A DNA stretch of 64,000 nucleotides from Williamsia faeni (GTDB taxonomy: Bacteria > Actinomycetota > Actinomycetes > Mycobacteriales > Mycobacteriaceae): contig QJJF01000001.1 of the NCBI GenBank assembly GCA_003202005.1, positions 713,099 through 777,098 of the forward strand, in the 5' to 3' direction. Position 1 is the stretch's first letter. Every line of letters begins with the position of its first letter. The translations under genes were made by a program, and so were the position numbers. Below are positions 1 to 64,000 of this stretch, piece after piece. The notes below the pieces were generated by a model. The model was not told the origin of the DNA. It did no database searches and worked only from the letters and a program-made list of their open reading frames with translations.

Positions 1-937
1 CGGCATACAGCTGACCGTCCTTGCCGAAACGCATCCAGGCGATGTCATCGCCCAGCGTCTCCGCACGCCAGCCCGGGATCGTCGGCTGGATCATCGCGAG
101 GTTGGTCTTGCCACAGGCGCTCGGGAACGCGGCCGCGATGTAGTAGGCCTTGTCTTCCGGGCTGATCAGCTTGAGGATCAGCATGTGCTCGGCGAGCCAG
201 CCCTCATCGTGTGCCATCGCCGAGGCGATACGCAGCGAGTAGCACTTCTTGCCCAGCAGGGCGTTGCCGCCGTAACCCGATCCGTACGACCAGATCTCGC
301 GATCCTCGGGGTAATGGGTGATGTACTTCTCGGTGTTGCACGGCCACGGCACATCTTTCTGGCCGTCCTCGAGCGGTGCGCCCAGCGAATGCAGAGCCTT
401 GACGAAGAACCGGTCCTCACCGAGGGCGGCAATCACGTCGGGGCCGACCCGGGTCATGACCCGCATCGAGAGCACCACGTAGGCGGAGTCGGTGATCTCG
501 ACACCGAGCTTCGGGTCGTCCGAACCGAGCGGGCCCATGCAGAACGGGATGACGTACATGGTGCGACCGCGCATGCTGCCGCGGTACAGCTCGGTCATCT
601 TGGCGCGCATCTCGGTCGGATCGACCCAGTTGTTCGTCGGGCCGGCGTCGACCTCGTTCTTCGAACAGATGTAAGTCCGTGACTCGACCCGCGCGACGTC
701 GGCGGGGTCCGAGTTGGCCAGGAACGAGTTGGGCTTGCGCTCTTCGTTCAACTTGGTCAGGGTGCCCGCGGCAACGAGCTCTGCCGTGAGGCGATCCCAC
801 TCGGCATCGGAACCGTCAGACCAGACGACCTGGTCCGGCCGGGTCAGTTCGGCGATCTCCCGAACCCAGGCCAAAAGCTCTGAATGCGACGTGGGCGCGC
901 TGTCGGGATCCAAACCAGGAATTGTCGCTGAAGTCAT
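1..937 (-). CDS. pckG: GTP-dependent phosphoenolpyruvate carboxykinase, 3' end outside window
   Basis: Decarboxylates and phosphorylates oxaloacetate to phosphoenolpyruvate with GTP, the entry step of gluconeogenesis from TCA intermediates, in the cytosol. The frame stays open for 312 codons from ATG at 937 to the window edge. I read the N-terminal substrate region ([19 protein letters not shown]), the [14 protein letters not shown] stretch, the P-loop [10 protein letters not shown] with its reactive cysteine, and the kinase-2 ETLGDDIAW. These are hallmarks of the GTP class, not the ATP class. A good ribosome site (GGAGAG) lies about 8 bases before the ATG. The next gene on this strand ends at 1233, leaving 295 bases (938-1232) that must hold the promoter; I see no convincing -35/-10 pair there, only AT-rich sequence around 1095-1150 and a repeat described separately. 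Identification is secure; the C-terminal half is not visible. Confidence 0.97.
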
Positions 938-1151
938 TGTTATCTCTCCTGCTGGTGACCGACCGGTGCCGGTGACGCCAATGTGTGCGTCTACGCCGGT
1001 CAGCCCCTCCGTGGGGTGCTCTGTCAGGTTACTTCGACCGCATCCGATCTGGTGCATCGGGTACGTGCGTTACGGCACATCTCATCATGCGAGGTGAGCA
1101 AACACTTACTCAAAGTCCAAACCGGTGCTGTGACAATTATCGCGAAATCGG

Positions 1152-1259
1152 CTATTCGAGCCTACCGCTGCCGGTGACATTTGACCGTCGACCGGACGGA
1201 TCACCTCCCGATGTTCGCCGGTCGCGGACTCCCTATTCGAGCCGGCCGCTGTCGGTGGC
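1152..1259. repeat. 27-bp imperfect direct repeat of the 3' end of the downstream-facing gene
   Basis: Copies at 1152-1178 and 1233-1259 match at 23 of 27 positions (both begin CTATTCGAGCC). The copy at 1233 is the last eight codons and stop of the gene at 1233-1667. Read on the minus strand, the outer copy would encode a near-identical tail (GSGRLE then stop) with no gene attached. It looks like a leftover of a partial duplication or of a lost paralogue. Confidence 0.6.
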
Positions 1260-1667
1260 AGTCCACTGGCCACTGCCCGGATCCAGCCGGGATGTCCGGT
1301 ATCCACCGTCGCGGTTCACCTCGGTGATCAGATCGACCTGACCGTCCTGGTCGGTATCGGTGTACACCGTCATCCCCGCCGGCCCGGTGCGGGTCAGGGA
1401 GTCGGCAAGACCGTCGGCATCGGTATCCAGATCGGCCGGTCCGAGGTCCCAGACCCGGTCGTTCTCGACGATCCACAGGTTGTCGTACGCCTCGCTGCCC
1501 ATCCCCTGATCAGGCGTGATCGCAGCAGCCGGGTGAAACTGCAGCCCCTGATCAGCCGCATCGTCACCGAACTCGGTTCCAAAGTCGCCGTCCATCGCAT
1601 CCGCCCCCGTCGTCGTGGTCGCAGGTCTGAGGTCTTGGACGCACCGATCCGGCCGCTGGTTCCGCAC
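1233..1667 (-). CDS. DUF6802-like small acidic protein with Asp-rich calcium-type loops
   Basis: A 144-residue acidic protein. The C-terminal half carries two Asp-rich loops, DLDTDADGLADS and TDTDQDGQVDL, spaced like EF-hand or thrombospondin-type-3 calcium loops, then a GGYRTSRLD tail. This fits the actinobacterial DUF6802-type proteins as I remember them; the function is unknown. No signal peptide or membrane segment is visible. It begins 10 bases after the stop of the GTPase-like gene at 1678, so it is probably last in the 3938-to-1233 operon. The GTG at 1667 has a weak ribosome site. An internal ATG at 1595, preceded by a G-rich stretch, would give a 120-residue product and is a real alternative. 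Metal binding is inferred from the loop pattern only. Confidence 0.75.
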   Translation of the reverse strand: MRNQRPDRCVQDLRPATTTTGADAMDGDFGTEFGDDAADQGLQFHPAAAITPDQGMGSEAYDNLWIVENDRVWDLGPADLDTDADGLADSLTRTGPAGMTVYTDTDQDGQVDLITEVNRDGGYRTSRLDPGSGQWTATDSGRLE

Positions 1668-1677
1668 CCGGGGGACT

Positions 1678-3087
1678 TCAGTGACCGATGGCGATCAGAA
1701 CCTCGTCGAGTCGATCCCTCGCCTCCACGGCTGCAGCGAGTCGTCGCAGGTCGCGCTCACGCCACTCGGGGGCCACGCGCCGACGGGCCCGGATCTGCGC
1801 ATCGAGTTCGGCGACCCGGTCGGAGACCGTCTGCGCGCGATGCTCATAGAACCGGGCCAGTCGTCCGCCGAGGACGGATTCGGTTGCCTGCACCTGCCGC
1901 GCGATGTCCTGTTCGATCCGGCCGCGCATGGTGACGACCGCTTCACTTGCCCAGGCGGCCATGGATGTCCGGAGCGCCGACAGTCGTCGTAGCCGTACCA
2001 ATCCGACCGCGATGGCCGCACCGAGCAGCAGCGTCAGCGGCATCGCGACCCATTGCAGGGTGTCCACGGCCGACAGCGGCATGACCAACAGCCGTCCCAG
2101 CCCGAGCCCGGCCGACGCACCGAAGGCCACCACCAAAGCCTCTTCCGCGCCCCGGCGCCGCGGTGGCACCGGCGGCATCTGGATGGGCAACGGCGGGTGG
2201 GCGGGCGGCGGACCCACCTCTTCGAGTCCGAGCAATGCCCGACTCTCGAGTGCGCTTCGGGCGTCGTCGAAGCGCTGCTGCGCCCGATCCCGCAGTGCAG
2301 TGAGCCGCCCGGCGAGCCACTGTTCGAACTCTTTGGTGCCCCGCCGGCTCAGCGCAGATGCCCGGGCAGCGGATTCCCTCGACAGGTCCCGGGCTGCCCC
2401 GTCCAGTTCGGTGACCGCGGTGGCCCGGATCTGATTTGCCCCGCCGCGCACCGCTGCCAGCCGGTCGGACCGGCCACGATCACGGGACGCGACCGCATCC
2501 GCGCGCTCCGTCAGCAGGTCCGCGGCCGGATCCCCGCGCTCGGTGGCGAGCTCCGAGATCAGGGCGTCGAGGTGACGTTCGGCTTCGAGCGATTCCAGTC
2601 GTTCCGGCCGGGCCGGACCGTCCACCTGTTCGTCCAGCCATTCGATCAGCTCGCCGAAGCCGGATTCCGGCTGATGTCCCGCCAGCGCCGCGGCCGCCGA
2701 CACGGCAAAGATCGGCATGCGCCCGTCGGGATCGACGATGCCCCTGTTGACCTTCAGCAGCGTCGGCCAGTCCCAGTACGCATCGATCTTGTTGCAGACC
2801 ACGGCCACCAGCGGCGCGCAGTCGCGCAGCCGGCGCACCACGTCGACCTCGACGTCCGACACCCCGGATGAAGGATCGAGGATCAACAACGCCACCGCAG
2901 CCCGTCGTCCCGACTCCGACCACTCCCGCGCCCGGATGCCGTGGTCGCCGAGCACTCGGGTCACCGACGTGACCCCGACCTTTCCTGTCCCTCCGACCAC
3001 CAGGTCGGTCGCGTCGATGCCCGCCAGGCCGGTTCCGGTCAGTCCAGCGACCTCGGCGATGACCGATCGCATCTGCATCACATCCAT
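1678..3087 (-). CDS. GTPase-like membrane protein (Rv0210-type)
   Basis: A 469-residue protein. Residues 28-45 hold a P-loop-like stretch (VVGGTGKVGVTSV) that does not fit GxxxxGK[ST] cleanly. LLILDPSSG (about 67-75) sits where a G3 switch would be, and VVCNKID (96-102) is a good NKxD guanine motif. A long helical, probably coiled-coil region (about 165-285) follows, then a proline-rich linker, two adjacent hydrophobic segments (about 316-338 and 343-365) and a basic helical C-terminus. This resembles bacterial dynamin-like proteins in outline, but I would not call it a dynamin from sequence alone. It overlaps the preceding gene by 10 bases (ATG at 3087 inside that gene's end). Its position beside pckG and trmB matches M. 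tuberculosis Rv0210. A role at the envelope is inferred from the neighbours. Confidence 0.8.
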   Translation of the reverse strand: MDVMQMRSVIAEVAGLTGTGLAGIDATDLVVGGTGKVGVTSVTRVLGDHGIRAREWSESGRRAAVALLILDPSSGVSDVEVDVVRRLRDCAPLVAVVCNKIDAYWDWPTLLKVNRGIVDPDGRMPIFAVSAAAALAGHQPESGFGELIEWLDEQVDGPARPERLESLEAERHLDALISELATERGDPAADLLTERADAVASRDRGRSDRLAAVRGGANQIRATAVTELDGAARDLSRESAARASALSRRGTKEFEQWLAGRLTALRDRAQQRFDDARSALESRALLGLEEVGPPPAHPPLPIQMPPVPPRRRGAEEALVVAFGASAGLGLGRLLVMPLSAVDTLQWVAMPLTLLLGAAIAVGLVRLRRLSALRTSMAAWASEAVVTMRGRIEQDIARQVQATESVLGGRLARFYEHRAQTVSDRVAELDAQIRARRRVAPEWRERDLRRLAAAVEARDRLDEVLIAIGH

Positions 3088-3938
3088 ACAAATGGCTCCT
3101 CTGCCGCGCCGGACAGCATCGACCCCGACAACAGGTCTTCGATCTCGTCCCGCAGAACACCTTGTGCAGCAATGATTTCCAGCTCAGCTGCCACCAGGCG
3201 CAACCGTGTCACCGCCGCGGCGGCGGCAAAAACGCGCAGCGGGTCGGCCAGCGCATCGAGCCCGCTGCGCTGCATGAGCAGCTCGGCGAGTTCGTCGGCC
3301 GAGCAGGGAGCGTTGCCGAGCACCGCGATCGCAGCGGCGATTCCGTAGGCGTCGAGACGCCGCAGCAGCGCGATCCGTTGCAGGCGCTGCCCCGGACCAC
3401 CGGCATCGATGAACGTGGCCTGCATCGGCGGGACGGCTTCACCGGCCGCGGCCATCGCCGCGAGCATGTCCATCTCTTCGTCACCGAGATCGGCGATCGC
3501 CAGCATCGCCATCACCGGGATGACCTGCCTACCGAGTTCCAGAGCGCATTCGTCCGCCCGGGCGCGCGCCGCCGGCCACGACCCGAGACTGTCCGACTTG
3601 CCCAGCAACACCAGGCTGCGCCGGGGATCGAGGCCCGCCAGCGCCGCCACATCGTCCGCCCGGGGCCAGCCCGCCAGGACATGGAGCCAGGCATCGGCAT
3701 CCTCGGCATCGTCGCCCGGGCCGATCGGGGACACATCGAAGCGCCGACGCAACGCCGCCGCCACGGTGTCGCGGCCGGTGCCGAACCGTCCGGTCACCGC
3801 CACCCGCAGCGGACCGTGCAGGTCGCCCACTGCGCGGTTCAGATCACGCGCCCCCGGCAGCCGCGCGCACAGCGACTCCAGCCGAACCGTCAGATCGGCA
3901 TAAGCCGGATCCCCCACTCGCAAATCAATCTGATCCAA
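3078..3938 (-). CDS. P-loop NTPase-like protein with degenerate Walker A (Rv0209-type)
   Basis: About 286 residues. Near the N-terminus VAVTGRFGTGRDTVAAAL has the layout of a P-loop, but the invariant lysine is arginine (GRFGTGRDT). LVLLGKSD resembles the NKxD guanine motif. The rest is alanine-rich and helical, with no membrane segment. The gene overlaps and precedes the GTPase-like gene at 1678, and the two probably act as a pair. It is divergent from trmB, as Rv0209 is from Rv0208c. Start choice: a strong GGGGAGGG (3950-3943) lies 4 bases before TTG at 3938. An upstream in-frame TTG at 3956 would add six residues but has only a weak ribosome site. Nucleotide binding is doubtful given the altered P-loop. 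Confidence 0.75.
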   Translation of the reverse strand: MDQIDLRVGDPAYADLTVRLESLCARLPGARDLNRAVGDLHGPLRVAVTGRFGTGRDTVAAALRRRFDVSPIGPGDDAEDADAWLHVLAGWPRADDVAALAGLDPRRSLVLLGKSDSLGSWPAARARADECALELGRQVIPVMAMLAIADLGDEEMDMLAAMAAAGEAVPPMQATFIDAGGPGQRLQRIALLRRLDAYGIAAAIAVLGNAPCSADELAELLMQRSGLDALADPLRVFAAAAAVTRLRLVAAELEIIAAQGVLRDEIEDLLSGSMLSGAAEEPFVWM

Positions 3939-4064
3939 TTCACCCTCCCCGACCAAAACCCACCGCCAACAGGTCAGACGCAGCCCGCGTCGCCTTGGTT
4001 CCGGTCACTTGCGGATAACAATCGGCAGGTGATTGGTCAACCCCTGCTGTCACATCCGTGCCGG

Positions 4065-4877
4065 ATGCGGGACTATGGCCGGGTGACCAGCCCACGCTCG
4101 AACCCGAATCCGGACACCGATAAGGGCGTCGACACCGAATCCGACGCCCCCGCCATGTCCGAATCGGTCTCAGATGATGACGCCCAGAGACGCGAACGCG
4201 CCCGGCTCTACCCCCGCGTGACCAGCTTCCGGACCCGGCGCGGCAGCCTGACCCCGGCCCAGCAGGCCAACTGGGAGCGCCTGTGGCCAACTGTGGGTCG
4301 CGACGTCAGTGAAACCGACCGGCTCGATCCCGTCGCCTGGTTCGGCCGTAGCGCCCCGCTGATCCTGGAGATCGGCTGCGGCACCGGTACCTCGACCGCG
4401 GCGATGGCGGCCCTCGAACCCGAACACGACGTCATCGCGGTCGATGTCTACCGACCGGGCATCGCCCAGCTCGTCGGCGCCATCGGCCGCGACGACCTGG
4501 AGAACATCCGGATCATCCGGGGCGACGCCATCATCGTCCTGAAGAACATGCTCGCGCCGGCGTCTCTGACCGGGGTCCGGGTGTTCTTCCCCGACCCCTG
4601 GCCCAAGGCCCGGCATCACAAGCGGCGACTCCTCCAACCGGAAACCATCGCTTTGATCGCCGACGTCCTGCGGGACGGCGGCGCGCTGCACATCGCCACC
4701 GACCACGCCGACTACGCCGAGTCCATCGCCGCGGTCCTCGCCGGCCAGACTTTGCTGGTCCCCACCGACGAGCCGGTGCCGTTTTCCACAGAGCGTCCCG
4801 TCACCAAATTCGAGGGACGGGCCGCAGTCGACGGCCGATCGATCACTGAGTTCGTTCTCACACGGGTGCCCCGATGA
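4065..4877 (+). CDS. trmB: tRNA (guanine-N7)-methyltransferase
   Basis: SAM-dependent enzyme forming 7-methylguanosine at position 46 of the tRNA variable loop. The SAM site ILEIGCGTGTSTAAMA, the acidic AVDVYRPG, the FFPDPWPKARHHKRRL signature (tRNA and catalysis) and TKFEGR near the C-terminus are all present, so the family is certain. A hydrophilic N-terminal extension of about 50 residues is typical of actinobacterial members. The ATG at 4065 gives 270 residues; GTG at 4083 in the same frame would give 264, and neither has a strong ribosome site. The stop overlaps the next gene's ATG (ATGA at 4874-4877), so the two are translationally coupled. The order matches Rv0208c-Rv0207c-mmpL3. Confidence 0.95.
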   Translation: MRDYGRVTSPRSNPNPDTDKGVDTESDAPAMSESVSDDDAQRRERARLYPRVTSFRTRRGSLTPAQQANWERLWPTVGRDVSETDRLDPVAWFGRSAPLILEIGCGTGTSTAAMAALEPEHDVIAVDVYRPGIAQLVGAIGRDDLENIRIIRGDAIIVLKNMLAPASLTGVRVFFPDPWPKARHHKRRLLQPETIALIADVLRDGGALHIATDHADYAESIAAVLAGQTLLVPTDEPVPFSTERPVTKFEGRAAVDGRSITEFVLTRVPR

Positions 4878-5617
4878 GCCCCGCGTCGTACGGCGATGAC
4901 GCCGCCCGCGGAGCCGACAACACGGTCGCCCACACCATCTCGGGAGCCAGCCAGGAGCAGCGGGTCCTACTGATCTGGGATGCGCCGAACCTCGACATGG
5001 GGCTCGGTTCGATCCTCGGTGGGCGTCCCACCGCAGCTCACCGCCCCCGTTTCGATGCGCTGGGCCGGTGGCTGCTGGGCCGGACCGCCGACATCTCCGC
5101 GGCGGTGCCCCGCGTTGCCGCCGACGGCGACAACCGGCCCAAGGCCGGGCTCGCACCGATCCCCGAGGCCACCGTCTTCACCAACATCGCCCCTGGTACC
5201 GCCGAAGTGGTGCGACCGTGGGTCGAGGCGTTGCGTAATGTTGGCTTTGCTGTTTTTGCCAAGCCCAAGGTCGATGAAGACAGCGACGTGGACTCGGACA
5301 TGCTCGACCACATCGAGCTGCGCAGGCACACTGTGGGGTTGGCCGGTCTGATCGTCGCATCGGCGGACGGACAGGCCTTCCGCGAGGTGCTGCTGGATGT
5401 CGCTGCAAGCGGTGTGCCGGTCCAGGTGCTCGGTTTCCGGGAGCACGCCGCGTGGGCACTGACGTCGGAGAGTTTGGAGTTTGTAGACCTAGAAGACATA
5501 CCCGGGGTGTTCCGCGAGCCCTTGCCGCGGATCAACCTGGATTCACTTCCCGAGGAAGGTGCCTGGCTGGCACCGTTCCGGCCGCTCACAGCATTGCTGT
5601 CCGGCCGCCAGAACTGA
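4874..5617 (+). CDS. NYN-domain (PIN-like) protein, Rv0207c-type
   Basis: A 247-residue soluble protein. LLIWDAPNLDMGL at about residues 33-45 is the first acidic cluster of the NYN/PIN-like nuclease fold. Further Asp-rich positions follow in EDSDVDSDMLDHIE, and the GLIVASADGQAF segment is the typical last strand and acidic residue. NYN proteins are generally metal-dependent ribonucleases; the substrate here is unknown. It is coupled to trmB by a 4-base overlap and lies 110 bases upstream of mmpL3, as in M. tuberculosis. The coupling to a tRNA-modifying enzyme fits an RNA-processing role, but that is inference. Confidence 0.85.
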   Translation: MSPASYGDDAARGADNTVAHTISGASQEQRVLLIWDAPNLDMGLGSILGGRPTAAHRPRFDALGRWLLGRTADISAAVPRVAADGDNRPKAGLAPIPEATVFTNIAPGTAEVVRPWVEALRNVGFAVFAKPKVDEDSDVDSDMLDHIELRRHTVGLAGLIVASADGQAFREVLLDVAASGVPVQVLGFREHAAWALTSESLEFVDLEDIPGVFREPLPRINLDSLPEEGAWLAPFRPLTALLSGRQN

Positions 5618-5726
5618 AAGCAATATCTGTAGTGGTGTGCAAGCCCGGTCCACGATGTGACCATCCATGCGCCGATGAGAATCTGCGCGACAACAATGAC
5701 TGCCTGAGTACAGAAAGGACGCTGCG

Positions 5727-8700
5727 GTGTTTGGTGCCATAGGCAACTTCGTGTACCGGATGCGTTTTGCGGTCATCGCTGTGATGGTCGCGTTGATGGC
5801 GGGTTTCGGTCTCTACGGCCTCGACCTCAACAAGCATCTGAGCCAGTCCGGCTGGTTTGATCCCGGTTCGGAGTCCGTCGCGGGCTCGCAGCTGCGCGAC
5901 GAGATCCTCGGCCGCGACCACAAGTCGGACGTGATCCTGCTGGTGACGCCGCCGGCCGGAACCAAGGTCGACGACCCCGCCTTCGGGGCGAAGGTCGAGC
6001 AGATCGTCGAAGATCTCACGGCGCAGTACCCGGGCATCGTCGACCGGACCGATCCCGGCATCGTCGATCCGTTCCGGGTGGGTGTCAACGAGTTCGACAA
6101 GGGTGCGCTGACCCAGATCCAGGCGCGGTTGTTCGACGCGTCCCGCGACCACGCCTTCATCAGTATCGGCATCAGTGGTGACGACGACACCACGATCCTG
6201 AAGAACTACAAGACCGTCGAACCGTTCTTCGACGATCTTGCGGTCCGATACGACTTACCTGGCACAACGTTCGAACTTGCCGGTCTGCAACCGGTCGCCG
6301 GCGCGATGGCCGCCGGTATGGACGAGGACATCCACCGGGCCGAGATCATCGCGCTGCCGCTGGTCGCGATCATGCTGTTCTTCATCTTCGGCGGTGTGGT
6401 CGCCGCCTGTCTGCCCGTGCTGATCGGCGGTCTGACGATCGCCGGGTCGCTGGGTGTCATGAAAGTTCTGGCGCAGGTCACCGAACTCAACATCTTTGCC
6501 CAATCGGTGGTGACGCTGATCGGGCTCGGCATCGCCATCGACTACGGGTTGTTCATCGTCAGCCGCTTCCGGGAAGAACTCGCGGAGGGCTATGACACCC
6601 CCAATGCGATCCGCCGGACGGTGATGACCTCCGGCCAGACCGTGGTCTTCTCGGCAACGATCATCGTGGCGGCGCTGGCCTGTCTGCTGTTGTTCCCGCA
6701 GGGCTTCCTGAAGTCGGTCGCCTACGGCGCGATCGCATCGGTCACCCTCGCGGCCCTGTTGTCGATCACGGTGCTGCCCGCGATCCTGTCGATCCTCGGT
6801 CCTCGCATCGACATGTGGGGTTTCTCATTCCTGCGCCGGACGAAGACCAAGAAAGAGGTCGAGGACGGTTTCTGGGGCCGGCTCGCGAGCTGGGTCATGC
6901 GGCATCCGCTCCAGATCGCCATCCCGGTGGTCCTGCTGCTCCTGGCCCTGATCATCCCGTTCGCCAACATCCAGTTCGGTGGCATCACCGAGAAGTATCT
7001 GCCGCCGAACAACGACAACCGCGTCGCGCAGCAGCACTTCGATGAGTACTTCCCCACCGAACGCACCGAAGAGATCAAGCTCGTCATCGTCTACGACCCC
7101 GAGAGCAGCGACGACGCGGCCAAACTCCAGCAGATCGCGGATCAGGCCAACCAGATCCCGGGCTTCACCAAGGAGTTCACCCTCGATTCCGCGCTTGCCG
7201 AGGGCAACCTCGTCGAGATGTCGGCCGGTCTGATCGACATGGACACCGCCGGTGAGGCCGTCGATGAACTCCGTGCGATCGACACCCAGGGCCTGCAGGT
7301 CTACGTCGCCGGCACCCCGGCGCTGACCCAGGATTCGATCAACGCGTTGCTCACGGACCTGCCACTGATGATCTTGTTGCTGATCCTGGTGACGAGCCTG
7401 CTGATGTTCCTGGCGTTCGGTTCCGTGGTCTTGCCGATCAAGGCCGCATTGGTCTCGGCGCTCGGCCTCGGCGCCACGCTCGGCATCCTGACGTGGATCT
7501 TCATCGACGGGCACGGCTCGACTGTCGCCAACTTCACGCCGGGGCCACTGATGTCGGCTGTTCTGGTGCTGATCATCGCCATCATCTACGGCCTGTCCAC
7601 CGACTACGAGGTGTTCCTGCTCTCCCGCATGGTCGAGGAGAGACAGAAGGGCGCGAGTACCACCGAGGCGATCAGACGCGGTACTGCACACACCGGGCGC
7701 ATCATCACCGCGGCCGCCGCGATCCTGGTGGTGGTCACCGGAGCCTTCGGTCTGTCCGAGATCGTGATGATGAAGTACATCGCGTTCGGCATGATCGCGG
7801 CTCTGATCCTGGACGCCACCATCATTCGTATGCTGCTCGTCCCGGCCATCATGAAGCTGCTGGGCGACGACTGCTGGTGGGCCCCGCAGTGGATGAAGAA
7901 GATCCAGGAGAAGATCGGGCTCGGAGAGACCGTCCTCGACGAGGAATTCGGTGCCGGACGTTCGGCTCAGGCCACACGCGGCGACCGCAGCGCGGGAACC
8001 GTTGTCGCCGAAGCTCCGACCTCCGCCTTCCGCACTCAGCCGGCCGGCGCCCGTCGACCGGTCGCGGTGGGTGCCGCTGCTGGTGCCGCGGCACGGCCGT
8101 CCGGACCCATCAATCGCCCACCGCAGGGCCCGCGGCCAGCGGCCCCCACACCACCGCCGAATGCGGGACGTGGTGGCAGAGCCGCGGATCCCGGTCAGCT
8201 GTCGAATCCCCGACTCCAGAAGGCTCCCGGTTCGGCACCCGCGGCGCCGGTCCGCAACGGCTCGACGCCGGCTCCCGCCCCCACGGGCCGGATGCCGGCA
8301 CCACCGGCCGAGTCGGGCCCGGTACGCCGGCCCGAGCGTCCGCCGGTTCCCCCGGTCAGCGAACCGATCCGGCGTTCACCGAGTCGTCCGGCACCGGAAT
8401 CCGATCCGATGGCACCCCGGACACCGAGTCGAGAGAATGCCCGTACGAACCGGCCTGATACCGGTGGGTGGAGTCTGGGCGCAGGCGGAATTCGCCTGGG
8501 CGGCAACGACACCCCCGTCGCCAACGGGACCGGCGCATCCGAACCCACTCGTCAGCCGGGTCGTCCGCCGCGTCCCCAGCCGATCCAGTCCGGTCAGGGC
8601 TCGAGCGGACCGAACAGCCGGCCCCCAGAACCCAGGAGCACTGAACCCCGGAGCACTGAACCCCGGACCGCCGGACCACGTGCGGTCCCGGTCGGACGTC

Positions 8701-9020
8701 AGGATCCTTCGGGTCGTGACCAGAGCAGTCCGCTGCGGCGTCGGCCCGAGCTTGGACCAGAGGGTGGACAACCGCTGATCGCGTCGTTGAACCCGGAACA
8801 GCGGGCACCGTCGGGGCCGGCCGGGCCGCCGCGGCAGCCGACCCCACCGCCCCAACAGCCCACACCGCAGACGTCGCCGGAAGATGCTGAGTCTCAGGAC
8901 ACTTCATCGAGTGGCCGTCGACGGGCCCGCGGTCGTGCCGATGGACAGATCAGCGTCCGCGATCTGCTCCGCCGCGGCAATGACACCGGCACCGCCGACC
9001 CCACCGACACCGACAACTGA
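5727..9020 (+). CDS. mmpL3: MmpL3-type trehalose monomycolate exporter with long proline-rich tail
   Basis: RND-superfamily inner-membrane transporter that moves trehalose monomycolate across the membrane, driven by the proton gradient. The 1097 residues show the MMPL layout: an N-terminal TM, a periplasmic domain, a block of five TMs, a second TM plus periplasmic domain, and a second block of five. The paired proton-relay Asp-Tyr residues are visible in TM4 (IAIDYGLF, D272/Y273) and TM10 (LSTDYEVF, D626/Y627). From about residue 745 a disordered Pro/Arg/Ser-rich cytoplasmic tail of about 350 residues follows; mycobacterial proteins are 944-1013 residues in all. The start is GTG at 5727 with AAAGGA (5714-5719) ahead. 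Synteny with Rv0206c supports MmpL3 over other MmpLs. It is probably essential, and its presence implies a mycolate cell wall. Confidence 0.93.
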   Translation: MFGAIGNFVYRMRFAVIAVMVALMAGFGLYGLDLNKHLSQSGWFDPGSESVAGSQLRDEILGRDHKSDVILLVTPPAGTKVDDPAFGAKVEQIVEDLTAQYPGIVDRTDPGIVDPFRVGVNEFDKGALTQIQARLFDASRDHAFISIGISGDDDTTILKNYKTVEPFFDDLAVRYDLPGTTFELAGLQPVAGAMAAGMDEDIHRAEIIALPLVAIMLFFIFGGVVAACLPVLIGGLTIAGSLGVMKVLAQVTELNIFAQSVVTLIGLGIAIDYGLFIVSRFREELAEGYDTPNAIRRTVMTSGQTVVFSATIIVAALACLLLFPQGFLKSVAYGAIASVTLAALLSITVLPAILSILGPRIDMWGFSFLRRTKTKKEVEDGFWGRLASWVMRHPLQIAIPVVLLLLALIIPFANIQFGGITEKYLPPNNDNRVAQQHFDEYFPTERTEEIKLVIVYDPESSDDAAKLQQIADQANQIPGFTKEFTLDSALAEGNLVEMSAGLIDMDTAGEAVDELRAIDTQGLQVYVAGTPALTQDSINALLTDLPLMILLLILVTSLLMFLAFGSVVLPIKAALVSALGLGATLGILTWIFIDGHGSTVANFTPGPLMSAVLVLIIAIIYGLSTDYEVFLLSRMVEERQKGASTTEAIRRGTAHTGRIITAAAAILVVVTGAFGLSEIVMMKYIAFGMIAALILDATIIRMLLVPAIMKLLGDDCWWAPQWMKKIQEKIGLGETVLDEEFGAGRSAQATRGDRSAGTVVAEAPTSAFRTQPAGARRPVAVGAAAGAAARPSGPINRPPQGPRPAAPTPPPNAGRGGRAADPGQLSNPRLQKAPGSAPAAPVRNGSTPAPAPTGRMPAPPAESGPVRRPERPPVPPVSEPIRRSPSRPAPESDPMAPRTPSRENARTNRPDTGGWSLGAGGIRLGGNDTPVANGTGASEPTRQPGRPPRPQPIQSGQGSSGPNSRPPEPRSTEPRSTEPRTAGPRAVPVGRQDPSGRDQSSPLRRRPELGPEGGQPLIASLNPEQRAPSGPAGPPRQPTPPPQQPTPQTSPEDAESQDTSSSGRRRARGRADGQISVRDLLRRGNDTGTADPTDTDN
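8635..8664 (+). repeat. 15-bp perfect tandem duplication in the mmpL3 tail
   Basis: GGAGCACTGAACCCC occurs twice back to back (8635-8649, 8650-8664), giving the repeated peptide PRSTEPRSTEPR. It keeps the frame and suggests slippage-driven growth of the disordered tail. Confidence 0.8.
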
Positions 9021-9041
9021 CTGACCCGACCCGACCCCCAT

Positions 9042-9116
9042 CCGTCGAGCGTGCCTTAAAGTTCACCGACCGGGCCGAAAATGCTTTCGGCTCTGCAACT
9101 TTGGCACACTCAACGG
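9042..9116. terminator. Nested inverted repeat between convergent genes, probable bidirectional terminator
   Basis: The outer arms 9042-9063 and 9097-9116 pair over about 18 of 20-22 positions (CCGTCGAGCGTGCC...AAAGTT against AACTTTGGCACACTCAACGG). Inside is a second hairpin CCGAAA-atgc-TTTCGG (9075-9090). It sits between mmpL3 (+) and the dehydrogenase at 9193 (-). No long T-run follows, so a role as transcript end is inferred from its position. Confidence 0.55.
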
Positions 9117-9192
9117 CAACGAGGGCCCGCTCGGCGGTCGGTTCGGCACGGTCGACGGATGCGGAACGGGCGCGGGTTGGTTTGTTTGCCGA

Positions 9193-10188
9193 TCAGCGGA
9201 CGGTGCGGGCCAGGGTCTGGCCGCGCTCGAGCCGGCGGATGTTGTCGGCGATGTCGCGGACGCGGCCGACGAAGGTGTCCCGGGTGACCCCGGATGAGTG
9301 TGGTGTCATCAGGAGATTGGGTAGGTCGGCGAATTGGAGATCGCCGGGGTTGCCACGGCCGTCGGGGCCCGGGTATGCATACCAGACGTCAATGGCGGCC
9401 GCGCGAATATGGTTGTGACTCAGGGCATCATAGAGTGCCTGCTGCTGGACGAGCGGTCCGCGCCCGACATTGATCAGGACACCATCGGGACCGAGAGCGG
9501 CGAGTTCGGCCGGACCGATCATGCCGCGGGTGTGGCCGGTCAGTGGCGCCGACAACACGACGACGTCGGACTCGGTCATCAGTCGGCTCAGGTCGTCGCT
9601 GTCGCCGGCCCAGGATAGACCTGCCGCATCGGCGTCGACGGTGCCGCGACCGGTCACCGCGGATCCGGTGCACCCCAACATCCGCAGCAGGTTCCAGCTC
9701 TTCGACCCGATGTGCCCGAAGCCGACGAAGCCGATATGCGCAGCGCTCATCGAGAGCGGTTGGGGAAGTGAATCGTCGTATACCGACGACGCCCACACAC
9801 CGTGGCGCAGTGCCCGATCCTGGGTGAGGAATCCGCGCCGCATCATGATCGCGGCGGACAGGACGTACTCCGCGATCGAGTCCTCGTGGTGAAAGGTGTT
9901 GGCCACCTTGGTGCGTGGATCGAGCGATGCGAACGCCACGTTGTCGGTGCCGGCGCCCGCCACGTGCACCAACTGAAGTCGATCCGCCGCCAATGCCATC
10001 GCCGCGGTGAACCTACCGCCGACGTAGACGTCGGCGGTAGGAAGGTCGTCGATGATCGCGGCTTCGTCGAACCGCTCATGCCAGCGGACCTCGGTCTCCG
10101 GCGGAAGCAGGCTTTCGAACAGATCGCGGTGCGGCAACAGGTTTCGGTCACCGACGACGATGCGCATCTTGGGTACCTCGTCGCTCAC
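9193..10188 (-). CDS. D-2-hydroxyacid dehydrogenase family protein, catalytic Glu replaced
   Basis: A 331-residue NAD(P)-dependent oxidoreductase of the D-isomer-specific 2-hydroxyacid dehydrogenase family. The Rossmann motif [12 protein letters not shown] (151-162) and the NVGRG segment with catalytic Arg243 are present, and TPHSSG supplies His297. At the position of the catalytic Glu (canonical DVFxxEP) the sequence is DVWYAYP, so the Glu is Tyr272. This is unusual and may change substrate or activity. The start ATG overlaps the glucarate dehydratase stop by 4 bases, so it is cotranslated with gudD. The context points to a hydroxy or keto acid made during aldarate breakdown, such as tartronate semialdehyde or a deoxyketoglucarate. 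The exact substrate cannot be read from sequence. Confidence 0.85.
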
Positions 10189-11531
10189 GCCCGCACCAGG
10201 GCGGGGCGTTTGCTGTCAAAGGTCCAGTTGGGCACCAGATATTGCATGCCCACCGAGTCGTCACGTGATCCGAGCCCCTCGCGGAGGTACAGCTCGTGAG
10301 CGGCCTCCACTTCGTCCATGTCGAGTTCCACACCGAGGCCGGGGGCGGACGGAAGCGTGAGGTAGCCGTTGACGATGTCGTAGGGCTCCTTCGTGATCCG
10401 CTGCCCGTCCTGCCAGATCCAGTGGGTGTCGATCGCGGTGATGTCGCCGGGTGCGGCGGCCGCGACGTGGGTGAACATCGCCAGCGAGACGTCGAAGTGG
10501 TTGTTGGAGTGCGAGCCCCACGTCAGCCCCCAGGCATCGCAGAGCTGGGCGACCCGGACCGACCCGGCCATCGTCCAGAAGTGTGGATCGGCGAGTGGGA
10601 TGTCGACCGCACCGGATCGGATGGTGTGGCCCAGTTCGCGCCAGTCGGTGGCGATCATGTTGGTGGCGGTCGGCAGTCCGGTTGCCCGCTTGAACTCGCT
10701 CATCACCTCGCGGCCGGAGAAACCGCCCTCCGGCCCGACCGGATCTTCCGCGTAGGCCAGGACGTCGCGCAGTCCGCGGCAGGTCTCGATCGCCTCGGAC
10801 AGCAACCATCCACCGTTGGGATCGAGGGTGATCCGGGCATCGGGGAACTGCTCGGCGAGGGCGGTCACCGCGGCCGCCTCGTCCCGGGGTGCCAGTACGC
10901 CACCCTTGAGTTTGAAGTCGGCGAACCCATAGCGGGCCTGTGCGGCCGCGGCGAGCGCAACGATCGAGTCCGGGGTCAGCGCCTCCTGATGTCGCAACCG
11001 CAGCCAGTCATCGGTTTCGCCGGAGCCGTCGATGTAATCCAGTGCCGTCTTGTTGCGATCGCCGATGAAGAACAGGTAGCCGAGCGCCTGCACCCGGTCG
11101 CGCTGCTGTCCGTCTCCGAGCAGGGCCGCCACCGGAACATCTAGGTGCTGGCCGAGAAGGTCCAGGAACGCGGATTCGACGGCCGTCACCGCGTGGATGG
11201 TCACGCGCAGATCGAAGGTCTGGTTCCCGCGACCGCCGGCATCCCGGTCGGCGAAAGCACTGCGGATCGCGTCCAGAACGGCGTTGTGGTCGCCGATACC
11301 GCGTCCGACGACAAGCTCCCGGGCGTCGGACAGCGTCTGCCGGATGGGTTCTCCTCCGGGCACTTCGCCGACGCCGGTGTTCCCGTCGGAGTCCTTGAGC
11401 ACCAACAGATTTCGGGTGAAGAAGGGTGCATGGGCCCCCGACAGGTTCAGCAGCATGCTGTCCCGGCCGGCGATCGGGATCACCCGCATATCGGTGACCA
11501 CCGGGGCGCCGCGGCTGTTGTCTGACGTCAT
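10185..11531 (-). CDS. gudD: Glucarate dehydratase
   Basis: Enolase-superfamily enzyme that dehydrates D-glucarate (and L-idarate) to 5-dehydro-4-deoxy-D-glucarate using Mg2+. At 448 residues it matches the E. coli enzyme (446) closely along its whole length. I see the substrate loop [26 protein letters not shown], the base pair Lys207/Lys209 in FKLKGG, metal ligands Asp237, Glu262 and Asn291, Asp315 in ADPHFWT, the second base His341 in WGSHSNNH, and the C-terminal [12 protein letters not shown]. This level of identity supports true glucarate dehydratase activity. It is preceded by its own candidate promoter (11571-11601), lies downstream of the transporter operon on the same strand, and is coupled to the dehydrogenase at 9193. 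It is the key gene that defines the island. Confidence 0.96.
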
Positions 11532-11570
11532 TGATCGAGCCTTTCGCTTGCGTGACCACGCTCACAATCG

Positions 11571-11601
11571 AGGATAGGCGTGGTAATTGATGCGCGTCCA
11601 A
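11571..11601 (-). promoter_or_regulatory. Candidate gudD promoter
   Basis: On the minus strand TTGGAC (11601-11596), 19 bases, then TATCCT (11576-11571), about 40 bases before the gudD ATG. The TTGGAC box and the bases after it (GCGCAT) resemble two other promoters of the island, at 18351 and 24815. Confidence 0.5.
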
Positions 11602-11635
11602 CACTCTTAATGGATAGAACGATGCGTATTGGGTA

Positions 11636-12352
11636 TCAGAGGATCTGCTGGCCGATCAGCAGGACCGCACCGACCGACGAGATCCCGATCGAGAGCAACC
11701 GCAACCGCGCCGGATCGAGGAGGCGATTGACGAAGCGGGAGGCCACGTAGCCGAGCACCGTCACGGGGATCAGGACCACGAACATCTCGGTGTTGTCCCG
11801 CTCGATGACACCGGCCGCCGCGAGAACCGCGATCGACATCAGCGAACCCACCAGGAAGAACGCACTCATGTTCCCGCGCAGGCGGGCACCGGTCGAGCCC
11901 TGCAGAACCAGCGCCATCGGTGGTCCACCGATCGAGGTCGCCGTGCCGAGCAGACCGGACGCCGCGCCCGCGGTCGCCAGGTTGCGGCGCAACGGTGGTG
12001 GTGACCATCCCATCGTGGCCATGACGACACCTGCCAGCACCACCGCGGCAAGGAGCAGCGAGAGACCCCGTTCGGGGAGCAGCAACAGAAGTGCCGCGCC
12101 CGCAAGGGTTCCGGGCACCCGTCCGGCGAGTGCCCATCCGGTACCGCCCAGGTCCAGACTCTGCCGTTCGCGCACCACGACGAGCAGTGTGACCACCACC
12201 GCCGACATGATGAGCGTTCCCGGGATCAGGGTCGGGTCGACCAGCGCGACGACCGGGGCCGCGAGCATGCCCATGCCGAATCCGATCGATGCCTGCATGC
12301 AGGCCGCGGCGAAGACCGCGACGGCGACCAGGACAAATGCGCCGGCGCTCAC
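11636..12352 (-). CDS. TauE/SafE family membrane permease
   Basis: A 238-residue integral membrane protein with about 7-8 hydrophobic segments and the duplicated layout of TauE/SafE (DUF81) proteins. The first repeat carries CMQASIGFGMGM and the second GTATSIGGPPMALVLQG, the typical glycine-proline signature. Members move sulfite, sulfoacetate or other small organic anions, usually outward. I chose the GTG at 12352, where the family N-terminus begins; an upstream extension to 12523 would run through Arg-rich sequence overlapping the ABC gene and is not credible. It lies 32 bases after the oppF-like gene, in the same operon. A role in moving an aldarate or an intermediate is possible but unproven. 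Confidence 0.85.
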   Translation of the reverse strand: MSAGAFVLVAVAVFAAACMQASIGFGMGMLAAPVVALVDPTLIPGTLIMSAVVVTLLVVVRERQSLDLGGTGWALAGRVPGTLAGAALLLLLPERGLSLLLAAVVLAGVVMATMGWSPPPLRRNLATAGAASGLLGTATSIGGPPMALVLQGSTGARLRGNMSAFFLVGSLMSIAVLAAAGVIERDNTEMFVVLIPVTVLGYVASRFVNRLLDPARLRLLSIGISSVGAVLLIGQQIL

Positions 12353-12384
12353 CCGGCAGCGACTTTCAGACGTCGGGACATTCG

Positions 12385-13440
12385 TCAGACGTGTGCGGGC
12401 ATACCGAGGGAGACCGCGGTCCGCGGATGGAAGCATTCCGCGATGTGGGTCGATTCGCCGAACGCGACGCCGGTCGCGACCGGAGGCAGCGACTGGGCGC
12501 ACTCGTCGGTCGCGTGCACGCACCGGGTCCGGAACCGGCAGCCCGACGGCGGGTTCAGCGGCGACGGCACTTCTCCCTCGAGGATGATGCGGGTCCGGCG
12601 CGAGCTCGGATCGAGTGTCGGGGCCGCGGACATCAGCGCCTCGGTGTACGGATGCAGAGGGGAATCGAAAACTGTTTCCGTCGGGCCTGTTTCGACCATC
12701 CGGCCCAGATACATCACGGCGACCCGGTCGGCGACATGCCGGACGACCGACAGGTCATGTGAGATGAAGATGTACGAGATGCCCAGCTCCTGCTGCAACT
12801 CGTTGAGCAGGTTGAGCACCTGCGCCTGGACCGAGAGATCCAGCGCCGACACCGGCTCGTCGCAGATCAGCACCGACGGCCGCAGGGCCAGTGCCCGGGC
12901 GATGCCGAGCCGCTGGCGCTGACCGCCGGAGAACTCCTGCGGGGACCGGTGTTCGTCGCTCGGACGCAGCCCCACCAGCTGCAACAGTTCGCGGACGCGG
13001 GCGATGCGATCGCGCTTGGACTGGTACAGCCCCTTGTGGGTACGCCACGGCTCGGAGATGATCTCGCCGGCCGTCATCCGCGCGTTGAGCGAGGCGTAGG
13101 GATCCTGGAACACCATCTGCACCCGGCGGCGCAGTGCGAGCATGTCTTTGCCCTTGAGGGTGTACGGGTCGATGCCGTCCCAGGTGATCGTGCCCTCGTC
13201 GGGGCGCTCGAGCATCATCAGCGTTCGGGCGAGAGTGGACTTGCCGCAACCGGATTCACCGACCAGTCCCAGCGTCTCACCGCGCGCGAGGTCGAGATTG
13301 ATCCCGTCGAGCGCTCGCAGTTGCGTGTTCCCGTCCTTGCCGGCGGGTACCTTGAACGACTTCGTGAGGTTCCGGACCTCCAGGACGCCGGGGTTCGCGG
13401 TTTCAGACCCGATGGATTCAGACTTGGTGAAATCAGGCAT
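12385..13440 (-). CDS. Dpp/Opp-type ABC transporter ATP-binding protein (DppF-like)
   Basis: A 351-residue cytosolic ATPase. Walker A GLVGESGCGKST, Q-loop QMVFQDPYASLNARM, signature EFSGGQRQRLGIARAL, Walker B LICDEPVSALD and the switch histidine in FISHDLSVV are all intact. The C-terminal oligopeptide/dipeptide extension contains the cysteine cluster (GCRFRTRC...C) typical of DppF/OppF. It overlaps the DppD-like gene by 8 bases. It should form a heterodimeric ATPase with that gene under the two permeases at 14452 and 15481. The importer family is classed as peptide/nickel, but members also carry sugars and acids; the neighbouring glucarate genes suggest an aldarate. Confidence 0.94.
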   Translation of the reverse strand: MPDFTKSESIGSETANPGVLEVRNLTKSFKVPAGKDGNTQLRALDGINLDLARGETLGLVGESGCGKSTLARTLMMLERPDEGTITWDGIDPYTLKGKDMLALRRRVQMVFQDPYASLNARMTAGEIISEPWRTHKGLYQSKRDRIARVRELLQLVGLRPSDEHRSPQEFSGGQRQRLGIARALALRPSVLICDEPVSALDLSVQAQVLNLLNELQQELGISYIFISHDLSVVRHVADRVAVMYLGRMVETGPTETVFDSPLHPYTEALMSAAPTLDPSSRRTRIILEGEVPSPLNPPSGCRFRTRCVHATDECAQSLPPVATGVAFGESTHIAECFHPRTAVSLGMPAHV

Positions 13441-14455
13441 TGCCGACCTCCTCGGTGAAGTGGCATGCGGCCGCGCGGTCGGTGGCGACCGAGAGCAGTG
13501 CGGGCCGGGTGCTGACGCAGATGGCCTGGGCCAGTGGGCATCGGGCTTGGTAGACGCAGCCGGACGGAACCGAATGCAGATCGGGCGGGGTGCCGCCGAT
13601 GGACTTGAGATCTTCGCCGCGTTTGACGTTCACCGGCACCGAATCGAGCAGGCCTTTGGTATAGGGATGTTTGGGGTTTGCGAAGACTTCCGCGACCCGA
13701 CCGGTCTCGACGACGTTGCCCGCGTACATGATTGCCACCCGGTCGGCCTCCTCGGCGACCAGGGCCAGATCGTGGGTGATGAGGATGACGGCCATGTCGA
13801 ACTCGGTCCGCAGATCATTCAGCAACGACATGATCTGGGCCTGGACGGTGACGTCGAGGGCGGTGGTCGGTTCGTCGGCGAGCAGTACCTTCGGGCTCAG
13901 CGCGACCGCCATCGCGATCAGCAGACGCTGGCGCATACCACCCGAGAACTGGTGTGGGTACGAATCGATACGCGACTCGGGTTCAGGGATGCCGACACGC
14001 TCCATCAACCGAATCGCCTCGCGTCTGGCATCTTTCGCCGACATCTTGCGGTGGAGACGGAACGGTTCGGCGAGCTGGGTTCCCACGGTGTATACGGGAT
14101 TGAGTGCGGTGAGCGCATCCTGGAACACGATGGCGAGCTCGGTGCCCGCGACCTGACGGCGCTTGCGCTTGCTGGCGGTGATCAGGTCCGTGTCACCGAG
14201 GACAACCGAACCGTCGGTGATGTCGGCGATCGGATCGAGCAGACCGACGATCGCCTGTGCGGTCATCGACTTGCCGCAACCGGATTCGCCGAGCAGCGCC
14301 AGGGTTTCGCCGCGGCGTGCCTCAAACGAGACGTGATCCACGGCGCGCACGACACCGGTGGGGGTGCGCAGGTCGACGGTGAGGTCGCTGACATCGAGGG
14401 CGACACGATCACCTGTGGTGTCGGAATCGGAATCGGCGAGGGCTGGAGCACTCAT
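13433..14455 (-). CDS. Dpp/Opp-type ABC transporter ATP-binding protein (DppD-like)
   Basis: A 340-residue ATPase with Walker A LLGESGCGKSM, Q-loop IVFQDALTALNP, signature QFSGGMRQRLLIAMAL and Walker B LLADEPTTALD. The switch His is in LITHDLALV and the C-terminal Cys-containing oligo/dipeptide domain reads GCVYQARCPLAQAIC. I set the start at ATG 14455, which overlaps the permease stop by 4 bases; the reading frame extends much further upstream but only as an antisense shadow of the permease. It is the first ATPase of the transporter operon, partner of the gene at 12385. Confidence 0.94.
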   Translation of the reverse strand: MSAPALADSDSDTTGDRVALDVSDLTVDLRTPTGVVRAVDHVSFEARRGETLALLGESGCGKSMTAQAIVGLLDPIADITDGSVVLGDTDLITASKRKRRQVAGTELAIVFQDALTALNPVYTVGTQLAEPFRLHRKMSAKDARREAIRLMERVGIPEPESRIDSYPHQFSGGMRQRLLIAMAVALSPKVLLADEPTTALDVTVQAQIMSLLNDLRTEFDMAVILITHDLALVAEEADRVAIMYAGNVVETGRVAEVFANPKHPYTKGLLDSVPVNVKRGEDLKSIGGTPPDLHSVPSGCVYQARCPLAQAICVSTRPALLSVATDRAAACHFTEEVGNA

Positions 14456-15471
14456 GCGACTGCCTTTCGTGGGGAGAACATCCGGCGGCGTTTGCGCGGC
14501 ACGGTCAGGCGCCAGCGCTGTCCGGGGTCGGTGGCGATCCGGGCCCAGGCCGCCAGGACGGTGGCCGCGACGGTGGTCACCACGATGGCCAGGCCGGGGA
14601 AGAACGACAACCACCAGGCGGTCTGCAGGTAGGTGCGGCCTTGGGAGACCATCAGGCCCCAGCTGATCTCGGGCGGCTGGATGCCGATACCCAGGAAGCT
14701 CAGCGACGATTCGGCGAGCATCACGAAGCAGAAGTCGAGGGTGGCGACGGTCAGCAGCGTCGGTAGCAGGATCGGCAGAACGTGCCGGCGGATGATCGAT
14801 CCGCTGCTGGCGCCGAATGTCCTGGCCGCATCGACGAAGATCCGGCTCTGCAGCTCGGCCGATTCGGCGCGGGCGGTACGCAGGTAGATCGGGATGCGGG
14901 TGAACGCGAGGACGAGCACGATGTTGGCGGCACTCGGCGAGAAGACATACAGCACGACCACGGCGAGCAGCAGTGACGGGAAGCTCATCATCACATCGGC
15001 GATCCGCATGGCGGTGGTCTCCCGCCAGCCGCGGTGATACCCGGCCCACATCCCGATGACCGAACCGATCACGCACGAGATCAGGACGGCGGGCACGGCC
15101 ACCAGCATGGTGGTGCGACAGGCGACGATCAGCCTGGCCAGCATGCTGCGACCCAGCGGGTCGGTCCCGAGAATGTTCATGAATCCGGTATCGAGGTTGA
15201 ACGGGGGCAGGTTCGACTCGTCCAGGTTCTGGTCGTAGGCGGCGTCTCCGACCAGCCAGGGCCCGAACGCGGCGACGAGTAGGACGAAGACCAGAATCGC
15301 GGCGGCGACCGTGGCCATCGGATCTCGCAGGAGCAGTCGCCAGAGCGGCATCTTGGCCGAAGGCGCCTTGCCTTTGGCGACGGAATCGCCCGTGAGGTCG
15401 GTGGGCGCGACCTGCGAACCGGTCGGGTCTGTGACTTCGGTGGAGCTGTATGGTCCGGTGGCAATCGACAT
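14452..15471 (-). CDS. Dpp/Opp-type ABC transporter permease (DppC-like)
   Basis: A 339-residue inner-membrane permease. A hydrophilic N-terminus of about 50 residues is followed by a first TM, a periplasmic loop with the NILGTDPLGRSMLARLI signature of DppC/OppC proteins, and five more TMs with the EAA-type coupling loop (RAESAELQSRIFVDAARTFG). It is four bases into the ATPase gene at 14455 and 10 bases after the DppB-like gene. With that gene it forms the translocation channel. Confidence 0.93.
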   Translation of the reverse strand: MSIATGPYSSTEVTDPTGSQVAPTDLTGDSVAKGKAPSAKMPLWRLLLRDPMATVAAAILVFVLLVAAFGPWLVGDAAYDQNLDESNLPPFNLDTGFMNILGTDPLGRSMLARLIVACRTTMLVAVPAVLISCVIGSVIGMWAGYHRGWRETTAMRIADVMMSFPSLLLAVVVLYVFSPSAANIVLVLAFTRIPIYLRTARAESAELQSRIFVDAARTFGASSGSIIRRHVLPILLPTLLTVATLDFCFVMLAESSLSFLGIGIQPPEISWGLMVSQGRTYLQTAWWLSFFPGLAIVVTTVAATVLAAWARIATDPGQRWRLTVPRKRRRMFSPRKAVA

Positions 15472-15480
15472 GGTGTTCTC

Positions 15481-16407
15481 CTAGACCTTGACCTTTTCGC
15501 GGACCCGCGCATCGAGCAGCGCGTATCCGACGTCGATGACGACGTTGAGGATGAAGATGCTGACGGCCGTGAGCAGGACCGCGGCCTGCAGGACCGCGAA
15601 GTCACGTTGCAGGATCGAATCGATCATCAGCTTGCCGATACCCGGCCATCCGAAGATCACCTCGACAACCACCGCACCGTTGACCAGCGCGACGGCCAGG
15701 TCGCCGGCGACGGTCAGTGCGGGGGCGGCGGCGTTGCGCAGGGCGTGATGCGTGACGACCCGGAAATCACCGGCGCCCTTGCTGCGTGCGAGTCGTACGT
15801 ACGGTGCCGAGAGGGCCTGCACCATCGCGCCGCGGACCACCTGGGTCAAGACCCCCAGTGGGCGGATCAGCAGCGTGGCGATCGGCAGGATCCAGGACAG
15901 GCTGCTGCCGGTACCCGATGTGGGCAACCAGCCGAACACCACGGCGAAGATCCAGATGCCGGTGATGGCGAACCAGAAGTCGGGGACGCTGGCGGCGGTC
16001 ATCGACACGAGGGACGAGAAGCGGTCGGCGAGGGAGTTGGGCCGCAGCGCTGCCCAGCAACCGAGGATCACAGAACCGACGATGGCCAGCAGCATGGTGA
16101 AGAACGCCAGCTGCAAGGTCGCCGGGAAGGCCCGGAGCGCCATCGAGGCGGCGGACTCGCCGGTCCGCAGTGATTCACCGAAATCGAGGTGGGCCACCCC
16201 GGAGAGGTAGTCGCCCATCTGGCCCCAGACCGGCTTGTCGAGTCCGTTCTCGGCGGCGAACTCGGCACGCTGGTCGGGTGTCGCCGAGACGGGCAGGTAG
16301 AGGTTGGTCGGGTCACCGGTGAGTCGGGCGAGCAGGAAGACTCCGAAGAGCACCACCAGCAGTGGGATGAGGCTGGTGTACATGCGGCGCCTCAGGAATG
16401 CGAACAT
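15481..16407 (-). CDS. Dpp/Opp-type ABC transporter permease (DppB-like)
   Basis: A 308-residue permease of the DppB/OppB type: a short cytoplasmic N-terminus (FAFLRRRMYTSLIPLLVVLF), a large periplasmic loop between TM1 and TM2, then five TMs. The C-terminal half carries the EAA motif region (YVRLARSKGAGDFRVVTHHALRNA) and FGWPGIGKLMIDSI, a DppB hallmark. It is placed 70 bases after the substrate-binding protein and 10 bases before the DppC-like gene. Confidence 0.93.
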   Translation of the reverse strand: MFAFLRRRMYTSLIPLLVVLFGVFLLARLTGDPTNLYLPVSATPDQRAEFAAENGLDKPVWGQMGDYLSGVAHLDFGESLRTGESAASMALRAFPATLQLAFFTMLLAIVGSVILGCWAALRPNSLADRFSSLVSMTAASVPDFWFAITGIWIFAVVFGWLPTSGTGSSLSWILPIATLLIRPLGVLTQVVRGAMVQALSAPYVRLARSKGAGDFRVVTHHALRNAAAPALTVAGDLAVALVNGAVVVEVIFGWPGIGKLMIDSILQRDFAVLQAAVLLTAVSIFILNVVIDVGYALLDARVREKVKV

Positions 16408-16477
16408 CTCTCACCGCTTTCTCGGGTGGGGCGGATGGATCATGGCGGGGTCCTTCGGGTGAGCGCGAACGCGGTGG

Positions 16478-18070
16478 TCAGTCATTGCCGGACGATTCGG
16501 CGTGTTTCATCTCGGCCAGGCGCATTTCATCGCCGGTTCCCGAGTTCGGTTGGTAGGCAACCGACGTGGCCTTCGCCAGCACCGCGTTCATGTGTGCGAT
16601 GTAGGCGTATTGCCGGATGAGCCGGGGCTCGTCGGCCAGGACACCGGCGAACGCGGCCTGCCGGGCGTCACCGATCTGCTCCTGCGCGGCGGCGATCTCG
16701 GCGTCGTATTCCGGTGTGCCGTACGTACTCTGGTATCCGTCGCTGAGCAGGTACTGCTCTGCGGTGAACTGGGCGTCGCCGGCCTGGTTGCCGTGCTGCA
16801 CCATCAGCATCACCGGTCCGGCATCAGGGAATGGCCGGATTTGATACTGCATCTGGCCGGAGGTGTCCATCATCTCGATCTTGACGTTGAGGCCGACCTG
16901 GTCGAGCGAGTTCTGGATGACCTCGATCGTTTCGTTGATCTTCGGGAACTGCCCGGTCCGGCCGATCAGCTTGATCTCCTTGTCCACCGGAACGCCGTCT
17001 GCCTTGGCCTCGGCGACAAGCTCTTTGGCGCGTTCGAGATCGTAGGGAGTCGGGGTGAGCTGATCGTTGTAGCCGACGATGCTGTTGCCGACGAGTTGTG
17101 CGGCCGGCTCCCCGAGCCCGCGGAACAAGGCCTTGACGATTCCGGCCCGGTTGATCGACAGATCAATGGCTTCGCGGACGCGGTAGTCGTCCAGCGGCGG
17201 TTCGGTCGCCTGCAGTCGCAGGGCGGTGGTCTCGTTGTTCGGGTAGGCGACTCCGAGATCGCCGGCACCATCCTCGGGGCCGAGGTAGGTGGCGATCTCC
17301 GCCTCGTCATTGGTCACCATCGCCGCGCGCACGCTGCCTTCGGTGCGCCACTGGTAAACCGCCCGCGTGTAATCGGGTGTGGGCCCTGAATATTCGGGAT
17401 TGACGGCCAGTGCGAGCTTCTGCCCGGCATCCCAGTAGTCGACCAGGTACGGACCAGTACCGATCGGGATGCGGACTTTGTCCGTCGCGTCTGTGGTGTC
17501 GGGGACCATCTCCACGAAGGAGATACGCAGCGGGAGAATCGGGTCAGGTGTCACGGTCGTCACGGTGACGGTCGCCGGATCGACGGCCTCGACGCCGAGA
17601 TCGTCGTCACCGAATACATAGCCGTCGACGTCGCAGCCGATCGACGAGTTGACCGTGCGGTCGATCGAGAAAGCCGCGTCGTCGGCGTCGAACGTGGTGC
17701 CGTCGCTGAACTTCACGCCCGGGTGCAACCGGAACGTCCATGTGGTCGGCGACGTCTGCTCCCAGGAATCGGCCAGCTTGGGCCCCAAATCGCCACTGAT
17801 GGGATCGCGCTCGACGAGCGGCTCGGTGATGTTGGACCGGACAATCGGGCCGGTGGCTGTCAGCGAAGCGTCGCAGGGTTCAAGTGTGGGCGGCTCCTGC
17901 GGGAGCACGATGCGCAAGGTGTCGGGACTGGCGGCGTCGGTCTGCGTCGTGTTCGCGACGGAACAGCCGGTGGCCAGGGCGACCGTGACAACGCTGAGGG
18001 CGGTCAGGGCAAACGCCGCATGCTTCCTCTGGCGTCGGGATGCCGGCTGCGGCGGGGCTGCGGCGTGCAT
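16478..18070 (-). CDS. Extracellular solute-binding lipoprotein, family 5 (Dpp-like)
   Basis: A 530-residue SBP_bac_5 protein. The N-terminus has a basic stretch, a hydrophobic core and lipobox LATGC with Cys36, so it is a lipoprotein anchored on the outer face of the membrane. The mature part shows family-5 landmarks: ITEPLVERDPISGDLGPKLADSW, TWTFRLHPGVKFSDGT, GTGPYLVDYW and RVREAIDLSINR. The start is ATG 18070 with a strong GGAGGA; a longer upstream frame has no such support. It is the first gene of the transporter operon, under the promoter at 18137-18165. The ligand cannot be told from sequence. Peptides are the family default, but the surrounding aldarate pathway makes a sugar acid a serious candidate. 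Confidence 0.93.
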   Translation of the reverse strand: MHAAAPPQPASRRQRKHAAFALTALSVVTVALATGCSVANTTQTDAASPDTLRIVLPQEPPTLEPCDASLTATGPIVRSNITEPLVERDPISGDLGPKLADSWEQTSPTTWTFRLHPGVKFSDGTTFDADDAAFSIDRTVNSSIGCDVDGYVFGDDDLGVEAVDPATVTVTTVTPDPILPLRISFVEMVPDTTDATDKVRIPIGTGPYLVDYWDAGQKLALAVNPEYSGPTPDYTRAVYQWRTEGSVRAAMVTNDEAEIATYLGPEDGAGDLGVAYPNNETTALRLQATEPPLDDYRVREAIDLSINRAGIVKALFRGLGEPAAQLVGNSIVGYNDQLTPTPYDLERAKELVAEAKADGVPVDKEIKLIGRTGQFPKINETIEVIQNSLDQVGLNVKIEMMDTSGQMQYQIRPFPDAGPVMLMVQHGNQAGDAQFTAEQYLLSDGYQSTYGTPEYDAEIAAAQEQIGDARQAAFAGVLADEPRLIRQYAYIAHMNAVLAKATSVAYQPNSGTGDEMRLAEMKHAESSGND

Positions 18071-18136
18071 GGTTCCTCCGTTGTGAAGATGAATCGCGTC
18101 GATCGTCAGACGCTGACCGTTTGTGACGGTAGCCAC

Positions 18137-18165
18137 AACGTAGGAGGGCCTCGAAAGCGCGTCAA
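18137..18165 (-). promoter_or_regulatory. Strong candidate promoter of the transporter operon
   Basis: Minus strand: TTGACG (18165-18160), a 17-base spacer, TACGTT (18142-18137), close to the actinobacterial sigma-A consensus. The transcript would have a leader of about 60 bases before ATG 18070. An inverted repeat ACAGGC-N6-GCCTGT (18165-18182) abuts the -35 and could be an operator. The nonamer ATCACTCCA occurs twice upstream (18210-18218 and 18239-18247). The whole 365-base gap 18071-18435 is a divergent control region without genes. Confidence 0.65.
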
Positions 18166-18350
18166 CAGGCCAAAACGCCTGTAGAGGGCACTTTTCACCT
18201 GTAATTGGCATCACTCCATGGCCGGACCGGTGACGTGAATCACTCCAAATATACCGCCTGACCTGCCAGTTTCCTTCGGCGCCCAGAACCACTGGAGATC
18301 AGCCGCCTGACAACCATGCCGTTTCGGTATCAGTCCATGTTATTTACGAG

Positions 18351-18381
18351 TTGGACAGGTATTCCTGGGCGGGCTTACCGT
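18351..18381 (+). promoter_or_regulatory. Candidate promoter of the dehydrogenase-usp pair
   Basis: TTGGAC (18351-18356), a 19-base spacer, TACCGT (18376-18381), 54 bases before ATG 18436. The box is followed by AGGTAT, as the ALDH promoter at 24815 is followed by AGGAAT. Confidence 0.5.
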
Positions 18382-18435
18382 GTGTTGAGCCCATAAGAGG
18401 ACCACGCCGGTTCTCACGTGCCGTCAGGAGATGCG

Positions 18436-19467
18436 ATGGTCAACGCACAAGCCACCACAGCAGAGCCCAAATCTGTTGGGGCACAGCCCACTACCCGCGT
18501 TGCCGGAAACGGCAAGGTATTGCAGGTCGGCCCCCTCAAGCCGTCGCTCGCGCAGACTCTGTCCACCGACTACGACGCCCTGCTGCTCCCGGTCGACGAA
18601 TCCCGTCCCGCATTCCTCGCCGCGCACGGCGACAGCGTCACCGCGGTGGTCACCTCGGGCCGCACCGGCGTCGACGCCGCGTTGATGGCCGACCTGCCCA
18701 ATCTCGGCGCCATCGTCCACTTCGGGGTCGGCTACGACACCACCGACGTCGACGCCGCCACCGAGAAGGGTGTCGGGGTCAGCAACACCCCCGATGTCCT
18801 CACCGACTGTGTCGCAGACACCGCCCTGGGACTCCTCATCGACACGCTGCGTGGATTCTCCGCGGCCGACCGGTATGTCCGGGCGCGGCGCTGGCCACGT
18901 GAGGGCAACGTCCCGCTGACCCGCAAGGTCAGCGGATCCCGGGTCGGCATCATCGGACTCGGACGGATCGGCACGGCCATCGCCGATCGCCTGACCGGCT
19001 TCGGCTGCGACATCGCGTACCACAATCGCCGCGAGATCCCCGGTTCGCAGTATCGATACGCGGCGTCGGCAACCGAACTCGCATCGTCCGTCGACATCCT
19101 GGTGATCGCGGCGTCGGGAGGCAAGGGGACACAGCAGCTCGTCGACCGCAATGTCTTGGAAGCACTTGGGCCACAAGGATTCCTGATCAATGTGGCACGC
19201 GGCAGCGTCGTCGACGAGGCAGCGCTGACCGAGTTGCTCCGGTCCGGCGGTCTCGCCGGCGCCGGGCTCGACGTCTTCGCGGACGAACCGAATGTCCCCA
19301 CCGAATTGTTCGAGCTGGACAACGTCGTCCTGCTCCCGCACGTCGGCAGCGGCACCACCGCAACCCGCGCCGCGATGGAGGCACTCACCTTGCAGAATCT
19401 CGACGAATTCCTTGCCACCGGAACACTCACCACAGCTGTGGTGCAACCGAAAGCGGTGAAGTCATGA
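18436..19467 (+). CDS. D-2-hydroxyacid dehydrogenase (glyoxylate/hydroxypyruvate reductase-like)
   Basis: A 343-residue NAD(P)-dependent dehydrogenase with the full set of catalytic residues: Rossmann motif GIIGLGRIGT (171-180), Arg255 in INVARGSVVDE, Glu284 in DVFADEP and His302 in LLPHVGSGT. The N-terminus has an extra hydrophilic stretch of about 25 residues. The ATG at 18436 has AGGAG five bases ahead, which settles the start. Divergent from the solute-binding protein and four bases overlapped with the usp gene. It probably reduces a 2-keto acid or semialdehyde made in aldarate catabolism (for example tartronate semialdehyde or glyoxylate). Unlike the paralogue at 9193 its triad is intact, so the two are unlikely to be simple duplicates in function. 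Confidence 0.9.
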   Translation: MVNAQATTAEPKSVGAQPTTRVAGNGKVLQVGPLKPSLAQTLSTDYDALLLPVDESRPAFLAAHGDSVTAVVTSGRTGVDAALMADLPNLGAIVHFGVGYDTTDVDAATEKGVGVSNTPDVLTDCVADTALGLLIDTLRGFSAADRYVRARRWPREGNVPLTRKVSGSRVGIIGLGRIGTAIADRLTGFGCDIAYHNRREIPGSQYRYAASATELASSVDILVIAASGGKGTQQLVDRNVLEALGPQGFLINVARGSVVDEAALTELLRSGGLAGAGLDVFADEPNVPTELFELDNVVLLPHVGSGTTATRAAMEALTLQNLDEFLATGTLTTAVVQPKAVKS

Positions 19468-19859
19468 GCGTTGTGCTCAGCTACGTACCGACCAATGAGG
19501 GCCGCGGAGCTCTCTCCTTCGGCTTCGCCGAGGCTCGGATGCGCCGCACCGATCTGCTGGTCGTCGCCGAGAACGAGAGCGCCTCGTCGCCGGAGTTCGA
19601 ACTCGATCTGGCCGCGGCTCGCCACGCGGCCGACGCCGGCGACGTCGTGGTGAAGGTCGACCCCAACGAACCCGGACTTTCCCACTCCGACAACCTCATC
19701 GACGCGTCGTACCGCGACGACGTCGAGCTGATCGTGATCGGACTCCGGCGCCGATCGCCTGTCGGAAAGCTGTTGACCGGCAGCGCAATGCAGCGTGTGC
19801 TGCTCGACGCCCAGTGCCCCGTCACGGCCGTCAAGCCTCCGGTCCAACCAGCCCTTTAG
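19464..19859 (+). CDS. Universal stress protein, single UspA domain
   Basis: A 131-residue UspA-fold protein: a Rossmann-like start (VVLSYVPTNEGRGAL), ELIVIGLRRRSPVGKLLTGSAMQRVLLDAQCPVTAVK at the end with the G-x9-G-S nucleotide-binding spacing. ATP binding is therefore likely. It is translationally coupled (4-base overlap) to the dehydrogenase. A local role tuned to the catabolic operon is inferred. Its TAG stop lies in a 12-bp perfect palindrome (TAGAACGTTCTA, 19857-19868) shared with the convergent LysR stop. Confidence 0.9.
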   Translation: MSVVLSYVPTNEGRGALSFGFAEARMRRTDLLVVAENESASSPEFELDLAAARHAADAGDVVVKVDPNEPGLSHSDNLIDASYRDDVELIVIGLRRRSPVGKLLTGSAMQRVLLDAQCPVTAVKPPVQPAL

Positions 19860-19865
19860 AACGTT

Positions 19866-20759
19866 CTAGATCCACTCCCGTTGGGGTAGAACGTCTTCCA
19901 TGAGCCGGGCCAGTGCCGGATTCTGATTGTCCGGCCGCCAGGCGGCATTCATCTGAACCGGCCGGTCGCGTACCGACGTCACCTCTTTGAAGACCACACC
20001 CTCCGGGTGCATGGTGGCGGCCGATTCCGGCACCAGTGCCATCCCCAGACCGGATCGCACCAGCACCAGCATCGTGTGCACCTGTGTCACGTACTGGACG
20101 TATCTCGGTGTCGCGCCGACGATCGTGAAGGTACTGATCAGCAGTTCGTGGAAGTACCGGGCGTCGACCGGCGAATACATCACCACGGGACGGTCGTCGA
20201 AATCCTCGATGGTGAGATGCTCGGCGTCGACCAGTTCGTGGTCGACGGGCAGGGCCGCGATCAACCGTTCGTGATGGATGGGCCGACTGCTGATGCCCGG
20301 GCGGGTCATGATCGGGCGCACGAGTCCGAGGTCCAGCTCTCCACCTGACAGTGACTCGATCTGCGCCGACGAAACCATCTCGCGCAGAACGAGCTTCACG
20401 TCGGGAAGGATCTCCCGGGCGGATGCCAGCAGGCGTGGCAGAACTGCGTGGGCCGAGGCGCCGGTGAATCCGATGATGACGGTTCCGAGATCGCCGGCAG
20501 GCACCCGGCGCACGGTCAGTACCGCGCTCTCCGACAGCCGGACGATACGGCGGGCGTCAGGCAAGAAGGCGGTGCCGGCAGCAGTCAGTGTCACCGAGCG
20601 GCTGGTCCGGTCGACGAGCTGGACGCCGAGTTCGCTTTCGAGTTGCTGAATCTGCCGACTCAGCGGGGGTTGCGTCATGTGCAGACGCTCGGCAGCCCGC
20701 CCGAAATGCAGCTCTTCGGCGACAGCGATGAAGCACGTGAGGCGCGCCAGCGAGAACAT
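19866..20759 (-). CDS. LysR-type transcriptional regulator
   Basis: A 297-residue regulator: N-terminal winged helix-turn-helix (LARLTCFIAVAEELHFGRAAERLHMTQPPLSRQIQ, given here only as a landmark of residues 4-38) and a C-terminal two-lobed effector domain (VIIGFTGASAHAVLPRLLA and so on). LysR proteins usually respond to a pathway metabolite. It is last in the ALDH-kdgD-dehydratase line, 85 bases after the dehydratase stop. The start is ATG 20759 with GGGAGTGG upstream; the frame continues to 20798 without support. It is the only regulator in the island, so it is the likely controller, perhaps through the TTGGAC-type promoters at 11601, 18351 and 24815. Confidence 0.9.
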   Translation of the reverse strand: MFSLARLTCFIAVAEELHFGRAAERLHMTQPPLSRQIQQLESELGVQLVDRTSRSVTLTAAGTAFLPDARRIVRLSESAVLTVRRVPAGDLGTVIIGFTGASAHAVLPRLLASAREILPDVKLVLREMVSSAQIESLSGGELDLGLVRPIMTRPGISSRPIHHERLIAALPVDHELVDAEHLTIEDFDDRPVVMYSPVDARYFHELLISTFTIVGATPRYVQYVTQVHTMLVLVRSGLGMALVPESAATMHPEGVVFKEVTSVRDRPVQMNAAWRPDNQNPALARLMEDVLPQREWI

Positions 20760-20844
20760 TGATCCACTCCCGGTATCGAGAAGCTGGCGCAATTGCACCC
20801 TGATGGATCAATGTACTAGCTGATAGGAAGGACCCGGGCCGGAT

Positions 20845-22116
20845 TCACCAGCGCGGGGAGGTGTTTTCGAACGTCGGATCGACGGACTTCATGTAGCCGG
20901 TGTCGTCCCGGTCGCGGATCCCGCAGTCGAGATACTGCTGATGCAGAGCGGCCAGCGCATCGTCGTCGATCTCGACCCCGAGTCCGGGTGCGGTCGGTAC
21001 CGGCACGGCTCCGTCGACGATGGACAGCGCGCCCGGTGCGATCACGTCCTCGCTCTTCCACGGCCAGTGGGTGTCGCACGCGTAGGTGAGGTTCGGTGTC
21101 GCGGCGGCCAGGTGGACCATGGCGGCCAGTGAGATCCCCAGATGCGAATTGGAGTGCATCGACAACCCCAGTCCGAACGTCTCGCAGATCCCGGCCAGCA
21201 ATCGGGATCGCTGCAGTCCGCCCCAGTAGTGATGGTCGGAGAGGACCACCGCGACCGAGTTCTGCCGGACCGCGGGTTTGAGCTGATCGAACGCGACCAC
21301 GCACATGTTGGTGGCCAGCGGCATCTTCGCCTCGGCCGCGACCTCGGCCATACCCTCGAGTCCGGGTGTCGGATCCTCGAGGTACTCGACAATTCCCGCG
21401 AGTTCCGAGGCCACCGTCACCGAGGTGTCGACGGTCCACGCGGCGTTCGGGTCGAGCCGCAGCGGCAGATCGGGGAAGGCCGCGCGCAGCGCCTTGATGG
21501 CGGCTATCTCCTGCTCGGGCGGGAACACGCCGCCCTTGAGCTTGATCGCCTTGAACCCGTATTCGCCGATCATTCGCCGGGCCTGGCGGACCAGGCCGTC
21601 GGGATCAAGTGCCTCACCCCACGCGTCGGGTTCGGCGCCGGGATGGCCCGCCCACTTGTAGAAGAGGTAGGCGCTGAACGGCACCTCGGTGCGAACCGCG
21701 CCACCGAGGAGGTCGGACACCGGCCGGCCGAGCGCTTTGCCCTGCACATCGAGGCAGGCGACCTCGAACGGCGACAGCACCCGGTCGGTGGTGCTGGCAG
21801 TTGTGATCATGCCCGCGACACCGTCCCCACCGGTGATCGACAGCGTGCCGAGCACGGTGTCGATGGCCTCACGCAGAGTGCCCAGCGCGAACACGTCGAT
21901 CCCGACGATCGCCTCCGCCGCCGCTTCCAGCCGCGCCAGGTGGGCGGTGTCGGCGTAGGTCTCGCCGAGACCGACCAATCCGGCATCGGTGTCGAGCTGA
22001 ATGATCGCGCGGAGCGCGTACGGCTGGTGTACCCCGACGGTGTTGAGCAACGGCGGATCGACGAAGGCGACCGGTGTGATCCGCGCGCCGCTAATCAGGA
22101 TCGGCTTCTCCGACAT
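20845..22116 (-). CDS. Glucarate dehydratase-related enolase-superfamily protein
   Basis: A 423-residue member of the mandelate racemase/glucarate dehydratase branch. All catalytic positions are kept: Lys192/Lys194 in IKLKGG, metal ligands Asp222 (RLDPNAAW), Glu247 (YLEDP) and Asn270 (LATNM), Asp294 (LSDHHYWGG) and the general base His321 (MHSNSH). It is clearly paralogous to GudD at 10185 but differs in the substrate loop: GudD's PFFTRN is replaced by a region with LLNTVGVHQPY. It could be a second glucarate/idarate dehydratase or act on galactarate, gulonate or a related acid. It overlaps kdgD by one base (TGATG), so its product probably feeds the same KdgD step. Confidence 0.88.
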   Translation of the reverse strand: MSEKPILISGARITPVAFVDPPLLNTVGVHQPYALRAIIQLDTDAGLVGLGETYADTAHLARLEAAAEAIVGIDVFALGTLREAIDTVLGTLSITGGDGVAGMITTASTTDRVLSPFEVACLDVQGKALGRPVSDLLGGAVRTEVPFSAYLFYKWAGHPGAEPDAWGEALDPDGLVRQARRMIGEYGFKAIKLKGGVFPPEQEIAAIKALRAAFPDLPLRLDPNAAWTVDTSVTVASELAGIVEYLEDPTPGLEGMAEVAAEAKMPLATNMCVVAFDQLKPAVRQNSVAVVLSDHHYWGGLQRSRLLAGICETFGLGLSMHSNSHLGISLAAMVHLAAATPNLTYACDTHWPWKSEDVIAPGALSIVDGAVPVPTAPGLGVEIDDDALAALHQQYLDCGIRDRDDTGYMKSVDPTFENTSPRW

Positions 22117-23051
22117 CAGACCGCGGACGCCCGGGTCAGTGCGTTCTCGAGCACTGCGCGACCGGCGGCGGTGATGGCGATCAGCTCCTGCTCGTGCTCA
22201 GGGGTCAGGGCAACGAGCGGTGCGCGCACCGGTCCGGCGTTGATCCCCTCCATGGTGACACCGAACTTGACCAGGGAGACCGCGTATCCGGGGACCAGGT
22301 TGCGCAGGCGGACCAGTGGATGGAAGAAGTTGCGCAACAATGCTTCCGCGAGTTCGTCGTTCCCGGACTCGAGGGCGTTGTAGAACGCCAGTGCGATCTC
22401 GGGCGCGAACGCGAACGTCGCCGACGAGTACAGCGTGACACCGATGGCGCGGTAGGCCTGCTGTGTGATCTCGGCGGTCGGCAGCCCGTTGAAGAACAGG
22501 AACTCCTTGCCCGATGGCGCGAGTGCGTCCTTGACCGCGATGACGATGCGGGCGACGTTGTCGAGATCGCCTGTCCCGTCCTTGAATCCGATGACGGTGG
22601 GCAGTTGCGCCACTGCCACCGCACTGGCCTCGTTGTAGACCGCGGAGCCGCGGTTGTAGACGATGAGCGGAAGATCCGTGGCCGCCGCCACCGCGCGGGT
22701 GTATTCGACGAGCCCGGCCGGCGGCATAGTCACGAGGTACGGCGGCAAGAGCAGGATGCCGTCGGCGCCGGCGGTCTTGGCGCTGACCGCGAACTCCTTC
22801 GCCTGGACGAGGGAGCCACCGGCGCCCGCGAAGACGGGGACCCGGCCGTCCACCACGTCGACCGCGGTAGCCACGATCCGGCCGAACTCTTCTAGGCCGA
22901 GAGCGTGGAATTCTCCTGTGCCACAGGCGATGAACACGCCACCGGGACCGGCCGCGATACCTTTTTCGAGGTGCTCGGCGAGCAGCGTGTGGTCCACCTC
23001 ACCGGACTCGGTGAACGGGGTGACGGGAAAGAACAGGACTCCGTCGAGCAT
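22116..23051 (-). CDS. kdgD: 5-dehydro-4-deoxyglucarate dehydratase
   Basis: Decarboxylating dehydratase of the DapA/NAL family: 5-dehydro-4-deoxy-D-glucarate to 2,5-dioxopentanoate (2-oxoglutarate semialdehyde), water and CO2. The TIM-barrel features are all visible in 311 residues: LFFPVTPF, the carboxylate-binding ACGTGEF (42-48), Tyr132 in IVYNRG and the Schiff-base Lys157 in VIGFKDGTGD. The start at ATG 23051 has AAGGAGA about 7 bases ahead; the longer frame upstream is antisense to the ALDH. Its place between the ALDH and the dehydratase, with GudD nearby, makes the pathway assignment strong. Confidence 0.95.
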   Translation of the reverse strand: MLDGVLFFPVTPFTESGEVDHTLLAEHLEKGIAAGPGGVFIACGTGEFHALGLEEFGRIVATAVDVVDGRVPVFAGAGGSLVQAKEFAVSAKTAGADGILLLPPYLVTMPPAGLVEYTRAVAAATDLPLIVYNRGSAVYNEASAVAVAQLPTVIGFKDGTGDLDNVARIVIAVKDALAPSGKEFLFFNGLPTAEITQQAYRAIGVTLYSSATFAFAPEIALAFYNALESGNDELAEALLRNFFHPLVRLRNLVPGYAVSLVKFGVTMEGINAGPVRAPLVALTPEHEQELIAITAAGRAVLENALTRASAV

Positions 23052-23080
23052 GGCTTTGTCTCCTTGTGTGGGTACGGGTG

Positions 23081-24679
23081 TCAGTCTTGGGTGAGTTGGC
23101 CGTCGATGCGGCGCCAGAGGTGATCGGGGTTGCCGTCGGCGATGGCCGAGGGCAGTAGTGCGGGCGGCACGTCCTGATATGCCACCGGACGCAAGAACCG
23201 TTCGATGGCCAGAGACCCCACCGACGTGCTCCGGGAGTCTGAGGTCGACGGGTACGGTCCGCCGTGGACCATCGCGTGACCGACCTCGACCCCGGTGGGC
23301 CAGCCGTCGAACAGGATTCGGCCGACCTTGAGTTCGAGGACCTTGAGTAGTCGGCCGGCCTCGTCGAGGTCGGAGTCGTCGGCGTGCACGGTGGCGGTCA
23401 GTTGGCCCTCGAGTGCGGCCGCGACGTCGCGGACCTGCCGTGCATCCGCGCACCGCACGATCAGACTCGCAGAGCCGAAGACCTCTTGCTGCAACACTTC
23501 CGACGCGAGGAACGACTCGGCATCGCTGCTGAACACCGCGGCAGCACAGGCGTTGGGTGCATCGGTGGCCGCGGCGCGAGCCTCTACCTTCGAGGCGGTC
23601 GACAACGCCTGGACACCATCGGCGTACGAGTTCGCGATGTTCGGGGTGAGCATCGGGGTGGGACTGCTGGCGGCGACTGCCGCTCCGGCCGCCTCGACGA
23701 AAGCGTCGAGGCCAGGGCCGTCAACGGCGATGACCAGGCCCGGATTGGTGCAGAACTGGCCCGATCCCAGGGTCAGCGATCCGATGAATGCCTTGCCCAG
23801 TTCCGCGCCACGGGTGGACAGTGCACCTTCGAGGAGGAAGACGGGGTTGATGGAACTCATCTCGGCATAGACCGGGATCGGCTCGGGCCGCGACGCAGCT
23901 GCGGCGACGAGAGCCGTTCCGCCCGAACGTGATCCGGTGAATCCCACGGCCTTGATCCGGGGGTCGGTGACGAGTCGGGTTCCCAGTCCACGACCGGATC
24001 CGAACAGGAGGGAAAAGGTGCCGGCCGGCATCCCGGAGCGACTGATCGCGTCGGTGATCGCACGTCCGACCAGTTCGGAGGTACCGGGATGGGCATCGTG
24101 TGCTTTGACCACCACGGGGCAGCCCGCCGCGAGCGCCGAGGCGGTGTCGCCGCCGGCCACCGAGAACGCGAGCGGAAAGTTGCTGGCGCCGAACACCGCA
24201 ACGGGTCCGAGGGGAACCTTGCGCTGCCGGATGTCGGCGCGGGGCAGTGGAGCGCGGTCGGGCTGCGCCGGATCGATACGCGCACCGTTCCAGCCGCCGT
24301 CGCGGAGTACTCCCGCGAACAGGCGCAACTGGCCCGCTGTGCGACCCACCTCTCCGGTGATCCGGCCCAGTGGCAGACCCGATTCGGCACTCGCCCGGTT
24401 GATCAGGGTTTCACCGAGTCCTTCGAGGTTCTCGGCGATCAATTCGAGAAAGGCAGCTCGGACCTCGGATGAGGTGGACCGATAGGCGTCGAACGCCGCT
24501 GCCGCCGCGGCGCAGGCGGCCTCGACGTCGTCGTCGGAACCATGGGCATAGCCGGGCTCGAGTGCGGTGTCGGTCGATGGATCCAGACCTCGCACGATGT
24601 CGCCGGTGCCCGCGACAAAGCGTCCCGCGATGATCATCTGGCCGGTCAGCGCGTCGATCCGGTCAACCGTTGCTGTCAT
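23081..24679 (-). CDS. 2-oxoglutarate semialdehyde dehydrogenase (NADP+)
   Basis: Aldehyde dehydrogenase superfamily, 532 residues. Asn167 (GASNFP), Glu273 (YAEMSS) and the nucleophile Cys310 (GSGQFCTNPG) are present. The GQFCTNPG context and overall length are those of the alpha-ketoglutaric semialdehyde dehydrogenase type found in aldarate clusters. It would oxidise 2,5-dioxopentanoate to 2-oxoglutarate and so link the pathway to the TCA cycle. First gene of the four-gene minus-strand operon, 29 bases before kdgD, with a candidate promoter at 24786-24815. Confidence 0.93.
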   Translation of the reverse strand: MTATVDRIDALTGQMIIAGRFVAGTGDIVRGLDPSTDTALEPGYAHGSDDDVEAACAAAAAAFDAYRSTSSEVRAAFLELIAENLEGLGETLINRASAESGLPLGRITGEVGRTAGQLRLFAGVLRDGGWNGARIDPAQPDRAPLPRADIRQRKVPLGPVAVFGASNFPLAFSVAGGDTASALAAGCPVVVKAHDAHPGTSELVGRAITDAISRSGMPAGTFSLLFGSGRGLGTRLVTDPRIKAVGFTGSRSGGTALVAAAASRPEPIPVYAEMSSINPVFLLEGALSTRGAELGKAFIGSLTLGSGQFCTNPGLVIAVDGPGLDAFVEAAGAAVAASSPTPMLTPNIANSYADGVQALSTASKVEARAAATDAPNACAAAVFSSDAESFLASEVLQQEVFGSASLIVRCADARQVRDVAAALEGQLTATVHADDSDLDEAGRLLKVLELKVGRILFDGWPTGVEVGHAMVHGGPYPSTSDSRSTSVGSLAIERFLRPVAYQDVPPALLPSAIADGNPDHLWRRIDGQLTQD

Positions 24680-24785
24680 GTCGATTCCTTGCCTTGTGGT
24701 TCATTCGCGCTCGTCGCTGCGAGGGACGTGGACAACCCGGATCACGCCTGGGGCTTCGTCAAAGCGTGACCCGGGTCATATGACG

Positions 24786-24815
24786 ACCGTAGGACGGCCA
24801 TTCATTCCTGTCCAA
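24786..24815 (-). promoter_or_regulatory. Candidate promoter of the ALDH-kdgD operon
   Basis: Minus strand: TTGGAC (24815-24810), an 18-base spacer, TACGGT (24791-24786). The sequence around the first box, TATTT-N4-TTGGACAGGAAT, resembles that at 18351 (TATTT-N5-TTGGACAGGTAT), which suggests common control. Confidence 0.55.
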
Positions 24816-24874
24816 GTCAAATATCGGTGCGTTCGATAGCCAGGTTGTATCGACGCATGTGGGCCTGCCTGCTA

Positions 24875-25264
24875 CTACGCCACCACGGCATCGATGACAG
24901 ACCGCGCCGCCGCCTCGAGCTTCGCCAGACCGGGTTCCTCCACTGGGTAGTGCCCGCAGTTCTCCAGCCGGACCAGCTGGGTCGGCCCGGCAATGCGTTC
25001 GCAGAATCTCTCGCTGATCTCGGGCGGGGTCCATCGGTCGGAGCCGGGATGCACCAGCGTCACCTTCGGACCGCGGTACTGCTCAGGCGGGGTATGGGCG
25101 AAGGTGAACCAATCGGACAGGAATCCGAGCGGCACCCGGCCACCGCCACCCATACACTCGAGCGTTGACGACGGCGACAGCCGTGACAACCCGCATTCGT
25201 TCATCATGACCATGCGCTGATCGAGCTCTTCTATCGATTCGACGCCAAGGGCCAACACCCAGCG
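24875..25264 (-). pseudogene. Truncated alpha/beta-hydrolase (C-terminal remnant)
   Basis: About 130 codons that read as the C-terminal part of an alpha/beta-hydrolase: GPKVTLVHPGSDRWTPPEIS (strand 6-7 region with the acid residue) and ENCGHYPVEEPG with the catalytic His. The nucleophile-elbow half is missing. Upstream sequence in this frame (to 25384) is shadow of the HNH gene, whose stop is at 25279. So the hydrolase is cut where the HNH element begins, and no N-terminal half is found on the far side of the element. It is probably not expressed as an active enzyme. Confidence 0.7.
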
Positions 25265-25278
25265 CCTGCAACGACCAG

Positions 25279-26847
25279 TCAGGCAGCGATGTATGTTGCG
25301 CGTCGCCAACCGAAGTCGATCTTGTAGGCCGACGATTCGGCAGCCTTCTGCTCGAACACTGCCCGGGCGCGCTCCTTGAACCAATCGGCATCAGCATCGC
25401 TCTCCGGATTCCACATCTCCGGATTGGTGAAATACTTCTCCGGAAAATGCGTGTTGTTCGGTTCGGGTGGGCTCAGGGAGCCGCGTTGCCGCCACCCGAC
25501 CCGGCCCTGCCAGCCCGGCGGACCAGTCCCTTCGTTGATGATTTCGGTGATCCACCCCGTATCACCATCGTTGACCTGAGCATGGTCGGGGCCGCAGACC
25601 AGGGTCAGGACGGTGATGTCCGTGCGACCACCTTTGGAGTACTCATCCATGTGGTGCACCGCGCACTCGGTGGCCGGCGCGTCACACCCCGGACGTGAAC
25701 AACCCCGCTCCGCAGCTATCAGCGCCAGACGTTGATCCGCCGTCGCCAGCCGCTTCTCACGACCCCAGAACAGCGGCCGATGCTTGTCATCCAGCAACGC
25801 CAGATACTTACGACTCACCCCCGCCAACCGCAATGCATCCTTGATGGTCATCACACCACCGGAAGCGGTGGTCGCCAGGCCCGTTTCGGCCTCGAGCTGT
25901 TCGAGGGTCATGGTCACGATTACCTTGGCCGGCAGACCGCGGTGCTGACCGAGCATGCCTTGCCCGACCACCATCTCCATCAACCGTTTGAACGCATCAT
26001 GATTACGCTGCCCCGGCGTCCTGGTATCACGTTTCGCGGCGGCTTCAAGTGTTTCCTTATCGGCTTTGTCGGCCGGACCAGACGGCGAATCTGGATCATT
26101 CGGGTTGTTCATCCCTTGCGCCGCCCACTTCGCGGCCACCACGTCCCACAACGCTTTGGTTGCCGGATCCAGATGACCGGTAATCCCGGACATATGGTCG
26201 GCCCCCTGCTTCGACACCTTCAAATCACGTTTCTGAGCCCGGTCGACATCATCGAACTCACCATCAGGATTGAGGTAGTTGTGAAGATGTAAACCCACCC
26301 GCTTCAACTCATCGGGATCCATCGTCCGCGCCGCCTGCGCCATCAGCCGCTCACCCTCAGACCACAGAGCCAGATCGCTACGAATCGTGCCAGGCAACGC
26401 CCGCAACACCTCGTGAATGACGTTGTAGTGAGCGATCCCGATCGCCCCGTCCCGCACCGCTTCCCACGTATTCGGGTACACCGGCGGCACCACCTCGCCG
26501 GACGGGGTGTGCCACTGCCCCACGCGTTCAGACCTTTTCGACCGGGCACTGGCCTCAGCGGCCGAGATACGCAACTGGTGACGCAGGAACTTGTTGTGCT
26601 TTAGCCCCTGCTTCGCAGCGACCGACCGTTCCCGCAACTCGACCGTGATCCGCACCTTCACCGCCTCATCGCGACGGGTCTGGGTCTCCACGGCCTGGGC
26701 GAGGTCCACCGTTTCTTTGTCCGACAACGTCGCCAACGGCACATCAACAAGCCTGCGCGACAACACCTCACGGACAGCAACAATCTCCTCCGCATCAAGA
26801 GCCATGCCCTTGATACGGTCGATCAGATCTGCCACCCCCGACGTCAT
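25279..26847 (-). CDS. DUF222/HNH endonuclease of the REP13E12 type
   Basis: A 522-residue protein with an N-terminal helical DUF222 domain (about 20-400) and a C-terminal HNH nuclease module: CSRPGCDAP, CAVHHMDEYSKGGRTD, CGPDHAQVND, with the two His, the Asn and zinc-type Cys pairs. Such proteins are repeated many times in Gordonia, Rhodococcus and mycobacteria and behave as mobile repetitive elements (REP13E12 in M. tuberculosis). It abuts a truncated hydrolase, which supports insertion. No transposase and no obvious flanking target duplication was seen. The natural role of the family is unclear. Confidence 0.9.
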   Translation of the reverse strand: MTSGVADLIDRIKGMALDAEEIVAVREVLSRRLVDVPLATLSDKETVDLAQAVETQTRRDEAVKVRITVELRERSVAAKQGLKHNKFLRHQLRISAAEASARSKRSERVGQWHTPSGEVVPPVYPNTWEAVRDGAIGIAHYNVIHEVLRALPGTIRSDLALWSEGERLMAQAARTMDPDELKRVGLHLHNYLNPDGEFDDVDRAQKRDLKVSKQGADHMSGITGHLDPATKALWDVVAAKWAAQGMNNPNDPDSPSGPADKADKETLEAAAKRDTRTPGQRNHDAFKRLMEMVVGQGMLGQHRGLPAKVIVTMTLEQLEAETGLATTASGGVMTIKDALRLAGVSRKYLALLDDKHRPLFWGREKRLATADQRLALIAAERGCSRPGCDAPATECAVHHMDEYSKGGRTDITVLTLVCGPDHAQVNDGDTGWITEIINEGTGPPGWQGRVGWRQRGSLSPPEPNNTHFPEKYFTNPEMWNPESDADADWFKERARAVFEQKAAESSAYKIDFGWRRATYIAA

Positions 26848-26969
26848 AAAACAGTTCTATCAGTCCCCACCGACAAGCCGATGTGCTCGACATTTGCGGC
26901 CCGGTCAACGACGATATCGGCACGGTCGGCGGCGATTTCTGAGGCACGGTCGACGGGTGGGCTGCGCCG

Positions 26970-28913
26970 CTACTGGCGCAGTTCGGACAGGGTCGCCCCA
27001 CCCTGGCCGAGTGCGCGGGCGTAACCGGACCCGAGTGCCAACAGGATCAGGCCGACGACGATGAACACCGTGACCCGGAAGATACCGTTCAGCGTCGCCA
27101 GGTCGAAGAGGAACAGCTTCGCCACGGCGGCCGCGGTCAGCAGCAAACCGGCCGTGACAACGCTGTTCCGGCCGATCCCGCCGAACATTCTGCGACCCTT
27201 GGCAATCGAGATGGAGATGACCAGCAGGCCGGCGGCGACGATCATCCAGCAGATGGTCGCGGCCACGTGTCCGCCGAGGAATCCGCCGTCCGGGCCGCCG
27301 AGGGCCACGCCGGCGGTCACGGTCAGCGCGGTCACGGCGTAGAGGGAGGCCAGCGCACCGAGGATTCCGAACCCCTGAACATTCTGCGCCGAATGACGTT
27401 CGGTGGCCTGGTACCACGACCACACGAGAGTCCAGACCGCAACGACGACCAGGACGCTGGCGACGATCACCGAAACCGAGTGCGACACAGTGAGTTCTGT
27501 AGATGCGAGCAGCTGTTCCGGCGGCGAGATCGCCAGGTAGCCGGCACCACCCAGGACACCGATGGACGTGGCGACCACGCGGCCGATCAGGTCGTGCCGG
27601 GCAGCCACCGCGATCACGATCGACATCGCGAGTAGGACCGGGGCGATCACCGGACCTTCGAAGGCCACGGCAACCCCGACAACCGCTGCGACGGCAGAGC
27701 TTGTTGCGTAGACGTACCGGACGGCTTTGTACTGTTCACGGTCGAGAAGGGCCACCACCAGCAGCAGTACGGCCACGCCCCAGATGAGTCCGGCGGATGT
27801 CCACCAATCGAACACCATGGGCGACAACAGAACCGGCAGTGCTGTGGCACAACCGAGCAGTGCGGTCAGGGACGGCAGTCTGGTGCCCCGCGCCAGCACC
27901 GCCGAGGTGGTGATCCCGAATGCCGCGGCGACGGACATCGCGACGACCCCCACCACCAGGTGCTCGTCGTCGCCCACCACACTTGCCGCGATCCAGGCGA
28001 GCTGGACCGACGTGGCGGCGGTGACCCGCACGGCGTGCAGCCAGATCCAGTCTTTTCCGAGCTGGATCGGGAAGGAACCGATCGCCATGGCGAGCATGAA
28101 TCCGACCAGCAGCAGCGACGGTCCGGCGGTGAGCACGGGAGCGAGTATGAAAACCGGGACCAGGACCAGCAGCGCCAAATGTTCTGAATCCCAACGACGG
28201 GCCAGCAACAGGCCGCTGAAGGTGATCAGTCCGGCCAGGACGAGGCCGCTGTAGTCGGGTAGCCAATCGTAGATGCGGGTGATCGCAACAACATCGAAGT
28301 ATGCCGCGGCAATACCGGTGGCAGACAGTGCGATCGCCCCCACCCGGCCACCCGGCCGCTCCGCCATCCACGCAGCGATCATGACCAACGCGATCGCCAG
28401 CACGCCTCCGGCCACGACCCGGATCTCAGGGCGCAAGATGCCGGCCTGCGCGGCCAGTACCAGCATCATCACGACGCCGATCAGGGTCACCGTGACACCG
28501 GCGACCGCCAGGACCTTGCCGATCAAACCGCCACCGGATTCGGCGGTCATCCGCTGCCACAACGACGGCTTGGAGGGTGGCGGTGGTCCGGGCCGGCGAG
28601 GCGCGGAGGCACCGTACGCGGATGGGTAGGGCCCGGTCGGCACCGTTGACATCTGCGGCGCCGCAGGCCGGTGCACCGGTGGCCCCATCGGATGCGGCTG
28701 CCAGGCCTGAGGTTGTGGAGCCCGCGGTTGCGGCGCTTCGGGCTGTGGCCGGGGGGCCGGCTGTGGTTGAGGTTGGGGTTGCGGCTGTGCCCGGAGCTGC
28801 GTGAGCACGGTGTGCAGTTCGTTCAGATCGCCCGACACACGAGCAAACTGATTCGACAAAGAGTTGAACTCGGAGGAAAGCCGGCTGATGACGGCTTGGT
28901 TCGGTTGGGTCAT
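26970..28913 (-). CDS. DUF2339 polytopic membrane protein
   Basis: About 647 residues. The first 35 form a helical stretch (SSEFNSLSNQFARVSGDLNELHTVL lies at residues 13-37), followed by a Pro/Gln-rich linker with PQPQPQPQPAPRPQP and an aromatic-basic segment. The remainder is a run of roughly 16-18 hydrophobic helices typical of DUF2339 proteins. Function unknown for the family. The ATG at 28913 is chosen because the coiled start begins there; the frame runs on to 29054 through low-quality sequence overlapping the regulator gene. It lies 103 bases after the response regulator on the same strand and may belong to that operon. Confidence 0.85.
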   Translation of the reverse strand: MTQPNQAVISRLSSEFNSLSNQFARVSGDLNELHTVLTQLRAQPQPQPQPQPAPRPQPEAPQPRAPQPQAWQPHPMGPPVHRPAAPQMSTVPTGPYPSAYGASAPRRPGPPPPSKPSLWQRMTAESGGGLIGKVLAVAGVTVTLIGVVMMLVLAAQAGILRPEIRVVAGGVLAIALVMIAAWMAERPGGRVGAIALSATGIAAAYFDVVAITRIYDWLPDYSGLVLAGLITFSGLLLARRWDSEHLALLVLVPVFILAPVLTAGPSLLLVGFMLAMAIGSFPIQLGKDWIWLHAVRVTAATSVQLAWIAASVVGDDEHLVVGVVAMSVAAAFGITTSAVLARGTRLPSLTALLGCATALPVLLSPMVFDWWTSAGLIWGVAVLLLVVALLDREQYKAVRYVYATSSAVAAVVGVAVAFEGPVIAPVLLAMSIVIAVAARHDLIGRVVATSIGVLGGAGYLAISPPEQLLASTELTVSHSVSVIVASVLVVVAVWTLVWSWYQATERHSAQNVQGFGILGALASLYAVTALTVTAGVALGGPDGGFLGGHVAATICWMIVAAGLLVISISIAKGRRMFGGIGRNSVVTAGLLLTAAAVAKLFLFDLATLNGIFRVTVFIVVGLILLALGSGYARALGQGGATLSELRQ

Positions 28914-29016
28914 GTTTCGATGGTCGCGGGAGCAGGGCCCGCACGGATGAGTAGCACTACTCAGTCGGCCTGGGGACTTGCCGCAAAGTACACCTGCCAT
29001 GCGGCCGTCGGCGTGC

Positions 29017-29691
29017 TCATTCCGGTTCGGTGTCGAGCCCGTGTTCGATGGCATAGCGGGTCAGCTCGACGCGGTTACCGAGCTGCAGCTTCCGCAGCGT
29101 CGCCTGGACGTGGTTCTCCACGGTGCGATGACTCAGGGTGAGCTTCGACGCAATCTGCTTGGCGCTCAATCCTTTTGCAACGTACCGCAACACCTCGGTC
29201 TCCCGGTCGGTGAGCGCCGGTGCATCACCGGCGCGGCCCGGGTCGCGGGCAATGCGCCGGTACTCGCCCAGCACCAGACCGGCCAGCCCCGGGGTGAACA
29301 CCGCTTGCCCCGCTGCCGTCGCCCGGACCGCCGCCAGCAGTTCCTCCTTGGACGCACTCTTGACCAGATATCCGCCGGCGCCCGCCTTGACCGCCTCGAG
29401 CACGTCGTCACGCTCGTCAGAGGCCGAGAGCACCAGGACCCGCGTGCGGGGCGAGACCTCGAGGATCCCGACCGTCGCCTGGGCCCCGTTGCCGTCAGGC
29501 AGCTGCATGTCCATGAGCACCACATCCGGCTGCACCGCACGCCCACGGGCGGTCGCGGCGGCCACGCTGTCGGCAACGGCCACGACGTCGAAACCCGCGT
29601 CGGCCAGATCGCGAGCCACGCCGTCCCGCCACATCGGGTGGTCGTCGACCACCATCACCCGCAACACCGCCGGATCTCCCGCATCGGCCAT
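29017..29691 (-). CDS. NarL/LuxR-family response regulator (MacR-like)
   Basis: A 224-residue regulator. The receiver domain has VMVVDDHPMW, the phospho-accepting Asp in VVLMDMQLPDG and the conserved Lys in YLVKSASKEE. The C-terminal LuxR helix-turn-helix reads LTDRETEVLRYVAKGLSAKQIASKL then SHRTVENHVQ. The start is ATG 29691, which overlaps the kinase stop by one base (TGATG); the frame extends upstream without support. It is the partner of the kinase at 29691-30884. Confidence 0.92.
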   Translation of the reverse strand: MADAGDPAVLRVMVVDDHPMWRDGVARDLADAGFDVVAVADSVAAATARGRAVQPDVVLMDMQLPDGNGAQATVGILEVSPRTRVLVLSASDERDDVLEAVKAGAGGYLVKSASKEELLAAVRATAAGQAVFTPGLAGLVLGEYRRIARDPGRAGDAPALTDRETEVLRYVAKGLSAKQIASKLTLSHRTVENHVQATLRKLQLGNRVELTRYAIEHGLDTEPE

Positions 29692-30884
29692 CAGCCGCGT
29701 ACCTCCCCGTTCCTGTTGCCCGCATGCTTCGACACCGTGAGCTCCCATTCGGTTCCCTCGCCGGGCCCGGTGTCGAGCTTTGCCGTACCGCCGAGGGCCT
29801 CGATCCGCTCCACGATCGACCTCGACACACCCATGCGGCCCTGAGCCCTCGCCTCACGGAGCCGACCGTCCTCGATCCCGGATCCGTCGTCTCGAACGCT
29901 CACCAGAACCTGATCACCGAGGTCTTCGACGAGCACATAGGTCCGCGCCCCGGTCCCGGCATGCAGGCGGACATTGTCGAGCGCGTTGACCACTGCGGCT
30001 TCCAGTTCCATCGCCCGAAAGTGGTCCAGCAGCACCGGTTCTCCCGGTTCGCTGATCGTCACCAGATCGTCGGCATGGGGCCGCAGCAACATGCGCAGAT
30101 CCACGTCGGCGGCCTTCTGATCGGTCAACGGCGGTTCGATGTCGGCGATCAGCCGGCGAAGTGAACGCTCCTGTTCACCGGCCATCCGGGCCAGTTGTGC
30201 CGTCTCGCCACCGATCTCGGCGCCGCGCCTGCTGATCAGTGCAAGCACCTGCAGAACCCCGTCGTGCACCTGTCTGCTGAGACGATCCCGTTCCGATGCC
30301 GCCGCGGCAAGCCGCAGCGCGCGGGTGATCCGGTCATGGTTGCGACGAGCGGCCTGGGCGGCCAATCCCACCCCGATGCCCACCGCCAACAATACGACGA
30401 CGGTGGCGTCCCGGCCGACGTTCAGGTCATAGCCACCCTTGGCCACCGCGCTGGCCGCGCGAACCGCGAGAGCGAACCCGGCGCCCACCACCGGACCACT
30501 CAGTATCGCCGCGGAGACAACCGAATTGGTTGCCCACAACGTCGTCGGGAACGACTGGTTGTCCGCGGCCCACTGCGGCGAGGCCAACCACGGGGTCACG
30601 AGGATCAGGCCGCAGGCGATCGCCAGATCCATGCCGACCCAGAGCCGGCGGCGCCCGGGGCCTTTCAGGTACAAGATGGTGCTGACACCCGTCCACAGCG
30701 TCAGCAGCGCGAAGAAGAACCAGCTCCATCCGACCCGTTCGTAGTCGTCGTGGACTGCGAGCTGAAAACCCAGGGCGTAGAGGTAACTCAGCAGACGAAA
30801 GACCTGCGCGGCCCGCCACAGCGGACCCACCGGGTCATCGTCGGTGTCCGCGGATCGTCCAGGAACGCTCAAGGATCGGGTCAC
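29691..30884 (-). CDS. MacS-like sensor histidine kinase
   Basis: A 397-residue membrane kinase. About six hydrophobic segments occupy residues 25-178, followed by a HisKA_3 dimerisation helix with the phospho-His in RLSRQVHDGVLQ (His207). The HATPase domain has ALDNVRLHAG (N box, with Asn and His) and VSVRDDGSGIED (G1), and the G2 part MGVSRSIVERIEALGG. The PLWRAAQVFRLLSYLYALGF start is like that of the MacS family. It should autophosphorylate and pass phosphate to the regulator downstream. It begins 10 bases after the AI-2E-type gene, so the four genes 32157 to 26970 may be one transcript. The signal is unknown. Confidence 0.9.
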   Translation of the reverse strand: MTRSLSVPGRSADTDDDPVGPLWRAAQVFRLLSYLYALGFQLAVHDDYERVGWSWFFFALLTLWTGVSTILYLKGPGRRRLWVGMDLAIACGLILVTPWLASPQWAADNQSFPTTLWATNSVVSAAILSGPVVGAGFALAVRAASAVAKGGYDLNVGRDATVVVLLAVGIGVGLAAQAARRNHDRITRALRLAAAASERDRLSRQVHDGVLQVLALISRRGAEIGGETAQLARMAGEQERSLRRLIADIEPPLTDQKAADVDLRMLLRPHADDLVTISEPGEPVLLDHFRAMELEAAVVNALDNVRLHAGTGARTYVLVEDLGDQVLVSVRDDGSGIEDGRLREARAQGRMGVSRSIVERIEALGGTAKLDTGPGEGTEWELTVSKHAGNRNGEVRG

Positions 30885-30894
30885 GGAAGTGTTC

Positions 30895-32157
30895 TCAGCC
30901 GGAATCGCCGTTGTTGTCCTGCTTACTATCCGGCGACTGATCCCTCTTGTCGGGGGCGTCGTCTTCGTCCCACTTCGGCCGATCCGGACTGGCCTCGTAC
31001 ATCCGCTCGTGTTCGTGCAGGGCGACCGCGGCGTATTCCGCGAGTTCCGGATCAGATTCGGTCAGGTGAGATTTGGCGACCAATGTCCGCACCGCGGTGT
31101 TCAGGAACGCAATGATCGGGACCGCCAGCAGACCACCGACGATGCCGGCGGTGACAATCCCCGCGGCGATGGCGATCACAACAGCAACGGGATGCAACCG
31201 CACCGAACGACCAAGCAAGAACGGCTGGAGGACATGGCTTTCGAGCTGCATCACCGCCACCACCACGGCAAGCGCAATAAGTGCGACAACCCAACCCTGG
31301 GTCACCAGCGCAACCACCACGGCCAGGCCACCGGTGGCCAGGGCACCGACTATCGGGATGAATGCACCGATGAAAACCAGGGAGGCCAGTGGTAATGCCA
31401 AGGGAACCTGCAGGATCGCCAGACCAACACCGATGCCGATTGCATCCACGGCTGCCACGACAACTGTTGCCCGCACATATCCGACCAGGGTCCCGAATCC
31501 GTTGTGTCCTGCCTCCCAGACCTTTTCGCGGGCGTTCATAGGAATCGCCAGGGTCAGGAAGCGCCAGATCTGACCCCCGCCATAAAGGAAGAAGATCATC
31601 AAGAACAGCATCAGGAGCCCACCGGTGACGATTTCGCTGACCGTCGTGGCCGTCGACAGCGCACCGGAGGTCACATTGTCCTGGTTGTTTTTCAAGACGT
31701 TGATCGCGTCATCGCCGAGATGGTCGACCTGGTCTGCGGCGATGTTCAACGGCCCATCGACGAGCCAATCGCGGGTCTCGTTGATGGTCTTCTCGATCTG
31801 GTCGGTCAGTTCCGGAAGTCCATCGATGAACTGCTGCACGACAAATGCCATGATCCCGACGATCATTCCGATCGCGACCAACAACGTCCCGAACACCGCG
31901 AGCGCGCGAGGCACGCCGCGACGGTTCAGCCAATCGACCACCGGGATCAGGAATGCGGTACCCAGCACCGCGAGCCCGACCGGCACGACAACCGCTTCGT
32001 ACTCGGAGACAACCAGCGACACCGCGTACAGCCCGGCGACGATCACCAACAGTCGCCAGGACCACTCGGCCGCGGCCCGGACAACCGGATGCACGCTCAG
32101 TCGATCGGCCGTCCGGCCGTCGATCACACCGCCACTCGGGGGTTTCGGCTCGCTCAC
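30895..32157 (-). CDS. AI-2E family transporter (Rv0205-type)
   Basis: A 420-residue integral membrane protein with about seven to eight TMs and the family landmark LGTAFLIPVVDWLNRRGVPRALAV (residue block near 65-90), then the long amphipathic loop and the C-terminal LPLASLVFIGAFIPIVGA region. The tail after residue 380 is charged and acidic. AI-2E proteins include the AI-2 exporter TqsA and Na+/H+ antiporters, so the substrate is open. Divergent from the flippase-like gene at 32284. In M. tuberculosis the equivalents sit directly beside mmpL3, which supports orthology with Rv0205. Confidence 0.9.
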   Translation of the reverse strand: MSEPKPPSGGVIDGRTADRLSVHPVVRAAAEWSWRLLVIVAGLYAVSLVVSEYEAVVVPVGLAVLGTAFLIPVVDWLNRRGVPRALAVFGTLLVAIGMIVGIMAFVVQQFIDGLPELTDQIEKTINETRDWLVDGPLNIAADQVDHLGDDAINVLKNNQDNVTSGALSTATTVSEIVTGGLLMLFLMIFFLYGGGQIWRFLTLAIPMNAREKVWEAGHNGFGTLVGYVRATVVVAAVDAIGIGVGLAILQVPLALPLASLVFIGAFIPIVGALATGGLAVVVALVTQGWVVALIALAVVVAVMQLESHVLQPFLLGRSVRLHPVAVVIAIAAGIVTAGIVGGLLAVPIIAFLNTAVRTLVAKSHLTESDPELAEYAAVALHEHERMYEASPDRPKWDEDDAPDKRDQSPDSKQDNNGDSG

Positions 32158-32230
32158 CAGCGCAACATTAGACGCGAGCGGCCCACTACGCGCTAGAGTC
32201 GGTCGGATGGCATCGAGCCACGCAGGCTCT

Positions 32231-32251
32231 TTGATGCCTCCTGGTCATCAA
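32231..32251. promoter_or_regulatory. Inverted repeat in a divergent promoter region
   Basis: TTGATG-N9-CATCAA (32231-32236, 32246-32251) lies in the 126-base gap between divergent genes, next to a possible -10 TAGGCT (32271-32276) for the rightward gene. Possible operator; the arms are short. Confidence 0.35.
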
Positions 32252-32283
32252 GTCGGACACTGCGGACCGATAGGCTGCAGACC

Positions 32284-33417
32284 ATGACGGCGACGAACGG
32301 TACCCGCCGCCAGTTCTGGTGGGTGCGATGGCTGGTACTCGCACTCGTTTTGGTGATCCTGAGCGTCGAGGCCTACCTGGTCTGGCCGAAGCTCAAGCAA
32401 ACGTGGTTCCACCTCGACGAGATCGAGTGGGAATGGGTTGCGCTGTGCATCCTGGCGGCGTTTCTGTCGATGGACAGCTTCGCCCAGGTGCAGCGCGCAT
32501 TGCTGCGATCGGCCGGGCTCAAGATCGGGCAGTGGCAGTCGCTGTCGGTGATCCTGGCTGCGAACTCGCTGAGCCAGACGATGCCCGGCGGCCAGGTGCT
32601 GGCACCGGCCTTCACCTACCGCGAGACCCGCCGGTGGGGCGCCACCCCGGTGGTCGCGTCCTGGCAGGTGGTGATGTCCGGACTGATGATGGCTGTCGGC
32701 CTCGCCGTCCTCGGTCTCGGTGGCGCACTGCTCGCCGGCGCCCAGACCAGCCCGTTCTCGATAATCTTCTCGATCAGTGGCTTCTTGGCCTTCGCGCTCG
32801 TTGCCGGGTATATCGCCCGCTACCCGCATTCGATCGAGGGTCTCGGCGTCACAGTGCTGCGCTGGTTCAACCACATGCGCGACAAGGCCTCCGACCACGG
32901 CGTCGACCGCTGGCAGGAAATCCTGCGACAACTCCAAGCCGTTCAACTCAAACCCAAGGAAACATCGATCGCCTTCGGCTGGTCGATGTTCAACTGGGTT
33001 GCCGACGTCGCCTGCCTGGCGTTTGCCTGTTACGCGGTGGGCGGTCAACCGAGCATCTCCGGGCTGATGGTGGCGTATGCGGCGTCCAAGGCCGTGGGCT
33101 CCGCCATCCCGTTGCTCCCCGGCGGTCTCGGTGTTGTGGACGGGGTTCTGGTACCCGCACTCACGTCAGCGGGCATGGGCGCCGGCGCGGCCGTGACCGC
33201 CGTCCTGGTGTACCGGATGATCAGCTACCTGGGGGTGGCTCTGGTCGGCTGGGTGGTGATCTTTGTCAAGTTCCGCACCACGTACAAGTCTTTGGAAAGC
33301 CCCGACGAGGTCGAGAAAGAAATCGAGGAAGAAATCGACGCCGAACTCGACCAGAACAAGTCGCCGGAAGGCGAGTCGTCGGACAAGGGTGATACTCCGC
33401 CCGACACGGTTCGCTGA
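32284..33417 (+). CDS. Lysylphosphatidylglycerol synthase TM/UPF0104-type membrane protein
   Basis: A 377-residue protein with about eight TMs of the LPG_synthase_TM (UPF0104, flippase-like) family: a TMPGGQVLAPAFTYRETRRWG block and AIPLLPGGLGVVDGVLVPALTSAG near the end are characteristic. There is no soluble synthetase domain, so it is not a complete MprF. The C-terminal tail of about 45 residues is very acidic (EVEKEIEEEIDAELDQN). By position and orientation it matches M. tuberculosis Rv0204c. A role in lipid or polyprenyl-linked substrate movement is likely but not shown. Confidence 0.85.
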   Translation: MTATNGTRRQFWWVRWLVLALVLVILSVEAYLVWPKLKQTWFHLDEIEWEWVALCILAAFLSMDSFAQVQRALLRSAGLKIGQWQSLSVILAANSLSQTMPGGQVLAPAFTYRETRRWGATPVVASWQVVMSGLMMAVGLAVLGLGGALLAGAQTSPFSIIFSISGFLAFALVAGYIARYPHSIEGLGVTVLRWFNHMRDKASDHGVDRWQEILRQLQAVQLKPKETSIAFGWSMFNWVADVACLAFACYAVGGQPSISGLMVAYAASKAVGSAIPLLPGGLGVVDGVLVPALTSAGMGAGAAVTAVLVYRMISYLGVALVGWVVIFVKFRTTYKSLESPDEVEKEIEEEIDAELDQNKSPEGESSDKGDTPPDTVR

Positions 33418-33447
33418 ACGCGGCCACAGCCCGCTAACGTGTCGGGT

Positions 33448-33849
33448 ATGCGCCGACTCTTCACCGCTCTGGCAGATCTTTGCGCGGTGGTCGTCTTCGC
33501 GTTCATCGGCCGGATGAATCACGACGAGGGCCTGACCGTGCAGGGAGTCTTCAGCACCGCCTGGCCGTTTGTACTCGGCGGTGCAATCGGCTGGTCGCTG
33601 GCCTACCTGTACGCGCACATGCGCGCCGACCACGGCAGCCCCTACCCCTTCCGGCCCGAACGGGTGGTCCCGGACGGTGTGCTGATCTGGGTCGGAGCCG
33701 TCGCCGTCGGCATGGTGTTGCGTCACCAGTTCCATCAGGGTGTGGCCTTCAGCTTCATCATCGTCGCGACGATTGTTCTGGGTTTGTTCCTGCTCGGATG
33801 GCGGGCGGCGCGCGTCACGGCGCTCCGCCGGCGAGCCGTGACTGCCTGA
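33448..33849 (+). CDS. DUF3054 small membrane protein
   Basis: A 133-residue protein with four hydrophobic segments (about 5-21, 33-53, 76-92, 99-118), the usual DUF3054 pattern, including VVVFAFIGRMNHDEG and TAWPFVLGGAIGW. Function unknown. The start is ATG 33448, 30 bases after the previous stop; GTG 33439 in frame is an alternative. Probably cotranscribed with the flippase-like gene. Confidence 0.85.
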   Translation: MRRLFTALADLCAVVVFAFIGRMNHDEGLTVQGVFSTAWPFVLGGAIGWSLAYLYAHMRADHGSPYPFRPERVVPDGVLIWVGAVAVGMVLRHQFHQGVAFSFIIVATIVLGLFLLGWRAARVTALRRRAVTA

Positions 33850-33889
33850 CCGGTCACCACCGGCAACGGCGCTGACGAAAGGATCGAGC

Positions 33890-34639
33890 ATGACGACCTA
33901 TCTGATCACCGGAGCCACCGGCCAGATCGGCACTCCCACCACCGCAGCGCTACGAGCCGACGGCCACGATGTGCGCGCACTGAGCCGGCGTCGCGGGCCG
34001 GGTCTGGTCACCGGTGACCTGATGAGCGGTACCGGTATCGGCGCCGCGATGGCCGGCGTCGACACCGTCATCCATCTCGCAACCACAAACGGCGCCAAAG
34101 ACATTCAAGTCGCGAAGAACCTGTTCGCGGCGGCGGCGAGCGCCCACGTCCGCCATGTCGTCCTGCTTTCGATCGTGGGCATCGACAAGATCCCGATGGG
34201 CTTCTACAAACAGCGTCTCGCAATCGAATCCCTGGCAACAGCGTCGGGGGTGCCGTTGACCCTGCAACGATCAACGCAATTTCATCCGTTTGTCGACACC
34301 TTGTTCAGCGCCCAGCGTTTCCTGCCGTTGGTCATCGCCCCGTCGATCCGGTTTCAGCCGATCGCAACACAAGACGTCGCGGCCCGGCTGGTGACACTCG
34401 CCGCCGGTGAACCGTCGGGCCGGGTCGACGATATCGGTGGTCCGGAGCAACGGACCACGGCCGATCTGCTCGCCGTCTGGAAGAAGGCCAAGGGATCTCG
34501 ACGGCCCGCCCTGCCGCTACGGCTCCCGGGAAAACTGTTCAAGGCATTCGCCGCCGGCAATAACCTCGTACCCGGAACACCGTTCGGGCACGAGACATTC
34601 GATCAGTACGTCGCGCAGAAGTATCACAGCGGCCGGTGA
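33890..34639 (+). CDS. NAD(P)-binding NmrA/SDR-type protein
   Basis: A 249-residue atypical short-chain dehydrogenase: YLITGATGQIGTPTTAAL is the glycine-rich NAD(P) motif, VDTVIHLATTNG the second strand, HVVLLSIVGIDK and FYKQRLAIESLATASG the middle, with a Tyr-x3-Lys-like FYKQR instead of a clear catalytic YxxxK. This fits NmrA-like or NAD(P)H-quinone-sensing proteins better than a classical SDR. The substrate is unknown. The start ATG has AAAGGA 8 bases ahead. Its end overlaps the convergent TetR gene by 16 bases. Confidence 0.88.
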   Translation: MTTYLITGATGQIGTPTTAALRADGHDVRALSRRRGPGLVTGDLMSGTGIGAAMAGVDTVIHLATTNGAKDIQVAKNLFAAAASAHVRHVVLLSIVGIDKIPMGFYKQRLAIESLATASGVPLTLQRSTQFHPFVDTLFSAQRFLPLVIAPSIRFQPIATQDVAARLVTLAAGEPSGRVDDIGGPEQRTTADLLAVWKKAKGSRRPALPLRLPGKLFKAFAAGNNLVPGTPFGHETFDQYVAQKYHSGR

Positions 34640-35259
34640 CCGACCGCATCCCGCGCGACGGCCTGGTAGCGCGCGATCACGTCCGCTTCGCTGGCCGGAC
34701 CATCGCGCCGGAACCACATCGCAACGGCGGTACAAGCGGTGACCACGAATCGTGACGCCTCCACCGGGTTCTGCGTGGTGAACGCACCACGCCGGACACC
34801 GTCGTCGATGACCCTGTCGAAAATGCGTTGCTGCGCATCACGATTGGCAATCACCCGTTCGAGCGCGACCGCGTCGAGGCTGCGCAGTTCGGAGTTTCCG
34901 ATATAGCTCTCCATCGGGTTCTGCGCGTGGACGCCGACGTGGGTGCTGACGATCGCATCGAGGCGGGCGGCCGGTTCCGCGGGCGCGTCCAGCAGAGCCC
35001 GTTCGGTGGCCTCGACCAGCGCAGAGCCACCACGGACCAGAATCGTCACCAGCAGTTCGTGTTTGGATCCGAAGTGGTTGTAGATCGAACCCGGACTGAT
35101 ACCGGCGAACGTCGCGATGTCCCGGATCGACGTGCCGTGGTAGCCGCGGGCCGCGATCATCTGGACCGCCGCGCTGAGGATGGCCCGGGCCGTCGGGTCG
35201 TCTCCCTCGCGGATCGCGGCAGTGGTGAATGCCCGGGCACCCTCATCGGCGTTGGCCAT
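34624..35259 (-). CDS. TetR-family regulator
   Basis: A 211-residue repressor with an N-terminal TetR helix-turn-helix (AAVQMIAARGYHGTSIRDIA, then GISPGSIYNHFGSKHELL) and a C-terminal helical ligand domain with a C-terminal domain of the KstR2/FadR-like sort. It is divergent from the acyl-CoA dehydrogenase operon. Three copies of TGAACRRTYGATCA lie in the gap, one of them 27 bases upstream of its own ATG, so autoregulation and control of the operon are both likely. The ligand is probably an acyl-CoA of the pathway, by analogy with other regulators beside fadE-type genes. Confidence 0.9.
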   Translation of the reverse strand: MANADEGARAFTTAAIREGDDPTARAILSAAVQMIAARGYHGTSIRDIATFAGISPGSIYNHFGSKHELLVTILVRGGSALVEATERALLDAPAEPAARLDAIVSTHVGVHAQNPMESYIGNSELRSLDAVALERVIANRDAQQRIFDRVIDDGVRRGAFTTQNPVEASRFVVTACTAVAMWFRRDGPASEADVIARYQAVARDAVGHRPL

Positions 35260-35285
35260 CGACTACCTCTCACACGGGGTCACAG

Positions 35286-35299
35286 TGAACGATCGATCA
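35286..35299. promoter_or_regulatory. TetR operator copy 1 (TGAACGATCGATCA)
   Basis: Centre of an 18-bp near-perfect palindrome (35284-35301, AGTGAACGATCGATCACT, 16 of 18 symmetrical), 27 bases before the TetR ATG. Best of the three copies. Confidence 0.7.
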
Positions 35300-35346
35300 C
35301 TGACGAAGGACCATCGATCCGGCAGGCACATCAATCAAAGATACCG

Positions 35347-35360
35347 TGAACAGTCGATCA
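35347..35360. promoter_or_regulatory. TetR operator copy 2 (TGAACAGTCGATCA)
   Basis: Matches copy 1 at 12 of 14 positions; lies mid-gap between the divergent genes. Confidence 0.65.
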
Positions 35361-35440
35361 TTACTGCAGTACAGCGGGTAATTCTCGCAGCCTCGGTGAA
35401 TTCGGCTGCGGACATTACCCGATACCCGCTACGGTCGCTC

Positions 35441-35454
35441 TGAACAGTTGATCA
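35441..35454. promoter_or_regulatory. TetR operator copy 3 (TGAACAGTTGATCA)
   Basis: Matches copy 2 at 13 of 14 positions. It lies 30 bases before the acyl-CoA dehydrogenase GTG and just after a possible -10 TACGGT (35430-35435), a position suited to block transcription. Confidence 0.65.
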
Positions 35455-35483
35455 CCCGAGACCATTATGGGAAGGATCCAGCC

Positions 35484-36755
35484 GTGGACTACGCCGTACC
35501 CGAGGCGATCACCACCACCCTGCGTGAGATCGATGAGTTCATCGACACGCAGATCCGGCCACTGCAGGAGGCCGATGACAACATCCGTTTCTTCGATCAC
35601 CGCCGCGAATGGGCGCGCACCGATTTCGAGGGCGGTGGCGTGCCGCGCCGGGACTGGGAAGAGCTGCTCGGTCAGATGCGCCGGCTCGCCGACGACGCCG
35701 GCTGGTTACGCTACGCGCTGCCCACCGACATCGGTGGACGCGGGGGCACCAATTTCGATATGGCGATCATCCGGGAACACCTGGCGCACAAGGGACTCGG
35801 GCTGCACAACGACTTGCAGAACGAGTCGTCGATCGTCGGAAACTTCCCCTTTGCCCACATGTTGCTCGCCTATGGCACCACAGAACAGCAGGACGAATTC
35901 CTCGAGCCGATGATCCGCGGCGAGGCCCGGATCGGGTTCGGGCTGACCGAACCCGATCACGGCAGTGACGCCACCTGGATGGAAACCACTGCCCGCAAAG
36001 TGGGCGATTCGTGGATCATCAACGGCGGCAAACGATTCAATTCGGGCATGCACAACGCCACACACGATGTGGTGTTCGCGCGCACGTCGGGCAAAGACGG
36101 TGACGCCAGAGGGATCACCGCGTTCTTCGTACCCACCGACGCCCCGGGATTCTCCGTCGATTTCCAATGGTGGACCTTCAACATGCCCACCGACCACGCC
36201 GAGGTCACCATCACCGACATCGAGGTTCCGGATTCGGCGATCTTCGGGATGGAGGGCGAAGGTCTGGCGGTGGCGCAGACTTTTGTGCACGAGAACCGCA
36301 TTCGACAGGCGGCCTCGGGGGTCGGCGCAGCTCAGTTCTGCATCGACCGCAGCGTCGAATATGCCCGGGAAAGAATAACTTTCGGGGCGCCACTGTCGAG
36401 CCGCCAGGCAATTCAGTTCCCCCTCGTCGAGCTGCACACCGAGGCGGAGATGGTCCGCGGACTGGTCCGTAAGACCGCCTGGGAGATGGACCGGATCCCG
36501 CACCTGGAGATCAGCGATCGGGTCTCGATGTGCAACTACCGCGCCAACAGGCTGGTCTGCGACGCCGCCGACCAGGCCATCCAGGTGCACGGCGGTATGG
36601 GTTACACCCGGCACATGCCCTTCGAGCACATCTACCGCCATCACCGCCGGTACCGGATCACCGAGGGGTCCGACGAGGTACAGATCCGCAAGATCGCCGG
36701 CTATCTGTTCGGATACGCCGGACCGCGGCGCATCCGGAAGAAGGACCAGAACTGA
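35484..36755 (+). CDS. Acyl-CoA dehydrogenase family protein, paired with a kinase (LvaC/ACAD11-like)
   Basis: A 423-residue FAD-dependent acyl-CoA dehydrogenase. FGLTEPDHGSDATWMETTA (flavin/substrate binding), the middle beta domain, AIQVHGGMGYTRHMPFEHIYR and the TEGSDEVQIRKIAGYL end with the likely catalytic Glu394 are all present. The sequence style (HGGMGYTRHMPFEHIYRHHRRYRITEG is residues near 370-395) is that of the ACAD10/11-type rather than FadE beta-oxidation enzymes. I set the start at GTG 35484 with GGGAAGGA ahead; a TTG upstream at 35448 falls in the operator. The stop overlaps the kinase ATG by one base. Known relatives use phosphorylated 4-hydroxyacyl-CoA and eliminate phosphate to give enoyl-CoA; that activity is inferred here. 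Confidence 0.9.
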   Translation: MDYAVPEAITTTLREIDEFIDTQIRPLQEADDNIRFFDHRREWARTDFEGGGVPRRDWEELLGQMRRLADDAGWLRYALPTDIGGRGGTNFDMAIIREHLAHKGLGLHNDLQNESSIVGNFPFAHMLLAYGTTEQQDEFLEPMIRGEARIGFGLTEPDHGSDATWMETTARKVGDSWIINGGKRFNSGMHNATHDVVFARTSGKDGDARGITAFFVPTDAPGFSVDFQWWTFNMPTDHAEVTITDIEVPDSAIFGMEGEGLAVAQTFVHENRIRQAASGVGAAQFCIDRSVEYARERITFGAPLSSRQAIQFPLVELHTEAEMVRGLVRKTAWEMDRIPHLEISDRVSMCNYRANRLVCDAADQAIQVHGGMGYTRHMPFEHIYRHHRRYRITEGSDEVQIRKIAGYLFGYAGPRRIRKKDQN

Positions 36756-38113
36756 TGCCGGACAGCGACATCGGCGACCTCCTCGCCGCGCGATTGGGTG
36801 TGGTCTTCGGCGACGACGTCCGGGTCGAGGATCTTCGCCGGCTCACCGCCGGTGCCAACAGCGAAACCTGGTCATTTCGTTGCCATCGCGGAACCGAGGT
36901 GCAGCGGCTGATCCTGCGCCGCCAGCCCGACTCGGTACACGGACCACTCGGTATGACCCGCGAATCCGAGGCGATCTCGGCCGCGGCCGAGGCCGGTGTC
37001 CCGGTGCCCCGGGTGATCGACTTCTCCGACGACACCGACGCGCTCGGCGCCCCCTATCTGGTCTGCGACCACATCGACGGCGAATCGATCCCGCGAAAAC
37101 TGTTGCGCGACGACCGCTACGCGCAGGCTCGCAAGGGCATGGCTGCCGAACTCGGCCGCAACCTCGCCCGGATCCACTCGATTCCGCTGTCGGCGGTACC
37201 CGCGCTGCAGACCGGGTCGCGCAGCGGACTCGACGAACTGCGGCAGTCCTATCTCCACCTCGACACACCCTCGGCGGTCACCGAGATCGCATTGGCCGCG
37301 CTGTCGATGTACCAACCCGAGCCGGTGCCCGAGACTGTCGTACACGGCGACTTCCGCAACGGGAACCTGCTGATCTCCGACACCGGGCTCGGTGCGGTCC
37401 TGGACTGGGAGCTCACCCACATCGGCGATCCGCGTGAGGATCTCGGCTGGTTGCTCGTCAAGTGCTGGCGATTCGGGACCGCACCGGAGGTCGGTGGATT
37501 CGGCACCGTCGACGAACTACTCGACGGCTACGCCGAAGTCGCCGGAACGCGACCGGACATCGAGGCGGTGCGCTGGTGGCAGCTGTATCGCACCGTGTGG
37601 TGGAGCATCGTGTGCGCGCAGATGGCGTCGCGGCACCTGTCCGGCGCGCATCGTTCGGTCGAACTCGCTGCCATCGGCCGGCGGGTGTGCGAACAGGAGC
37701 ACGACATCCTGCTGGCGCTCGGCCGCCCGGCCACCGCAATCGCGGAGCCACCGGCGAAAGTCACGGAACCAGGCCTCCACGGACGTCCCACAGCTGCCGA
37801 ATTGGTCAACGCCGTGGCGGAATGGTTGCGCACCACCGTGATGTCCGACGCGGCGACCGGTTCGACCAGGTTCGAAGCCCGTGTCGCGGCCAACGTGCTC
37901 GACATCGTCGAGCGTGAATTGGCCGCCGGCGACGCAGCCCTGGACCGGCAGCACGCCGCTCTGGCAGAGCTGGGCTTCGACTCCGAGACCGATCTGGCAC
38001 TGGAGCTCCGGGCCGGGAGAGCCAACCCTCAAGATCCACGGATCATCGCAGTGGTCCGGGCGGCCGTCACCGAACGCCTGCTGGTCGCCAATCCGCGATA
38101 TCTGGAGCAGTAG
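36755..38113 (+). CDS. APH-family phosphotransferase with C-terminal helical domain (LvaA-like, possibly fused to LvaB-type partner)
   Basis: A 452-residue protein. The APH kinase fold covers about residues 1-335: RRLTAGANSETWSF (P-loop), RLILRRQP (Lys position occupied by Arg), VVHGDFRNGNLLI (Brenner motif, Asp199, Asn204) and VLDWELTHIGDP (metal Asp217). Residues 343-452 are a separate helical domain with PTAAELVNAVAEWL and RFEARVAANVLDIVERELAAG, which I associate with DUF6285. In Pseudomonas levulinate catabolism LvaA kinase phosphorylates 4-hydroxyacyl-CoA and needs a small partner, LvaB; the fused domain here has about that size. It is coupled to the acyl-CoA dehydrogenase (TGATG). It is not an aminoglycoside resistance gene. 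Confidence 0.85.
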   Translation: MPDSDIGDLLAARLGVVFGDDVRVEDLRRLTAGANSETWSFRCHRGTEVQRLILRRQPDSVHGPLGMTRESEAISAAAEAGVPVPRVIDFSDDTDALGAPYLVCDHIDGESIPRKLLRDDRYAQARKGMAAELGRNLARIHSIPLSAVPALQTGSRSGLDELRQSYLHLDTPSAVTEIALAALSMYQPEPVPETVVHGDFRNGNLLISDTGLGAVLDWELTHIGDPREDLGWLLVKCWRFGTAPEVGGFGTVDELLDGYAEVAGTRPDIEAVRWWQLYRTVWWSIVCAQMASRHLSGAHRSVELAAIGRRVCEQEHDILLALGRPATAIAEPPAKVTEPGLHGRPTAAELVNAVAEWLRTTVMSDAATGSTRFEARVAANVLDIVERELAAGDAALDRQHAALAELGFDSETDLALELRAGRANPQDPRIIAVVRAAVTERLLVANPRYLEQ

Positions 38114-38129
38114 TCGACCCCGAGCCTGG

Positions 38130-39779
38130 CTACTGCTGATGCGGCCGCGGACTCAGGAAGCGCTGGGCCACCGCCAGCGCGGCACTGCCCGACCGCTCGC
38201 CCTCGCAGTAGACCACGAACACGCGGTTACCCTGGATCCCGACGAACCAGCCGGGACCCTGCGGCCCGTTGGTACCCACCAGCGCGCGCAATCCGCCGGC
38301 GTTCACCAGATCGCTGGCATCGCCGTCGGCGGCGGTGTCCCGCATCGCCTTGTCGATGGCGGCCAGGACCGCGGGGTCGACCGCACCTAGGTCACCACCC
38401 TGGACCTGTCCGGGAACACCGGCGATGACGGACGGAGCCACCGAATTGCCACGGGCGATGGCCACACCGAGTGTTGCCATGTTCAGCGCCGACACCCGCA
38501 GATCCTCGGGCCGGAAGGTCACCGGCTTGGCCGTCGGCTGCTGACCTCCGCTGCCGGCGGGCCGGACACCGGCCACCTTGAAGTCGACACCCAGACCCAG
38601 CTGGGCGAGCAACTGCCCCGCCCTTGCGTCATCTGTACCGGCCAGCCGGTTGATCACGTCCCCCACCGAACCGAGGGTCGCGCCGGGGGTGTACCCCTTG
38701 TCGATCGTGATGTCCGAGGCTTCGGCCGCGTCGTTGCGCATCGCTGCCCGGATCTCGCCGGTGCCCGCGTCCACCACCAGAATCGACGCCGGCTGAGCCA
38801 CCTCGACCACCGCGTCGAGGGCATCGAGCTGGGTGTTCGGGTCGATGCTCGTGGTCACGTCGGGTCCGGGTGGTCCCTGCTCACCGGCGAGCTGCACGGG
38901 CGGCTGCCCGGGCACGACGGTCTGGACGGCCCACCCCGAAGTGGCGTCCCGGATCGCCTGCCAGTAGTCCTGCACCCCGTCGAACACGGGTGAGGAGAGT
39001 CGCCGGTCGAGGAGGACGAGTTTGGGTTCCTTGCTGATCGTCACCCCCGGTACCGACGCGGGGTCACCGGCCAGCGCGATCATGTCGGAATCGCGGACCG
39101 ATACAACCGTCACCGGCTTGTTGCCGGCGTCGGCCAGCTGACGGCTGATGACGTCCGGCGTGATCAGCTGAGCCAGCGGCTCGATGATCGTCGACAGTGC
39201 CGCGACGGACCCGGCGATGTTTCCGGTCGCGGCCGGGTCGAGGACGATGTTGTTGATCGTCTGCAGCGTCAGCATCTTCTTGCCCGCACGGTCGAGCACC
39301 GCCGGCGCCGGATTGGCGTCGGTGCGGACCATGCGCAGGCTGCCACCGGTCGGCAGGTCTTTCGCGAGCAGACCCGGCTCCCATTGCACCCGCCAGCCCA
39401 TCGTGAGCTTGCGGGCCGAACCCTGCGTGATGGTCTGGAACTCATGCTTGCCGCCGAGCGACCACGTGGTTTTCAACTCGAACGTTGCGGTGCCGTCGGA
39501 ATATTCTTCGGCGCGCTGCACATCGACGTCGACCTTGTCCGCCGCCATCCCGTTGAACGTTGCCTCATACGCGATCATGGCCAGTTCGGGCGACGATGTC
39601 AGCAATGCGGTTGCACTCGGATCCTGATCTTCGATCGCCTTCTCGAAATCACCCAGCATCGCTTCGGCACCGGTGGCCGTCGACTTGCCGAAGGTGCCGC
39701 AGGAGGCGACGGCAAGGGCGCACGCAAGCGCTAAAGCGAAAGCGACCGCAAGTCGGCCAGGAGAACGATGCATAGTCAC
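38130..39779 (-). CDS. Degenerate penicillin-binding lipoprotein (MecA_N plus inactive transpeptidase domain)
   Basis: About 549 residues. Signal peptide with lipobox AVASC (Cys27) marks a lipoprotein. Residues about 37-160 form the NTF2-like MecA_N domain, followed by a dimerisation-type region and a transpeptidase-like domain. In that domain GYTPGATLGSV (362-372) stands where active class B PBPs have YxPGSTFK, so the catalytic Ser and Lys are Ala and Gly. ALVGT (499-503) stands for the KTGT box and no SxN is evident. The protein therefore should not bind beta-lactams covalently or crosslink. A structural or regulatory role in wall synthesis is inferred. I prefer GTG 39779, 8 bases after AGGAG; GTG 39788 and ATG 39773 are alternatives. 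A short palindrome CCTGTAACAGG (39790-39800) covers the ribosome site. Confidence 0.85.
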   Translation of the reverse strand: MTMHRSPGRLAVAFALALACALAVASCGTFGKSTATGAEAMLGDFEKAIEDQDPSATALLTSSPELAMIAYEATFNGMAADKVDVDVQRAEEYSDGTATFELKTTWSLGGKHEFQTITQGSARKLTMGWRVQWEPGLLAKDLPTGGSLRMVRTDANPAPAVLDRAGKKMLTLQTINNIVLDPAATGNIAGSVAALSTIIEPLAQLITPDVISRQLADAGNKPVTVVSVRDSDMIALAGDPASVPGVTISKEPKLVLLDRRLSSPVFDGVQDYWQAIRDATSGWAVQTVVPGQPPVQLAGEQGPPGPDVTTSIDPNTQLDALDAVVEVAQPASILVVDAGTGEIRAAMRNDAAEASDITIDKGYTPGATLGSVGDVINRLAGTDDARAGQLLAQLGLGVDFKVAGVRPAGSGGQQPTAKPVTFRPEDLRVSALNMATLGVAIARGNSVAPSVIAGVPGQVQGGDLGAVDPAVLAAIDKAMRDTAADGDASDLVNAGGLRALVGTNGPQGPGWFVGIQGNRVFVVYCEGERSGSAALAVAQRFLSPRPHQQ

Positions 39780-39944
39780 AATTTTCACTCCTGTAACAGG
39801 GTGAGCGTCACCAAAGTGGTTTCCAACTTGCTTACGAGGTCGTCACGATCCCGTAACTACCCTTAATTAGCGTGCATTCCGGACTGCGTCAACGCTGTCA
39901 CTCATTTTTGCACCATCGCTGCACGAGGGCGGAGGATTGGAGAG

Positions 39945-40715
39945 GTGAGCTCCCGCCATCATCTTTTTCGGTCGAACGACCGACCTGTCACCGGTCTCGA
40001 GTGGCTCGATTCCCGGCACGGTTTCTCCTTCGGCGACCACTACGACCCGGACAACACGCATCACGGAGTCCTCATGGTGCACAACGACGAAACCGTGGCG
40101 CCCCAGCAGGGTTTCGACACCCATCCCCATCGCAATATGGAGATCGTCACCTGGGTGATGTCGGGGTCGTTGGTGCATCAGGATTCGATGCACCATTCCG
40201 GTGTCATCTACCCGGGTCTGGCGCAGCGGATGAGTGCGGGCTCCGGTGTCACCCATTCTGAACGCAACGACACCTGGCGCGGTGGGCCCGTCCGCAAAAG
40301 TCACCCGATCGTGACCGGCGCCGACCCGGTGCACTACATCCAGATGTGGGTTCTTCCCGACGACCCCGACACGGAACCCGGCTACGAGCAGCTCGACGTC
40401 TCCGATGAGCTACGGCCCGGTTCGCTCGTCACGGTGGCCTCGGGTATGCCCGACTACGACTCGGCGATCCGGATCGCGAACAGTTCCGTCGCGTTCCATG
40501 TCGCCAGGCTCGATGCCGGCCAATCGGTGACGTTGCCCGACCTCCCCTGGGGTCATGTGTTCGTCGCGTCCGGATCGGCCCGACTCGAATCAATCGCCGA
40601 CGACCTCGGTGCCGGAGACGCGGTCCGGATCACCGGAGGCGGCGGCGAACGGCTCACCGCCATCACCGCCACCGAGGTGCTCGTCTGGGAGATGCACCGC
40701 ACTCTGGGCGGATGA
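39945..40715 (+). CDS. Pirin family protein
   Basis: A 256-residue bicupin of the YhaK/pirin type. The N-terminal cupin holds the metal ligands in FDTHPHRNMEIVTWVMSGSLVHQDS and AGSGVTHSE (His, His, His, Glu). The C-terminal domain is the shorter pirin_C form with AGQSVTLPDLPWGHVFVASG. Some pirins have quercetinase activity, others act as redox-sensitive regulators; which applies is not readable. The start GTG 39945 has a GGAGAG just upstream. Divergent from the PBP-like gene across 165 bases. Confidence 0.9.
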   Translation: MSSRHHLFRSNDRPVTGLEWLDSRHGFSFGDHYDPDNTHHGVLMVHNDETVAPQQGFDTHPHRNMEIVTWVMSGSLVHQDSMHHSGVIYPGLAQRMSAGSGVTHSERNDTWRGGPVRKSHPIVTGADPVHYIQMWVLPDDPDTEPGYEQLDVSDELRPGSLVTVASGMPDYDSAIRIANSSVAFHVARLDAGQSVTLPDLPWGHVFVASGSARLESIADDLGAGDAVRITGGGGERLTAITATEVLVWEMHRTLGG

Positions 40716-40880
40716 CCGAAGTCTCGCATCCGGCTTCGGAATTCGCCCGGGTTCAAACCCTTTACCGGTAAGTTCACATTGTGTCGGCGACGGCCCGTCG
40801 TCGCCTGCCATCGCGCCTTCGTGTTACATGTTCTCGGCTCCAGAAACGGGGGCACCAATATCGGGCATGAGGAGCAGATC

Positions 40881-41558
40881 ATGGAGAGTGACAGCACCGG
40901 CGCCGAGCAGGCTGGACAGGTACTCGGCGGTGTGACGCAGGCTGCGGGCAGCTTCCGCTTCCTCATCGATCAACGGCAGTGGTTCTGGTCCGACGAGGTC
41001 GCCGCGATCCATGGTTACGGGCCCGGTGAGGTCACGCCGACCACGGAGTTGCTGCTTTCGCACAAGCACCCGGAGGATCGCCAGCGCGTCGAGCATGTGG
41101 TCAACGAACTGCTCGAAGGCAAGGCGTTCAGCAGCCGCCATCGCATCATCGATCGCGCCGGAAAGGTCCGCCACGTCCTCGTGATCGGCGACCGGATGAC
41201 AGACCCATCCGGAAAGCTGATCGGCACCGAGGGTTTCTATGTGGACCTCACGGATGTCCACCAGTCAGAGTTGAAAGAAACGATGGACGCCGCGGTCAAG
41301 AACTTCGCGGCGTCCAGGGCGGTGATCGAGCAGGCCAAGGGCATGCTGATGCTCACCTACGGGATCTCGGCCGACCGGGCCTTCGAGGTACTGACCTGGC
41401 GCTCGCAGCAGACGAACACCAAGCTCCGCGAGTTGGCCCAGAACATCGTCGAGGCAGCCGAGGGCTCGGTTCCGATCGGCGACGAAACCCGGCGTTCGTT
41501 CGATCATTTGCTGCTCACCGCACACCAGGCCAAGGGGTCCTCGCTCAGCGGCGGCTGA
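40881..41558 (+). CDS. PAS-ANTAR RNA-binding antiterminator-type protein
   Basis: A 225-residue protein with an N-terminal PAS_3 domain (about 20-130: WFWSDEVAAIHGYGPGEVTP, FYVDLTDVHQSE) and an ANTAR domain (about 140-195: ASRAVIEQAKGMLMLTYGISADRAFEVLTWRSQ). ANTAR proteins bind paired RNA hairpins and prevent termination; mycobacterial PAS-ANTAR proteins do this under control of an input signal. The ATG at 40881 has AGGAG 7 bases ahead. The start region 40716-40880 shows no clear promoter. Its RNA targets cannot be told from the window. Confidence 0.9.
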   Translation: MESDSTGAEQAGQVLGGVTQAAGSFRFLIDQRQWFWSDEVAAIHGYGPGEVTPTTELLLSHKHPEDRQRVEHVVNELLEGKAFSSRHRIIDRAGKVRHVLVIGDRMTDPSGKLIGTEGFYVDLTDVHQSELKETMDAAVKNFAASRAVIEQAKGMLMLTYGISADRAFEVLTWRSQQTNTKLRELAQNIVEAAEGSVPIGDETRRSFDHLLLTAHQAKGSSLSGG

Positions 41559-41589
41559 CGAACCGGTCCGGAGATGCCAGGATGGTCTG

Positions 41590-43596
41590 GTGACTTCATC
41601 AACCGAGACCGTTGACGCCACCGAATCGCCGGATCCCAGGTCGGGAATCGACCTGCGCTGGGTCGATGATTCCGTACGTCCTCAAGACGACCTGTTCGAA
41701 CACGTGAACGGCGTGTGGCTGCGCGACCACGTGATCCCCGAGGACCGTGCCGTGGACGGGGCCTTCCATGTACTCCGTGATCGCGCCGAGGAGAACGTCC
41801 GCGACCTGATCACCGAATGCGCCGAGTCCTCGCCGGAACCCGGAACAGACGCCCGGAAGATCGGCGATCTGTACGCCAGCTTCATGGACGAAGAGCTGAT
41901 CAACTCACTGGGCATCGAACCGATTCGCGCTGATCTCGCGGCGCTGGCGAACGCCGGCGACCGCACCGAACTCGCCCGCCTGATCGGCGCGCAGCAGCGC
42001 CGCGGCATCGGCGGACTCTTCGGCTACTACGTCGACACCGATGCCAAGCAGTCCGACCGCTACCTCATCCACATCACCCAGTCCGGACTCGGACTGCCCG
42101 ACGAGTCGTATTACCGCGAAGAGAATCACGCCGAGTCGCTGGCCGCGTATCGCGAGCATGTGGCAAAGATGTTCGGGCTGGCCGGTTTCGACGATGCTCA
42201 GAGCGCGGCCGACACCGTGGTCGACCTCGAGACGGCGATCGCCGCCCAGCACTGGGATGTGGTCCGCCGCCGCGACGCCGATCTCACCTACAACCTGCGG
42301 ACATTGGCCGAATTGAAATCCGAGGCAACCGGCGTCGACCTCGATGCCTGGACCGCGGGACTGAGCACGACGGCCGGGAAAACGTTCGGCGAAGTGGTTG
42401 TCGGGCAACCGTCGTTCATCTCCGGAGCCGCCGCACTGTTCGCCGAGCGCGATCTGAGTGACTGGAAGCTCTGGGCGCAATGGCGGCTGTTGCATTCGGC
42501 CGCGTCATACCTGTCCGACGAGTTCGTGGCCGAGAACTTCGAGTTCTACGGTAAGACCCTCACCGGCTCCGAGGTCATCCGTGACCGCTGGAAGCGTGGT
42601 GTCGGCCTGGTCGAACAGAGTCTCGGGTTCGCGGTCGGCAAACTGTATGTCGCCAAACACTTCCCACCGCAGGCGAAAGCCCGGATGGATGAGCTCATCG
42701 ACAATCTGGTGAAAGCCTATCGCCGCAACATCACCGATCTGGAGTGGATGAGCCCCGAAACCCGCGAGAAGGCGCTCGTCAAACTCGAGAAGTTCACCCC
42801 CAAGATCGGCTACCCGGCCACGTGGCGGGACTACTCGTCGCTGACGATCGAACGTGGCGATCTGTTCGGAAACATCGCCCGCGCAAGCGCTTACGAGGAA
42901 GATCGGGAGTTCGCCAAGATCGGCGCACCGGTGGACCGCGACGAGTGGTTCATGACTCCCCAGACCGTCAACGCCTACTACAACCCGGGCATGAACGAGA
43001 TCGTCTTCCCGGCCGCGATCCTGCAGCCACCGTTCTTCGACCCGGAAGCCGACGACGCTGCCAATTACGGCGGCATCGGTGCGGTCATCGGCCACGAAAT
43101 CGGCCACGGCTTCGACGATCAGGGCGCCAAGTACGACGGCGACGGCAATCTGATCGACTGGTGGACCGACGCCGACCGTGACGAATTCGGCACGCGCACA
43201 GGCAAGCTCATCGCACAGTACGGTCGGTTCACGCCCAAGGGTCTCGACGAGAAGTACAAGGTCAACGGCGATTTCACCATCGGCGAGAACATCGGCGATC
43301 TCGGCGGACTCTCCATTTCACTCGTTGCCTATCAGATTGCGCTCGATGGAAAGGCTGCTCCGGAGATCGACGGACTCACCGGCCTGCAGCGCGTGTTCTA
43401 CGGCTGGGCGCAGGTGTGGCGCACCAAAACCCGTGACGCGGAGGCGATCCGCCGGCTGTCCATCGATCCGCATTCACCGCCGGAGTTCCGCTGCAACGGC
43501 GTGATCAGCAACATCGATGCCTTCTATGAGGCCTTCGGTGTCGAGAACGAGGACGCCCTGTTCCTCACCGAGGCCGAACGCGTCCGGATCTGGTAA
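41590..43596 (+). CDS. M13 family zinc metallopeptidase (Zmp1/PepO-type)
   Basis: A 668-residue neprilysin-like peptidase. Zinc site HEIGHGFDDQG with His502, Glu503 and His506, third ligand Glu566 in ENIGDLGGL, NAYYNPGMNEIVFPAAILQPP (substrate strand) and the C-terminal VRIW are all conserved, so it should be active. There is no signal peptide or TM. The length is close to M. tuberculosis Zmp1 (Rv0198c), which is also leaderless and lies in the equivalent place near the mmpL3 locus. The start is GTG 41590, 31 bases after the ANTAR stop. Substrates are probably short peptides. Confidence 0.95.
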   Translation: MTSSTETVDATESPDPRSGIDLRWVDDSVRPQDDLFEHVNGVWLRDHVIPEDRAVDGAFHVLRDRAEENVRDLITECAESSPEPGTDARKIGDLYASFMDEELINSLGIEPIRADLAALANAGDRTELARLIGAQQRRGIGGLFGYYVDTDAKQSDRYLIHITQSGLGLPDESYYREENHAESLAAYREHVAKMFGLAGFDDAQSAADTVVDLETAIAAQHWDVVRRRDADLTYNLRTLAELKSEATGVDLDAWTAGLSTTAGKTFGEVVVGQPSFISGAAALFAERDLSDWKLWAQWRLLHSAASYLSDEFVAENFEFYGKTLTGSEVIRDRWKRGVGLVEQSLGFAVGKLYVAKHFPPQAKARMDELIDNLVKAYRRNITDLEWMSPETREKALVKLEKFTPKIGYPATWRDYSSLTIERGDLFGNIARASAYEEDREFAKIGAPVDRDEWFMTPQTVNAYYNPGMNEIVFPAAILQPPFFDPEADDAANYGGIGAVIGHEIGHGFDDQGAKYDGDGNLIDWWTDADRDEFGTRTGKLIAQYGRFTPKGLDEKYKVNGDFTIGENIGDLGGLSISLVAYQIALDGKAAPEIDGLTGLQRVFYGWAQVWRTKTRDAEAIRRLSIDPHSPPEFRCNGVISNIDAFYEAFGVENEDALFLTEAERVRIW

Positions 43597-43609
43597 CGCG
43601 CTCCCCCAC

Positions 43610-43676
43610 CCCGATGATGTGCCCTTTTGGCGGCGTTGACCTGCGGGTTTGTTCGCCAAAAGGCCACATCATCGGG
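43610..43676. terminator. 23-bp inverted repeat between convergent genes
   Basis: Arms 43610-43632 and 43654-43676 (CCCGATGATGTG..CTTTTGGCG) match at 22 of 23 positions around a 21-base loop, filling almost the whole gap between the M13 and L,D-transpeptidase stops. It is long for an ordinary terminator and lacks a T-run, so it might be an intergenic repeat family member. Confidence 0.6.
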
Positions 43677-43677
43677 T

Positions 43678-44517
43678 TTAGGGAGCAGTGAAGTCCGTGA
43701 GCCCGTCGGTGGGATCGATGGTTCCACCGACGGTGTTCGAGACGATGACCGGCGCGCCCTTGGGCGCATTCTCGAAGAACCACCGGCCGTCGTCGGTGCT
43801 GACATTGATGCACCCACGCGAGACATCGGTGTTGCCCTGCTGCCCGACCGACCACGGCGCCGCGTGGAGGAAGATGCCGCTGTTCGACAGCCGGGCCGCG
43901 TACTCGACGTACGTGCGGTAGCCACCGGGAGAGTCGACGGGCACGCCGTACACCGACGAGTCCATGTACATGTCGGCGAAGCGCTCACCCACCGTGTAGG
44001 TGCCGTTGGGTGTGGGATTCTCGTTGGCGCCCATGGATATCGGGATGGTGCGCACACTCGCGCGGTCGACGGTCACCGTGAGCGTGTGGGTGTTGTCGTC
44101 GGCAGTTGCCACCCACTCGTCGCCGATGGTGAATGCCGAAGCGGCACTTCCGGCCCGCACGTCGACCTTGGTCCCGGCCGGCCAGAAGCCGGTTGGCTTC
44201 CACCGCAGTTCTTTGTTGCCCACCCAGCGGTAGTGACCCTCCACTTCGGGCTCGGTCGATACCCGGATCGCCTTCTCCGCAGTCGCCTTGTCGTCGATGG
44301 CCGCGGTGAACGAGATGATGACCGGCGCAGCAATACCCACGGTCTCCCCATCGTCGGGATCGAGAGTGGGAGTGGAGAAGTTGGCGCGCCCCAGCGGCGG
44401 CTGCGCGGACGGCTCGGCGTGTGCGGACACCGTCGTGGAAGCCGCCACCAGCGCACATCCCGCAGCGACAATCGACAGTTGCCTTCGTTGGCGGCTGGCG
44501 ATCAGGCCGAACTGCAT
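43678..44517 (-). CDS. L,D-transpeptidase (YkuD) with Ig-like domain
   Basis: A 279-residue secreted enzyme making 3-3 peptidoglycan crosslinks. A signal-type N-terminus (residues 1-34, ending SAHA) has no lipobox. One Ig-like domain (about 46-150) precedes the YkuD catalytic domain (about 155-265). That carries His218 (IFLHAA) and the nucleophile Cys236 in SRGCINVS. The canonical SHGC has Arg in place of His, which occurs in other active members. The start ATG 44517 has AAGGGGA eight bases ahead; the frame continues upstream without support. In gene order it matches Rv0192, beside the M13 peptidase on the opposite strand. The 209 bases to the next gene (44518-44726) contain no recognised feature. 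Confidence 0.93.
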   Translation of the reverse strand: MQFGLIASRQRRQLSIVAAGCALVAASTTVSAHAEPSAQPPLGRANFSTPTLDPDDGETVGIAAPVIISFTAAIDDKATAEKAIRVSTEPEVEGHYRWVGNKELRWKPTGFWPAGTKVDVRAGSAASAFTIGDEWVATADDNTHTLTVTVDRASVRTIPISMGANENPTPNGTYTVGERFADMYMDSSVYGVPVDSPGGYRTYVEYAARLSNSGIFLHAAPWSVGQQGNTDVSRGCINVSTDDGRWFFENAPKGAPVIVSNTVGGTIDPTDGLTDFTAP

Positions 44518-44726
44518 GCAATGTCCCCTTGGTGTCACTCGGACGCCCGGATATCCCCAACTTGCGCCGGGAACGATGACCGGCACCAGAATGCCCAACA
44601 TACGTCAGAGCACAACCAATCACCACCGAGTTCCCCGATGGCGACGATGTCGATCGTCAGTCGCCTACTGACCTTCGAAATCCACAGCAAAACTGCCGTG
44701 GTCACCGACGATATCGGCCGCTCACC

Positions 44727-45578
44727 TCAGCGGGACAAGAAGTCGAGGACCGCGCCCTCGAAGGCCTTTTTGGCCTCGATCATCACCCAGTGCCCACATT
44801 TGGGGAACACATGTAGTTCGGCGTCGGGTATCAGTCGCATCGGGACCATGGCCATGTCCGGCGGGCTGACGCGGTCGTCGCGACCCCAGGTCAGCAAAGT
44901 CGGACAGCTCACCTTGTGCATCATCGACCAGTACGGCGGGGTGTCGGAGGCCGCCATGAACTGCTGCTGCATCTCGAATGCGGCCGAGCCGTACATCATC
45001 TGAGCGGTTTCCTGCGCGTCCGGGTTGATCGCCGCCTCCCAGCGCTCTTCGATCAATTCGTCGGTGATCAGGTCGCGGTTGTAGACCATCCCGGTCAGCC
45101 AACGGATCAGCTTTTCACGGTCCGGGGCATCGGTGAACTCCTGGAGCAACCGCAGCCCTTCACTCGGGCTCGGACTGAAGACGTTGGGCCCGACACCGCC
45201 GATGGTGACCAGCTTGCTCACCCGGTCGGGCTTCTTGATCGCCAGGTTGACGCCCACCACGCCGCCCATCGAGTTGCCGATGATCGGCGCAGACTCGATA
45301 CCGAGGCCATCCATGAAGCGGATCACCGACGAACCGGCGGTCAGAACCGGATGCCCCTTGACCGGATCACTGACCCCGAATCCCGGGAACTCCAGGACGT
45401 AGCAATGGTGGCTTTCGGCAAAGACACCGATGTTGCCCCGATAGTTACGCCAACCGGTCACGCCCGGACCCGAGCCGTGGAGCAGGATCAGGGGCGGTCC
45501 GGAGCCCGCCTCGTGATAGCGCAGCACCCCGTTGTCGGTCTGCAGTTCTCGCTTGCTGTTCTCATACGTCACGTCCAC
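44727..45578 (-). CDS. Alpha/beta hydrolase of the meta-cleavage product (BphD/HsaD) type
   Basis: A 283-residue alpha/beta hydrolase. The oxyanion region LLHGSGPGVTGWRNYRGNI is the C-C-bond hydrolase signature. The triad is Ser103 (IGNSMGG), an Asp of GRDDRVSP (234/235) and His263 (CGHWVMIE). BphD/HsaD-type enzymes split 2-hydroxy-6-oxo-dienoates from ring fission of aromatics or steroids; relatives can also be esterases. It lies 27 bases after the TetR stop, last in the ABC-transporter operon. A perfect KstR-type motif sits 11 bases before its ATG, hinting at steroid-linked control. No ring-fission dioxygenase lies in the window, so the true substrate is open. Confidence 0.85.
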   Translation of the reverse strand: MDVTYENSKRELQTDNGVLRYHEAGSGPPLILLHGSGPGVTGWRNYRGNIGVFAESHHCYVLEFPGFGVSDPVKGHPVLTAGSSVIRFMDGLGIESAPIIGNSMGGVVGVNLAIKKPDRVSKLVTIGGVGPNVFSPSPSEGLRLLQEFTDAPDREKLIRWLTGMVYNRDLITDELIEERWEAAINPDAQETAQMMYGSAAFEMQQQFMAASDTPPYWSMMHKVSCPTLLTWGRDDRVSPPDMAMVPMRLIPDAELHVFPKCGHWVMIEAKKAFEGAVLDFLSR

Positions 45579-45588
45579 CGAATCAGAC

Positions 45589-45602
45589 TAGAACGTGTTC
45601 CA
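45589..45602. promoter_or_regulatory. KstR-type operator (TAGAACGTGTTCCA)
   Basis: Fits TNNAACNNGTTNNA, the reported binding motif of the cholesterol-catabolism repressor KstR, at every fixed position. It lies between the TetR stop and the hydrolase ATG. The local TetR is an alternative binder. Confidence 0.55.
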
Positions 45603-45605
45603 GTT

Positions 45606-46301
45606 TCATGTGCCGCTTGGGTGGATTTCCGCAGCAGTCGCTGTCAGCGAACGATCGACTGCTTGCAATTGTTCGACGTCGACGGACCGCAACACCGACA
45701 TCGCCGACGACACCGCGAGTTCGCTGGCGGTGTCGATACTGGCGCCGGCGACGATCACTGCACGGTGCGCGACATCGAGGGTCATCCCGATCAGCATCGA
45801 CGCCAGGACGTCGGCGCCCACGCCGACGGTCTGCCCACGAGCGGCGAAGGCGTCGCGGAGGCGTTGCGCGAGTTTGGGTTCCAGAGCCGCCGAGAACTGC
45901 CGTGCGGACTCCCGATGCTGGTCCCGGTTGGTCAGCAACACCCGGAATCCATCCGGATTGCGGCGGGCGTACTCGAACAACACCTCAACCGAGTACCGGG
46001 TGTGGTCGCCGTAGGTCATCTCGTCGCCCTCGTCGTAGGCCTTGAGCTTCCACCGGGTCAGTGTCTTCATCTCCCGGTCGAGAACCGCGTCGACGAGTGC
46101 ATCCCGGGAACCGAAGTGGGCGTACAGGGTCACCCGGGAGGTACCGGCGCGGGCGGCGATCATGTCCATGGTCGCCCGCCCCGCGCCGACATCGGCGATC
46201 ACCGCCAATGCGGCGTCGAGCAGTTCTACGTCTGTCGGCCGGTTCCGGGTACTACGACGGGTTTTGGGTACGGCCGCGGCCGAACGCGGTGTCTTCGACA
46301 C
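45606..46301 (-). CDS. TetR-family regulator of the transporter operon
   Basis: A 231-residue regulator: basic N-terminus, a TetR helix-turn-helix (LLDAALAVIADVGAGRATMD, then AGTSRVTLYAHFGSRDALVDAV) and a C-terminal helical domain. It is placed 35 bases after livF and 27 bases before the hydrolase, on the same strand, so it is expressed with the system it probably controls. Likely targets are the promoter at 51510 with its palindrome 51570-51584, or the motif at 45589. It is not near enough to the KstR family for me to call it KstR. Confidence 0.88.
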   Translation of the reverse strand: MSKTPRSAAAVPKTRRSTRNRPTDVELLDAALAVIADVGAGRATMDMIAARAGTSRVTLYAHFGSRDALVDAVLDREMKTLTRWKLKAYDEGDEMTYGDHTRYSVEVLFEYARRNPDGFRVLLTNRDQHRESARQFSAALEPKLAQRLRDAFAARGQTVGVGADVLASMLIGMTLDVAHRAVIVAGASIDTASELAVSSAMSVLRSVDVEQLQAVDRSLTATAAEIHPSGT

Positions 46302-46336
46302 AATCGGATCCTCCAGCGCGCATTCGCAGTTCGGTG

Positions 46337-47092
46337 TTACTCGGCAGCGGCCGCCACCTCGTCGTTCGGGCCGTCGACGCGACCGAAATACGCAGCTTCG
46401 ACTTTCTCGCGCTGGGCACTGAGTTCGGAGGCAGGACCGGACAATGCCACCCGGCCATGGTGCAGCACGATCGCCGAGTCGGCAATCGCTAGAGCAAGGT
46501 CGATGTGCTGCTCCACCAATACGATCGCCATCTGCTGCTCATCGGCGATGTTGCGCAGGCGCGGCAACAGGTCCTTTACCGCGATCGGTGACAGCCCCAG
46601 ACTGAGTTCGTCGATGAGCAGCACCTTGGGACGCGGCAGCAGGGCTTTGGCCAGTGCCAGCATCTGCTGTTCACCACCAGAGAGATTGCCGCACTTGCGG
46701 CCCCGCAGGCCCCTGAGCTTCGGGAAATACTCGAAGACGACGTCCACATCTGCGCCGCCCTTGCGGTGTGCCAGTCGCAGGTTGTCCGAGACCGACAGCT
46801 TGTGGAACACACCACGGTTGTCCGGGACCAGAGTGATGCCGCGCCGGGCATTGCGCTCGACTCGCTTGTCCAGCGGTTCACCGAGGGCCGTGATACTCCC
46901 CGACATCACCGGAATAGCACCCACCGCCGCCAACATCGTGGTCGTCTTCCCGGCCCCGTTGGGACCGAGCAGTGCCAGGATCTCCCCGGCGTGGACTTTG
47001 GCGTCGAGATCGCGGACGGCGGGCACCCCGCCGTACCCGACGGTAAGCCCCTCGATGACCAGGACCGGCGCTGTCGCAACAACTGTGCTCAT
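46337..47092 (-). CDS. livF: Branched-chain amino acid-type ABC transporter ATPase (LivF)
   Basis: A 251-residue ATPase: Walker A LLGPNGAGKTT, the LivF-type LVPDNRGVFHKLSVSDNLRLA, signature NLSGGEQQMLALAKAL, Walker B LLIDELSLGLSP and the switch His in LVEQHIDLAL. The absence of the insert seen in LivG and the EQH switch identify LivF. It overlaps livG by 4 bases. Substrates of HAAT-family importers range from branched-chain amino acids to aromatic acids and amides; the hydrolase in the operon suggests the latter. Confidence 0.94.
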   Translation of the reverse strand: MSTVVATAPVLVIEGLTVGYGGVPAVRDLDAKVHAGEILALLGPNGAGKTTTMLAAVGAIPVMSGSITALGEPLDKRVERNARRGITLVPDNRGVFHKLSVSDNLRLAHRKGGADVDVVFEYFPKLRGLRGRKCGNLSGGEQQMLALAKALLPRPKVLLIDELSLGLSPIAVKDLLPRLRNIADEQQMAIVLVEQHIDLALAIADSAIVLHHGRVALSGPASELSAQREKVEAAYFGRVDGPNDEVAAAAE

Positions 47093-47913
47093 CCGAGGTT
47101 CCCTTTCTGCAGTCCCACGCCGGGGGCGATGTCGAGTTCGACGTCGGCTTCCTCGACCTCGGCGCTGCCGAGATATGCCGAGATGACGGCGGGATCGTTA
47201 CGGATGTCTTCGGGTTTGCCGGACGCGATGACCTTGCCGAAATCGAGGACGTATAGGCGATCGCACACCTCGAGAACCAATGACATGTCGTGATCGATCA
47301 GAAGCACGCCGATCCCGCTGCCCGAGATCCGCCGCAGTTCGTCACCAAATGCCTTGCTCTCGTGGGTGTCGAGTCCGGCCGCCGGTTCGTCGAGCAATAC
47401 CAGGCGGGTACCCCCGACGAGCGCGCGGGCGACGCCCACCATCTTCTGCTGGCCCAGCGTCAGTTCGCCCGGCCGCCGATCTGCGACATCGGTGAGCCCA
47501 ACGATCGCCAGCGCCTCCCCGATGGTCTTCGCGGGCGGTTTCGACCCGGTGAACACATCGGCGACCAAAGCCTTCAAACCCGGACGTTGTACTGCGACAG
47601 CGAGGTTTTCGGCCACGGTCAGGTCGACGAACAATTCGCCGGCCTGCCACGTACGCGCCATTCCGGCGCTGCGCCGGCGATGTGAACTCTGCTTCTCGAT
47701 GTTGGACCCGGACAACAGGACTTCGCCGGTCGCCCTGGTGAACCCGGTGACGGCGTCGACAAACGTCGTCTTCCCGGCGCCGTTGGGCCCGATCAGTCCG
47801 ACGATCTCGCCGGCCTCGACCGACAGGGTGATGTTGTCGTTGGCGACCACACCGCCGTATCGCACCGAGAGATCACGTGCCTGAAGTAGCGAGGTGGTGG
47901 ATTCATCCGACAT
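47089..47913 (-). CDS. livG: Branched-chain amino acid-type ABC transporter ATPase (LivG)
   Basis: A 274-residue ATPase: Walker A LIGPNGAGKTTFVDAVTGF, the LivG-type MARTWQAGELFVDLTVAENLAVA, signature ELTLGQQKMVGVARAL (Thr-Leu-Gly-Gln instead of LSGGQ), Walker B LVLLDEPAAGLD and LLIDHDMSLV. The altered signature motif is worth noting but is found in other LivG proteins. I start it at ATG 47913, inside the last codons of the permease gene (overlap 11 bases), so coupling is likely. Confidence 0.93.
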   Translation of the reverse strand: MSDESTTSLLQARDLSVRYGGVVANDNITLSVEAGEIVGLIGPNGAGKTTFVDAVTGFTRATGEVLLSGSNIEKQSSHRRRSAGMARTWQAGELFVDLTVAENLAVAVQRPGLKALVADVFTGSKPPAKTIGEALAIVGLTDVADRRPGELTLGQQKMVGVARALVGGTRLVLLDEPAAGLDTHESKAFGDELRRISGSGIGVLLIDHDMSLVLEVCDRLYVLDFGKVIASGKPEDIRNDPAVISAYLGSAEVEEADVELDIAPGVGLQKGNLG

Positions 47914-49924
47914 GAGAACTCGCTTTCGGTTCGGAGTTGTTGTTCGGCGGTGGTGGTGGCGGCGAAGATTCCGTCGCCGGCGATGTGCCGAACCTGGCCT
48001 TGATGTGTGCCACGGACTCCTGGACGGCACCGACGAGCCCGACAGGGTTGAGGACGGCCATCAGCAGCAGGCCACCGGCCGCGATCAGTTGGTAGTACTG
48101 CCCGAGATCGAGTGTCTGGGTGAGGAATACGTATCCCACGCCGAGCGGTCCGATGATGCCGGCGATGAATGCGCCCCACACCGACGTGATGCCGCCGACG
48201 TAGGTCATCGCCAGCAAGACCAGCCCGACCACCACGGTGAATGACGCCGCCGACAGTTGTCCACGGCTGTACCCGATGAGGCAACCACCAACGCCGGCCA
48301 GGAATGCCGATAATGCGAAGCCCAGCAATTTGGTTGCCGCGACGTTGATCCCGACCGAGGCCGCCGCGCGTTCGTTGGACCGGACCGCCAGAAACGCCCG
48401 GCCGGTGGATCCGGCCATGAACCGCATCACGATCAGCGTCAGGACGCCGACGACCACCAGCACCATCATCGAGAATGCGAACGTGGTCAGTTCCGTTCCC
48501 TGCCGTACCGACAGGTCCCAGCCGAGCAGCTTCGGATCCTTGATCAGGTTGCCCTCGAACGGTGTGATGGACGGATTGTTGAACAGGAAGCTCTGAATGG
48601 CCAGGGCTGCAGCCAAAGTCACCACCGCGAGCTGTGCACCCCGGATCCTCAGAGCCGGGATACCCACGACCACACCGACCGCGGTGGCGAACAGCGCCGA
48701 GATCAAGATGCTGAACGGGAACGGCACACCCCAGTTGGTGGTCACCTTCGACAACGCGAAGCCGGCGGTACCGGCAAACGCCATACTCGCCAGCGAGATC
48801 TGTCCCAGATAGCCGGTGAGCAAAACGAGAGACAATGCGATGAGCGACAGGATCATTGAGGTCACGATCCCGAAACGCCAACTGCCGGAGGTCAACAGGA
48901 CGGCGATCACCACTGCGGCGATCACCGCGATAACCGGGATCGGCCGAATTCGGGGAATCGTCACCGCCGGCATCTTTGCCTCACCCAGCGAGCCGCGAGA
49001 CGGGATCTTCCCACCGAGAAGGAACAGTGCGACCACCACGATGACGAAAGGAACAGCGTCACCCACACCGGTCTGCGCCCAGCTCGGCCACCAGTCGAGC
49101 GTGCTCGCCCACAGGATTACGGCCTGGAACGATCCCAGTACAAGGCCTGCGGCACAGGCGATCCCGAAGGACGTGAGCCGGCCGACCAGAGCCACCGCCA
49201 GCGCCGGGATGATGTAGAACGTGTAGCTCGCCGAGTCCAGGCCGATGGTGTACGCCCCGAGGACGACGATCAAACCCGATGCCGCACCGGTCATCACCCA
49301 GACGATCGCGGCAAGCCGGTCCGGGGAGAACCCCGCCAGCCGCGCGGCGAGTTCATCCTCCGAGCCGGCCCTCGTGGCGACACCGAGTGTGGTCAGCCGG
49401 AAGTAGGCCCAGAACAGCGCCGAGATGACGATCGCGGTGGCCGCCAGCAGCAGGTCACTGACGTTGATGACCGCACCGGCGAGTTCAAATGTCTTCTCCG
49501 GCAATACCGGCAGCGCCGTCAGCGAATCGGTTTCGAATCGTAGGGTCACCAGCGCCTGGATGAAGAGCATCAGACCGACAGATGCGACCACTTGTGCCAG
49601 CGCGGGGGCGCGCCGGAGTGGCCGGAAGATCAGAAGATGGGCCAACAGGCCCCAGATGGCCGCGGTGGCAACACCGATGATGATCGCCGGGATCATCGCC
49701 GTCGGATCATCCTCGCTGCCCAGCGAGATCTTGCCGATCGGCAGCACAAAGGTGCCATCGGTGCGCAGTGCGGCAACGACATACACCGCCCACAGGGCTA
49801 TGGATCCCTGCGCGAAGTTGATGACCCCGGTCGCGGCGTAGATACCGACGAGAGACGATGCGAACACCGAATAGATCGCTCCGACAGACAGACCGAGGAA
49901 AACGAACTGAATAAATTGACTCAT
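47903..49924 (-). CDS. Fused LivH-LivM permease
   Basis: A 673-residue membrane protein that carries both permease halves of a Liv-type importer. The N-terminal half (to about 320) is LivH-like (FIQFVFLGLSVGAIYSVFASSLVGIYAATGVINFAQG). After a loop with KIPSRGSLGEAKM the second half is LivM-like (LLTGYLGQISLASMAFAGTAGFALS, a conserved LivM element, and the coupling loop AVRSNERAAASVGINVAATKLLGF). About 16-17 TMs in all. The fusion ensures a 1:1 ratio of the halves. It lies 136 bases after the binding protein, behind a hairpin. Confidence 0.92.
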   Translation of the reverse strand: MSQFIQFVFLGLSVGAIYSVFASSLVGIYAATGVINFAQGSIALWAVYVVAALRTDGTFVLPIGKISLGSEDDPTAMIPAIIIGVATAAIWGLLAHLLIFRPLRRAPALAQVVASVGLMLFIQALVTLRFETDSLTALPVLPEKTFELAGAVINVSDLLLAATAIVISALFWAYFRLTTLGVATRAGSEDELAARLAGFSPDRLAAIVWVMTGAASGLIVVLGAYTIGLDSASYTFYIIPALAVALVGRLTSFGIACAAGLVLGSFQAVILWASTLDWWPSWAQTGVGDAVPFVIVVVALFLLGGKIPSRGSLGEAKMPAVTIPRIRPIPVIAVIAAVVIAVLLTSGSWRFGIVTSMILSLIALSLVLLTGYLGQISLASMAFAGTAGFALSKVTTNWGVPFPFSILISALFATAVGVVVGIPALRIRGAQLAVVTLAAALAIQSFLFNNPSITPFEGNLIKDPKLLGWDLSVRQGTELTTFAFSMMVLVVVGVLTLIVMRFMAGSTGRAFLAVRSNERAAASVGINVAATKLLGFALSAFLAGVGGCLIGYSRGQLSAASFTVVVGLVLLAMTYVGGITSVWGAFIAGIIGPLGVGYVFLTQTLDLGQYYQLIAAGGLLLMAVLNPVGLVGAVQESVAHIKARFGTSPATESSPPPPPPNNNSEPKASSHVG

Positions 49925-49989
49925 GAGACCGTGGTCACCTCACTCCCCTTATGGACTCGGATGCCCCTGACACTATGTGCGCGGGGTCA

Positions 49990-50037
49990 ATTCGGGGGTG
50001 TACCGCACGACTGCTGTCGCGCAGCACACCCCCGAAT
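49990..50037. promoter_or_regulatory. Intercistronic hairpin between livK-like and permease genes
   Basis: Perfect 12-bp arms ATTCGGGGGTGT (49990-50001) and its complement (50026-50037) around a 24-base loop. Without a T-run on the minus strand it is better read as an RNA stabiliser or partial terminator that raises the amount of binding protein relative to permease. Confidence 0.55.
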
Positions 50038-50060
50038 CTGTAGTGCGTGTCTCTCCGCTA

Positions 50061-51323
50061 CTAGCTGGCACCCGGAATCATGGCCAGCACCTGTGGGGCC
50101 GGCTGGATCAGACCGCCACCGATCGGCGCAGTCTTCTTGTCCGCGGTCACCTCGAAGACGAACATCTCCGTGGTGCAGTTGGGGCTTGTCGCCTTACCGC
50201 ACCCGAGCACCGGTCCCAGCCAGCTCTGGTAGCCGTTGACGGCCTTCAGCGCGGCCAGCACGGTCGGTCCGGTGACCTCGGCCGGAGCCGCTGCACCCAG
50301 TGTTCTGGCGAAGTCGACGAAGGTGGCGAAGGTGCCATAGGCGTAAAAGCCTCCGTTGCCACCCTCATCGTCGACGTATTTGGCTGTGATATCGAGGTTT
50401 TCCTGCATCGCGGGCGGGGCCGCATCCTTGGACGGCGCCAACCAGATCGGCGAGTAGGTCTGCGATCCGACTGCTTGCGCACCCATCGTGTCGATGAACT
50501 CGGTGCACGCTGCCATGAACATGGTGTTCTTGAAGCCGACGCTTTGCAGCGACTGGGCGAGCTTGGTGCAGTTGGCGTCGGTCTGCGAGGTCATCAGGCC
50601 ACCGACATCGGGGTTGGTCGAGTTGATGGTGGACGCCAATGCGGTGTAGTTCGGGTTGGTCGCCGAGTAGTAGACGCTGTTCACGTCGAGCCCGAGCTGT
50701 GCTCCGAGCGGCTTGAGGATGCGATCGAACGTCTGGTGCGCAGAGGCGACATCAACATTCGCGAGGGTCAGCGACGTCTTACCCTGCTGCTTCAGCGACT
50801 GCATGACACCGATGAGGAACGAAGCTTGCGGCGGCCCGAAGTACACCCTGTTGTCCGGTGAGGCGCCGGTGACCGAGTCGAACGGAATCTGCCCGACCAG
50901 TGGGATGTTGGCCGATTTCAGAATGGGCAGGGCCGCACTGGAAGCGGCGTCGTACCCGTCGATGACCGCGACCACGCCGGCCTGGACGAGCTGGTTGGCA
51001 CAACCGATGGTCGATTCCGGGGCCGTGACGTCGACAGCGCAGTTGACGACCTCGAGTGGACGTCCGGCGACGCCGCCGATGGTGTTGTTGATGTAGTTGA
51101 CAGCCGCCTTCTGTCCGGTCTCCACGCCCGGCTGGGTGATCGGCCCTTGCGAAGGATTCAGGAAGCCGACCTTGATCGGCGCACCGGTCGCCTTGGTACC
51201 GCTCTCCGAAGGAGCTGCACTGCTGTCACTGCCGGAGTCGCTGTCGTCGCTACAGGAGACGACGGAAAAGACACACACCGCTGCGATAAATGCAGCCGCC
51301 ATCCGGCCGGTTCTCTTACGCAT
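50061..51323 (-). CDS. Branched-chain amino acid-type substrate-binding lipoprotein (LivK-like)
   Basis: A 420-residue type I periplasmic-binding-protein-like lipoprotein. Lipobox SVVSC (Cys24) is followed by a Ser/Asp/Gly-rich linker (to about 45), then IKVGFLNPSQGPITQPGVETGQKAAVNYIN, the typical start of the Peripla_BP_6 fold, with two lobes to the end (YAYGTFATFVDFARTL). It would bind the substrate outside the membrane and hand it to the fused permease. First gene of the operon, with a strong promoter upstream. The ligand is not predictable. Confidence 0.93.
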   Translation of the reverse strand: MRKRTGRMAAAFIAAVCVFSVVSCSDDSDSGSDSSAAPSESGTKATGAPIKVGFLNPSQGPITQPGVETGQKAAVNYINNTIGGVAGRPLEVVNCAVDVTAPESTIGCANQLVQAGVVAVIDGYDAASSAALPILKSANIPLVGQIPFDSVTGASPDNRVYFGPPQASFLIGVMQSLKQQGKTSLTLANVDVASAHQTFDRILKPLGAQLGLDVNSVYYSATNPNYTALASTINSTNPDVGGLMTSQTDANCTKLAQSLQSVGFKNTMFMAACTEFIDTMGAQAVGSQTYSPIWLAPSKDAAPPAMQENLDITAKYVDDEGGNGGFYAYGTFATFVDFARTLGAAAPAEVTGPTVLAALKAVNGYQSWLGPVLGCGKATSPNCTTEMFVFEVTADKKTAPIGGGLIQPAPQVLAMIPGAS

Positions 51324-51509
51324 TTACTTGCCTTTCCCGGCGGCTTGTGGTCGCGATGGATATGCGCGGACAACATCGGTCAGCAGCGCTGAGACGATGT
51401 TCGGGCACACACTTGATCCCGGCCAGGCCCTCCGAGTTACACGGGGTTGCAACCGAATAGCGTCTTGCCATCCGTCGTGCCCAATCCGGGTGTGATCTGG
51501 GCCACTCGA

Positions 51510-51539
51510 AAACTAGCCCTTGCCTTACAGCCGTGTCAA
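51510..51539 (-). promoter_or_regulatory. Strong candidate promoter of the ABC-transporter operon
   Basis: Minus strand: TTGACA (51539-51534), an 18-base spacer, TAGTTT (51515-51510). The transcript would carry a leader of about 180 bases before ATG 51323, long enough for further control. Confidence 0.6.
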
Positions 51540-51569
51540 GGTGCAGTTCGGGGCACTTTTCAATGGTGC

Positions 51570-51584
51570 ATTCCGGCCCGGAAT
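51570..51584. promoter_or_regulatory. 15-bp perfect palindrome upstream of the livK promoter
   Basis: ATTCCGG-C-CCGGAAT, 31 bases upstream of the -35. Possible operator for the operon's TetR or an activator. Confidence 0.4.
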
Positions 51585-51790
51585 CGTCAGTCGAATGCAT
51601 AGAATGCCGAGGTCAAAGCGCGTCTACCGACCGTTTTTATTAATTCGCTTTGCACACTAACCGTCGTAGGTCCAAGGGCCTACGCGAGTGAGCCAGACGG
51701 TCACATACCGCCCCCGGAATGAACCTGATGTCTGACTTGGCGTCTATATTTTGACAACAAGGTGCGTCAGACAAAGAACAGCGGAGTTGC

Positions 51791-52441
51791 GTGGGTGTGA
51801 AGCGGATAGGCGTGGTGGAGGACCACTCGTCGGTTGTGTTGGGCCTGAAGGCCATGCTGGCCGATCATCCCGGATTGGTGGTGGCGGCGGCCACCCCGAC
51901 CGTGGCCGAACTTCTCGCCCTACGCACCGAATTGGATCTGGTCCTACTGGACCTTCGTCTGTCGGACGGATCATCGCCGACCTCCAATGTCGACGAACTC
52001 CGCGCCGCCGGCCTACAGGCACTCGTCTTCACCGGCGCCGAGAACCCCTACCTCGTTCGTCTTGCCGCGAAAGCCGGTGTGCTGGGCGTGGTTCGGAAGA
52101 CCGAGCGCACCGAGGTGGTCGTCGCGGCGATCGCCGCCGCCGCCGACGGACGCCAGGTGGTGACCACCGAGTGGGCGGCTGCGATCGACGGCGACCCGGG
52201 GCTCCCCGATGTCGGTCTGAGTCCTCGTCAGCGCGACGTCCTGAGCCTGTACGCCTCCGGCGAGAAGGCCGATCGCGTCGCCCGGTTGACCGGTCTGACG
52301 CCGCATACGGTGAACGACTATCTGGCGCGTATCCGTGCCAAATACGCCGACGCCGGCCGCCCGGCCGGAACCAAGATCGAGCTGTACAAGCGTGCCGTGG
52401 AGGACGGGCTTCTTCCCATGCCCGAGGCACCGGAGCTATGA
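51791..52441 (+). CDS. NarL/LuxR-type response regulator
   Basis: A 216-residue regulator. The receiver has IGVVEDHSSV, phospho-Asp in LVLLDLRLSDGSS and a Lys in GVVRKTERTE at the usual switch position. The output domain is LuxR-type: LSPRQRDVLSLYASGEKADRVARLTGLTPHTVNDYLARIRAKY. The GTG at 51791 has GGAG five bases ahead; GTG 51797 is an alternative. The stop overlaps the kinase ATG by 4 bases, so the pair is coupled. The position on the far side of the livK control region leaves open whether it also acts there. Confidence 0.92.
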   Translation: MGVKRIGVVEDHSSVVLGLKAMLADHPGLVVAAATPTVAELLALRTELDLVLLDLRLSDGSSPTSNVDELRAAGLQALVFTGAENPYLVRLAAKAGVLGVVRKTERTEVVVAAIAAAADGRQVVTTEWAAAIDGDPGLPDVGLSPRQRDVLSLYASGEKADRVARLTGLTPHTVNDYLARIRAKYADAGRPAGTKIELYKRAVEDGLLPMPEAPEL

Positions 52442-53640
52442 GTTTGCAAACGCTGCTCTGCCCGAACGACCTCGGAGGCGGGGAGAACACGACACGCCTC
52501 GCTCGAATGTTCGCCCGCTTCATCAGCGTCGGCTATCTCGTATACCTGGCCATCCTGCTTCCGTCCATCTTTATGCTGGCCCCCCTGATGAGTTGGTGGT
52601 GGACACCGGTCGCCGTCGCTCTGGTCTTCGGAACCGGACTGCTCCCCGGGGCATTGTCGTTTCGATCGGACCCGAAGCCGATGCGTGTCTGCAGCGGGAT
52701 CGCGGCAGTGATGTTCCTGGTGGTGGCCGCGAGCTGGCCGTTGGCGTGGAACGGACCGCATATCGGCGCCGACGACGGGGTCTGGCTGGCATTCTTCCCC
52801 GGGGTGGCCAGTATCGCCGCGGTGATCGCGTGGCCGACCATATTGGTCTTCGGCCACCTGGTTATTGGCTGCGTGGTGGTCCAGGTGATCAACTATGTGG
52901 CCCGAGGCGAGACCGAGGTGGCGATGCTCGCCCCGGAGATCATGTTCGCGATCATGTTCTGCACCCTGTTCGTGGGCGGCGGTCTGATGGCGATGCGAAC
53001 CGGGCGGCTACTCGATTCCACCACCGAGACAACACATGCCGCAGCCGCGGTGGCCGCGGCCGGGCACGCTCGCACGGTCGAACGCGAGCGATTCGACGCC
53101 CTCATCCACGACAGCGTGATGTCGACGTTCCTGATCGCATCCCGCGGCCAACCGCAGGACATCGTCGGTGCAATGGCAACAACCGCACTCGCCGAACTCG
53201 ACAACATCCGCACCGAAGCTGTTCCGGATCAGCACTTCTCGGGTACTCAGGCGATTACACACCTTCGTGCAACGTCTGTCGAAGCCGACGACAAGGCACT
53301 GTTCCGCGTCACCGAGGGACCGGAGCAGGAGGTTGCGGACCTGCCCGCAGAGGTGGTCCGCACCATGGGGTCCGCACTGTCAGAGGCCTTGCGCAACAGC
53401 AGACTCCATGCCGGACCGAACACCACGCGAACCGTGGATGTCAATGTCACCGAGACCGGTTTGGGAGTTGTGGTGGCCGACGACGGACGAGGATTCGATC
53501 CCGATTCGGTTGCCCCGCATCGTCTCGGTGTCGCCGTCAGTATCCTGGGACGGTTGCGCAACCTTCCCGGCGGGACGGCCCACGTCGACAGCCGTCCGGG
53601 TGCCGGGACTCGCGTGTATCTGGGTTGGGACGCCCGATGA
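52438..53640 (+). CDS. Sensor histidine kinase
   Basis: A 400-residue kinase with about five to six TMs (residues 25-185), a coiled helix rich in Ala, the phospho-His in RFDALIHDSVMST (His224), the N box ALSEALRNSRLHAG, G1 VVADDGRGFDPDS and the G2 region LGVAVSILGRLRNLPGG. The motifs look intact. Coupled upstream to the response regulator (ATGA) and downstream to a kinase-like gene (ATGA at 53637). The input signal is probably sensed in or near the membrane; nothing more can be read. Confidence 0.9.
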   Translation: MSLQTLLCPNDLGGGENTTRLARMFARFISVGYLVYLAILLPSIFMLAPLMSWWWTPVAVALVFGTGLLPGALSFRSDPKPMRVCSGIAAVMFLVVAASWPLAWNGPHIGADDGVWLAFFPGVASIAAVIAWPTILVFGHLVIGCVVVQVINYVARGETEVAMLAPEIMFAIMFCTLFVGGGLMAMRTGRLLDSTTETTHAAAAVAAAGHARTVERERFDALIHDSVMSTFLIASRGQPQDIVGAMATTALAELDNIRTEAVPDQHFSGTQAITHLRATSVEADDKALFRVTEGPEQEVADLPAEVVRTMGSALSEALRNSRLHAGPNTTRTVDVNVTETGLGVVVADDGRGFDPDSVAPHRLGVAVSILGRLRNLPGGTAHVDSRPGAGTRVYLGWDAR

Positions 53641-54689
53641 TCGGCTCGTCGAACGCACTCGATGACCCCAACGAAATCCAGGATGCCGGTTCGCTGTTGG
53701 GGCTTCACACCGTGGCCGCGCAGATCCTCGTGTTCGCCTATGTCGTGACGTTTGCCGTTGTCAGCTGGACCGATCCGCCCCCAGGTGGATTCTGGTACCA
53801 GTTCGCGGCGTGGTTAGTGGTCAGCATCGGAGCGGTGGCACTGATCCTGATTCCCGGCGATCCCATGCCGTTGTCCGCAACCCTGGGTCTCACCGTCGTC
53901 GGACCGATTGCCATCAACCTGAACCTGGTCAAGACACCTCTGCCCCTCGAAGGGCACCTGCCGCTGTGGGCACTGGGTGCATCAACTGCCATCTACGCCT
54001 ACATGTGTGTCCGCGGGCGCACACTGTGGGCGTGGATCGGGATGCTCACAACGCTGGCGAGTTGCATGGTCTGGACCTCGACGGCCGGTGAAGGCGCGTT
54101 GTACGGGCTCTCGATCTCGGTCATCAACCTCGCGCCACTGTTGATGGCCACGTTCTTCGCCTGGACGATTCGACCGGCGGCCACCAGTATTTTCGAGCTC
54201 CGAAGGCAGGGGACGCTACGAGTGGCGGCCGAGGCCGCCGGTGTCGCGATCCTCGAAGAACGCGATGCGCGGCTCGCAGAACTCGACGAACTCGCCCGGC
54301 CACTCCTCGAACAGATGGCGATGCCCCAGCCGCTCACCGAGGATGTCCGGCTGCGAGCCAAGCTCATCGAGGCGCGCCTGCGCGACTCGCTCCGCGCACC
54401 TGCGCTCGATACGCCCGAGATCGCAGCCGCCGCCCGGTTGGCCCGCACCCGTGGGGTCGATGTTGTGCTCCTCGACGATCACGGCCTCGACGACACACCC
54501 CCCGCGGTCTGCGCGAAGATCTACCGCGCCGTCACCGACGCCCTCGACCGAGCCGATACCGGGACCCTGACCATCCGGGTACTCCCACCACAGCGAGACA
54601 CCCTGGTCACAGTCCTGCACAGCACACCCGACGCCGTCACCCGCCTCGAGTACGGACACACCGGCGAGGTCCTCGCGCCGCGACTGTAG
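53637..54689 (+). CDS. Kinase-like membrane protein without catalytic motifs
   Basis: A 350-residue protein with a kinase-like layout: about six TMs (residues 22-185), a helical linker (LRVAAEAAGVAILEERDARL) and a C-terminal domain of about 150 residues. That domain has no phospho-His in the expected helix (LARPLLEQMAMP) and no N or G boxes, although the fold pattern KIYRAVTDALDRADTGTLTIRVLPPQRDTLVTVLHS resembles a worn HATPase. It is coupled by ATGA to the true kinase. I infer an accessory or regulatory partner of the kinase, perhaps forming a hetero-oligomer. I know of no name for it. Confidence 0.8.
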   Translation: MIGSSNALDDPNEIQDAGSLLGLHTVAAQILVFAYVVTFAVVSWTDPPPGGFWYQFAAWLVVSIGAVALILIPGDPMPLSATLGLTVVGPIAINLNLVKTPLPLEGHLPLWALGASTAIYAYMCVRGRTLWAWIGMLTTLASCMVWTSTAGEGALYGLSISVINLAPLLMATFFAWTIRPAATSIFELRRQGTLRVAAEAAGVAILEERDARLAELDELARPLLEQMAMPQPLTEDVRLRAKLIEARLRDSLRAPALDTPEIAAAARLARTRGVDVVLLDDHGLDDTPPAVCAKIYRAVTDALDRADTGTLTIRVLPPQRDTLVTVLHSTPDAVTRLEYGHTGEVLAPRL

Positions 54690-54717
54690 GCGGCGCCGGG
54701 GGCACTACAATCTCTGC

Positions 54718-55491
54718 GTGTATTTCTCACGTTTTGTTGCCATCGGCGACAGTCAGACCGAAGGTATCGGTGACGGCGATGACGTCAGCGGCCACCGAGG
54801 ATGGGCCGACCGCCTTGCCGAACAACTGTCGATGATCAATCCCCGGCTCCAGTACGCAAATCTCGCGGTCCGGGGACGGCGGACCCGGCAGATCCGCGAT
54901 ACGCAGCTCGAACCCGCGATCGCGTTGTCACCGGATCTGATCGCCGCGCCTCTCGGGATGAACGATGTGCTGTCGAACTCGATGCTCGACGACGTTCATC
55001 AGGATCTCGACCACATCTATTCACGGCTCGCCGCAACCTCGGCGACAGTCATCATCTCGACCTTTCCGAACATGGCCAAGACCGTGCCGATCGCCAAACG
55101 CCTCGAACCACGCCTGCTGGCACTGAACGCCATGATGCGCGAGTTCGCGACCACCTACGACTTCGTCCTGGTCGATCTGCACGCCGCGCCGGTATTGGTC
55201 GACACGCGTTCGTGGTCGATCGATCGACTGCACGCATCGCCGTTCGGCCATGAGCGGTTCGCGGCCGGCGCAGCGCATGCACTCGACCTCCCCGGCAGCG
55301 ACCCCAACTGGGGTCGCGCTCTCGACCCCTTGGTCCCGATGTCCTTGGCACAGAAGTCGATCCGTGAGGCACAGTGGGCACGCGCGTTCCTCGTCCCGTG
55401 GATGATCCGGCGCTTCCGCGGGGTGTCGACAGGTGACGGGTTGAGTGCAAAACGTCCTGAGCTGACGCCCGTGAGACAACAGTCGACCTGA
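54718..55491 (+). CDS. SGNH/GDSL-family hydrolase
   Basis: A 257-residue esterase/lipase-like protein with all four SGNH blocks: FVAIGDSQTEG (Ser nucleophile), NLAVRGRRT (Gly), PLGMNDVLS (Asn) and SIDRLHASPFGH (Asp and His). No signal peptide, so probably cytosolic, with a basic C-terminal tail of about 60 residues. The start is GTG 54718; no strong ribosome site is evident. It follows the two-component genes by 28 bases and may share their transcript. Confidence 0.88.
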   Translation: MYFSRFVAIGDSQTEGIGDGDDVSGHRGWADRLAEQLSMINPRLQYANLAVRGRRTRQIRDTQLEPAIALSPDLIAAPLGMNDVLSNSMLDDVHQDLDHIYSRLAATSATVIISTFPNMAKTVPIAKRLEPRLLALNAMMREFATTYDFVLVDLHAAPVLVDTRSWSIDRLHASPFGHERFAAGAAHALDLPGSDPNWGRALDPLVPMSLAQKSIREAQWARAFLVPWMIRRFRGVSTGDGLSAKRPELTPVRQQST

Positions 55492-55500
55492 AAACCAAAA

Positions 55501-55538
55501 CCGCGGCCCGGTTCCCCTTTCGGAGAACCGGGCCGCGG
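55501..55538. terminator. Bidirectional intrinsic terminator between convergent genes
   Basis: 14-bp perfect stem CCGCGGCCCGGTTC (55501-55514) with its complement (55525-55538) and a 10-base loop. On the minus strand it is followed by TTTTGGTTTT, a good U-tract for ending the fadA-fadB transcript; on the plus strand it ends the SGNH gene. Confidence 0.85.
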
Positions 55539-55570
55539 TCTGTGTTCAGCGAACCGAATCAGCTAGCTGT

Positions 55571-57748
55571 TCAGTATTTTTCGCCCTTGGCCGCTTTGTC
55601 GACCAGCGACTGCGGCGGCTCGAAGTGGCTGCCGTACTTGCTCGCCAGATCGCGGGCGCGATCGACGAAGCCCTGCAGTCCACCCTCGTACCCGTTGATG
55701 TACTGGATGACACCGCCGGTCCACGCGGGGAAGCCGATTCCGAAGATCGAGCCGATGTTGGCATCGGGCACGCTCGTCAGGACACCTTCGTCGAAGCACT
55801 TGACCGTCTCGATGGCCTCGGCGAAGAGCATGCGCTCTTTCATGTCCTCGAACGGGATCGTCTTCGAGCCCGAGTTGAACGATTCACGCAGGCCCGGCCA
55901 GATGCGGACGCGCTTGCCGTTTTCGTCGTACTCGTAGAAGCCCTTGCCGCCGGAACGGCCCGGACGACCGAGCTCGTCGACCATCTTGTCGACCACGGCC
56001 GAGGAGCCGTGCTCGGGGAGCGGCTTGCCCTCGTTGGCGAGCGCCTTCTCGGTCTCCTTGCGGATCTTCTGCGGGAGCGTCAGGGTCAGCTCGTCCATCA
56101 ACTGCAGCGGCGGGGCCGGGTATCCGGCCTGCGAACCCGCCTGCTCGATGAACACCGGATCCACACCTTCACCGACGGCCGCGATGGCCTCGTTCACGAA
56201 GGTGCCGATGACCCGCGAGGTGAAGAATCCACGGCTGTCGTTGACGACGATCGGGGTCTTGCGGATCTGCAGTGTGTAGTCGATGACCTTGGCCAGGACA
56301 GCGTCAGAGGTCTTGGCGCCCTTGATGATCTCCACCAGCGGCATCTTGTCGACCGGCGAGAAGAAGTGGATTCCGATGAAGTCCTCGGACCGCTTCACGC
56401 CCTCGGCCAGGATGGTGATCGGCAGAGTCGAGGTGTTCGAGCCGAGCACCGCGTCGGGTTCGACGATGTCCTCGATCTCACCGAACACCTGCTTCTTGAC
56501 CTCGACCGACTCGAAAGCGGCCTCGATCACCAGGTCGACACCCTTGAAGTCGGCCGCATCGGTGGTCGGGGTGATCCGGGCGAGCAATGCGTCGGACTTC
56601 TCCTTGGTGGTCTTGCCACGCGAGAGTGCCTTCTCCTCGAGCTTGATCGAATAGGCCTTGCCCTTTTCTGCGGCCTCGATGTTGATGTCCTTGAGGACAA
56701 CCTCGATACCGGCCTTCGCCGAGACGTAGGCGATGGCGGCACCCATCATTCCGGCGCCGATGACACCGACCTTCTTGGCGGTGAACTTCTCGAAGCCCTC
56801 GGGGCGCGATCCGCCACCGTTGATGTAGTTGAGATCGAAGAAGAACGCCTTGATCATGTTCTGCGCGACCTGGCCGGTGACCAGCGAGACGAAGTAACGG
56901 GTCTCGATGATGTCAGCGGTGTCGACGTCGACGTATGCGCCTTCGACGGCGGCGGCCATGATGGCCCGCGGTGCGGGCATCGGAGCGCCCTTGATCTGCT
57001 GACGGAGCAGCGACGGGATGGCCGGCAGCAGCTGCGCCATGGCCGGGCTCGTCGGTGCGCCACCGGGGATCCGGTAGCCCTTCTTGTCCCACGGCTGTGC
57101 GGCTTCAGGATTGGCGGCGATCCAAGCCTTGGCGGCCGGCACGAGCTCGTCCACGGAGGAGACGACCTCGTCGACCAGACCGGTGTCCTTGGCCTTGGCA
57201 GCGTTGAAACGGTTGCCCTGCAACAGGACATTCATCAGAGCACTCTGGATACCGAGCAGACGCACGGTACGGGTGACGCCACCGCCGCCGGGCAGCAGGC
57301 CCAGAGTTGCTTCGGGCAGACCGATCTGGAGGCCCTTGACATCGGCTGCGATGCGGTAGTGGGTGTGCAACGCGATTTCGAGGCCGCCACCGAGTGCGGC
57401 ACCGTTGATGGCCGAGACAACCGGCTTGCCCAGGGTCTCGAGGCGACGCAGTACAGCCTTGATTCCGTTGGTGTGGTTGCTGATCTGGGTTGCCAGCTCG
57501 ACCTTGTCGACGCCGCTGCGGTCCGAGGTCATGTCCTTGAGGTCGCCACCGGCGAAGAAGGTCTTCTTCGCCGAGGTCAGGATGACACCGGTGATGCCGT
57601 CTTTTTCGGCCTCGAGCCGGTCGACGGTCGCAGCCATCGACGTGGTGTAGAGGTCGTTCATGGTGTTGGCGCCCTGGTTCGGGTCGTCCATGGTGAGTAC
57701 AACGACGCCGTCGCTGTCCTGCTCCCAGCCGATCATGTTGTCAGTCAT
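55571..57748 (-). CDS. fadB: Fatty acid oxidation multifunctional protein (enoyl-CoA hydratase/3-hydroxyacyl-CoA dehydrogenase)
   Basis: A 725-residue fusion doing the hydration and the NAD-dependent oxidation steps of beta-oxidation. The crotonase domain (about 1-200) has NGAALGGGLEIAL with Glu124 and GLPEATLGLLPGGGG with Glu146, the two catalytic acids. The dehydrogenase has the NAD motif VGVIGAGMMG (327-336), NTSTLPI and IGIHFFSPVDKMPLVEII with the catalytic His, and a C-terminal duplicated domain (EAGSQAGY-type region). Matches M. tuberculosis FadB (Rv0860). It lies 68 bases after fadA on the same strand, forming the usual alpha2beta2 complex with it. Confidence 0.96.
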   Translation of the reverse strand: MTDNMIGWEQDSDGVVVLTMDDPNQGANTMNDLYTTSMAATVDRLEAEKDGITGVILTSAKKTFFAGGDLKDMTSDRSGVDKVELATQISNHTNGIKAVLRRLETLGKPVVSAINGAALGGGLEIALHTHYRIAADVKGLQIGLPEATLGLLPGGGGVTRTVRLLGIQSALMNVLLQGNRFNAAKAKDTGLVDEVVSSVDELVPAAKAWIAANPEAAQPWDKKGYRIPGGAPTSPAMAQLLPAIPSLLRQQIKGAPMPAPRAIMAAAVEGAYVDVDTADIIETRYFVSLVTGQVAQNMIKAFFFDLNYINGGGSRPEGFEKFTAKKVGVIGAGMMGAAIAYVSAKAGIEVVLKDINIEAAEKGKAYSIKLEEKALSRGKTTKEKSDALLARITPTTDAADFKGVDLVIEAAFESVEVKKQVFGEIEDIVEPDAVLGSNTSTLPITILAEGVKRSEDFIGIHFFSPVDKMPLVEIIKGAKTSDAVLAKVIDYTLQIRKTPIVVNDSRGFFTSRVIGTFVNEAIAAVGEGVDPVFIEQAGSQAGYPAPPLQLMDELTLTLPQKIRKETEKALANEGKPLPEHGSSAVVDKMVDELGRPGRSGGKGFYEYDENGKRVRIWPGLRESFNSGSKTIPFEDMKERMLFAEAIETVKCFDEGVLTSVPDANIGSIFGIGFPAWTGGVIQYINGYEGGLQGFVDRARDLASKYGSHFEPPQSLVDKAAKGEKY

Positions 57749-57816
57749 ATCTTTTCAAGTTCTTTCGTCAAAGTGGGAAGATGCCTGTCGAGTAGGTGGC
57801 AGAGCCGACCGATGTC

Positions 57817-59025
<1,209 letters not shown>

Positions 59026-59098
59026 GCTGGGTTTCCTTTCAGATGAACTGCGCTGTCATTCGCGCCCGCCGATAACAATGACCAGGCTAACGCGCTGT

Positions 59099-59126
59099 AA
59101 CTTATTTGACCATACCCCGTGTACAA
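59099..59126 (-). promoter_or_regulatory. Candidate fadA-fadB promoter
   Basis: Minus strand: TTGTAC (59126-59121), a 16-base spacer, TAAGTT (59104-59099), in the 144-base gap shared with the divergent TetR gene. Confidence 0.5.
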
Positions 59127-59169
59127 ACGCGCATTCAAGGGTCAATCCATGCGCTAGGGTTGATTCACA

Positions 59170-60408
59170 ATGTCTCCACATCCCGATGTCGGATCCGGCC
59201 GGACCGCAAGTCGCACGCGCCGTCCTGCCGACCGCAAACGCCAACTGGTCGACCGCGCGGCCGAGCTGTTCCTCGACCGCGGGTACGACCATGTCTCGGT
59301 CACCGACATCGCCAAGGCCGCCGGGGTGACCGGGCCGTCGATCTATCGACACTTCGCCGACAAACAGGCCATCCTGTTCGCCGCGGTGATGGCCGGAGTC
59401 GAGGAGATCGAGACCTGCACCGACACCGCGCTCTCCCCCGCCGCCGACGGCGAGGTCCCGATCGACAAGGCGATCGAGAAGCTGTGCGCCCTCGGTGTCA
59501 CCAACCCGAACGCGGCCGCGCTGTGGCGATGGTCGTCGGCTCACCTGTCGCCGGAGCAGAACGACGAGGTCGCGAGGCGTACCCGCAAGGTGCTGCACCG
59601 GTGGTCCGGCGCGGTCTTCGCACACCGAACCGGCCTGTCATCCCGCGACATCGACCAGCTCGCCTGGACCATCCTGAGTGTGAACGGCAGCGTTTCGGTA
59701 CACCGGACACGCATCTCGACGTCCCGCGCGGTGGCCCGCTTGGTTGTCCTGGTCGGCCGCGTCGTGGAGCTGAGCCCGGGACTGGCCGCACCCATCGACC
59801 CGTTGCCCCGCGCGCTTGCCGAGCCGTCCGGACGGCGAGACGAGATCCTCGACGCCGCCGCTGAATTGTTCGCCCGGCGCGGATTCGCGACGGTCGGTGT
59901 CGACGAGATCGGTGAGGCCGTCGGAATCTCCGGACCCAGTGTCTACAACCACTTTCCGAGCAAACAGGCGATTCTGATCGGAATCAGCCAGCGCAGCGCC
60001 AATCGACTCGAGGCGAGCGCGATCGCCGCCTATTCGGTCGCGCAGGATCCGACCACACTGCTCGGCCTCCTGATCGACTCCTACGTTCAGGTCCTCACCG
60101 CAACCCCGGATCTGTCCGTCTCCTTCAACAGTCGCAGCGTGCTCGAGCACGTCGACAATGGCGATCTCATCACCTATCAGCGCCGGTACGTGGCACGCTG
60201 GGTGAACCTGGTCGAGCAGATCGAGACCGACCTTCCCAACCCGGAGGCCGCAGTGACCGTGCACGCAGCACTGACCATCGCCAACGACGCCATGCGATTG
60301 CGCCGGAACCGGGACCGCCCCGAGATGCCGGCGCTGCTGGCCTACCTCATGAAGGGCGTCCTCGGTCTTCCCCAGGTACCCGCGATCGCGGTCCGATCCG
60401 CGTCATGA
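59170..60408 (+). CDS. Tandem TetR regulator (two TetR units in one chain)
   Basis: A 412-residue protein with two complete TetR DNA-binding units: residues 23-70 (VDRAAELFLDRGYDHVSVTD, then GVTGPSIYRHFADKQAI) and 222-270 (LDAAAELFARRGFATVGVDE, then GISGPSVYNHFPSKQAI). Each is followed by its own helical ligand domain (about 75-210 and 275-405). One chain could thus imitate a TetR dimer or bridge two sites. It is divergent from fadA-fadB, so control of beta-oxidation by acyl-CoA is likely, and it is coupled by a 4-base overlap to the adenylate cyclase gene. The start ATG 59170 is the first in frame. Confidence 0.9.
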   Translation: MSPHPDVGSGRTASRTRRPADRKRQLVDRAAELFLDRGYDHVSVTDIAKAAGVTGPSIYRHFADKQAILFAAVMAGVEEIETCTDTALSPAADGEVPIDKAIEKLCALGVTNPNAAALWRWSSAHLSPEQNDEVARRTRKVLHRWSGAVFAHRTGLSSRDIDQLAWTILSVNGSVSVHRTRISTSRAVARLVVLVGRVVELSPGLAAPIDPLPRALAEPSGRRDEILDAAAELFARRGFATVGVDEIGEAVGISGPSVYNHFPSKQAILIGISQRSANRLEASAIAAYSVAQDPTTLLGLLIDSYVQVLTATPDLSVSFNSRSVLEHVDNGDLITYQRRYVARWVNLVEQIETDLPNPEAAVTVHAALTIANDAMRLRRNRDRPEMPALLAYLMKGVLGLPQVPAIAVRSAS

Positions 60409-61385
60409 CCGAATCACCGAAGATCGCCGCTGCCGCCGGGATCACCGCCGACTCGATCGAGACGCAACTCCTCGGCGGTGAACGGCTTTTCACTCTGGAA
60501 GACATGTCCGCCGCGCTGAACATCTCGGAACAACATGCGCGCCGGATGTGGTCGGCCTTCGGCTTCACCATGGACTCCGCCGACGACAAACTGTTCACCG
60601 CCGATGATGTGCAGGCCTTGCAACTCGTCCATGACGTCGATGCGGATCGATCACCCGAGCTCGAGGTGGCCATGGCACGAACCCTCGGCCAGACGATCTC
60701 ACGTCTGACCGACTGGGAGGCGCACAACATGGCCGAACGCATCCGGTCCACCGCCGAGCACGACAGGGACAGTATCGACTTGGCCGCCATGGTCAAGGCG
60801 ATCTCACGGGTTCAGACACTCATCTGGCGACGACACCTGGCCTCCGCGTTGCAGAATGCCCTGGCCACCACCGACGGCGTGAACCGAACCCTCACAATCG
60901 GATTCGTCGATATCGTCGGCTACACGAGCCTGTCGCGCCAGATCGACATGAATGAACTCGACAAACTACTGGAGCGCTTCGAGACCAACGCCTATGAGGT
61001 GATCTCCTCGCGAGGTGGTCGGGTGGTGAAAACTCTGGGCGATGCGGTCATGTTCGAGGTCGAGGACCCGATCAAGGGTGCTGAGATCGGCATTGCGCTG
61101 CAACAACTTTCCGATGACCACGATCTGCCGCCGCTACGCGTGGGGATGGCTCTGGGAACCGTACTCACCCGTCTGGGCGATGTGTTCGGTGAGCCCGTCA
61201 ACATCGCATCCCGACTGACAGGTTCGGCCCGCCCCGGCACCATCCTCGTCGACAGCACTCTGGCCTCTGCCGCCCAGGACGATCGATTCTTCTTCAAATC
61301 GATCGGACCGCTGAGTGTTCGTGGCTACAAACGACTCCGGGCCCGCACCCTGGAGTTGAACAAGAAGTCCGCCGACGCCGGCTGA
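60405..61385 (+). CDS. Class III adenylate cyclase with N-terminal regulatory domain
   Basis: A 326-residue cytosolic cyclase of the Rv1264/Rv2212 sort. The N-terminal helical regulatory domain (about 1-150, ITADSIETQLLGGERLFTLED and following) precedes the catalytic domain. Metal ligands Asp169 (GFVDIVGYTS) and Asp213 (KTLGDAVMF), adenine-selecting Lys209 and Asp259 (GDVFGEPVN), and transition-state Asn266 and Arg270 (NIASR) are all present, so activity on ATP is expected. Coupled (ATGA) to the tandem TetR, so cAMP output is set together with a fatty acid regulator. The signal sensed is unknown; in Rv1264 it is pH. Confidence 0.93.
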   Translation: MTESPKIAAAAGITADSIETQLLGGERLFTLEDMSAALNISEQHARRMWSAFGFTMDSADDKLFTADDVQALQLVHDVDADRSPELEVAMARTLGQTISRLTDWEAHNMAERIRSTAEHDRDSIDLAAMVKAISRVQTLIWRRHLASALQNALATTDGVNRTLTIGFVDIVGYTSLSRQIDMNELDKLLERFETNAYEVISSRGGRVVKTLGDAVMFEVEDPIKGAEIGIALQQLSDDHDLPPLRVGMALGTVLTRLGDVFGEPVNIASRLTGSARPGTILVDSTLASAAQDDRFFFKSIGPLSVRGYKRLRARTLELNKKSADAG

Positions 61386-61399
61386 ACCCGGTTTGTGCT

Positions 61400-61762
61400 T
61401 CATGCCCCTTCGGCGGGGAGCAACGTCAACCCCATGTCATAGGTCACCTGGTAGCGGGCGATCTTGCCCTGAGCGTCGAGCTGCACCACCCCGACAAAGT
61501 CCCCCGCGGCGGTGTCGTTTTCGGTGACCAGGCCATACGCGAACTGCATATCGCCGTCTGTTGCGAACCGCAAAATATGATGCTCACGGTCGACCGGCGG
61601 ACGTGCCCGCAGGTTTCCGAGCATCACCACACGGCCCTCGGCGTGCTTGACCCCAGTGGGAAGCACCAGAACCGCCTGAACATCTTCGGCCATCATCTCG
61701 ACGGCATCTTCTAAGCGGCCGCTGTTGACGGCGATGTAGTAATCCTCGATTTCGGAACTCAT
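61400..61762 (-). CDS. SnoaL/NTF2-like small protein
   Basis: A 120-residue NTF2-fold protein: IEDYYIAVNSGRLEDAVEMMAEDVQAVL is the usual opening, then two further strands ending YQVTYDMGLTLL. Such proteins are isomerases, cyclases or ligand binders; no diagnostic catalytic residue is clear. Convergent with the cyclase gene (14 bases apart), divergent from the TetR at 61889. Confidence 0.82.
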   Translation of the reverse strand: MSSEIEDYYIAVNSGRLEDAVEMMAEDVQAVLVLPTGVKHAEGRVVMLGNLRARPPVDREHHILRFATDGDMQFAYGLVTENDTAAGDFVGVVQLDAQGKIARYQVTYDMGLTLLPAEGA

Positions 61763-61888
61763 ACAGTGAATTTAGTTTTCAAAACGTTCTCTTGTCGAGT
61801 TCGCCGAGTGGGCCGACATTGACCCTAATTCATCTCAGGACAGCTAGAGTCAGCGGACACGTGTACATGTCTTACTGCAGGGGGCACT

Positions 61889-62512
61889 ATGACCGCTGAT
61901 ACCGAGGTGCGTCGCGAAGGCCCACGCTCCAAGCGAACGCTCATCCTGTCGGTCGCGGTCGACCAGTTCGGCAAAGTCGGCTACGAAAACACCAAATGGG
62001 CATCGATCGCCGATGAGGTCGGCATCGGCCAAACCGCGCTCTACCACTACTTCGAGTCCAAAGCGCACTGCCTGTTGACGATCATGCGCCTCGAGCTCGC
62101 CGATACCGCCGACCGATTCACCACCGCGACGGCGGGTATTCCAGATCCTGCCGAAGCGCTCCGCGCAGCCGTCGCAGCGTCATTGAACGCCACGCCCACC
62201 GATGCATCTGCGCGGCGAATCCTGCAGAACCACATGGATTTGCTGGCCACCGAGCGCCACTCCGTCAAAGAAGAGGACGAACGCCTGCAGTCACGCCGGC
62301 TCGTCGGCGAGATCGAGCAGGACTGGGCCGACATGATCACACGCGGCATCAAATCCGGCGACTTCGTCGATTCCGACCCACATCTGCTGGCTCGTCTGGT
62401 GCTCGCCCTGGTCATCAGTGTCTGGCGATGGTACCGACCGGGCGGAAAGATCACGCTCGACGAGATCACCGCACTGGTCACCGACGCCGCATTGCGGGTC
62501 GTCCGCAAGTAG
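61889..62512 (+). CDS. TetR-family regulator
   Basis: A 207-residue regulator: helix-turn-helix (LILSVAVDQFGKVGYENTKW, then GIGQTALYHYFESKAHCLL) and a C-terminal KstR2/FadR-like domain. A CAGGGGG ribosome site precedes the ATG. GACACGTGTACATGTC (61856-61871), a semi-palindrome 17 bases upstream of the ATG, may be its own operator. Divergent from the SnoaL-like gene, which is the nearest candidate target. Confidence 0.88.
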   Translation: MTADTEVRREGPRSKRTLILSVAVDQFGKVGYENTKWASIADEVGIGQTALYHYFESKAHCLLTIMRLELADTADRFTTATAGIPDPAEALRAAVAASLNATPTDASARRILQNHMDLLATERHSVKEEDERLQSRRLVGEIEQDWADMITRGIKSGDFVDSDPHLLARLVLALVISVWRWYRPGGKITLDEITALVTDAALRVVRK

Positions 62513-62609
62513 ACCCGGCGCCGCGATCGTCCCCGGTAGTGGTGATCGAGGGCAGATTTCCCTCGGTCTGACCTGTCGGGACAGTTTTCAGGGGTTGCTC
62601 ATTGCCGGT

Positions 62610-62822
62610 CTATTCCACGCCGATGGTGACTTCGGTCGACTTGATCAGCACGGTCGCGGGCTGTCCGGCTTCCAGACCGAGGTCGACCGCGGCATCTTTA
62701 GTGATCGATGAGGTGACCACCTGATCGCCGCCGTCGAGGCGGACCTTGACTGTGGCCATGACCGAGCCCAGGGTGACCTCGGTGATGACGCCGGTGAGCT
62801 GGTTGCGTGTTGAGAGCCGCAT
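62610..62822 (-). CDS. TOBE-domain (Mop-type) molybdate-binding protein
   Basis: A 70-residue single TOBE/Mop domain: LSTRNQLTGVITEVTLGSVMATVKVRL and AVDLGLEAGQPATVLIKSTEVTIGVE follow the molbindin pattern almost exactly. Mop proteins bind molybdate or tungstate as oligomers for storage or buffering. The start ATG 62822 has a strong GGAGGAA. It lies 135 bases after the ModC-type gene on the same strand, which fits a molybdate-uptake group running off the window. Confidence 0.92.
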   Translation of the reverse strand: MRLSTRNQLTGVITEVTLGSVMATVKVRLDGGDQVVTSSITKDAAVDLGLEAGQPATVLIKSTEVTIGVE

Positions 62823-62957
62823 TGCTTCCTCCAGATTGTTGGGGTTTCCAGCAATGGTCAACCACTGCGGACCGGGCGCAAAATCTCTGCGTACCTGCGG
62901 CCGACACACGGGCCCACATACGCGGATGCGGCGGAGGCTGTCCACAACCGCCCTTGG

Positions 62958-64000
62958 TTACCACACCTGGCGAGGGCGGTACAGCGTGACCTCACTGGCC
63001 TTGATCACCAGATAGACCTCGTCGTCAGCCACCAGTCCGAGATCGGCGACGGCGGCCCACGTTATTGCCGCGGCAACCGTCTGTGGTCCCACCCCAGTGT
63101 CCACGCGGGCCAGATCACCCTGAGGAACTATTCGCGCGACAACCGCTTTCACCACATTGCGGGGGCTGCCCACCGGCGGTGTCCGGTAGATCGCCACCGC
63201 GGCTGGTGAAAACGCGGCCATGACGGGATCACCGACCGCCGGCCGGGTGTCGGTCAAACCGGTGATTCCGAAGGAGCCGGCATCGAGTGCGTCGCCATCC
63301 CACTGCCCGGCAACAAGATTGAGGCCGGCCAGCTGTGCAGCAAACTGATTTGCGGGGCTGGTGAGCAGCTCACGCACCGGACCCCGGTCGACGATCTTGC
63401 CGTCGCTCAAGATGATCGCCGAGTCGGCCAGCGTCACCGCGTCGGCGATGTCGTGGGTGACCAACAATGTCGTGCGGGCCCGATCGGCGAGAATACCTCG
63501 CAACAACACCCGGATACGTTGGGCCACATCGACATCGAGTGCACTGAATGGTTCGTCGAGGAGCAGGAGCGCCGGATCGGCTGCCAGTGCCCGGGCCAGG
63601 GACACGCGCTGCGCCTGGCCACCTGACAGCTGCGCGGGCTTGCGATCCGCCAGGTCGATGGCATCGACCGCTACCAGCCACCGCTCTGTTCGCGCCTTCA
63701 CTTCGGCGCGGGGCAAGTGGGCTGCCGCCGGGGCGAACGCGACGTTCTGCCGGACGGTCAGGTGAGGGAAGAGCATGCCCTGTTGCGACAGCATCGCGAC
63801 ACCGCGTTTGTGCGGCGGGACAAACACTTTCGGTCCGATGAGTTGGCGTTCTCCGACAGCGAGCGAGCCGTCGGTGGGCTTCAGCAGACCGGCCAGCAGG
63901 TTCATCAACGTGCTCTTGCCGGCACCGTTGGGGCCCAGGATCGCCACCGTGGCCCCGGCCGGAACCGTCAGTTGCAGGTCCAGGAAGGGCACCTCACTGC
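62958..64000 (-). CDS. modC: Molybdate-type ABC transporter ATPase (ModC-like), 5' end outside window
   Basis: The open frame continues past the window edge, so the N-terminus is missing. Visible are Walker A ILGPNGAGKST, the Q-loop in MLSQQGMLFPHLTV, signature QLSGGQAQRVSLARAL, Walker B LLLLDEPFSALD and the switch His in LVTHDIADAV. A C-terminal regulatory TOBE domain follows (NVVKAVVARIVPQGDLARV, VYLVIKASEVTLY). The C-terminal molybdate-binding domain and the Mop gene downstream support ModC rather than a sulfate or sugar ATPase. It would power a ModB permease expected just beyond 64000. Confidence 0.9.
   Translation of the reverse strand, partial: SEVPFLDLQLTVPAGATVAILGPNGAGKSTLMNLLAGLLKPTDGSLAVGERQLIGPKVFVPPHKRGVAMLSQQGMLFPHLTVRQNVAFAPAAAHLPRAEVKARTERWLVAVDAIDLADRKPAQLSGGQAQRVSLARALAADPALLLLDEPFSALDVDVAQRIRVLLRGILADRARTTLLVTHDIADAVTLADSAIILSDGKIVDRGPVRELLTSPANQFAAQLAGLNLVAGQWDGDALDAGSFGITGLTDTRPAVGDPVMAAFSPAAVAIYRTPPVGSPRNVVKAVVARIVPQGDLARVDTGVGPQTVAAAITWAAVADLGLVADDEVYLVIKASEVTLYRPRQVW

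Follow-up and report, generated by a model that had tools for sequence, protein, structure and literature searches.

The dehydrogenase-kinase operon and its surroundings

Within the window, by which we mean the whole stretch of 64,000 nucleotides analysed here, two genes on the forward strand form an operon. The first (35484..36755, +) encodes an acyl-CoA dehydrogenase (ACAD) of the Glu-type (E-type, here also window-type) family, as assigned from Pfam, family alignments and a residue check. The second (36755..38113, +), defined by its open reading frame (ORF) and by Pfam, encodes a 452-amino-acid fusion of a kinase with a DUF6285 domain. The genes overlap by one base, the dehydrogenase stop codon TGA lying at 36753-36755 and the kinase ATG at 36755-36757, as had been noted in an earlier reading made from the sequence only (the sequence-only reading). 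GTG at 35484 as the start of the dehydrogenase agrees with the family alignment; the ORF called mechanically begins 36 bases upstream, at TTG 35448. The N-terminal, middle and C-terminal ACAD domains were all matched by Pfam and the acidic base, Glu394, was present on the residue check, which places the enzyme in the acyl-CoA dehydrogenase superfamily. In all nine Williamsia-genus genomes examined, the window's own included, an ACAD gene is followed by a kinase gene fused to DUF6285, so that the arrangement read in the window is not due to chance.

A divergent gene for a TetR regulator (34624..35259, -; TetR_N and TetR_C_24 in Pfam) faces the operon. The intergenic region between it and the ACAD gene contains an imperfect inverted repeat (35375..35421, strand not assigned; 18-nt arms, 83%), a possible operator. 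Its exact core was found in none of 266 other loci, and we rejected it as a conserved operator. The upstream neighbours scanned with Pfam were the TetR protein and NmrA-like, DUF3054 and LPG_synthase_TM proteins, and the downstream ones MecA_N, pirin and PAS-ANTAR proteins.

For comparison, Pseudomonas aeruginosa plasmid p12939-PER (L163) carries a complete lva operon. Its genes are prpR, a phosphotransferase, lvaB (annotated as 4-hydroxypentanoyl-CoA kinase subunit LvaB), an acyl-CoA dehydrogenase, a dehydrogenase annotated as "glucose 1-dehydrogenase", an acyl-CoA synthetase, DUF485 and a cation acetate symporter. Unlike this plasmid, the window has no lvaD/E/F/G/R-type gene among the neighbours scanned; the absence of adjacent LvaD and LvaE had been seen before, and LvaR is likewise missing from the scanned set, which is not that of an lva operon.

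The kinase and its LvaB-type domain

The APH-fold kinase domain occupies residues 36-269 (36860..37561, +; PF01636, 1e-34) and is LvaA-like, with 36% identity to LvaA over 324 aa. The motif HGDFRNGN at 197-204 and Asp217, which had been read as intact, are indeed so on the residue check; the domain thus has the APH fold with HxDxxxxN and the second Asp. Among DUF6285-linked kinases adjoining an E-type ACAD, the catalytic His, Asp, Asn and Asp were present in 60 of 60.

The separate C-terminal domain that had been proposed for the kinase was identified by Pfam as DUF6285, at residues 366-449 (37850..38101, +; PF19802, E 1.3e-21; score 77.5 bits, cut-off 28.1). LvaB of the lva operon on p12939-PER belongs to the same family (Pfam, E 4.8e-24). 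When a profile of 24 window-type DUF6285 domains was aligned by hhalign with one of three sequences from the LvaB position (LvaB and the DUF6285 proteins of L164 and L166), the probability was 98.4% (E 4.9e-15, 106 columns). BLASTP of the window tail alone against LvaB gave no alignment; this is not decisive, because the tail and LvaB both fall in PF19802 and their profiles align. The proposal that an LvaB-type partner is fused to the kinase is therefore borne out by these comparisons. The window kinase resembles the LvaA and LvaB pair of the plasmid in combining an APH kinase with a DUF6285 partner and in its catalytic motifs, but the partner is a separate protein there and is fused to the kinase here.

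LvaA and LvaB together are the 4-hydroxypentanoyl-CoA kinase of the Pseudomonas lva operon, and the founding paper on the Lva system is reportedly that of Rand in 2017. No mention of DUF6285 was found in the open-licence literature. The tie between DUF6285 and LvaB turns an unnamed Pfam domain into a predicted subunit of hydroxyacyl-CoA kinases. In KT2440, according to excerpts of one study (PMC6692424), a pulldown showed LvaB to interact with LvaA, and growth on levulinate ceased when LvaB was deleted.

Two systems help to place the operon. A second operon in the same genome (G000:C7, ~128829-131371; L003) is like that of the window in that an ACAD gene overlaps a gene for a kinase-DUF6285 fusion (41% identity to the window kinase, 449 aa). 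Its ACAD differs from the window enzyme in retaining the ACAD11 signature, and human ACAD11 is its best match in the PDB. On pTT27 of Thermus thermophilus HB8 (L068), in the order ACAD, kinase, DUF6285 and histidine phosphatase, a kinase and DUF6285 also lie beside an ACAD, but the two are unfused and the ACAD is LvaC-type.

Active-site residues and extent of the dehydrogenase family

The sequence-only reading had called the operon a split ACAD11-like pair. As in LvaC and ACAD11, a protein of the acyl-CoA dehydrogenase fold is paired with an APH kinase. The dehydrogenase itself did not agree with this label. In excerpts of a study of ACAD10 and ACAD11 (PMC12440821), four residues of ACAD11 (R626, H634, R637 and D753, the catalytic Asp) are described as common to ACAD10/11 and LvaC and absent from other ACADs. 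All four are reported there to be required for the ACAD step, with R637K only partly impaired; non-conservative substitutions of Arg, His and Arg ablated the ACAD activity of ACAD10/11, and it was also gone when Asp was replaced by Asn. We mapped these residues onto the window enzyme through the ACAD of the second operon, which keeps all four. The window enzyme has Phe267, Gln275, Ser278 and Glu394 at the positions of Arg626, His634, Arg637 and Asp753 (mouse D753). All four signature residues tested thus differ, Arg/His/Arg being replaced by Phe/Gln/Ser and Asp by Glu. The window enzyme is 29% identical to LvaC, and ACAD11 ranks 36 of 84 among its PDB matches, so that it is no closer to these two than to other ACADs. 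The residue test led us to reject the LvaC/ACAD11 type for this enzyme, and the ACAD11-like label for window-type operons is, as judged from these comparisons, mistaken or at least unsupported on the dehydrogenase side.

The difference holds for the family. Where ACADs were assigned as E-type or LvaC-type by similarity score, independently of the signature residues, the first 39 E-type proteins aligned had Phe in 39, Gln in 39, Ser in 38 with Gly in one, and Glu in 39, whereas Arg, His, Arg and Asp were found in 17 of 17 LvaC-type proteins. The same E-type pattern, with one Gly at 278, was seen in all 119 rows after 80 more were added (118 distinct genes, L020 and L080 being one place). The segment RHHRRYR at 385-391, just before Glu394, was invariant across the 119 rows except for one Lys at 391; in the 80 added rows this conservation is partly built in, the peptides FEHIYRHH and RRYRITEG having been used to find them, but in the other 39 it is not. 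Two families of kinase-associated dehydrogenases can now be separated by named residues. Profile score alone was rejected as a means of telling LvaC-type ACADs, because the listed scores ran from ~630 to 360 bits with no clear gap. One list made with an LvaC-type profile also took in E-type rows and was left out of account. Having lost the phosphate pocket, the dehydrogenase might never meet a phosphorylated substrate. Among the titles and abstract openings listed from the open-licence literature, we recognised no study that describes a Glu-type ACAD together with a kinase of this sort.

By sequence score, the window-type dehydrogenases are a sharply bounded family: in the fetched loci they scored 720-825 bits against their own profile, and the next ACAD scored 211. 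Among the best 25 of 1807 plasmid matches, the first 12 were 58-63% identical to the window enzyme and the next was 38% identical; the 12 come from haloarchaea, Nocardia, a Rhodobacteraceae strain and Sulfitobacter. At least 592 stretches in the genome collection encode a relative. Record titles extend the family over Actinomycetota, Pseudomonadota, Acidobacteria, Tepidiforma/Anaerolinea and haloarchaea.

Linkage to kinases and a proposed role

The presence of E-type ACADs followed that of DUF6285 in three genome samples. Of the 151 genomes sampled from the family, 36 had such an ACAD, all 36 among the 47 with DUF6285; the phylum sample of 246 genomes gave 12, all among 21 with DUF6285; and a class sample of 274 genomes centred on G390, a MAG titled Pseudomonadales, gave 4, all among 8 with DUF6285. 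The sample centres were known beforehand to have the ACAD, and the counts are 35, 11 and 3 without them. The corresponding Fisher values of 2e-25, 4e-15 and 3e-7 were computed with the centre genomes and without correction for common descent, and there is overlap between the samples of family and phylum.

Physical linkage was less regular. For a set of 80 loci picked by ACAD alone, which leans to window-like members since it is the best 80 of at least 592 genome stretches, an APH gene lay within 4 kb in 32 and was absent in 48. Where 4 kb was available on both sides, the fraction was 22 of 52; the other loci were cut by contig ends. In the 32 loci with APH, DUF6285 was fused in 14, separate in 10 and not found within 4 kb in 8. 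At two of these 8, L109 and L112, the kinase is fused and its DUF6285 tail lies just beyond 4 kb. No APH lies within 4 kb of the window-type ACAD on a Rhodobacteraceae plasmid (L078). Conversely, 60 regions centred on DUF6285 had a window-type ACAD in 31 and an LvaC-type one in 13, although regions picked by DUF6285 are by themselves no proof of linkage. Gene orders vary among the loci (ACAD-APH-DUF, APH-DUF-ACAD, DUF-APH-ACAD and divergent), which argues that the linkage of ACAD and kinase is more than the descent of one block.

DUF6285 was found in 41 of the genomes with the 48 APH-less loci and in none of the other 7. In DUF6285 regions taken from 32 of these 41 genomes, APH was nearby in 35 of 35; a further window-type ACAD is present in two of the regions (L170 and L194), and an LvaC-type one in two others (L169 and L183). 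We had considered that the stand-alone kinases in these 48 genomes had no LvaC-type partner. This idea was dropped because LvaC-signature ACADs were found in 48 of 48 (60 matches were read, the best one in each genome and 12 second ones, and 59 had the full signature). The stand-alone kinases there could thus serve LvaC-type enzymes, so that the window-type ACAD is not necessarily their sole possible partner and the argument from co-occurrence is weakened. The sole DUF6285 gene of G030 lies beside an LvaC-type ACAD with the window-type ACAD on another contig, and G098 has both kinds of pair in one genome.

At four haloarchaeal loci, the ACAD is accompanied by a small partner and by a kinase of only distantly related sequence. 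We considered the small partner as DUF6285 and found no support: no likeness to DUF6285 was detectable by Pfam in two of the partners or by profile comparison in all four.

In a quick tree of 107 kinases, the window kinase grouped with fused kinases adjacent to E-type ACADs (7 rows, SH-aLRT 99), and the kinase of the second operon in the same genome with kinases adjacent to LvaC-type ACADs (3 rows, SH-aLRT 100). LvaA lay mainly among LvaC-adjacent kinases, with weak support for the deep order. Parsimony on this tree gave 9 changes of partner type and 5 between fused and separate, which are not firm minima because many branches are weak. From these changes, the LvaB domain seems to have been fused repeatedly and not in the window genome alone, and kinases seem to have switched partners between the two types of dehydrogenase.

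We consider that the window pair is probably a phosphorylation-dependent module for hydroxyacyl-CoA, parallel to LvaAB and LvaC with a different dehydrogenase. The fused kinase would phosphorylate a hydroxyl on the acyl-CoA, most likely at C4, with the LvaB domain as a kinase subunit held in cis. Glu394 would take the C2 proton while a hydride moves from C3 to FAD, and the phosphate would then leave. Since the ACAD11 pocket of Arg/His/Arg and Asp is lacking, the phosphate would have to be held by other basic residues, for which Arg274 and RHHRRYR are candidates, or the enzyme would have to act on a different hydroxy position. ETF might be the electron acceptor, or the electrons might be handed back to the substrate, the course proposed for ACAD11; the product would enter beta-oxidation. 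More tentatively, the E-type enzymes may form a second, hitherto undescribed class of kinase-coupled ACADs, in which Glu serves as the base and a new site (Arg274, RHHRRYR) holds the phosphate; the reaction might be a net oxidation or take place elsewhere than at C4. If this is true, the chemistry of LvaC and ACAD11 would be only one of two solutions. The separation of the two families by residues makes the expulsion of phosphate by an acyl-CoA dehydrogenase a matter of comparing two natural active sites.

An alternative, which we regard as rather unlikely, is that the window ACAD is a conventional oxidising enzyme acting in the same pathway on another intermediate, before phosphorylation or after loss of the phosphate, while a separate LvaC-type enzyme eliminates the phosphate. 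Glu at the usual base position and the absence of the ACAD11 pocket in 39 of 39 proteins would fit this, as would the LvaC-type ACAD in the window's own genome and the LvaC-signature ACADs in all 48 E-type genomes checked. Such a role does not account well for the tracking of DUF6285 by E-type ACADs in three samples or for the fused kinase adjoining the E-type gene in all nine genomes of the genus, and the LvaC-type gene on C7 already has a fused kinase of its own. The first reading of the pair, as a system of the LvaAB and LvaC/ACAD11 type, is improbable: the kinase and the LvaB domain both match it, but the Asp, Arg, His and Arg on which ACAD activity depends in ACAD10/11, according to the excerpts cited (PMC12440821), are absent, and LvaD, LvaE and LvaR are not nearby. 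That the kinase acts on a non-acyl-CoA substrate such as an antibiotic or a sugar and lies next to the dehydrogenase incidentally is the most improbable of the three. The APH fold, which is common to antibiotic kinases, would fit it, but the matches of the window kinase to 19 NCBIfam models, antibiotic kinases among them, all fell below the cut-off, and the LvaB fusion and recurrent linkage to ACADs argue against it.

A 4-hydroxy acid, lactone or levulinate had been suggested earlier as the substrate of the pathway, and nothing in the window neighbourhood points to levulinate. At L013, in a sister genome, the TetR and ACAD genes are separated by an acyl-CoA ligase gene. At 119 E-type loci, the neighbours included AMP-binding CoA ligases (23), CoA-transferase family III (20), TetR proteins of the same sequence cluster as the window regulator (17) and HMGL-like lyases (16); these counts are approximate owing to rough gene calling and clustering and to wrong-frame ORF artefacts in GC-rich DNA. 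Enoyl-CoA hydratase genes also recur near the relatives. The neighbours suggest acyl-CoA catabolism of varied substrates, with no reason to favour levulinate. In the Mycolicibacterium and Mycobacterium contigs examined, genes for CoA-transferase family III and an HMGL-like lyase lie upstream of the ACAD. Three of the four haloarchaeal loci adjoin hydantoinase/oxoprolinase (acetone-carboxylase-like) genes, and two of these three also adjoin a gene of the acetoacetate decarboxylase family; the fourth locus adjoins neither.

A second operon in the same genome

The window's own genome carries a second acyl-CoA dehydrogenase (ACAD)-kinase-DUF6285 operon, located elsewhere (G000:C7, about 128829-131371; locus L003:9830-12372, minus strand). 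Its dehydrogenase is of the true ACAD11/LvaC type, and this operon is a better candidate than the window pair for the 4-hydroxy-acid (lactone, levulinate) pathway proposed in the sequence-only reading.

Neighbours and partners in other genomes

In four Mycolicibacterium and Mycobacterium contigs (L143, L150, L157 and L158), CoA-transferase III and HMGL-like lyase genes lie upstream of ACAD-kinase-DUF6285, as does a TetR gene in most of them. Such neighbours may point to a hydroxy substrate that is branched or tertiary.

At four haloarchaeal plasmid loci (L074:7406-7882, L075:9287-9763, L076:9283-9753 and L079:9285-9755), a conserved protein of 157-159 amino acids is encoded beside the kinase and a window-type ACAD, occupying the DUF6285 slot. 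No likeness to DUF6285 was detectable in it by Pfam (two proteins) or by profile (all four). This unnamed protein is a possible kinase partner.

In Thermus thermophilus pTT27 (L068:5941-7911) and Stutzerimonas (L164:4878-8219), kinase and DUF6285 genes are followed by a histidine phosphatase family gene, a phosphatase adjoining a kinase-dependent pathway. The Pseudomonas citronellolis cluster, in which lvaB was not found, is reported to include a histidine phosphatase family gene (PMC6692424).

Other features of the window

An imperfect 18-nt inverted repeat lies between the TetR and ACAD genes (35375-35421); the window has a single copy of its exact core pattern, which is absent from all 266 other loci. 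Elsewhere, at 29020-32157, an AI-2E transporter family gene adjoins genes for a DUF5931 histidine kinase and a LuxR-type response regulator, an ordinary arrangement.
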